Shown here: positions 1 to 31,486 of the stretch, piece by piece
Layout of the letters: the number at the start of each line of letters is the position of its first letter
How positions within the stretch are numbered: position 1 is the stretch's first letter
Virus record (IMG/VR): IMGVR_UViG_3300035664_000053
Span: 1-31,486 of that record
DNA: 31,486 bases
Direction: 5' to 3' (one strand)
DNA from: a virus
Program-made: the position numbers and the translations under genes
Notes under the pieces: generated by a model
Database searches by the model: none
The model's input: only the letters and a program-made list of their open reading frames with translations
What the model was told of the DNA's origin: nothing

Positions 1-108
1 ACAGAGGAAGAATACTTCAATGCTATGGAGGATCTGTCAAATCAGTTTTATGAGACAGGTTCTCCAAATCCAAATGAAATTGAAACTGAAATTATAGGAG
101 AAAACTAA
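1..108 (+). CDS. C-terminal end of an unidentified acidic phage protein (partial)
   Basis: An open frame runs from the first base of the window to a TAA at 106-108, giving the last 35 residues of a protein whose start lies upstream. The fragment is Glu/Asn-rich (it begins TEEEYFNAMEDL and ends EIIGEN) and shows no domain I can name. Its stop codon shares one base with the next ATG (TAATG), so the two genes are probably translationally coupled. The AGGAG at 96-100 inside its last codons serves as the ribosome binding site of the next gene. The function is unknown. Coding status is supported by the tight coupling and the good reading frame, but the fragment is short. Confidence 0.7.
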   Translation, partial: TEEEYFNAMEDLSNQFYETGSPNPNEIETEIIGEN

Positions 109-251
109 TGGCAATTAAAAAATCATCTGGCGGAAAGCAGGTCATCGAATCTCTTCCCAAGAAAACTAAGCAGGGTTGTGGTGCTCATACCAAGTATTCT
201 GCTACGTCTCGTAATAAAGCTCGTAAAAAGTATAGAGGACAAGGAAAATAA
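108..251 (+). CDS. Small basic conserved phage protein (47 aa), function unknown
   Basis: This 47-residue frame begins at an ATG overlapping the preceding stop, with AGGAG at 96-100 seven bases upstream. It ends in TAA directly before the next ATG. The product is very rich in Lys/Arg, with a basic tail ending KKYRGQGK, a central TKQGCGAH segment with a single Cys, and a Gly/Ser-rich start (MAIKKSSGGKQ). From memory, similar short proteins recur beside tail genes in marine T4-like phages, but I cannot assign a role. The charge would suit nucleic-acid or ribosome contact, which is only inference. The strong ribosome binding site and the close packing on both sides support a real gene. Confidence 0.75.
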   Translation: MAIKKSSGGKQVIESLPKKTKQGCGAHTKYSATSRNKARKKYRGQGK

Positions 252-857
252 ATGTATCTCTTAGATGGAAATGATGAATGGAAGAATATTCATACATCAG
301 ACCTCTGGATTTACAATAAATTATTCTTAAGTCGGGTTTTAGGTTATACATGTGGTCCTGTTGGCACCACTGTTCCAAAACCCGACTTTTATATTGTGCG
401 ACCATCCTTCAATTTACTTGGAATGGGGCGTTTTGCTCGTAAAGAATGGATTGAAAAATACACGGATCACATTTATCCGGCAGAATTTTGGTCTGAAATC
501 TTTATGGGAGAGCATCTAAGCGTTGACTTTAAGAATCAAAAGTCAGAATTAGTTGTTTTGGGCACCAAAGATGACAAAGATCCTTACTACAAGTGGAAAA
601 AATGGGAAAAAATTGATAAAAAAGTTGAATTTCCAAAAATTCTACAAAATTTAAAAGGTAATTATGAATATATCAACTGCGAATTCATTGGAAATAAGTT
701 AATAGAGGTTCATTTTCGACAAAATCCAGATTTTAGACATAATAATACTGTAGCAATTCCAATATGGAATGAAAACGATTTGGATTTTTATGATCTTGAA
801 GAATACGACTTTGTAAAAGACTCTGATTTTAAAAGAACCGGATTTTTGATTAAATAA
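252..857 (+). CDS. Conserved phage protein of 201 aa, possible minimal ATP-grasp-like domain
   Basis: The start is the ATG immediately after the preceding TAA, with AAGGA at 241-245 as a modest ribosome binding site. No signal peptide or membrane segment is visible. I recognise the family only as a conserved hypothetical of cyanophages. In order it shows YIVRP followed by a Gly-containing loop (NLLGMGR, about residues 47-62), FWSEIFMGEHLSVDF (about 79-93), a strand-rich middle, and LIEVHFRQNPDF (about 151-162). That order (basic residue plus glycine loop, then E-x-F-x-x-G-x-x-x-S-V-D, then E-x-(N)-x-R) resembles the core of ATP-grasp enzymes, with His replacing the usual Asn near the metal-binding Glu. 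An N-terminal pre-ATP-grasp domain is absent. The fold assignment is inference; an unrelated structural protein is equally possible. Confidence 0.8.
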   Translation: MYLLDGNDEWKNIHTSDLWIYNKLFLSRVLGYTCGPVGTTVPKPDFYIVRPSFNLLGMGRFARKEWIEKYTDHIYPAEFWSEIFMGEHLSVDFKNQKSELVVLGTKDDKDPYYKWKKWEKIDKKVEFPKILQNLKGNYEYINCEFIGNKLIEVHFRQNPDFRHNNTVAIPIWNENDLDFYDLEEYDFVKDSDFKRTGFLIK

Positions 858-860
858 ATA
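853..860 (+). promoter_or_regulatory. T4-type late promoter-like octamer AATAAATA upstream of speD
   Basis: AATAAATA overlaps the stop of the 201-aa gene and lies about 26 bases before the TTG start of speD. It differs from the T4 late consensus TATAAATA only at the first base, a position reported as variable in cyanophages (NATAAATA). The surrounding sequence is AT-rich, so chance occurrence is possible. Confidence 0.4.
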
Positions 861-885
861 AATTTTTAGAAATAGTATAGAATAA

Positions 886-1227
886 TTGAAACAGCATTCG
901 ATGGGCAAACACCTGCTTTTAGAGGTGTATGATGTAAAATATGACCTTCTGAACGACGGTATTGCCCTTCAAGAAACAATGGAGCGCGGAATTAAACGTG
1001 CTCAAATGACAATACTTAATATTTTTTCACATTGTTTTTTACCTCAGGGGTGTACCATTGTGATTGCACTTGCAGAAAGTCATGTTTCTTGCCATACCTG
1101 GCCAGAAAATGGATCTATTGCCATTGATGTGTACACATGTGGCGATGGAAATCCCAAATTAATTGCCATTGAACTATTAAAATATCTAGATTCGAATAAT
1201 TTTAGACTTCGTGAGATAGATCGTTAA
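886..1227 (+). CDS. speD: S-adenosylmethionine decarboxylase proenzyme (SpeD)
   Basis: SpeD is the bacterial class S-adenosylmethionine decarboxylase. It makes decarboxylated AdoMet, the aminopropyl donor for spermidine synthesis in the cytoplasm. The family pattern is complete: MGKHLLLEVYDV at the N-terminus, then AESH with the self-cleavage Glu64-Ser65 bond that yields the pyruvoyl group, His70 in HTWPE, and Cys85 in YTCGDG. At 113 aa it is close to the usual bacterial proenzyme length. I used TTG at 886; ATG at 901 (108 aa, MGKH start) is a real alternative, and neither has a clear Shine-Dalgarno. It sits among tail genes behind a late-promoter-like octamer, so expression is probably late. 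speD is a known auxiliary metabolic gene of cyanophages. No speE or other polyamine gene lies in this window, so the host would have to supply the partner enzyme. Confidence 0.97.
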   Translation: MKQHSMGKHLLLEVYDVKYDLLNDGIALQETMERGIKRAQMTILNIFSHCFLPQGCTIVIALAESHVSCHTWPENGSIAIDVYTCGDGNPKLIAIELLKYLDSNNFRLREIDR

Positions 1228-1235
1228 ATAGTAAT

Positions 1236-1289
1236 AGGAGATAGAAACCTCCTTTATAAAAGTTCTGTTTTAATCAATTAAAACAGGAG
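1236..1289 (+). promoter_or_regulatory. Structured leader between speD and the 58-aa gene
   Basis: This gap holds AGGAG at 1236-1240, CCTCCT at 1248-1253, a perfect 10-bp inverted repeat with a CA spacer (1265-1274 with 1277-1286), and a second AGGAG at 1285-1289 that is the ribosome binding site of the ATG at 1298. The right arm of the hairpin overlaps the second AGGAG, and one further G-U and one A-U pair can extend it over AGGA. The central CCTCCT is complementary to both AGGAG copies, so alternative pairings are possible. No U-tract follows the hairpin, so it does not look like a standard terminator. Confidence 0.55.
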
Positions 1290-1297
1290 TTTCACAA

Positions 1298-1474
1298 ATG
1301 CTATTCGAATCTGACGACAATCAAAAAAGAGTTATTCAAGAAGTAGTTTATGACATTGCACCAAAGCATAACCTAAAAAAACAAGTTGAATTGCATGAAA
1401 AAATTCGTAATGATGAGGACTATGATGATTGGTCATATGGAACAGAACCAAATTACGGTTCTTCTTGGAAGTAG
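1298..1474 (+). CDS. Small acidic hypothetical protein (58 aa)
   Basis: The frame starts at ATG 1298 with a strong AGGAG at 1285-1289, eight bases upstream, and ends in TAG at 1472-1474. It encodes 58 residues beginning MLFESDDNQKRVIQEVV and ending in a Tyr/Gly/Ser-rich tail (NYGSSWK). The middle is a probable charged helix followed by an acidic DEDYDDW stretch. I recognise no domain; similar short proteins seem to accompany speD or gp25 in marine T4-like phages, but this is from memory. The excellent ribosome binding site and the way the frame fills the gap exactly up to the late promoter of gp25 support it as a real gene. The function is unknown. Confidence 0.7.
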   Translation: MLFESDDNQKRVIQEVVYDIAPKHNLKKQVELHEKIRNDEDYDDWSYGTEPNYGSSWK

Positions 1475-1475
1475 A

Positions 1476-1483
1476 TATAAATA
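1476..1483 (+). promoter_or_regulatory. T4-type late promoter (TATAAATA) for gp25-gp6
   Basis: An exact TATAAATA lies two bases after the preceding stop codon. With T4 spacing, transcription would begin near 1489, leaving a leader of only about a dozen bases before the gp25 ATG at 1503. No Shine-Dalgarno is visible in that leader. Confidence 0.75.
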
Positions 1484-1502
1484 AATAAAAAACTTTTGTT
1501 CG

Positions 1503-1904
1503 ATGGCAATTCAAAGGATATCCAGGTCATTTAAAGATATCAGTTTATCCTTTGAACCACATCCCGTGACAAAGGATTTGCCAATATTAAAAAATGAAAA
1601 TGCAATTCGCAGATCTGTAAGAAATATTGTAGAAACTATTCCAACCGAAAGATTCTTCAATTCTCTATTAGGATCTGATATTACAAGAAGTTTGTTTGAA
1701 AATATTGACTTTGGTACTTCATCGGTAATTCAAAATCAAATTGAAATATCAATCAATAACTTTGAACCAAGAGTTAATAATGTAATAGTTGAGGTAGATC
1801 CTAATCCGGACAATAACTCATTTAATGTGACAGTTATTTTCGATATTATTGGCCAAGAGTTTCCAACCCAAGAATATTCTTTCCTATTAGAGGCAACAAG
1901 ATAA
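1503..1904 (+). CDS. 25: Baseplate wedge protein gp25
   Basis: gp25 is the small lysozyme-fold baseplate wedge protein of contractile tails. It sits at the sheath-baseplate interface and helps nucleate sheath assembly. The 133-aa product matches the 132-aa length of T4 gp25. It carries the family EPR core motif at residues 88-90 (NNFEPRVNN) and the usual order: an N-terminal SFKDISLSF strand, a helix with AIRRSVRNIVET, and C-terminal beta strands. It follows an exact late promoter and is followed one base later by gp6, its T4 wedge partner. The ATG at 1503 lacks a Shine-Dalgarno and would have a very short leader. There is no other in-frame start nearby that would fit the family N-terminus better. 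Confidence 0.95.
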   Translation: MAIQRISRSFKDISLSFEPHPVTKDLPILKNENAIRRSVRNIVETIPTERFFNSLLGSDITRSLFENIDFGTSSVIQNQIEISINNFEPRVNNVIVEVDPNPDNNSFNVTVIFDIIGQEFPTQEYSFLLEATR

Positions 1905-1905
1905 A

Positions 1906-3801
1906 ATGCCTTTTACTAAATTTACAAATCTAGATTTTGATCAGATAAAGACTTCTATCAAAGATTATCTCCGTGCTAACTCAACATTTACGGACTTTGA
2001 CTTTGAGGGGTCTAATTTTTCTGTTTTAATAGATACGCTGGCATATAATACTTATATTACTGCATTTAATTCGAATATGATTGTAAATGAATCCTTTTTG
2101 GATTCTGCAACTCTTCGTGAAAATGTTGTTTCATTGGCAAGAAATATTGGATATGTGCCACGTTCCAGAACGGCATCAAAGGCACAAGTATCATTTAACG
2201 TACCAGTATCTCTCACATCAAACACCCCAACAGTAACTTTACAGGCAGGATTAGTTTGTGTTGGATCCATTGACAATAGTTCATATACATTTTCTGTTCC
2301 CGATAATATAACGACAAATGTTGTAAATGGAGTTGCATCATTCAGTAATATTGATGTATATCAAGGGACTTTTTTAACAAAGCAATTTTTAGTCGATGGA
2401 TCACTAGATCAAAGATTTATATTAGATAATTCATTTATCGATACCTCTACAATTTCAGTATATGTAAGAGGAATTAATGATAGTGGACTGGGTGTGGAGT
2501 ATTCTTCGGTTGATAATATTCTCAATATTGATTCAACATCAACAATTTATCTTTTACAAGAAGTGCAGGATGAAAAGTATGAATTACTTTTTGGTGATGG
2601 ATTAATTGGTAAAAAATTAGAAAATAATGCGGTAATTACTGTAAATTATATTGTAACTGATGGTGAAGAAGGTAACGGCGCATCTTCTTTTGCTTTTTCT
2701 GGAAGCATTAGGGACGCAAATAATGCTTTAGTAGATATAGGTTCTGTGTTAATTGAAACAAATCAACCATCTCAAAATGGTTCGGAAATCGAATCAATAG
2801 ATTCAATTAAATATTTTGCACCAAGAATATATTCTTCACAGTATAGAGCAGTAACATCAAGAGATTATGAGACGATTATTAAAAAAATTTACCCAGATAC
2901 AGAATCAGTCGCTGTTATTGGCGGTGAAGAATTAGACCCTCCTGAATTTGGAACGGTATCCATAAGTATTAAACCAAAAAATGGAACTTTTGTTTCTGAC
3001 TTTTCGAAGTCAAGAATTTTATCTCAATTAAAACAATATAGCATTTCAGGTATTAATCAAAAAATAATTGACCTTAAAGTACTCTATGTTGAAATAGATT
3101 CATCAATTTATTATAATTATTCTCAAGTATCTGCCGTTGAGTCTCTGAAAACAAAAGTTATTAACTCATTAGATGAATATTCAAATTCTTTAGATCTTAA
3201 TAAATTTGGAGGAAGATTTAAATACAGTAAAGTTCTTCAAATAATTGATAATACAGATACCTCCATAACTTCCAACATCACTAAAGTTAGAATAAGAAGG
3301 GATTTGAAGGCACTTATAAATCAATTTACTCAATATGAATTATGTTTTGGGAATAAATTTCATGTTAATGAAAGTGGATATAATATTAAATCTACTGGAT
3401 TTAAAATTTCAGGAGAATCAGATACTGTATATCTTACAGATGTCCCTAATTTAGATAAAAAAACAGGAATTTTATCAATAGTAAAACCTTTAAGTGATGG
3501 AACCATAAGAGTTGTATCAAAGTCTGCTGGAACGGTTGATTATTTGAAAGGTGAAATAAAACTTGGAACCGTAAATATTATTTCAACATCTAAAGAAAAT
3601 AATACTATTGAAATACAAGCATTTCCAGAATCAAATGATGTTGTTGGATTAAAAGATTTATATTTAAATTTTAGCATCTCAGAAAGCACAATAAATATGG
3701 TAAGAGATGTAATTGCTTCTGGTGATGAAATCTCTGGAACAGTATTTTCCAGAGATTATTACACATCAAGTTATTCAAACGGGAATTTAATAAGAGCGTA
3801 A
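1906..3801 (+). CDS. 6: Baseplate wedge protein gp6
   Basis: gp6 is the central wedge component that forms the continuous ring of the contractile baseplate; it belongs to the gpJ-like baseplate family. The 631-aa product is close to T4 gp6 (660 aa). The conserved N-terminal region is clear: LDFDQIKTSIKDYLRAN, then DFEGSNFSVLIDTLAYNTY at about 36-54, then the segment around LDSATLRENVVSLARNIGYVPRS. A later YRAVTSRDYETIIKKIYPD segment (about 305-323) is typical of gpJ-like proteins. The ATG follows the gp25 stop after one base, and the gene ends one base before the next ATG, so gp25, gp6 and the giant gene form one tight operon. A strong inverted repeat (3729-3757) lies near its 3' end. Confidence 0.95.
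   Translation: MPFTKFTNLDFDQIKTSIKDYLRANSTFTDFDFEGSNFSVLIDTLAYNTYITAFNSNMIVNESFLDSATLRENVVSLARNIGYVPRSRTASKAQVSFNVPVSLTSNTPTVTLQAGLVCVGSIDNSSYTFSVPDNITTNVVNGVASFSNIDVYQGTFLTKQFLVDGSLDQRFILDNSFIDTSTISVYVRGINDSGLGVEYSSVDNILNIDSTSTIYLLQEVQDEKYELLFGDGLIGKKLENNAVITVNYIVTDGEEGNGASSFAFSGSIRDANNALVDIGSVLIETNQPSQNGSEIESIDSIKYFAPRIYSSQYRAVTSRDYETIIKKIYPDTESVAVIGGEELDPPEFGTVSISIKPKNGTFVSDFSKSRILSQLKQYSISGINQKIIDLKVLYVEIDSSIYYNYSQVSAVESLKTKVINSLDEYSNSLDLNKFGGRFKYSKVLQIIDNTDTSITSNITKVRIRRDLKALINQFTQYELCFGNKFHVNESGYNIKSTGFKISGESDTVYLTDVPNLDKKTGILSIVKPLSDGTIRVVSKSAGTVDYLKGEIKLGTVNIISTSKENNTIEIQAFPESNDVVGLKDLYLNFSISESTINMVRDVIASGDEISGTVFSRDYYTSSYSNGNLIRA
3729..3757 (+). repeat. Perfect 11-bp inverted repeat near the 3' end of gp6
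   Basis: The arm at 3729-3739 is exactly complementary to 3747-3757, with a 7-base spacer. The hairpin lies inside the gp6 reading frame, 44 bases before its stop. No T-run follows, so a standard intrinsic terminator is unlikely. Confidence 0.6.
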
Positions 3802-3802
3802 T

Positions 3803-6800
3803 ATGATACAAACTGGGTTCGAATCTAGAGTTAAGATTCAGCAAATTATTAATAGTCAACTTCCAAATTTCATTTTGGATGAAAGTCCAAATGCTGCAGA
3901 ATTTTTAAAACAATATTATATTTCTCAAGAATATCAAAGTGGACCCGTTGATATAGCGGAAAATTTAGATCAATATTTAAAATTAGATAATTTGACACCT
4001 GAGGTAGTAGTAGATAGCACATACACTACTTCTGAAGTTTCTCCTACTGATACTGTAATTACTGTTACTAGTACTAAAGGATTTCCTCAAAATTATGGAT
4101 TATTAAAAATTGATAATGAAGTCATTACATATGCTGGATTAACAACTAATACTTTCACTGGATGCATTCGTGGATTTAGTGGTATTACCAGTTATCATGC
4201 AAATTTAAATCAAGAAGAATTAGTTTTTTCAGAATCAGAAGCAGAATCTCACGCTAATGAATCGTCTGTACAAAATTTAAGTTCTTTATTTTTAAAAGAA
4301 TTTTATAAAAAAATAAAATACACGTTTACTCCCGGATTAGAAAATCTTGATTTTGTTCCTAATCTAAATGTCGGAAACTTTATAAGAGAAGCGAGATCTT
4401 TTTATCAAGCAAAAGGAACTGATGAATCATTTAGAATTTTATTTAATATTCTTTATGGAGTGACTCCGAGAGTTGTAAACTTAGAAGATTTTTTAATTAA
4501 ACCATCTTCTTCAGAATTTATTAGAAGAGAAATTGTAATAGCGGAAAGAATCTCTGGGAATCCTTTGAAATTAGTTGGCCAAACAATTAAAAAATCCACT
4601 GATGAGAATACTAGCGCCTCAATTTCAGAAATAGAACCATTTACTAGAAATAATATACAATATTTTAAGATTTCACTTTTTGTTGGATATAATGATTCCT
4701 CATCTGTTGAAGGTAACTTTGTAATTACACCCAACACAAAATGCTTGGAAAATGTCTCTATTGGTTCTTCTGTAATTTCAGTTGATTCTACAATCGGATT
4801 TTCTGAGCAAGGAACTCTTATATCTGGAAATAATACAATTAATTATACTAATAAGAGTATAAATCAGTTCTTTGGATGTACTGGAATTGAAGAACAAATT
4901 TCATTAGCAGATAATATAAGATCTGATGAAATTTATTATGGATATGAAGATGGAGATCTTACAAAAAAAGTTGAATTTAGACTCACTGGAGTTCTGTCAA
5001 AATTTGTACAAATATCAAATAATTTAAATTTAGATGAAGAGCAGATTATTTCTGTTAAGAGCATTGGTGATTTAATTGATAATCCTGAAAATAATAAAAC
5101 ATATAAAGAAATTTTTGCAAATTCTTGGATATACAATACAAGTTCAAGATATCAAATAGAGAATATTAATAATTTTACGTTAACAAGTCCAATTGACAAA
5201 TCAAGTTTAAAAGTTGGTGACAGAGTTGAAATTTTAGAGAGAGATAGTAATATTATCGCATCTTCTCATACAAATATAGCATATATTTCTGATATTAATT
5301 CTTCTGAAAATAGAGTTACCTTAAGTAATTTAAATTTTACTCCAGAAACTGGAGTAAAATATGATTTAAGAAGAAAACTTAACACATCACGCAGTCTAAC
5401 GGTTCCTATTGAATTTGGAAATAATGTTATTTTATCTGATATTCAAAATTTATACGTTGATGAAAATTATGCCTATGTTGCTTCCAATTCATTACCGTCT
5501 GGAAGAGATGGATTTACTGGAAATTATACATACGAAATAATAAAAAATATTAAAACATCTAATGCTATTGCTTTGTCTAATTTAGTAGATGACAAATATA
5601 CAACTATATTATTTCAAAGTAGTGTTCCATTTATAACAGGTGACAGGGTTTATTATCAACCTTCTGGAACAAATATTGTTGGATTAGATACCGGAGACTA
5701 TTATATTGAAGTTCAAAATCCAAATAATGGAATAAGATTATATTCATCTAAGTCATTTATCGGTACAAATAATTTCTTAACATTTTCTAATTCAAATTTT
5801 AACAATCAAATACACAAATTTACATTATATTCCCAAAAATCTGGGACAATTGGTGCTCAAAAATTACTTAAAAAATTCTCATTATCAGAAAATATTAACA
5901 ATATTGATAATGGAACTGCAGAATTAACAATTCCAGGAACAACTGGTATGTTAATTAACGGTGTTGAAATTAGTAATTATAAATCTGATGATAAAGTTTA
6001 TTATGGTCCGTTGAAATCTGTTGAAGTATTAAATGGTGGAATTGACTATGATGTTATCAATCCTCCATTAATATCAATTTCACCTGGAAAAGTATCAACT
6101 GCTCTAGTTCAACCAGTAATCAGTGGATCTATCAAAAAAGTTTATGTAGATTCTCAAGATTATGATATTGATAAAATTGTATCTATTGGTATAACCGGCG
6201 GTAATGGTTCCGGTGCTGTTATAGAACCCATAATTACTAGAAGACAAAGAGATATTTTATTTGATGGAAGAACTACAACAAATTCTGGTGGAATTAGCAC
6301 ATCTACATACCAATTAACATTTTTAAGTGATCATAATTTAAATAATGGAGAATCTATAATTTATAATTCAAATGGAAATTTATCTATTGGAATAGGATTT
6401 AGTGATTCAACTTTAATTAATAATTCAACATATTATAGTAAAGTTGATAATAATAGAACGATTAAACTTTATGAGACTGCTTCAGATTACTTATCTGGAA
6501 TCAATACAATAACTTTTAATGGAAATAATACTTCAGGAATTCATAAATTTAGAACTTCTTCATATAAAAACACCATATCCGAAATTAAAATAATTGATGG
6601 CGGTAATGGATATACTAATAGAAAATTAATTGTCTCTCCAGTTGGAATATCTACAATTAATCATACTGTTAATTTTAAAAATCATGGATTTAATAGTGGC
6701 GAATTAGTAACCTATAATTATCAAATTTCTACAATAGGGATTTCTACATTATCTCAGTATTATATTTTAAAGACTGATGAAGATTCTTTTAGACTATGTT

Positions 6801-9800
6801 CTGCTGGAATTGGAGGAACAGATGTATCAAATTACAATAGACAAAATTATATTAAATTCTCATCTATTGGAAGCGGCTATCAATACTTTAGTTATCCAGA
6901 TATTTCTGTTTTAATACAATATACTCCTGTTGGATTTGGTACAACAACTCAAGAATATCAATCTATCATAACAACTCCGGTAGTTAAAGGAAATATTATT
7001 GATGCTTATTTGTATGATAGTGGAGTTGGATATGGTTCTACAATAATCAATCTTGAAAGAAAACCATTAATATCAATAAAAAATGGTAGAGAAGCGAAAT
7101 TAAATCCAATTATTGTAAATGGTATAATTAATTCAGTAAACATCCAATATGGGGGAATTGAGTATTATTCAACCCCAGAATTAATTGTAGTTGATTCATC
7201 CGGTTTTGGATCAGGAGCAGATTTAAGACCAGTTATTAGTAATGGGAAAATAACAGATGTAAAAATTATAAGTGGGGGAATTGGATATTCAAATACTACA
7301 ACAATTATTAGAGTAGTACCTGCAGGTTCTAATGCACTTTTGAGTGCTAATATTAGACCACTAACAATTAGTAATAATGTTAGATTTGGAAATGAATTTT
7401 TAAAAGAAAGTAAAAATCAATTACAGTATTCTGTTTGTGGATATTTTCAAGAATTGCAAACATCATTTAATGATACTGGTGCCGATGTTTCAAAAATAAT
7501 CGGGTGGGCTTATGATGGAAACCCAATATACGGACCATATGGGTATTCTAATCCAGAAGTAGAATCAAATATTAAAGCATTAACTTCAGGATATACCTCA
7601 AATGCATCCAACATAGAAGATAGACCTGTAGAGTTTTCGGAAGGATTCTTTGTTGAAGACTATGAATATACTAATTCTGGTGATTTGGATGAAAATAATG
7701 GAAGATTTGGAAAAACACCAGAATTTCCTAATGGAGTATATGCATATTTTGCAACTATTGATCCTAATACATTAAGTCCTCAATTTCCATATTTTATTGG
7801 AAATAAGTATAGATCTAATACTTTAGAAGAAAATTCTACTTTAGATCAATCATTCAATTTTAATGATTCTAATTTACTTAGAAATACTTTACCATACAAA
7901 ATTTCTGATAATTATGCAAGTAATGACTTTATAATTGAGACTAGTGATTTTACAAAACAAGAATCAGTTGTTGTTTCAGTAACTGAAGGTAATGTAAATG
8001 ATTTTGATATCATTAATTCTGGCACTAACTATGAAGTAAATGATAGTCTAACTTTTGACGATACTAATACGCAAGGTGGGGGACTAATTGCAAAAGTTTC
8101 ATCGATAAAGGGAAAAGATATTGTACAATTGAATACTTCTACACAAACTTATAATAATTCTATCTTTACTTTTAATAGCGAGGGTGAAGTAAAAGTTACT
8201 ATATTGCCGTATCATAATTTATCAGATAATGATTTTGTTACGATTTCTGGATTTTCTACCAACTTAAGTAAATTAAATAATTCACATAGAATTGGAGTAT
8301 CTTCTTATTATTCCAATCTTGTAAAAAGTGTCCCCACATCAACATCAGGATTAACTACGGAGATATATGTATCTCAACTTCCATCATCAGTATCTGTCGG
8401 AAGTAGTATTTTAATTGGAACAGAGACATTATCTGTATTAGAGGTATTTAAAAATCTTAATATTCTTAAAGTAGAAAGGGGATCTACTGGCGTATCTCAT
8501 ACCGTAACAACACAGATAAACTTCATTCCAGACTCTTTTACTATCTCTGAGAATGTAGATTATTTTAATTCTAAAGTTAATGACATAGTATATTTTAATC
8601 CAAGACAATCTATTGGAATTGGAACTACATCAGGAATTACAAATTCTGCAACATTTCAATTTGGAGATTCTACCCTTACTAGAATTATTCCAACTCAAGG
8701 AATTTATATTGAAAATCATCCATTTACAAATAATCAACCAGTAATATTTACAAACAACGGATCAAATATTGCAGTATCTACTTCACCAACAGCAACTCAA
8801 TTTAATTTACCTCAAAATGTATATGTAACTAATAAAAACAAAAATGTAATCGGAATTAAAACTAACATTAATTCTTCCGAAGTATATTTTATTACTAATG
8901 GCGATAATAACAGCAAATATTCTATTAGAAGTACATATCCTCAAATAACTGGAAAAGTTGAAAGTATTAAATCTACGGTTTCAGTTTCAACTTCTCATGA
9001 ATTAACTACCGGAGATACTATTAGTTTAAACATAAAACCGAATATTTCGGTTGGTATTGGAACTTCAATATCAGTTTATGTTAAAAGAGATCAAATTACT
9101 GGAAACATTTTAATTAATCCTATAGGATTTACTTCAGTTGGAATTAATACAGTAAATAGTACAATATCAATTAATTCTCATAATCTAAAGACTGGAGATA
9201 AAGTTTTATATTCTGCAAATGTAGTTGCATCTGGACTATCAACTGGTGTTTATTATGTTTATAAATCCAATGATAACACTATAAAACTTTCAGAAACTTA
9301 TATTGATTCTGTAAGCATTCCACCGAACACTGTAAGTATTGCTAGTACTGGTGGATCAAATCAATCTATTTCATTAATAAATCCACAAATTCAATCGATT
9401 AAGAATAATAATTTAATATTTAATTTATCGGACACTTCACTTTTCGGTTATACTTTTAAACTTTATTATGATAAAAATTATTATAATGAATTTGTCTCTA
9501 CCTCAGATTCATCGTCATTTACACTGACGGGAATAGGAACAGTTGGAGTTTCTACTAATGCATCCCTTACTATTAATTATGACAATCAATTACCAACTAA
9601 CTTATATTATAACTTAGAAAAGTCCGGATATATTAGCACTTCTGATACATCAGTAAATAATTATTCAGAAATACTATTCATTGATAGTAAATATAATTCA
9701 AAATATAAAATTTCAGGTATTGGTTTAACTACATTTAACATATGCTTATCTGTAATACCAGAAAAATTATCTTATTCTCAAAGTGAATGTGATGTATTGG

Positions 9801-12800
9801 AATATACTACAAATTCATTATCCGCAAAAGGACCTATAGATAAAATTAATATTGTTTCTGGAGGATCTGGATATAAAAAACTTCCTGTATTTACAGGTTC
9901 TAATTCTATTGGCGGAAAAGATGCTTATATTGTTCCAAAATCAACAACCATAGGTAATGCAAAGGAAATAAGAGTTATTAATGAAGGATTTGAGTATTCT
10001 TCAGATAAAACTTTACAACCGGTTGCCTACATATCACCATTAATTACAATTAATAATTCAAATACTATTGGAATTATTACTGTTACTAATGGGGGAAGCG
10101 AATATACTGATGCACCATCAATTGTAATCGTAGATTCTATATCTGGGGAAAAGATTGATAGTGGAATACTAGAGGCAACTATAGTTGGTAGTTCTATTAA
10201 TTCTGTAAATATTATACAAGAACCTAGAGGTCTTCCCGAAACAACGGTAAAATTATTTGCTACAAATAATACAAACGGAATTAGTATTCAACAAGTTCAA
10301 TCTTCTTCAAGTGGAATTTTTACTTGCTTCATAACAACACCAGTACTTGGATTTTCAACTAATCCATTTAATATTGGTGATGAGGTATTTGTAGAAGGAA
10401 TTCAAAAGTTTAATATTAATGGTTCTGGATTTAATTCGGAAGATTATGGATATAAATTTTTTACAGTCAGTAATTATAATACTATTGGATCTCTTGATTC
10501 AGTTACGATTGATATTTCAAATTTAACGTCAAATACTGGAATAGCTAAAACAATTCAAGATTCTGTTGGAATTATTATAAAAAGAACTGATTACCCTTCA
10601 TTTGAAGTAATTCAAGTTTCTTCCCCATTTATAATCGGTGAAAAAATTATTTCTAATAATATTGAAAGAGATTTAAATATTTCTTCTTATAATAATTCAT
10701 TTATTAAAGTATTTGGAACATATGAATTGTCTGTTGGAGAAATTATCGTAGGAAAAGAATCTGGAAATATAGCAACAGTAAATAAAATTGAAGATGGTAT
10801 TGGAGTATTTGAAGTTGATTATTCTATCAAAAAATCTCTTGGTTGGTCGAATGATATTGGTAAGCTAGACCAAGATAACCAAGTAACTGCAAATAACGAT
10901 TATTATCAAAATCTTTCATATACCATAAAGAGTCCAATTACATATCAGGAACTAAAAACACCTGTTAATAGTTTACTTCATACTAGTGGTCTTAAAAATT
11001 TTGCAGACACTGGAATTACATCAACGGCAAATTGTCAAATTTCAGATTCTAGTAATGTTTCAACTACCATTTATGATATAATTGAAGAAAATAGAGTAGA
11101 TACAATTTATAATTTTGATTTAGTGCAAGATATTGATGTTATTGGATCTTCTTCTAAGTTTTTAAAATTAAAAAATAAAAAATTAACAGATTATACTGAG
11201 TGTAAAACTAATGTAGTTTTAAAAATAGATGACATAAACAGACAATTTTCTAATTTAGATGGAGAACCAAGTCAATTTTTAAATTTATTAGAATTAAATA
11301 CGGGAGCTTCTTATGATAATCTATTAATTAGAGTTTCAAGTTCAGATAACTCCCAAATTCAATTGTCCGAACTAGTAATTCTAAATGATGGTACAAATTC
11401 ATTCTTAGCAGAAAAAGGAACATTAATAAACACGGGCGTAGGTCTTACTCATATTTCGGGAGAAGAATTTGGAACATTTTCATTAATTGAAGATGAATTT
11501 AATGATAATTACTTAAGATTTACTCCTAATGATCCATTTAATGTAGATTATAATGTAAAATTAATTACCAGTAATTACAATTCTCCTTCACCAGGAATTG
11601 GAACCACTTCTATTGGATTTATTGATTTAACTGGAACCAATAAAATTGCAGCAGTAGGAATAACGACTTCTATTATATCTGTAGATTCAAATAAATTTTC
11701 TTCATTATATTTAAATGTTCAAGTTATTGATTCTATAACCAGTGATATGAACTTTGTTGAGATATATTTAAATCATGATGGTAATAATACTTATATTTCA
11801 GAATATTACTTTGATTCTGAATACTTAAATAATTATTATTCAGGAAACTTTATAGGAACATTTGGGGCTGAGATTTCTTCTGGAATTTTATCTTTAAAAT
11901 ATACTAACAATTCATCAAATAATGTTAATGTTAGGTCTAAAGTTGTTGGATTTGGCACAACATCTATTGGTGGGGGGGTATATAGATTTATATTGCCTGG
12001 CCAATTGTCAGGAAATGAGAGAAGTGCTGTATATGAGTCACACTATTCATCGACAGTCTCTGTAGCATCAACTGTAATATCACTGAATAAATTTAATTTT
12101 AATGCGGTTAAATCATTAGTAGAAGTTAGTATTGGAGCAACAAGTGCTCTTCATCAAATTATGTTAGTGCAAGATGAAACTAACATTTATGTACAGCAAT
12201 CAGCTTTTCTTTCTGCTGAAAATAATTCAGGAATTGGAACTTTTGGTGGCGAATATGAAGGAAATAACTTTACTTTAAAATTCTACCCAGATGCATCAAT
12301 AACTGCCAAGGTAAATATTTTATCATTTAATCAATGCTTATATACAAGTCTTGACCAGTTAAATACTCCCCCAGATCTTAATTATGGCACAGTAACGGAG
12401 TCTATTGATCTTAAATTTTATAATGCAATTAATGGAAATAGAATTAATAGAACAGAATTTAATTTAACTTCCAATGGAACTCCAATTTTTGCAAAGATAT
12501 TTAATCCATCAGATTCATCCATATTAAACCCAGTAACTGGAATATTTACAATACCCAATCATTTCTTTAGTCCACAAGAAAGATTAATATACACTCCAAA
12601 ATCAACTTTTATTGGAGTTGGTGCAAGTGCAGTTGGAATTGGTTCAACTTTAAATTCAGTTGGAGTTGTAACTACATTACTACCTTCCGATGTTTATGTA
12701 ATTAAACTATCAAATGATTCCTTTAAATTATCCACAAGAAAAGATTATGCTATTTCTGGAATTGGAGTTACATTTACTTCATATGGTCAAGGAAATGCAC

Positions 12801-15388
12801 ATCAACTTGAGATGTTTAAGAAAAATGAAAAGGTAATTATTACGATTGATAATCTAGTTCAATATCCACTACTATTCACCCCAATATCTTATAATTTATC
12901 TGGACAAATAGATTCAAATTCTTCAATATTTGCCTTAAGCGGAATATCCACCTTAGCACCTAATGATATTCTTAAAGTTGATAATGAATATATGGAAATT
13001 ATTAATGTTGGTTTGGGAACAACTAATGTTGGTCCAATTACAAATGCTGGTTCAATTAAACTAGTTGAGGTGACTAGAGGATTTGTTGGTTCTTCTGCAA
13101 TAACACATGCAAATTCTACTGAAGCTAGAGTTTACAGAGGATCTTATAATATTGTAAATAATAATATTTTCTTTACTGAACCTCCCAGAGGAAATCCGCA
13201 AATAGAAAGAGATTCTAGAAATTTAACTTTTGAAACATCAGATTTTACCGGAAGAGTTTTTCTGAGAAATGACTATACAACAAATCAAATATATGATGAT
13301 ATTTCAGATAAATTTACTGGAATCGGAAGAACTTTCACATTAACGGTTGGTGGAGCAAATACTGTAGGATTAGGATCTACTGGCGGTAATGGAATTCTCT
13401 TTATCAACAGTGTTTTTCAAACTCCAACAACTCTTAATAATCCAAATAATAATTTTAGAATTATTGAAAATTCTATTCTAGGAATATCTAGTGTAGTATT
13501 TTCTGGTATTACTGATCCGATTACAAATAATATTATTACATCAGAATTTGATGTAAACCAAAATCAAACTCCCAGAGGTGGGATAATTATTTCATTAGGG
13601 TCATCTACCGGATTAGGATATGCGCCGCTTGTAGGGGCAGCAGTGACTGCTGTTGTTGGAGCTGGTGGCAGTATTGTTTCAGTTGGTTTGGGAACAACTG
13701 ATAATCTTGGTTCAGGATACAATGGTATAGTATCCATAGGAGTATCTGTATATCAAAATAATCATACTGGTACAGTTGCAAATGTAGCGGCATCTGTAGG
13801 TGCTGGTGGAACATTATCATTCACAGTTGTTTCTGGTGGAACTGGATATACAAATCCTCAAGTATTTGTTTCAGAACCTTCTTATGAAAATCTTGAAGTT
13901 GTTGGAGTATCTAGATTAGGAATTGGAACAACAACAGATACTGGAATTGGTCTTTTAGTTAATGTTGAAGTCGGAGCAAGCTCTACAACTGGCATAGGGT
14001 CAACATATTTTGAAGTAACTAAATTTAATATTTCAAGACAAGGATATTCATTCCAAAGAGGAGATGTATTCAAACCAGTTGGATTAGTTACTGCTAAAGG
14101 ATTAATTTCTCCACTATCCGAATTTAAATTGACTGTTGTTGATACATTTACAGATTCTTTCTCCGCATGGCAGTTTGGAGAATTTGATTATATTGATTCT
14201 ATTAGAAATTATCAGGATGGAGTTAGAACAAGATTTCCACTATATTATAATGGAGAACTGCTAAGTTTTGAATCTTTAGAGGGTTCTCAGGTAAATCTCT
14301 CTAACGCATTATTAATTGTTATTAATGGAGTCATCCAAGATCCTGGAATTGCATATCAGTTTGATGGAGGAACTAGTTTTGTATTCACAACAGCACCTAA
14401 GTCAGAGGATAATATTGCAATTTTCTTCTATAGAGGGACCGCAGGTGATGATAGTGAATTAATTACTAGCATAAATGAAACCTTAAAGAAAGGAGATACA
14501 GTACAAGTTTTAAAAAATAATCAATTTCCAACGACAATAACACAAAATAATAGAATAATATTTGATTTATCTTTTTCTGATAAATTTGAAACTAATTTGT
14601 ATTCTAATCAAGGAGTAGATACTGAAAATTATAAACCATTAAGTTGGATTAAGCAAAAAGTTGATAGAAAAATTAATGGAGAAAATGTTTATAAAACCAG
14701 AGATTCTATTGAATCTTTAGTATACCCAACTGCAAAAGTTATTAAAGATTTTTCAACAACAGTTGATGAAATATTTGTAGATAATGCAGAATTTTTTGAT
14801 TTTGATACTCCAGATACTTTTGATGCTTTAATTGTTAATGGAATTTCAACAACTGCAAGCGGTTCTGTAGAAAATGTTACAAATATTTCTTTAATCAATG
14901 GATTCTCAGGCATTATTACTGGAATTACAACTACAACTGGAAGTGGTGGAAATCCATTAGCACTTAAATTTCATTTAAATACACTATCTTATGCTGGATT
15001 ACAGACTGGATATCCAATTTACATATTTGATACCCGAGTTGGAAATGGAGTAACTTCTATTGATAGTTCAAATTCTGCAGTAGTTGGAATTGGTACGACA
15101 TTCTTGGACAATATTTACTATATTCATCAATTTTCTTCAACTACAGGAATTATTACCTGCAATATAAATTCTAATACATCTGTAGTTGGACTTGCAACTA
15201 CCGGAAGTATATCAAATCCAGTAGGCAAATTCTCTTGGGGTAGGTTGTCTGGGTTTAGTAGATCCAATTCACCAATTTCAATAGGTGTAACTGGCAATAC
15301 TGTTGATGTTGGATTATCAACTTTTGCAACAATACAAAGAAGGGGAACTGGTCTTAGAAATACCGGAGCTCTTCCAAAACTATTATAA
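3803..15388 (+). CDS. Giant gp7-position baseplate/tail structural protein (3861 aa) with YHYH-like motif and repeat modules
   Basis: This single uninterrupted frame lies between gp6 and gp8, where T4 has gene 7. Residues about 14-220 resemble the C-terminal part of T4 gp7, best seen at SFYQAKGTDESFRILFNILYG (from residue 199). This suggests a wedge-binding N-terminus followed by an enormous extension. A YHYH-type motif (GWAYDGNPIYGPYGY) starts at residue 1234. Most of the rest is Asn/Ser/Thr/Ile/Gly-rich diverged repeats: GGxGY modules, HxLxxGDxVxY modules and xVDNExIxY...RG modules. A conserved C-terminal region follows from about residue 3410 (GYSFQRGDVF, then FSAWQFGEFDYIDS). There is no signal peptide, membrane segment or catalytic motif. 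It is probably a long outward-facing baseplate or fibre-like protein of the virion; receptor or surface contact is inference. The start is ATG 3803, one base after the gp6 stop. Confidence 0.93.
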   Translation: MIQTGFESRVKIQQIINSQLPNFILDESPNAAEFLKQYYISQEYQSGPVDIAENLDQYLKLDNLTPEVVVDSTYTTSEVSPTDTVITVTSTKGFPQNYGLLKIDNEVITYAGLTTNTFTGCIRGFSGITSYHANLNQEELVFSESEAESHANESSVQNLSSLFLKEFYKKIKYTFTPGLENLDFVPNLNVGNFIREARSFYQAKGTDESFRILFNILYGVTPRVVNLEDFLIKPSSSEFIRREIVIAERISGNPLKLVGQTIKKSTDENTSASISEIEPFTRNNIQYFKISLFVGYNDSSSVEGNFVITPNTKCLENVSIGSSVISVDSTIGFSEQGTLISGNNTINYTNKSINQFFGCTGIEEQISLADNIRSDEIYYGYEDGDLTKKVEFRLTGVLSKFVQISNNLNLDEEQIISVKSIGDLIDNPENNKTYKEIFANSWIYNTSSRYQIENINNFTLTSPIDKSSLKVGDRVEILERDSNIIASSHTNIAYISDINSSENRVTLSNLNFTPETGVKYDLRRKLNTSRSLTVPIEFGNNVILSDIQNLYVDENYAYVASNSLPSGRDGFTGNYTYEIIKNIKTSNAIALSNLVDDKYTTILFQSSVPFITGDRVYYQPSGTNIVGLDTGDYYIEVQNPNNGIRLYSSKSFIGTNNFLTFSNSNFNNQIHKFTLYSQKSGTIGAQKLLKKFSLSENINNIDNGTAELTIPGTTGMLINGVEISNYKSDDKVYYGPLKSVEVLNGGIDYDVINPPLISISPGKVSTALVQPVISGSIKKVYVDSQDYDIDKIVSIGITGGNGSGAVIEPIITRRQRDILFDGRTTTNSGGISTSTYQLTFLSDHNLNNGESIIYNSNGNLSIGIGFSDSTLINNSTYYSKVDNNRTIKLYETASDYLSGINTITFNGNNTSGIHKFRTSSYKNTISEIKIIDGGNGYTNRKLIVSPVGISTINHTVNFKNHGFNSGELVTYNYQISTIGISTLSQYYILKTDEDSFRLCSAGIGGTDVSNYNRQNYIKFSSIGSGYQYFSYPDISVLIQYTPVGFGTTTQEYQSIITTPVVKGNIIDAYLYDSGVGYGSTIINLERKPLISIKNGREAKLNPIIVNGIINSVNIQYGGIEYYSTPELIVVDSSGFGSGADLRPVISNGKITDVKIISGGIGYSNTTTIIRVVPAGSNALLSANIRPLTISNNVRFGNEFLKESKNQLQYSVCGYFQELQTSFNDTGADVSKIIGWAYDGNPIYGPYGYSNPEVESNIKALTSGYTSNASNIEDRPVEFSEGFFVEDYEYTNSGDLDENNGRFGKTPEFPNGVYAYFATIDPNTLSPQFPYFIGNKYRSNTLEENSTLDQSFNFNDSNLLRNTLPYKISDNYASNDFIIETSDFTKQESVVVSVTEGNVNDFDIINSGTNYEVNDSLTFDDTNTQGGGLIAKVSSIKGKDIVQLNTSTQTYNNSIFTFNSEGEVKVTILPYHNLSDNDFVTISGFSTNLSKLNNSHRIGVSSYYSNLVKSVPTSTSGLTTEIYVSQLPSSVSVGSSILIGTETLSVLEVFKNLNILKVERGSTGVSHTVTTQINFIPDSFTISENVDYFNSKVNDIVYFNPRQSIGIGTTSGITNSATFQFGDSTLTRIIPTQGIYIENHPFTNNQPVIFTNNGSNIAVSTSPTATQFNLPQNVYVTNKNKNVIGIKTNINSSEVYFITNGDNNSKYSIRSTYPQITGKVESIKSTVSVSTSHELTTGDTISLNIKPNISVGIGTSISVYVKRDQITGNILINPIGFTSVGINTVNSTISINSHNLKTGDKVLYSANVVASGLSTGVYYVYKSNDNTIKLSETYIDSVSIPPNTVSIASTGGSNQSISLINPQIQSIKNNNLIFNLSDTSLFGYTFKLYYDKNYYNEFVSTSDSSSFTLTGIGTVGVSTNASLTINYDNQLPTNLYYNLEKSGYISTSDTSVNNYSEILFIDSKYNSKYKISGIGLTTFNICLSVIPEKLSYSQSECDVLEYTTNSLSAKGPIDKINIVSGGSGYKKLPVFTGSNSIGGKDAYIVPKSTTIGNAKEIRVINEGFEYSSDKTLQPVAYISPLITINNSNTIGIITVTNGGSEYTDAPSIVIVDSISGEKIDSGILEATIVGSSINSVNIIQEPRGLPETTVKLFATNNTNGISIQQVQSSSSGIFTCFITTPVLGFSTNPFNIGDEVFVEGIQKFNINGSGFNSEDYGYKFFTVSNYNTIGSLDSVTIDISNLTSNTGIAKTIQDSVGIIIKRTDYPSFEVIQVSSPFIIGEKIISNNIERDLNISSYNNSFIKVFGTYELSVGEIIVGKESGNIATVNKIEDGIGVFEVDYSIKKSLGWSNDIGKLDQDNQVTANNDYYQNLSYTIKSPITYQELKTPVNSLLHTSGLKNFADTGITSTANCQISDSSNVSTTIYDIIEENRVDTIYNFDLVQDIDVIGSSSKFLKLKNKKLTDYTECKTNVVLKIDDINRQFSNLDGEPSQFLNLLELNTGASYDNLLIRVSSSDNSQIQLSELVILNDGTNSFLAEKGTLINTGVGLTHISGEEFGTFSLIEDEFNDNYLRFTPNDPFNVDYNVKLITSNYNSPSPGIGTTSIGFIDLTGTNKIAAVGITTSIISVDSNKFSSLYLNVQVIDSITSDMNFVEIYLNHDGNNTYISEYYFDSEYLNNYYSGNFIGTFGAEISSGILSLKYTNNSSNNVNVRSKVVGFGTTSIGGGVYRFILPGQLSGNERSAVYESHYSSTVSVASTVISLNKFNFNAVKSLVEVSIGATSALHQIMLVQDETNIYVQQSAFLSAENNSGIGTFGGEYEGNNFTLKFYPDASITAKVNILSFNQCLYTSLDQLNTPPDLNYGTVTESIDLKFYNAINGNRINRTEFNLTSNGTPIFAKIFNPSDSSILNPVTGIFTIPNHFFSPQERLIYTPKSTFIGVGASAVGIGSTLNSVGVVTTLLPSDVYVIKLSNDSFKLSTRKDYAISGIGVTFTSYGQGNAHQLEMFKKNEKVIITIDNLVQYPLLFTPISYNLSGQIDSNSSIFALSGISTLAPNDILKVDNEYMEIINVGLGTTNVGPITNAGSIKLVEVTRGFVGSSAITHANSTEARVYRGSYNIVNNNIFFTEPPRGNPQIERDSRNLTFETSDFTGRVFLRNDYTTNQIYDDISDKFTGIGRTFTLTVGGANTVGLGSTGGNGILFINSVFQTPTTLNNPNNNFRIIENSILGISSVVFSGITDPITNNIITSEFDVNQNQTPRGGIIISLGSSTGLGYAPLVGAAVTAVVGAGGSIVSVGLGTTDNLGSGYNGIVSIGVSVYQNNHTGTVANVAASVGAGGTLSFTVVSGGTGYTNPQVFVSEPSYENLEVVGVSRLGIGTTTDTGIGLLVNVEVGASSTTGIGSTYFEVTKFNISRQGYSFQRGDVFKPVGLVTAKGLISPLSEFKLTVVDTFTDSFSAWQFGEFDYIDSIRNYQDGVRTRFPLYYNGELLSFESLEGSQVNLSNALLIVINGVIQDPGIAYQFDGGTSFVFTTAPKSEDNIAIFFYRGTAGDDSELITSINETLKKGDTVQVLKNNQFPTTITQNNRIIFDLSFSDKFETNLYSNQGVDTENYKPLSWIKQKVDRKINGENVYKTRDSIESLVYPTAKVIKDFSTTVDEIFVDNAEFFDFDTPDTFDALIVNGISTTASGSVENVTNISLINGFSGIITGITTTTGSGGNPLALKFHLNTLSYAGLQTGYPIYIFDTRVGNGVTSIDSSNSAVVGIGTTFLDNIYYIHQFSSTTGIITCNINSNTSVVGLATTGSISNPVGKFSWGRLSGFSRSNSPISIGVTGNTVDVGLSTFATIQRRGTGLRNTGALPKLL
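5334..5360 (+). repeat. Perfect 12-bp inverted repeat inside the giant gene
   Basis: The arm at 5334-5345 is exactly complementary to 5349-5360, with an AAA spacer. Transcribed, it would form a tight stem within coding sequence. No T-run follows it. I see no obvious reason for it in the encoded protein. Confidence 0.6.
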
Positions 15389-15391
15389 ATA
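15384..15391 (+). promoter_or_regulatory. T4-type late promoter (TATAAATA) for gp8
   Basis: An exact TATAAATA overlaps the last codons and stop (15386-15388) of the giant gene. By T4 spacing, transcription would start near 15397, about 11 bases before the gp8 ATG at 15408. The leader has no Shine-Dalgarno. Confidence 0.75.
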
Positions 15392-15407
15392 TCTAAAAAA
15401 TATCAAT

Positions 15408-16952
15408 ATGGCAGCAATAGTAACAGACCAGTTTAGAATACTAAATGCAACCAATTTTATAAATTCTGTAACGAATAATAGCGACTCTTATTACATTTTC
15501 TTAGGGTTGGACAATCCATCTCAAGTTGGGTTTGGAAGGACCACTAATTGGGATACGAATATTCCAAACCCAACAGATAATCTTGAATATTCTTCTCATT
15601 ATAGAGATACATCTTTATTTGGTAAAAAAATAACAAGTAGTAATATTAGAAGATTAATACGAAAAGTTACTTGGACTTCTAATACATCCTATGATATGTA
15701 TAGGCATGATTATAGTATTGGCAATAGGGCACCAAATTCTGATTTGAGTAGATTATATGATACAAATTACTATGTAATTAATAGTGATTATAAAGTTTAC
15801 ATATGCATAGATAATGGTTCTTCAGATGTAAATTTAAAAGGAAATAAATCACAAGATGAACCCACCTTTACAGATTTAGAACCCTCTTCTGCAGGAATAA
15901 GTGGAGATGGATACATATGGAAATATTTATTTACAGTATCTCCAAGTGACATCATAAAATTTGATTCAACGGAGTATGTTGTTGTTCCTAATAATTGGGC
16001 AACATCTACAGATACTCAAATTGTAAGTGTAAGAGAGAATGGCAATTCTAGTGTTACAAATCCAAATCAAATTAAAAAAGTATATATTGCAAATGGTGGA
16101 TCTGGATATAGTTCAGGTGTAGTTGATATTGTTGGTGACGGTACTGGAGGTAGGGTATCAATTACAGTTGATAGTAGTGGATCGATAATTTCTACTACCG
16201 TTGTTGCAGGAGGTTATGGATACACTTGGGCAATGGTTGATTTAGGAAGTCTTCAACCAGGAGGAAGTCTATCCAATCCTGCAAAATTAATACCCATCAT
16301 TCCACCGTCTAAAGGTCATGGGTATGATATCTATACCGAATTAGGAACGGATAAAGTGTTGACATATGCCAGATTTGATGACTCAACTAAAGATTTTCCA
16401 ACGGATACTAAATTTTCTCAGGTTGGAATTATAAAAAATCCAACCACATTCTCTTCAGATACTTCTATTTTTACAGAAAATCAGTATTCATCACTTTATT
16501 CTATTAAATTAACTAATAGTTTTAGTGGTTCTCCAGTTATTGGAGGAGAAATTACGCAAAATTTAGCAAGTGGTGAAGTTGCCAAAGGATATGTGGCATC
16601 ATACGATACAGAAACTAAAGTATTGAAGTATTTTAGAGATAGGTCTTTGTATTTTAACAATAGTTTAGACCAAACAGATTATAATACTGTAACATCAGAT
16701 TCTCCTGTTTATAACTTTGAATCTTCTGCAGAACCTATTCAACCATTTGCTGGTTCTATTGATACTACATTTAATGCCAATAAAGTCACAGTTGGAAATA
16801 AAGTTATAGATTTGGGCGTAACTTTTACTACAGGACTTGCAAATCCTGAGATAAATAAAAAGACAGGAGATATAATTTATATTGACAATAGACCCCTGGT
16901 AACAAGAGACATTAGACAAAAAGAAGACATTAAAATTATCCTGGAATTCTAA
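15408..16952 (+). CDS. 8: Baseplate wedge protein gp8
   Basis: gp8 is the dimeric wedge protein that binds gp7 and gp10 in T4-like baseplates. Matches to T4 gp8 are plain at GDGYIWKYLF followed by EYVVVP (about residues 166-195) and at the C-terminus, IIYIDNRPLVTRDIRQKED (about 490-508), which ends like T4 gp8. The N-terminal AAIVTDQFRILNATNFINS also fits the family. At 514 aa it is much longer than T4 gp8 (334 aa); part of the excess is a block of GGSGY/GGYGY repeats at about 228-280, of the same type as in the giant upstream protein. The frame is open further upstream, but ATG 15408 is right because it follows the late promoter and matches the family start. The gene sits exactly where T4 gene 8 does. 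Confidence 0.93.
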   Translation: MAAIVTDQFRILNATNFINSVTNNSDSYYIFLGLDNPSQVGFGRTTNWDTNIPNPTDNLEYSSHYRDTSLFGKKITSSNIRRLIRKVTWTSNTSYDMYRHDYSIGNRAPNSDLSRLYDTNYYVINSDYKVYICIDNGSSDVNLKGNKSQDEPTFTDLEPSSAGISGDGYIWKYLFTVSPSDIIKFDSTEYVVVPNNWATSTDTQIVSVRENGNSSVTNPNQIKKVYIANGGSGYSSGVVDIVGDGTGGRVSITVDSSGSIISTTVVAGGYGYTWAMVDLGSLQPGGSLSNPAKLIPIIPPSKGHGYDIYTELGTDKVLTYARFDDSTKDFPTDTKFSQVGIIKNPTTFSSDTSIFTENQYSSLYSIKLTNSFSGSPVIGGEITQNLASGEVAKGYVASYDTETKVLKYFRDRSLYFNNSLDQTDYNTVTSDSPVYNFESSAEPIQPFAGSIDTTFNANKVTVGNKVIDLGVTFTTGLANPEINKKTGDIIYIDNRPLVTRDIRQKEDIKIILEF

Positions 16953-16958
16953 AAAAAA

Positions 16959-19900
16959 ATGGCACAAAAAACAGATTTAAATATCAACCCATATTATGAT
17001 GATTTTGATTCTCAAAAAAACTTTTACAAAGTTTTATTTAAACCAGGATATCCAGTACAAGCAAGAGAATTAACGACTCTTCAATCAATTTTACAAGATC
17101 AAGTAAAATCTTTTGGAAGTCATATATTTAAAGAGGGATCCATGGTGATTCCTGGAAATATTGCATATGATGGAAATTTTAATGCTGTAAAACTTAATCC
17201 TACTAATTTTGGAGTTGATATTTCTCTCTATATTGATAATTTTATTGGTAAAAAAATAATAGGACAAATATCAGGAACAACTGCTATAGTACAATATGTT
17301 TCTTACCCTGATGATATAAATGTTGAGGATTTAACAATATATGTAAAATATTTGGATTCTGACAATAATTTTGAATTCAATCCATTTGAAGACGGTGAGT
17401 CATTAACTGCCGAAGAAAATATTACATATGGTAATACTACAATTAATGCAGGAACTCCATTTGCTTCGTTAATTTCATTAAATGCAACTTCAATAGGTTC
17501 TGCAGCATCTATTGGTGACGGTATTTACTTTATTAGAGGTTATTTTGTTAATGTATCTAAACAAACCATAATTTTAGATAACTATACCAATACACCCTCG
17601 TATAGAGTTGGATTAAAAATTGATGAATTGATTATTAGTGCCAAAGATGATAGTTCATTGTACGATCCCTCAAAAGGATTTACAAATTATGCTGCACCTG
17701 GAGCAGATAGATTTAAGATTGATTTAACTTTAACCAAAAAATTATTATCAGATACTAATGATACTGACTTTATAGAATTATTAAGAGTTGAGAATGGTAA
17801 GACCAAAATAATTGAAACTAAAACTCAATATAACTTAATTAAAGATTATATTGCAGCAAGAACTTATGATGAATCTGGAGATTATACTGTTGAACCATTT
17901 AATGTATCGGTAAATAATTCATTAAATGATAGATTGGGAAATAATGGTTTATTTTTTGATACCGAAACAACAGAGCAGGGAGATACGCCATCAGATGATT
18001 TGATGTGCTTAAAAATATCTCCAGGAAAAGCCTATGTGAGAGGATATGATGTAGATAAAATTTCTACAACTATTGTTGATGTTTCAAAACCAAGAGATAC
18101 TGAGTCTATTCAAAATGCAAATATTCCGTTTGAAATGGGGAATATTATAAGAGTTAATAATGTACATGGAGTACCAAAAACAAGAGATGTTGTGTACTTA
18201 TATAATGAACTTAATTCTACTGGCGGAACTCAACCAATTAGTGCTCCGATTGGCATTGCAAGAGTATATAATTTTAACCTGACTGATGCTGCATATTTTG
18301 AAGCATCAACTAATTGGGATTTATATCTTTATGATATTCAAACATATACTGATATTGTTTTAAATTCTACAATATCAAGTGCAGAGTTGCCTGAAACATC
18401 GTTTGTAAAAGGAAAAAGCAGCGGTGCTAGTGGATATGCTACTGTTGGTGATGGTGGGGATGTCATATATTTGAGACAAACATCAGGAACATTTTCAGTT
18501 GGTGAACAATTACTCATTAATGGTTTAGATTTTCCACGAACCATTAAATCAGTAACCGCATATTCTACAGAAGATATTAAATCAGTATATCAAGAAGCAA
18601 CTTTATTAGGACTTCCGGTAGATTTTACTGCAGATTGTTTACTTGAAAGATTTAATTTTCCAAATGGTGTAACACAAGCAACGATAAGTGGAGGAAATAC
18701 TCTAGTAAGTCCTGGAAAATTTTTCACAGGCATAAAAGTTGATTCAATCATTAGATATCAAACAACAACTGGTGATGAGACATTTAATAGAGTAACAGCA
18801 GTTTCTCCTACAGGAACATCATTAACTATTTCCGCAACTCCTGGAGTTGCTGGAATATACTCTGGTTCTGTTACGAATGGAACTTATAGTAATATTTTTA
18901 TTGGAGCACCAATCATAAGAAATGAGAATTCTGGATTTTTATATGCACAACTTCCAGATTCAAATATTTCTTCTGTAAATCTTTCCGATTCATTATTAAC
19001 ACTTTCTTATCAAATAACTGGAGAACAGACAGACGGTGCTGGAACTTTATCATTTGGCACGTCTCAAGTTACTGGGATTTCTAGCGCATTTTTTGCTCCA
19101 TTTGATGAAGAAAGGTATTCTGTACATTATAGTGATGGAACAACCGCCACAATAACTTCAGACCAATTTTCTTTTGCTGGCAATTCTGTGGTTATTTCTG
19201 GATTGTTTCCTTCTGAGAGTAATATTGTAGTTAATACAACCCTAATTAAAAATGGAATTCGCAGTAAAATAAAGACATATAATAGAAGTCAAATTTTAAC
19301 TGTGTCTAAATCAAAGTATATTCAATCAGGAACTAGTGATAATAGTTCTGTTAATGATGGTCTTACTTATAACCAATACTATGGATTAAGAGTTCAAGAT
19401 GAAGAGATATCTCTGAATTATCCTGATGTAGTAAAAATACTAGCAATCTATGAATCTTTTGATTCTTCTGCACCTACTTTAGATCAAATACAATTTAGTT
19501 CTAGTGCTAATGTATCTACAAATGCCATTATTGGAGAAAATATTTTTGGAAGTACCAGTAAGGCAATTGCAAGAATTGTTTCTAAACCATCTACAAACGT
19601 ATTAGGAGTCGTATACCTTAATTCTGAAAGATTTTCTGAAGCAGAAACTGTCACATTTAATGAATCGAATATAATCACGGAAATTCAATCTATTACATTA
19701 GGTAAATATAAAGATATTACAAATTCATATACTCTAAATAAGGGTCAGAAAGATCAATATTGTGATTATTCTAGAATTGTTAGAAACAAGAGTACTGTAG
19801 AACCTTCTAAACAACTTTTAGTAGTATTTGATTACTATTCAATACCATCTAATGATGGTGGAGATGTACTAACCGTCTTGAGTTACGACAAAGATAGATT

Positions 19901-22900
19901 TGCACATGATATTCCTTTTATTGGACCAAGATCAATAAGAGCATCAGATACTTTAGATTTTAGACCAAGAGTTTCAGTATTTACCTCGACCACATCATCT
20001 CCATTTGATTTTACTTCCAGAAATTTTGCTGCTACCGAACCATCCCATATTTTATCTCCAAATGAGAGTTCATTACTAGGATATGATTATTACCTAGCAA
20101 GAATTGATAAATTATATCTTGACAAACTTGGAAATTTTGTTCTTGAAAAAGGAATATCTTCAAAAGATCCTAAGGCACCAAATAAAAATGACGCAGTAAT
20201 GGAGATTGCGACTATCAAATTGCCACCATACCTCTATAATCCAGCGAATGCTACTGTTACATTAATGGATAATAGAAGATATACAATGAGAGATATCGGT
20301 TTGATTGAAGACAGAGTTGAAAATCTAGAAAGAGTTACTTCTTTATCACTACTTGAAGTAAATACTCAAACTTTACAAATACAAGATGCGGATGGAAATA
20401 ATAGATTTAAGAGTGGATTTTTCGTAGATGATTTTAAAAATTATAGATTTATTAATAGAGGATTATCTTCTATCAGGATCAATAGTGCGGCAAATGAATT
20501 AACTCCGATTATTAGTAGGAATTCACTTAAATCTCAAATTGCTCCGGCAACTGCAATCATTGATGAAAACTTAGATTTATCACAAAATTTTGAATTATTA
20601 GATCCAAATGTTCAAAAAACAGGAAAGGCGGTAACTTTAAAGTATGAATCTATTGGATGGATAGAGCAAGCATTCGCAACTACGGTTGAAAATGTAAATC
20701 CATTTAATGTTATTGTTTATAGTGGTGATATTAAATTAAGTCCTGAAATTGATAATTGGGTCAGAACAGTTCAACTTCCAGATAGAAATATTAGTATAAC
20801 CTTAAATTCTAGTAGAACAGTTACTCAAAATTTGACGAGTAATGTTTTTGTTGAATTAACTCCAATTAATTCTCAAACAAATGAAACTATTAATTTACCT
20901 AGAATTATCGGGAGAGGAAATAGAACTGAAACAAATTCTACTAATACTATAACATCTTCAACTGCAACTAATACTACTGTTAGTTTTTCTCAGGCAAGTA
21001 ATTTTGATACGGTAAGTAACACGGATACTACAATAAGAAATGTCTTAGTATCTTCATCAAATGAATCTTTTATGAGATCCAGAAATACTCAGTTTTCTGC
21101 ATCTAATCTTAAACCATCTACAAGATTTTATCAATTTCTTGATGGGAATAGCGGGGTAGATTTTATCCCGAAATTAGTTGAAATAGCAAATGATAGTACT
21201 TTGAGTAATTATGGGTCTTCCAATGCATTTATAGTCGGTGAGACTGTTATTGGTACAATTGGTGGTAGCAATTTAATTACATTTAGAGTTGCGACACCAA
21301 ATCATAAGTATGGTCCATATAATTCACCATCTACGACATATACGATTAATCCGTATATTAGGGAAGAATCCATAGCATCTGCATATAGTCAATCATCAAA
21401 AATTCTTAATATTGATGTCGTATCATTGTCAGAAGAAGCTCAAGGCAAGTATTCAGGATATTTGCTTAAAGGTATGCAATTAGTTGGACAAACTAGTGGT
21501 GCAGTGGCATACGTAAAAGACCTCAGATTAATTTCTGATAATTTTGGCGATTTGATTGGAGCATTTTATTTAAGAGATCCAAATACAATTCCAACCCCAA
21601 CCGTTAGAATTGCTACTGGAACTAAGACATTTAAATTAACTTCAAGTTCAACAAATGATCCTGGACTACCAGGAAGTACTGATAATTCATCAGCTGAAGT
21701 AAATTATAATTCTGATGGAACTCTTGAACAGTGGGAAAATGTTGTTACTGCAACAACAAAAAATCTAACGACAAATACAATAACTAATCTGACCACAAAC
21801 ACAACAACCTCACAAACAACAATAAACACTCACACTAGAACAACAGTTCAGAGATTTGTTGATCCTCTTGCACAAACTTTTGTTGTTGGTGGAAATGTGG
21901 AGGCACCTTCTCCAACATCTTCTAATGATGATGTAAACGGAGCATTTTTAACTGCTGTTGATTTATTCTTTGCTAAAAAAGATAGTGGAAATGCACCGGT
22001 AAAAGTTGAAATAAGAACAGTTGAATTAGGGACCCCAACAAGAGTCGTTATTGGAAATTCAGTTACGTTGAGACCAAATCAGGTAAATGTTTCCAATGAT
22101 GCTTCTATTGCAACAAAAGTTACTTTTGATGAACCAATTTATTTGCCACCCGGTAGAGAATATGCCGTCGTTATTATATCGGAAAATAGCGATCAATATG
22201 AAATGTGGACGGCAATTATGGGAGAAAAAACTGTAAACACTAAGGATTTACCTGATGTAGATGCCGTAACATATTCTAAACAATTCTCTATGGGAAGTTT
22301 GTTTAAATCTCAAAATGGATCTATCTGGACGGCAAATCAGTATCAAGATCTTAAATTTAAACTTTATAAAGCACAATTTGTATCTCCAACAGGAACTGCA
22401 TTTTTCTATAATCCTACTTTAGATGAAAGTAATGGTTATGTTCAGACATTAGGAAATAATCCTTTAACAACATTACCTAAAACATCTATTATTGGAATTA
22501 CGACAACAACAAATTCATCATTGATTAGTGCTTTGAGTGTTGGTAGAAAAATTGTTGATGGATCTAAAAATTATGTTTATGGTTATGTTGTTGGATCTGG
22601 AAGTTCTGTAAGTAGTGTCGGTATCACCACTGGTGGATTAAATTATGCAAACGGAAGCGTTCAAACTTATAATATTACTGGAAATGGATCTGGATTAAGA
22701 TTAAATATCACTACCGGAAATGGAGTTATAACTGGTGTTGCTGTTTCTAGTGCATACCGAGGAAATGGATATGCAATTGGAGATGTTGTTGGAATTGTAA
22801 CCTCTTCAGTTTCAAGTAATACTGGAAAAGATGCAAGAATTACTATTAGTGCAATTGGAAATAGTCTTGATACATTATACCTATCAAATGTTCAGGGTGA

Positions 22901-24347
22901 ATCATTTACTGTTGGTGCTGGATTAAGTTATTATAATAATTCGGGACAAATAGTATCTCTTGCAAGCACTTCAATTAGAAGTCATTTTAGTCCAACAAAT
23001 CAAAATTCGGGCAATTATATAAGAGTCCAACATTTTGATCATGGAATGTATGGAAACACCAATAAAATTAGAGTTGGTAATGTTGAATCTAGTATTGCAC
23101 CAGTTTCTATTACAACAAAATTAATTTCTTCATCCGTATCAATTTTTGTTGCAATTGGTGATACATCAAACTTTAATACTTTTGAAGGGGTTGCTGTAAG
23201 TGCTTCTAATCCAGGATATGTCAAAATTGGCAATGAAATTATTAGATATGAATCTATAGGCACTGGTTCACTAGGAACTATTACTAGAGGAATTGATTCT
23301 ACTGTTCCAATTGACCATGAAGCAAATAGTTTAATGTACAAATATGAGTTAAATGGAATTTCTTTGAGGAGAATTAACAAAACTCACGATATTAGTGATT
23401 TGGATATTGGGTTGGATGGATACTATCTTGTAATTGATAGAAGTATAAATGGGGTTGATAGAAGTGCTGACGTGACAGGAAGACCTCAATTGCAATTTAC
23501 TTCAGAAGCAAACCTAGGAGGTTCTAAAGTTATTGCAAGTGAAAATATCCTATACAGTTCAATAGTTCCCACATATGATATTATTACTCCTGGTTCATCA
23601 ACTTCTGCTTCTGCGGCAATTAGGTCTGTCACTGGAACAAGTGTCAGTGGCAATGAAAGTTCATTCTTAGATAATGGTTTTGAACCAATTCAATTAAATA
23701 CTTTAAACAGACTAAAATCAGTAAGAATAGTTTGTTCTAAGGAAAATGAAACCGAGTATCTTGGAAATTTACCAAGGAATAAATCATTTACAACCGGAAT
23801 AACTTTAAATACTTCAGATTCTAATTTATCGCCTATCATCTTTTTAGATACTGCATTTACAGAATTTACTTCAAATCGTTTGAACAGTCCAATTTCTGAT
23901 TATGCATCTGATAGTAGATCTAATTCAATATTAGATGATCCACATGCTGCGGTGTATGTCTCAAGGACTGTAAATCTAGTTCAACCAGCAACTTCACTAA
24001 AAGTTATTTTATCAGCATATCGTCATGAGTCTGCAGATTTTAGAGTTCTATATAGTTTAATTAGACCCGATTCTTCTGAAATTGACCAATCATTTGAATT
24101 GTTCCCTGGATATGATAATTTAACTTATACAACCTCTGATGGATATGCCGTTATAGATTCTTCTAAAAATAGTGGAAGACCTGATACTTTTGTAAGTTCT
24201 AGTTTGGATAATGAATTTAAAGAATATGAATTTACAGCGGATAATCTTGGTCTATTTAATGGATATACAATCAAAATTGTAATGTCGGGGACTAGTCAAG
24301 CATATCCACCAAGGATTAAAGAACTTAGAACAATTGCAGTAAGATGA
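16959..24347 (+). CDS. Very large DUF4815-type virion structural protein (2462 aa)
   Basis: The N-terminus (NPYYDDFDSQKNFYKVLFKP, then QARELTTLQSILQDQ and FGSHIFKEGS) matches the DUF4815 family of phage virion proteins. Further features in order: a coiled-coil-like segment RDIGLIEDRVENLERVTS at about 1110-1130, Asn/Thr-rich low-complexity linkers at about 1321-1362 and 1599-1632, a conserved block starting DPLAQTF at 1635, a GGxNY/GNGY repeat block near 1895-1945, an IGNEIIRYES repeat at about 2090, and a conserved C-terminal region (DDPHAAVYVS, then ELFPGYDNL). It takes the place of T4 genes 9-12 between gp8 and gp13, so a baseplate/fibre-anchor role is likely, but which T4 part it replaces is unknown. 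The ATG follows the gp8 stop through a run of A residues and has no Shine-Dalgarno. Confidence 0.92.
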   Translation: MAQKTDLNINPYYDDFDSQKNFYKVLFKPGYPVQARELTTLQSILQDQVKSFGSHIFKEGSMVIPGNIAYDGNFNAVKLNPTNFGVDISLYIDNFIGKKIIGQISGTTAIVQYVSYPDDINVEDLTIYVKYLDSDNNFEFNPFEDGESLTAEENITYGNTTINAGTPFASLISLNATSIGSAASIGDGIYFIRGYFVNVSKQTIILDNYTNTPSYRVGLKIDELIISAKDDSSLYDPSKGFTNYAAPGADRFKIDLTLTKKLLSDTNDTDFIELLRVENGKTKIIETKTQYNLIKDYIAARTYDESGDYTVEPFNVSVNNSLNDRLGNNGLFFDTETTEQGDTPSDDLMCLKISPGKAYVRGYDVDKISTTIVDVSKPRDTESIQNANIPFEMGNIIRVNNVHGVPKTRDVVYLYNELNSTGGTQPISAPIGIARVYNFNLTDAAYFEASTNWDLYLYDIQTYTDIVLNSTISSAELPETSFVKGKSSGASGYATVGDGGDVIYLRQTSGTFSVGEQLLINGLDFPRTIKSVTAYSTEDIKSVYQEATLLGLPVDFTADCLLERFNFPNGVTQATISGGNTLVSPGKFFTGIKVDSIIRYQTTTGDETFNRVTAVSPTGTSLTISATPGVAGIYSGSVTNGTYSNIFIGAPIIRNENSGFLYAQLPDSNISSVNLSDSLLTLSYQITGEQTDGAGTLSFGTSQVTGISSAFFAPFDEERYSVHYSDGTTATITSDQFSFAGNSVVISGLFPSESNIVVNTTLIKNGIRSKIKTYNRSQILTVSKSKYIQSGTSDNSSVNDGLTYNQYYGLRVQDEEISLNYPDVVKILAIYESFDSSAPTLDQIQFSSSANVSTNAIIGENIFGSTSKAIARIVSKPSTNVLGVVYLNSERFSEAETVTFNESNIITEIQSITLGKYKDITNSYTLNKGQKDQYCDYSRIVRNKSTVEPSKQLLVVFDYYSIPSNDGGDVLTVLSYDKDRFAHDIPFIGPRSIRASDTLDFRPRVSVFTSTTSSPFDFTSRNFAATEPSHILSPNESSLLGYDYYLARIDKLYLDKLGNFVLEKGISSKDPKAPNKNDAVMEIATIKLPPYLYNPANATVTLMDNRRYTMRDIGLIEDRVENLERVTSLSLLEVNTQTLQIQDADGNNRFKSGFFVDDFKNYRFINRGLSSIRINSAANELTPIISRNSLKSQIAPATAIIDENLDLSQNFELLDPNVQKTGKAVTLKYESIGWIEQAFATTVENVNPFNVIVYSGDIKLSPEIDNWVRTVQLPDRNISITLNSSRTVTQNLTSNVFVELTPINSQTNETINLPRIIGRGNRTETNSTNTITSSTATNTTVSFSQASNFDTVSNTDTTIRNVLVSSSNESFMRSRNTQFSASNLKPSTRFYQFLDGNSGVDFIPKLVEIANDSTLSNYGSSNAFIVGETVIGTIGGSNLITFRVATPNHKYGPYNSPSTTYTINPYIREESIASAYSQSSKILNIDVVSLSEEAQGKYSGYLLKGMQLVGQTSGAVAYVKDLRLISDNFGDLIGAFYLRDPNTIPTPTVRIATGTKTFKLTSSSTNDPGLPGSTDNSSAEVNYNSDGTLEQWENVVTATTKNLTTNTITNLTTNTTTSQTTINTHTRTTVQRFVDPLAQTFVVGGNVEAPSPTSSNDDVNGAFLTAVDLFFAKKDSGNAPVKVEIRTVELGTPTRVVIGNSVTLRPNQVNVSNDASIATKVTFDEPIYLPPGREYAVVIISENSDQYEMWTAIMGEKTVNTKDLPDVDAVTYSKQFSMGSLFKSQNGSIWTANQYQDLKFKLYKAQFVSPTGTAFFYNPTLDESNGYVQTLGNNPLTTLPKTSIIGITTTTNSSLISALSVGRKIVDGSKNYVYGYVVGSGSSVSSVGITTGGLNYANGSVQTYNITGNGSGLRLNITTGNGVITGVAVSSAYRGNGYAIGDVVGIVTSSVSSNTGKDARITISAIGNSLDTLYLSNVQGESFTVGAGLSYYNNSGQIVSLASTSIRSHFSPTNQNSGNYIRVQHFDHGMYGNTNKIRVGNVESSIAPVSITTKLISSSVSIFVAIGDTSNFNTFEGVAVSASNPGYVKIGNEIIRYESIGTGSLGTITRGIDSTVPIDHEANSLMYKYELNGISLRRINKTHDISDLDIGLDGYYLVIDRSINGVDRSADVTGRPQLQFTSEANLGGSKVIASENILYSSIVPTYDIITPGSSTSASAAIRSVTGTSVSGNESSFLDNGFEPIQLNTLNRLKSVRIVCSKENETEYLGNLPRNKSFTTGITLNTSDSNLSPIIFLDTAFTEFTSNRLNSPISDYASDSRSNSILDDPHAAVYVSRTVNLVQPATSLKVILSAYRHESADFRVLYSLIRPDSSEIDQSFELFPGYDNLTYTTSDGYAVIDSSKNSGRPDTFVSSSLDNEFKEYEFTADNLGLFNGYTIKIVMSGTSQAYPPRIKELRTIAVR

Positions 24348-24544
24348 TTAGAGTAAAAGGACACCAAAATCTTTACAGAGATGAAAATAGTGGGGCTATA
24401 GTTAATTGTGATTCTGTTTCTTATAACCAGTATCTTAATACAATCTATAATAGAGATTTTCAAAAGAAAGAATTGGACAAAATGAAGCAGGACATTGATG
24501 AAATTAAATCTTTATTGAAGGAATTATTAAATGGACCCAAATGA
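24344..24544 (+). CDS. Small conserved protein with C-terminal coiled coil (66 aa)
   Basis: The ATG overlaps the stop of the 2462-aa gene (ATGA). The N-terminal half reads MIRVKGHQNLYRDENSGAI and NCDSVSYNQYL, a pattern I recall from short conserved genes next to tail genes in cyanophages. The second half is a charged heptad-like helix (KKELDKMKQDIDEIKSLLKELL), which predicts oligomerisation or binding to a helical partner. Its 3' end overlaps the next small gene by 14 bases. The tight overlaps on both sides indicate one translational unit with the large structural gene, so a baseplate accessory or assembly role is plausible but not shown. Confidence 0.85.
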   Translation: MIRVKGHQNLYRDENSGAIVNCDSVSYNQYLNTIYNRDFQKKELDKMKQDIDEIKSLLKELLNGPK

Positions 24545-24701
24545 AATTGAATTAAAAACTATTGATAAATTATTTGAATATGAAAAACATTCTAGATTTA
24601 TAGATGAATTAAGTATTGAAGAGTTGAAAAATTTTTCAAAACTTTATTGCAAATTATACCTAAGACAGCAAGAAGTTTTAGCAACTATGAGTAAGATATA
24701 A
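24531..24701 (+). CDS. Small helical protein (56 aa), function unknown
   Basis: The frame runs from ATG 24531, inside the end of the preceding gene in another frame, to TAA at 24699-24701. The stop lies within the next late promoter. The product (MDPNEIELKTIDKLFEYEKH at the start) is rich in Leu, Glu and Lys and looks wholly alpha-helical, with a single Cys. GAAGG at 24518-24522 lies nine bases before the ATG and may act as a ribosome binding site. The 14-base overlap with the previous gene and exact filling of the space up to the promoter support it as real. I cannot assign a function; with its neighbour it may form a small helical accessory complex. Confidence 0.75.
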   Translation: MDPNEIELKTIDKLFEYEKHSRFIDELSIEELKNFSKLYCKLYLRQQEVLATMSKI

Positions 24702-24704
24702 ATA
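24697..24704 (+). promoter_or_regulatory. T4-type late promoter (TATAAATA) for the 24727 gene onward
   Basis: An exact TATAAATA overlaps the stop of the 56-aa gene. The predicted start of transcription is near 24710, giving a leader of roughly 17 bases before ATG 24727. It would serve the two small beta-rich genes and probably gp13 and gp14. Confidence 0.75.
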
Positions 24705-24726
24705 AGTTGTAGAGCTAAAAAGATAG

Positions 24727-25068
24727 ATGGCAGCAGTATACGTAAATAATTTAGTCATCAATTCTGGTTCTGATTTTAGTCAGTCATTTACTTTGGAGGG
24801 ATCTGATAACTCCGCATTGAATTTGACTGGTTATCAAGTTAATGCTCAGATGAGAAAGTGGTCTGGAAGTTCTGCGGCAATAACTTTTACAACCGCAATT
24901 CTAGTTCCATCTACACAAGGGAAAATATTGATATCACTATCTTCCGCAAATACTACAAATATAAAGCCAGGAAGATATGTTTATGATGTAGTAATTACAA
25001 ATTCTTTAGGAATCAAAAATCGAGTTATTGAAGGAATGGTTCTCGTAAGAGAAGGAGTAACTAGGTAA
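24727..25068 (+). CDS. Small beta-sandwich-like virion protein (113 aa)
   Basis: The product (MAAVYVNNLVINSGSDFSQSF at the start) is composed of alternating short strands and Ser/Thr/Asn turns, as expected of an Ig-like or fibre-associated domain. The middle YQVNAQMRKWSGSSAAITFT and the closing YVYDVVITN / GMVLVREGVTR pattern is one I know from short structural proteins of cyanophages and other phages, similar in style to the BppU-type fibre N-terminal domains. It follows a late promoter, and its stop shares a base with the next ATG. A role as a baseplate or fibre connector is inference from composition and place between the large structural genes and the neck genes. Confidence 0.85.
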   Translation: MAAVYVNNLVINSGSDFSQSFTLEGSDNSALNLTGYQVNAQMRKWSGSSAAITFTTAILVPSTQGKILISLSSANTTNIKPGRYVYDVVITNSLGIKNRVIEGMVLVREGVTR

Positions 25069-25556
25069 TGTCTGATATAAAAGTAAAGGTCGATCAACAA
25101 AACGCAATTAAATCTAAAGTAGGACAACAAAATACGGTTAAAGTTATATCTAGCATTTCTGGATCATCTGGAGGTGGATTTGCTTTATATGCGGAAAATG
25201 TAATCGGCGGAATAGCATCAGTAACTTCACTTAATGTAAGTGGAATTTCTACTTTCGTAGGTCCTGCAGTATTTAACGACATTGTTTATATTAACAATGA
25301 CCTTTATATTGGAAATGATTTAATATTTGATGAATTTAGAGCAAGAAATGGTAATATAACAGGAATTCTTACTGTAGGGCAAGAGTTTTATTACCCTCTA
25401 GGACAACGTTATGGGGTAGCATATTTTGATCCAAATGATAAATTAGTTTCGACCGGAACAACTACAGTATCAATATCCGAAACTAACTATATACTTACAA
25501 CTGACAATTCAGGAATACCAACCTGGTCTAGTGTTATAGATGGAGGAACGTATTAG
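25068..25556 (+). CDS. Fibre-like virion structural protein (162 aa)
   Basis: The ATG overlaps the preceding TAA (TAATG), with AAGGAG at 25052-25057 upstream. After a Lys/Gln-rich start (KVKVDQQNAIKSKVGQQN, an imperfect internal repeat) and a Gly/Ser hinge (SGSSGGG), the protein has short strand repeats (GISTFVGPAVFNDIVYINND, then LYIGNDLIFD) typical of intertwined trimeric phage fibres. The C-terminal part (ILTTDNSGIPTWSSV) also looks like fibre tips. It is probably a short trimeric spike or fibre subunit, but no receptor-binding or chaperone domain can be named. Its last codon and TAG overlap the GTG start of gp13, so it is coupled to the neck genes. Confidence 0.8.
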   Translation: MSDIKVKVDQQNAIKSKVGQQNTVKVISSISGSSGGGFALYAENVIGGIASVTSLNVSGISTFVGPAVFNDIVYINNDLYIGNDLIFDEFRARNGNITGILTVGQEFYYPLGQRYGVAYFDPNDKLVSTGTTTVSISETNYILTTDNSGIPTWSSVIDGGTY

Positions 25557-26401
25557 TGTCTAAACCAGCAAGTAGACAAGATCTCATAGACTATTGCCTA
25601 AGACGCCTAGGTGCTCCTGTACTGGAGATTAACCTTGCCGACGATCAAATAGATGATTTAGTAGACGACGCCTTACAGTACTTCCAGGAGAGGCACTTTG
25701 ATGGCGTAGAAAGAATGTATCTAAAGTATCAATTAACTCAAGCAGATATTGATAGAGGTTCTGCCGAAAAAACAGGTGGTGTTGGATTAGTTACGACTAC
25801 AGGCACATCAACAAATATAAGTGGATTAGGAACTATAACTTCTAATTTTTACGAAACTTCAAATTTTATTCAAGTTCCAGATTCTGTAATCGGAATTGAA
25901 AAAGTATTTAAGTTTGATACTAGTTCAATTTCTCAAGGAATGTTCAGTATAAAATATCAATTATTTTTGAATGATTTATATTATTTTAATTCTGTTGATT
26001 TATTGCAATATTCTATGGTTAAATCTTATCTTGAGGACATTGACTTCCTATTATCAACAGATAAGCAAATTAGGTTTAATAAAAGACAAAATAGAATGTA
26101 TTTGGATATTGATTGGGGGGCACAGCAATTAGGAAACTTTTTAATAATTGATTGTTATAGAATTTTGGATCCAAATACCTTTACCAATGTTTATAATGAT
26201 AGTTTCTTGAAAAAATACTTAACCGCTACTATGAAAAGACAGTGGGGTCAAAATCTAATTAAATTTAGAGGAGTTAAGTTACCAGGAGGAATTGAATTGA
26301 ATGGTAGAGAATTATATGAAGATGCTGAAAGAGAACTAGCAGATATTAAGCAGAGAATGGCACTTGATTATGAATTACCACCTTACGACTTTATTGGATA
26401 G
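25556..26401 (+). CDS. 13: Neck protein gp13 (head completion)
   Basis: gp13 joins the head-completion ring that, with gp14, closes the filled capsid and receives the tail. The 281-aa product compares with 309 aa in T4 and has the conserved start SRQDLIDYCLRRLGAPV, then NLADDQIDDLVDDALQYF and the HFDGVERMYLKYQL segment. Its C-terminal part (LTATMKRQWGQNLIKF and GRELYEDAERELADIK) is also typical. The start is a GTG at 25556 that shares its G with the previous TAG, served by GGAGG at 25542-25546. The first 165 bases have visibly higher GC than the rest of the gene. gp14 follows after two bases. Confidence 0.95.
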   Translation: MSKPASRQDLIDYCLRRLGAPVLEINLADDQIDDLVDDALQYFQERHFDGVERMYLKYQLTQADIDRGSAEKTGGVGLVTTTGTSTNISGLGTITSNFYETSNFIQVPDSVIGIEKVFKFDTSSISQGMFSIKYQLFLNDLYYFNSVDLLQYSMVKSYLEDIDFLLSTDKQIRFNKRQNRMYLDIDWGAQQLGNFLIIDCYRILDPNTFTNVYNDSFLKKYLTATMKRQWGQNLIKFRGVKLPGGIELNGRELYEDAERELADIKQRMALDYELPPYDFIG

Positions 26402-26403
26402 TA

Positions 26404-27792
26404 ATGGCACTAAATCCCTTTTTTCTTCAAGGTTCACCAAACGAACAAAGACTTGTTCAGGAATTAATTAATGAGCAATTAAGAATTTATGGTGTAGAAG
26501 TAATTTATATTCCTAGAAAATTTGTAAGAAGAGAAACAATACTTAGAGAAATTTCTTCTTCAAAATTTGATGATAATTTTGCATTGGAAGCATATGTAAG
26601 TAATTATGAAGGTTATAGTGGCCAGGGAGATATTCTTACAAAATTTGGAATGAGTCTAAAAGATGACTTAAGTTTAATTATTTCCAAAGAGAGGTATGAA
26701 GATTTTATTTCTCCTTTCTTAAATTCGGAAGATGAAGAAGAAATTGCCTTATCATTAAGACCTAAAGAAGGAGATTTAGTATATTTTCCTTTGGGGCAAA
26801 GGTTATTTGAGGTTAAGTTTGTAGAGCACGAGCAACCATTTTATCAATTAGGTAAATTATATGTTTATGAACTGAAATGTGAATTATTTGAATATGAGGA
26901 TGAAGTTATTGATACTACAATTGATGAAATTGATACTCAAGTTCAGGAAGAGGGTTACATAACAACATTAAGTTTAATAGGTATTGGAAGAACTGCTGCA
27001 GCAACCACAACAATTGGAACTGGATATATTAAAAAAATTATCCTTAATAATGATGGATATGGATATACATCTCCACCTGTTGTAAGTATATCTTCTGCTC
27101 CTTTTGGAGGCACAAATGCAATTGCAGAAGCAATTACTGAAGTAAAATCTGGTTTTTATGCTATAAAAGAAATAGTTTTAATAAATGCTGGTTCTGGTTA
27201 TACTGTTGCTCCAAATATTTCTATTCTTGGAAATGGAATTGGTGCTGCCGCAACCTGCTCAATTGAAACTTCTCAATCTGGTGTTATTTCTGTAAATCTT
27301 TACGATAATGGTGTAGGATATTCAACAGCACCTTATGTAACTATTACTGGAATTGGTGTTGGGGAAACTGCAACGGCAATATCATCAGTTGTTGGTACTG
27401 CTCAGAGTGTGTCTTCTATTAAAATTACAAATCCAGGAAAGGGTTATGTAGTTGCTCCGTCAGTAAGTATCAATGCACCTCCGATTTTAACTGGAATTGG
27501 GACTTACATATTTAATGAGATTGTAACAGGATCTAGGTCTGGAACAACAGCTAGGGTTAAATCTTGGGATTTTGATACGAAGACACTTAAAGTTTCTTTT
27601 GTAGATAATGTAGCGTCTAGAGGATTTTTCCCAGGAGAAACAATTGCAGGATCAATTTCTAGTGCTAGATATTCCGTAAATACTTATGATAATTGGAATC
27701 CTTATGATAAGTATGGTGATAATTTGCAGATTCAGACTGAAGCGACATCTATTTTAGATTTTTCCGAATCTAATCCATTTGGTTCTTATTGA
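26404..27792 (+). CDS. 14: Neck protein gp14 with a repeat insertion
   Basis: gp14 forms the neck with gp13. The first 195 or so residues are the gp14 core: NPFFLQGSPNEQRLVQELI, then YGVEVIYIPRKF, FGMSLKDDLSLIIS, and the GDLVYFPLGQRLFEV and KLYVYELKCELFEYEDE segments. At 462 aa it is far longer than T4 gp14 (256 aa). Residues about 200-362 are four or five GxGY modules (for example GYGYTSPPVVSI, GSGYTVAPNISI, GVGYSTAPYVTI) of the kind found in the giant upstream protein, followed by a GTTARVKSWDFDTKTLKV module and a C-terminal SESNPFG tail. The insertion probably projects from the neck as a whisker-like decoration, which is inference. The start is ATG 26404, two bases after gp13. Confidence 0.93.
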   Translation: MALNPFFLQGSPNEQRLVQELINEQLRIYGVEVIYIPRKFVRRETILREISSSKFDDNFALEAYVSNYEGYSGQGDILTKFGMSLKDDLSLIISKERYEDFISPFLNSEDEEEIALSLRPKEGDLVYFPLGQRLFEVKFVEHEQPFYQLGKLYVYELKCELFEYEDEVIDTTIDEIDTQVQEEGYITTLSLIGIGRTAAATTTIGTGYIKKIILNNDGYGYTSPPVVSISSAPFGGTNAIAEAITEVKSGFYAIKEIVLINAGSGYTVAPNISILGNGIGAAATCSIETSQSGVISVNLYDNGVGYSTAPYVTITGIGVGETATAISSVVGTAQSVSSIKITNPGKGYVVAPSVSINAPPILTGIGTYIFNEIVTGSRSGTTARVKSWDFDTKTLKVSFVDNVASRGFFPGETIAGSISSARYSVNTYDNWNPYDKYGDNLQIQTEATSILDFSESNPFGSY

Positions 27793-27795
27793 TAC

Positions 27796-27803
27796 TATAA
27801 ATA
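27796..27803 (+). promoter_or_regulatory. T4-type late promoter (TATAAATA) for gp15-gp16
   Basis: An exact TATAAATA begins four bases after the gp14 stop. The predicted transcription start is near 27809, some 33 bases before the apparent gp15 start. The leader contains a three-codon ATG minicistron (27816-27827). Confidence 0.75.
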
Positions 27804-27841
27804 CATAATACGGTAATGATTGAATAAACGGGTATAGAAAA

Positions 27842-28642
27842 ACGTTAGGAACCTATTTTTACCACCAAATTATTAGAAAGACTGTTACTGCGTTCGGAAC
27901 TCTTTTTAATAACATTTATATAGAGCATAAAAATTCTTCTGATGTAGGAATCAGTCAGATGAAGGTTCCTCTTGCGTATGGTCCTATGCAAAAGTTTCTT
28001 GCTAGGATTGAGCAGCAACCTGAATTAAACAAAGCAATTCAAATTACTCTTCCTAGAATGTCATTTGAAATGACTTCTATTCAGTATGATTCTACAAGAA
28101 AAGCAAATATAACCCAATCATTTAAAACTTGTGGAGATGGTAATACCGTAAAAAAAGTTTATATGCCTGTTCCGTATAATATTGGATTTCAATTAAATAT
28201 TATGACTAAACTTCAGGATGATGCACTGCAGATAGTGGAGCAAATTCTTCCAAGTTTTCAACCATCATTCAATTTAACTGTAGATTTAGTTGATTCTATT
28301 GGAGAAAAAAGAGATATTCCTATAGTATTAGATAGTGTATCTTTTACCGACGATTATGAAGGTGACTATTCAACTAGAAGAACTCTAATATATACCTTAA
28401 ATTTCACAGCAAAAATTTATCTATTCGGACCAATTGCAGACAGCACGGATGGTCTTATCAGAAAAGTACAGGTAGATTATTATACAGGAACCGATACAAC
28501 TGTTGCTAAACGTGAAATGCGGTATACCCTCACTCCGGATCCTATTGATGCCACTCCAGATGACAATTTTGGATTTAATGAATCTTTAGAAATGTTCTTT
28601 GATGGTAAAACTTATAGTCCAACTCAACAAAAAGATATTTAA
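27842..28642 (+). CDS. 15: Tail terminator / sheath stabiliser gp15, apparent ACG start
   Basis: gp15 caps the tail tube and sheath and joins the tail to the neck. Conserved segments include KVPLAYGPMQKFLARIEQQ, ITLPRMSFEM, QIVEQILPSFQPSFN and the DYEGDYSTRRTLIYTL stretch. The first in-frame ATG is at 27959, but the same frame upstream encodes TLGTYFYHQIIRKTVTAFG and GTLFNNIYIEHKN, which matches the T4 gp15 N-terminus (MFGYFYN...). Aligned to T4, the initiator falls on the ACG at 27842-27844. The frame runs back only to a TGA at 27821 and has no ATG, GTG or TTG in between. So the gene either starts at ACG (266 aa), carries a mutation or sequence error of ATG, or makes a 227-aa form from 27959. 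gp16 follows after six bases. Confidence 0.93.
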   Translation, partial: TLGTYFYHQIIRKTVTAFGTLFNNIYIEHKNSSDVGISQMKVPLAYGPMQKFLARIEQQPELNKAIQITLPRMSFEMTSIQYDSTRKANITQSFKTCGDGNTVKKVYMPVPYNIGFQLNIMTKLQDDALQIVEQILPSFQPSFNLTVDLVDSIGEKRDIPIVLDSVSFTDDYEGDYSTRRTLIYTLNFTAKIYLFGPIADSTDGLIRKVQVDYYTGTDTTVAKREMRYTLTPDPIDATPDDNFGFNESLEMFFDGKTYSPTQQKDI

Positions 28643-28648
28643 TAAGTT

Positions 28649-29071
28649 ATGAAAAATAATTATGACGATTTGGACAAAGCATTAAATATTGAAAGTAGTA
28701 TTGTTGAAGTGGAAAAATCAACTACATCAATTGATATTATTCCGGCGCAAACGGATGACATAAAAAAAGATTATGAATATACTAGAGCAAATTTATATTC
28801 ATTAATTGAAAAAGGTCAGGAAGCAATTAATGGAATTATGGAACTTGCCGGTGAGGGGGGTAGTCCAAGAGCATATGAAGTGGCTGGGCAACTTATTAAG
28901 AGTGTTGCGGATACGACCGATAAACTTATAGATTTGCAGAAAAAACTCAAAGATGTTCAAGAAGATAATACTAAAGTTTCAAATAACGTAACAAATAATG
29001 CCGTATTTGTTGGGTCTACTTCCGAATTGTCAAAATTACTGAAGCAAGGTTTTCTAAATAATAAAGACTAA
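28649..29071 (+). CDS. 16: Small terminase subunit gp16
   Basis: gp16 recognises or regulates DNA for packaging by the large terminase gp17. The 140-aa product (164 aa in T4) has the family core: DYEYTRANLYSLIEKGQEA, then NGIMELAGEGGSPRAYEV and GQLIKSVADTTDKLIDLQKKL, a helical hairpin used for ring oligomerisation. Flexible acidic N-terminal and Asn-rich C-terminal tails flank it (SELSKLLKQGFLN at the end). It lies six bases after gp15 and has no Shine-Dalgarno. The partner gp17 is not in the window; instead three other genes follow, so gp17 is either further downstream or elsewhere. Confidence 0.94.
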   Translation: MKNNYDDLDKALNIESSIVEVEKSTTSIDIIPAQTDDIKKDYEYTRANLYSLIEKGQEAINGIMELAGEGGSPRAYEVAGQLIKSVADTTDKLIDLQKKLKDVQEDNTKVSNNVTNNAVFVGSTSELSKLLKQGFLNNKD

Positions 29072-29084
29072 TAAGTTGTAATAA

Positions 29085-30668
29085 ATGAACGAGCAATTAA
29101 AACCATATAAGACCGTGGAAGAGATTGCTAAAAAGCATCGTCTTAAAGTTTCTTTTATTCAAAAACAACTTGATATGGGTGCTCCAATTGAGCACGAGCA
29201 TACAAATAATCAAAAACTTGCCGTTGAGATTGCTCTACAACACTTAGACGAAATTCCAGATTATTATACTCGTTTGAAAAAAATGGAAGCAGAGGCTAAG
29301 AAGCATCATAAAAAATTTAAAGATGTAAAAGAAGGAAATCTTCATAAATGGTTCAATAAGTCCAGTTCAAAAGATGGAAAACCTGGATGGGTAAATGTCG
29401 TAACTGGAGGAACTTGTGCAAGTGATGAACCGGGAGAAGGAACTCCAAAATGTGTTTCTTCCGCAAAAAGAGCAAGCATGACTCCTTCCGAAAGACGCTC
29501 TGCATCAAGAAGAAAAAAAGCAGCAGATCCAGAACAACAATCAAAGTCTGGTGCAGAAAAACCAACTTATGTTTCTACCGATAAACCAGAAAAGAAAATG
29601 AACGAAGAAAAAGATATTAAAGGAAAAGGTAGTGGTAAAAAGGATGCTTGCTACAGTAAAGTAAAGTCCAGGTATGATGTTTGGCCCAGTGCATATGCAT
29701 CAGGAGCACTGGTTAAGTGTCGTAAAGTTGGTGCTGCTAATTGGGGCACAAAATCAGAAGATTGTTGGGATGGATATAAGCAAGAAGGTATGAAGAAGAA
29801 AGGTAAAAAAATAGTCCCAAATTGTGTACCAGTAAAAGAGGAACAAACAATGATTAGATACTGCCCCAAATGCAAAAAAGACGAAACTCAATCAGAATGC
29901 AAATATGGACCAAAGTTTTGGGCATTGTATTCAACTCCGCAAATGTTGACTACAAATCAAATGAAATATGATATTGCACAGGTACATCCTGCAAATGAAT
30001 CTAAAGAACCAGATCACGAATATTCAATGGCTAGGTCTGAACTTTCTACGATTATTTCTGCGGCAAAAAAACTTCGTGGAAAATTAAAGGGAGAAGGTAA
30101 TATTGAGGCTTGGGTGCAGTCAAAAATTACCAAAGCGGCAGATTATATTGATGCTGCGGCAGATTATCTTGATAGTGGAGAGCATAATGTTCAAAGTTCT
30201 ATAGATGAAAACATTAGTTTTGAAATTGGACACACTTCCGCAGACGCAAGAAACGCATCCAGACAAGATAAAATTTTAAAAAGAGCAGCATCTGGACAAC
30301 AGGGTGCAGATATTGCCAGAAAAAAACTTACTGGAATTCAATTACCACTTGCAAATTCAACGAACCTAAAAACCTTTGGTGAGTTTATGCAAGAGGCACT
30401 TGATAAGTCTAAAATGAAATGTAACTCCCCAAAGTCTGACCCCGTAGGAGATTCTCTTACGGGTAAGTCTCACGTCGTAAAAGCTTGTGAGGGTGGGAAA
30501 GAAAAACTCATCCGTTTTGGGCAAAGGGGTGTGAAAGGTTCTCCAAAGAAAGAGGGAGAATCAAAAGAATATGCAAGTCGTCGTAAGAGATTTCAAACTA
30601 GACACGCAAAGAATATTGCCAAAGGTAAAATGTCCGCTGCCTACTGGGCAAATAAAGTCAAGTGGTGA
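29085..30668 (+). CDS. Mosaic Lys-rich protein of 527 aa (DUF5661-, DUF5872-, DUF6321-like modules) with an internal capsid-targeting-like site
   Basis: Several modules are strung together. Residues about 8-70 resemble DUF5661 (EHEHTNNQKLAVEIALQHL, then PDYYTRLKKME). About 85-165 resemble DUF5872 (GKPGWVNVVTGGTC and MTPSERRSASRRKKAA). About 185-225 is a Cys-containing module (ACYSKVKSRYDVWPSAYASG). About 255-285 has RYCPKCKK, a possible zinc-binding pair. About 315-370 is a helical module (GNIEAWVQSKITKAADYIDA). From 428, LKTFGEFMQEA resembles the capsid targeting peptide of T4 internal proteins, followed by a DUF6321-like Lys-rich tail ending SAAYWANKVKW. All these families lack a known function. 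It is very basic overall. The domain names are from memory and need a profile search. The protein is likely virion-associated or capsid-internal, which is inference. It sits 13 bases after gp16. Confidence 0.88.
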   Translation: MNEQLKPYKTVEEIAKKHRLKVSFIQKQLDMGAPIEHEHTNNQKLAVEIALQHLDEIPDYYTRLKKMEAEAKKHHKKFKDVKEGNLHKWFNKSSSKDGKPGWVNVVTGGTCASDEPGEGTPKCVSSAKRASMTPSERRSASRRKKAADPEQQSKSGAEKPTYVSTDKPEKKMNEEKDIKGKGSGKKDACYSKVKSRYDVWPSAYASGALVKCRKVGAANWGTKSEDCWDGYKQEGMKKKGKKIVPNCVPVKEEQTMIRYCPKCKKDETQSECKYGPKFWALYSTPQMLTTNQMKYDIAQVHPANESKEPDHEYSMARSELSTIISAAKKLRGKLKGEGNIEAWVQSKITKAADYIDAAADYLDSGEHNVQSSIDENISFEIGHTSADARNASRQDKILKRAASGQQGADIARKKLTGIQLPLANSTNLKTFGEFMQEALDKSKMKCNSPKSDPVGDSLTGKSHVVKACEGGKEKLIRFGQRGVKGSPKKEGESKEYASRRKRFQTRHAKNIAKGKMSAAYWANKVKW

Positions 30669-30673
30669 AACCA

Positions 30674-30982
30674 ATGAAAAGTTTTAAACAGTTTCTATCA
30701 GAAAGCATCAATATTGCTGGAGATTTCAATGGAAATCTCTATATGAATTCTCCCCAACAAGAAACTACAAGCGAATCTTTTATCGCTGATGTTGTTTGGG
30801 AAGGAAAAATATATCGTTTAGAAATTGGTGGGCAAATGGTAGACAAGAATAAACTTGCCGAGCAACTTCAGAGAGAATATCCTGGAGCAATTGTTCATAA
30901 CATTTATCCATCAACAAATAGTGGTATAACTATTAAGAGTTCACAAAGATATAGACCAGAAAGTTTAACATGGAGTGATTGA
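30674..30982 (+). CDS. Small protein with T4 internal-protein-like capsid targeting sequence (102 aa)
   Basis: The frame is open from GTG 30662, but ATG 30674 gives MKSFKQFLSES, which closely resembles the T4 internal-protein leader MKTYQEFIAEA, and the GGTGAAACC before it is a usable ribosome binding region. L-S-E|S fits the T4 prohead protease rule (Ile/Leu-x-Glu). The mature part would hold INIAGDFNGNLYMNSP, then SFIADVVWEGKIYRLEI and a C-terminal YPGAIVHNIYP segment, a pattern I recall as conserved in cyanophages. No domain is known to me. It is probably packaged inside the capsid, either as a core component or delivered to the host; the targeting likeness is seen, the fate is inferred. 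It starts five bases after the stop of the 527-aa gene. Confidence 0.85.
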   Translation: MKSFKQFLSESINIAGDFNGNLYMNSPQQETTSESFIADVVWEGKIYRLEIGGQMVDKNKLAEQLQREYPGAIVHNIYPSTNSGITIKSSQRYRPESLTWSD

Positions 30983-30985
30983 TTA

Positions 30986-31486
30986 ATGGCACAATTTAAT
31001 AAGAATGAACAAGATTTCCTGAATCAGGAAAGAACACTGTTTGAAGTGAATATGATCGCCAATAAGAATGGCGAAGTCGTTACAATTGATAATCCTTTTC
31101 CAGTATCTCTTGGAAGTTCCAATATTACTATTAATGGTAATATTACAATTCCAGGAATAGTAACAGTTACAAGCACTCCAGATAATCCAATTCATAATCA
31201 CATAGTTGAAGTTGGGACAGGTGGAACATTAACAACTCCATATCTTCCAGTTGGGATTTCTACATTACTGAATACTGTAAGTATTGGAAATACCGTATCA
31301 ATTTCCAATACTTCATTTTATATTCTAAATCCAGTCACATCAGTAACTGTAGGTGGAACTGTATCAATTGCTAATACAGTATCAATCTCTAACACTTCAT
31401 TCTACATAACCAATCCAGTAACAACAGTCGCAGTATCAGGTATTGGTTCTACTGTTACAGTTCAAGGAACAGTAGGAATTGGAACA
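30986..31486 (+). CDS. Repeat-rich fibre-like virion protein (partial, runs off the window)
   Basis: The frame starts at ATG 30986, three bases after the previous stop, and is still open at the last base, giving 167 residues. The N-terminal part (MAQFNKNEQDFLNQERTLFE, then VNMIANKNGEVVTIDNPFPV) is a head group I recall from cyanophage structural proteins. It is followed by beta repeats of the type TVSIGNTVSISNTSFYI and GTVSIANTVSISNTSFYI, ending in GIGSTVTVQGTVGIGT. Such short-period Val/Ser/Asn/Gly repeats suggest a beta-helical or fibrous virion protein. It occupies the place of gene 17 in T4 order. Function beyond a structural guess is unknown, and the C-terminal part that could show receptor binding is missing. 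Confidence 0.85.
   Translation, partial: MAQFNKNEQDFLNQERTLFEVNMIANKNGEVVTIDNPFPVSLGSSNITINGNITIPGIVTVTSTPDNPIHNHIVEVGTGGTLTTPYLPVGISTLLNTVSIGNTVSISNTSFYILNPVTSVTVGGTVSIANTVSISNTSFYITNPVTTVAVSGIGSTVTVQGTVGIGT
31295..31435 (+). repeat. Imperfect direct repeat, period 84 bases, in the last gene
   Basis: The 57 bases at 31295-31351 recur at 31379-31435 with about three quarters identity, encoding VSISNTSFYILNPVTSVTV and VSISNTSFYITNPVTTVAV. The 84-base period keeps the frame (28 residues). This suggests growth of the fibre by in-frame duplication. Confidence 0.75.

Follow-up and report, generated by a model that had tools for sequence, protein, structure and literature searches.

The gene at positions 29085..30668 (+) of the window, the whole stretch of 31,486 nucleotides analysed here, encodes a modular polyprotein of 527 aa (58.9 kDa, pI 9.6), P0001, which probably is a head-targeted precursor of small, mostly basic internal proteins that is cut by gp21. 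P0001 is built of modules that are shuffled among its relatives and have standalone counterparts in other phages, a gp21-type site signature is found in the linkers, the fused form co-occurs with gp21, and orthologues are found in virions. The simplest explanation is that P0001 is a precursor targeted to the capsid, from which gp21 would release modules that are retained with the DNA. In this way, the product of one gene may bring several small proteins into the virion.

Locus and modular architecture of P0001

The open reading frame of P0001, which starts with ATG, is real, as the initial annotation had it, and is located in the slot between gp16 and gp17. Upstream are a neck protein (PF11649), a sheath stabiliser (PF16724) and then the terminase small subunit gp16 (28649..29071, +; PF11053, E 4.5e-8), and the gp17 and gp21 region lies beyond the end of this 31-kb contig. 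By synteny, the slot between gp16 and gp17 was also found in S-SRM01, S-T4, S-SM2, DSL-LC02 and S-SCSM1; it is common to named cyanophages, and therefore the window is a fragment of a T4-like cyanophage (Kyanoviridae-type). Cyanomyoviruses rank among the most abundant viruses of the ocean. The P0001 gene is T4-GC 119 in the nomenclature of Sullivan et al. 2010 (PMC3037559), where the gp16-gp17 region of cyanophages was listed in 2010 as a hot-spot of variation that encodes hypothetical proteins. The next gene (30674..30982, +; phrog_1742) has a probable start at ATG 30674, preferred over GTG 30662, which gives the N-terminal capsid-targeting-like sequence MKSFKQFLSES, and a similar N-terminus is kept in the counterparts directly after the polyprotein in S-SRM01, S-T4, DSL-LC02 and S-SCSM1. 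In S-SRM01, a recombination endonuclease VII-like gene (L082:7786-8196) sits just 3' of the polyprotein, and this gene in the variable slot is possibly a mobile element.

With module boundaries taken from profile models (HMMs) built on relatives, we found that P0001 consists of eight small modules of 23-87 aa and disordered linkers. The multi-module chain proposed by the initial annotation was recovered, with eight modules in place of its four to six; M4 (CWDGYK..NCVP), M7 (SFEIGHT..LPLAN) and the internal KTFGEFMQEA segment had been overlooked. All features that follow are on the + strand. M1 (29097..29324, aa 5-80) is all-helical and belongs to DUF5661, as had been recognised from the sequence (PF18905, E 1.6e-13 over aa 12-69; 51.2 bits, above the gathering cut-off of 27), with an AF2 pLDDT of 92-95 across aa 11-50. 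DUF5661 also has a weak IF2_N-like similarity (E 0.0038 in L082 and 0.0025 in VPs20). The linker at 29325..29342, which carries the candidate gp21-type site VKE83/G (AF2 pLDDT <50 at aa 78-83), leads to M2 (29343..29582, aa 87-166; HKWF..GWVNV..CASDEPGEGTPKC..KPTYVSTD; phrog_3477/727/12753). A second linker (29583..29624; AF2 pLDDT <50 at aa 169-184) with the candidate site MNE174/E is followed by M3 (29625..29753, aa 181-223; DACYSKVKSRYDVWPSAYASGALVKCRKVGA), which is standalone as CRP-7 gp64 and CRP-207 gp70, and by M4 (29763..29831, aa 227-249; CWDGYKQEGMKKKGKK..NCVP), which was delimited by its module HMM and modelled by AF2 as a two-strand hairpin at 231-249.

The linker downstream of M4 (29832..29855) has a motif match, VKE252/E, as a candidate site of a statistically weak class. 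M5 (29856..29996, aa 258-304; YCPKCKKDETQSECKYG) shows a zinc-ribbon-like Cys pattern and an AF2 pLDDT of ~95 at aa 261-280, and M6 (30012..30182, aa 310-366; DHEYSMARSEL..AADYLDSGE) is a two-helix module according to its module HMM and AF2. The linker at 30183..30215, with the candidate site IDE375/N (AF2 pLDDT <50 at aa 369-391), precedes M7 (30216..30359, aa 378-425; SFEIGHTSADAR..IQLPLANS), which is largely disordered (module HMM, AF2). An internal capsid-targeting-like segment, LKTFGEFMQE437/A, including a gp21-type site, is located at 30366..30398 (aa 428-438; helix 431-438), upstream of the C-terminal end module M8 (30405..30665, aa 441-527), which has a net charge of +17 and matches phrog_7595 (E 6.2e-28, profile positions 11-96 of 96).

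The AF2 model of the whole P0001 (76 sequences) has a mean pLDDT of 71.5 and a pTM of 0.29, with M1, M2, M5, M6 and M8 as confident compact beads, and M8 modelled alone reached a pLDDT of 85.7 and a pTM of 0.76. The pLDDT is <50 at aa 78-83, 169-184, 220-225, 298-309, 369-391 and 400-426, and low-confidence linkers coincide with the sites E83, E174 and E375. PDB sequence and fold searches gave nothing significant for the whole P0001 model or for M8. No family except DUF5661 reached its cut-off in the Pfam search of P0001, and no enzymatic or peptidase domain was found in any module by Pfam and PHROG searches; matches to Protoglobin and SbsC_C were discarded as noise.

Two other Pfam names had been suggested for P0001. 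DUF5872 (PF19197, a 116-aa family) gives no match from P0001 itself in the Pfam search, and the suggestion was right in substance: standalone M3 relatives match PF19197 positions 1-52 (E 5.5e-8; 33.8 bits, above the cut-off of 27.5), and standalone M2 relatives match positions ~49-103 (E 2e-5 and 6e-6; 25.4 and 27.3 bits, just below 27.5). Since standalone M3 and M2 match its separate halves, DUF5872 itself seems to be a fusion of two modules (M3+M2); P0001 contains both modules in the opposite order. In roseophage CRP-207, the two modules are encoded by neighbouring genes (L269:2829-3243). DUF6321 (PF19846), suggested for the C-terminus, was rejected (E 0.22; 12.6 bits against a cut-off of 28.5), phrog_7595 fits instead, and DUF6321 is an alternative end module in relatives. 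M8 members weakly match DUF5754, and DUF5754 and DUF5872 are both among the families listed for the Chrysochromulina parva virus genome (PMC12085832), a hint that modules (DUF5872, remotely DUF5754) may be common to cyanophages and giant algal viruses.

Standalone counterparts and shuffling of the modules

The initial annotation had regarded the chain as formerly separate genes, and this was borne out: M1, M2, M3, M8 and M9 are known as standalone genes, three of them side by side beside the terminase in podophages. Roseobacter phage CRP-7 carries the consecutive genes gp65 (M9-like), gp64 (M3, 47 aa) and gp63 (M2, 80 aa) just upstream of terL, and CRP-207 carries M8 (gp71), M3 (gp70) and M2 as adjoining tiny genes near terS and terL. 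With M9-M3-M2 in CRP-7 and M8-M3-M2 in CRP-207, the M8/M9 swap is therefore the same in operons and in fused chains. Phage Cr30 has a standalone M1 (DUF5661; 70-aa homologue). Standalone M8 ORFs were found at 71 loci and mostly begin at the edge of the fused module, typically with MA(K/x)..DKSKMKCN; M8 has a further match in phrog_220, 'minor head protein and DNA pilot'. We also looked for a single continuous family without standalone homologues, and what the searches returned were separate modules with standalone genes.

Internal Met codons at module starts had been noticed as a further sign of joining. Met172 after EKK and Met257 after KEEQT are present, at only two of the seven boundaries, and internal translation starts at these codons were rejected, with no Shine-Dalgarno-like sequence and poor conservation (the Met before M5 is not conserved). 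The Met codons are weak evidence of former gene joining, and the standalone genes are strong evidence. Modules also occur in other fusions. In Vibrio phage VPs20, DUF5661 forms part of a fusion with a DUF2213 protein, whose gene lies just in front of that for a DUF2184 protein, and on a T4-like contig (L172:2057-2734) a protein of 226 aa has M8 at its C-terminus, its gene being followed directly by those for gp21, scaffold and MCP. The VPs20 fusion and the phrog_220 match of M8 further connect the modules with phage heads. On another contig, an A-run immediately ahead of M8 separates this module from the polyprotein (L108:2480-2540), a split that may be a sequencing error, a programmed frameshift or a true gene split; this locus was set aside as a case of standalone M8 beside a polyprotein, because the split may be a sequencing frameshift.

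Comparative analyses of relatives, which were collected by tblastn and from IMG/VR loci, showed extensive shuffling. The 179 proteins with at least three modules gave 84 module strings (partial ORFs counted), and the 149 complete homologues gave 68 module orders, with 20 module pairs seen in both orders. The last module was M8, M9a or M9b in 148 of the 149, and M8 and M9 were mutually exclusive, never occurring together in these complete homologues. Extra modules, M0, M10, M11 and M12, were inserted in relatives, and internal KTF..F segments were located ahead of M8 or M9 in 18 cases. The S-SM2 polyprotein (L084:3710-5833) contains a full DUF192 domain among its modules (E 3.6e-24).

Candidate gp21 sites, targeting-like segments and virion orthologues

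T4 gp21 cuts after L/I-x-E (PMC9026906); this rule is T4's own, and the specificity of cyanophage gp21 was deduced from look-alikes in the MCP and in capsid targeting sequences (CTS). We compared [ILVM]xE in module flanks dereplicated to <60% identity with 500 residue shuffles, in which the Glu and hydrophobic content is retained. The motif was found before M2 in 27/28 flanks (shuffle mean 7.0, max 15), M3 in 34/46 (19.1, 28), M4 in 52/59 (21.7, 31), M8 in 9/9 (3.1, 7), M9a in 18/19 (7.7, 13), M9b in 25/30 (12.1, 20) and M10 in 42/43 (23.8, 35). Dereplicated flanks before M5, M6 and M11 showed no enrichment over shuffles. The strict [IL]xE beats all shuffles for some modules only, and P3 is V or M at several sites; the conserved E-A or E-D at M10 and M9a could belong to the module itself.

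Across 72 non-redundant chains, a candidate site was present at 329 of the 442 junctions, with a mean of 7.8 linker sites per chain, and the fraction of Glu residues with a hydrophobic residue at -2 was 0.337 in linkers versus 0.107 in modules; the site motif is rare within most modules. The residue after a linker site was Ala in 94/499 windows, compared with 44/973 for other Glu residues of the linkers (OR 4.9; p 8e-18, which is optimistic as the windows are not fully independent), and this effect after the motif was absent from 655 control ORFs (OR 0.80). Fused M8 was preceded by a site in 17/18 cases, the exception reading FME/A, and a site match was found in 7/75 standalone M8, namely four start-Met 'MAE', one truncated fused copy, L109 and L098. 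P0001 itself has eight motif matches (E3, E13, E56, E83, E174, E252, E375 and E437), of which E83, E174, E252, E375 and E437 are at module boundaries and E13 and E56 fall inside M1; the M3-M4 junction has no motif match. The gp21-type sequence signature is present ahead of M2, M3, M7 and M8.

Of the named or large genomes that encode a fused chain, 14/14 have PF03420 (gp21), against 0/6 named phages with standalone modules, a link that is confounded with phylogeny, every fused case being T4-like. Among 41 mostly short IMG/VR contigs, PF03420 was found in two with fused chains, in L108 and also in L172. In T4, a stretch as short as the first 10 residues of IPIII is sufficient for capsid targeting (PMC9026906). 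The N-terminus of P0001 (MNEQLKPYKTVEE) has no MKTYQEF-like propeptide of 10-20 aa ending in L/I-x-E. In S-SCSM1, the MS-detected NMNAT begins with MKSFLQFLKE/A and the MCP carries FLAE/A; in S-CREM2, the MS-detected cytidylyltransferase begins with MKNFSSFLTE/A, the MCP carries LLTE/A, and gp136 begins with MQTFSMFFSED. The T4-like contig L109 encodes a small gene of the form MKTLLQYIQE/R-M4-KIDE/A-M8. Several small genes in the neck region of this contig (L109:839-5275) begin with the capsid-targeting-like MKTF/MKTL..F, and by their N-termini are a possible cluster of internal-protein genes. Site enrichment, the P1' Ala, gp21 co-occurrence and capsid-targeting-like segments, all read from sequence, support the processing by a prohead protease that the initial annotation had proposed.

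The same annotation had proposed that the protein is packaged, and for orthologues of P0001 this is supported by virion MS data from S-SCSM1 (PMC9602691) and S-CREM2 (PMC10665884). S-SCSM1 ORF29, the top match of the fold search, is annotated as a virion protein, a label that in that record accompanies the MS-detected set. In the S-CREM2 virion proteome, gp136 was detected with 8 unique peptides (24.1% coverage) and gp137, which has the DUF6321 end module, with 4 peptides (4.1% coverage); both genes are located between TerS and TerL. The record note 'similar to Synechococcus phage S-SM1 protein' is attached to gp13-gp15, gp18, GC403 and GC119 and absent from gp16, gp17, GC392 and PTOX, and because this pattern fits the virion-detected set of PMC3037559, the S-SM1 orthologue presumably is in the virion as well.

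Competing explanations and known systems

We infer that modules made separately in other phages, small, mostly basic and in part Cys-rich, would be joined here into a single chain that enters the prohead core, where gp21, the T4-type prohead protease, would cut at the hydrophobic-x-E sites in the linkers (E83, E174, probably E252, E375 and E437). About six predicted pieces of 6.7-13.9 kDa would stay with the DNA, analogous to the T4 internal proteins IPI-III, and would be ejected along with the genome. The most likely role of the pieces, as a guess, is DNA association or early host take-over/anti-defence. For T4-like cyanophages as a group, we give about even chances to a wider proposal: a shuffling internal-protein polyprotein, in which a varying set of small ejection proteins encoded by one gene would be co-packaged and freed in the capsid by the prohead protease, and for which the gp16-gp17 slot would serve as a cassette for gain and swap of modules, including some that giant algal viruses would have as well.

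P0001 might instead be a multidomain protein that stays uncut in the virion, near the neck or portal for instance, with flexible linkers, with modules that bind DNA or head proteins as a chain and with hydrophobic-x-E motifs that are incidental. Presence in virions needs no cleavage, the gene is placed between neck genes and the terminase, and the linkers are Glu-rich in any case; however, shuffled flanks with the same Glu and hydrophobic content fall far short of the observed sites, the P1' Ala is specific to linker sites and absent in control proteins, and the site is mostly missing from standalone M8, all of which make this explanation unlikely. Somewhat less likely still is a prohead-core scaffold-type protein like T4 gp22/gp67/gp68, which would be cut by gp21 and mostly expelled before packaging, with no role after ejection. 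Such a protein would agree with the many candidate cut sites per chain, with the fusion of M8 in L172 to a protein encoded beside gp21/gp22 and with the low MS coverage of S-CREM2 gp137, but the conserved modules are well folded and stay intact, few sites falling within them, the same modules are separate proteins in phages without a PF03420 match, and an orthologue is still found in mature virions.

Very improbable is an injected 'polyvalent protein' (Iyer et al. 2017), in which several effectors would be delivered as an entire chain or one that processes itself. In its favour are the combinatorial, virion-associated multi-domain chain beside structural genes and the DUF192 domain in one relative; against it, P0001 has no enzymatic or peptidase domain, its modules are 23-87 aa, and the linker signature indicates an external protease, gp21. 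If the preferred reading, a precursor cut by gp21 inside the head, is true, many hypothetical genes of the gp16-gp17 region would belong to a single system that supplies the capsid with cargo from a modular precursor, and readable cleavage sites would predict each mature fragment. Cyanophage internal proteins would then be testable directly from existing MS data, and a sequence rule (targeting-like segment, hydrophobic-x-E/A joints) could be applied to other T4-like phages in the search for packaged proteins.

In the literature searched, titles and abstracts on cyanophages combined with polyproteins or capsid targeting sequences contained no description of such an arrangement. T4-GC 119 (Sullivan et al. 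2010, PMC3037559), which is the same locus and family as P0001 in S-SM2, P-RSM4 and S-SM1, is known only as a hypothetical protein, and module shuffling and protease-site joints were not described in the literature found. The modules belong or remotely relate to DUF5872 (PF19197), DUF5661 (PF18905), DUF6321 (PF19846) and PHROG 7595/3477/727, which are families without known function. The release of proteins from one chain is a likeness between RNA virus polyproteins and the scheme proposed here for cyanophages. Polyvalent proteins of phages and conjugative elements share with P0001 the combinatorial, virion-associated chains and the domain swapping between relatives; they contain enzymatic domains, often together with a metallopeptidase of their own (Iyer et al. 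2017, PMC5512222), whereas P0001 has tiny modules, non-enzymatic by sequence, and sites that fit the prohead protease.

The T4 internal proteins IPI/IPII/IPIII and Alt, with their CTS and maturation by gp21 (PMC9026906), are, like the predicted products of P0001, small basic proteins. No sequence homology of P0001 modules to T4 IPs was found, and P0001 is placed outside the T4 internal-protein group because it has no N-terminal targeting sequence, a defining feature; the CTS is N-terminal in T4 and the corresponding segment is internal in P0001. Unlike the T4 proteins, P0001 has several modules per precursor with sites between the modules, at which cleavage is predicted. Both have a KTF..F-type targeting segment ending in a gp21-type x-E/A, and both T4 internal proteins and P0001 relatives have gp21 in the same genome and are virion-associated, for P0001 through its orthologues.
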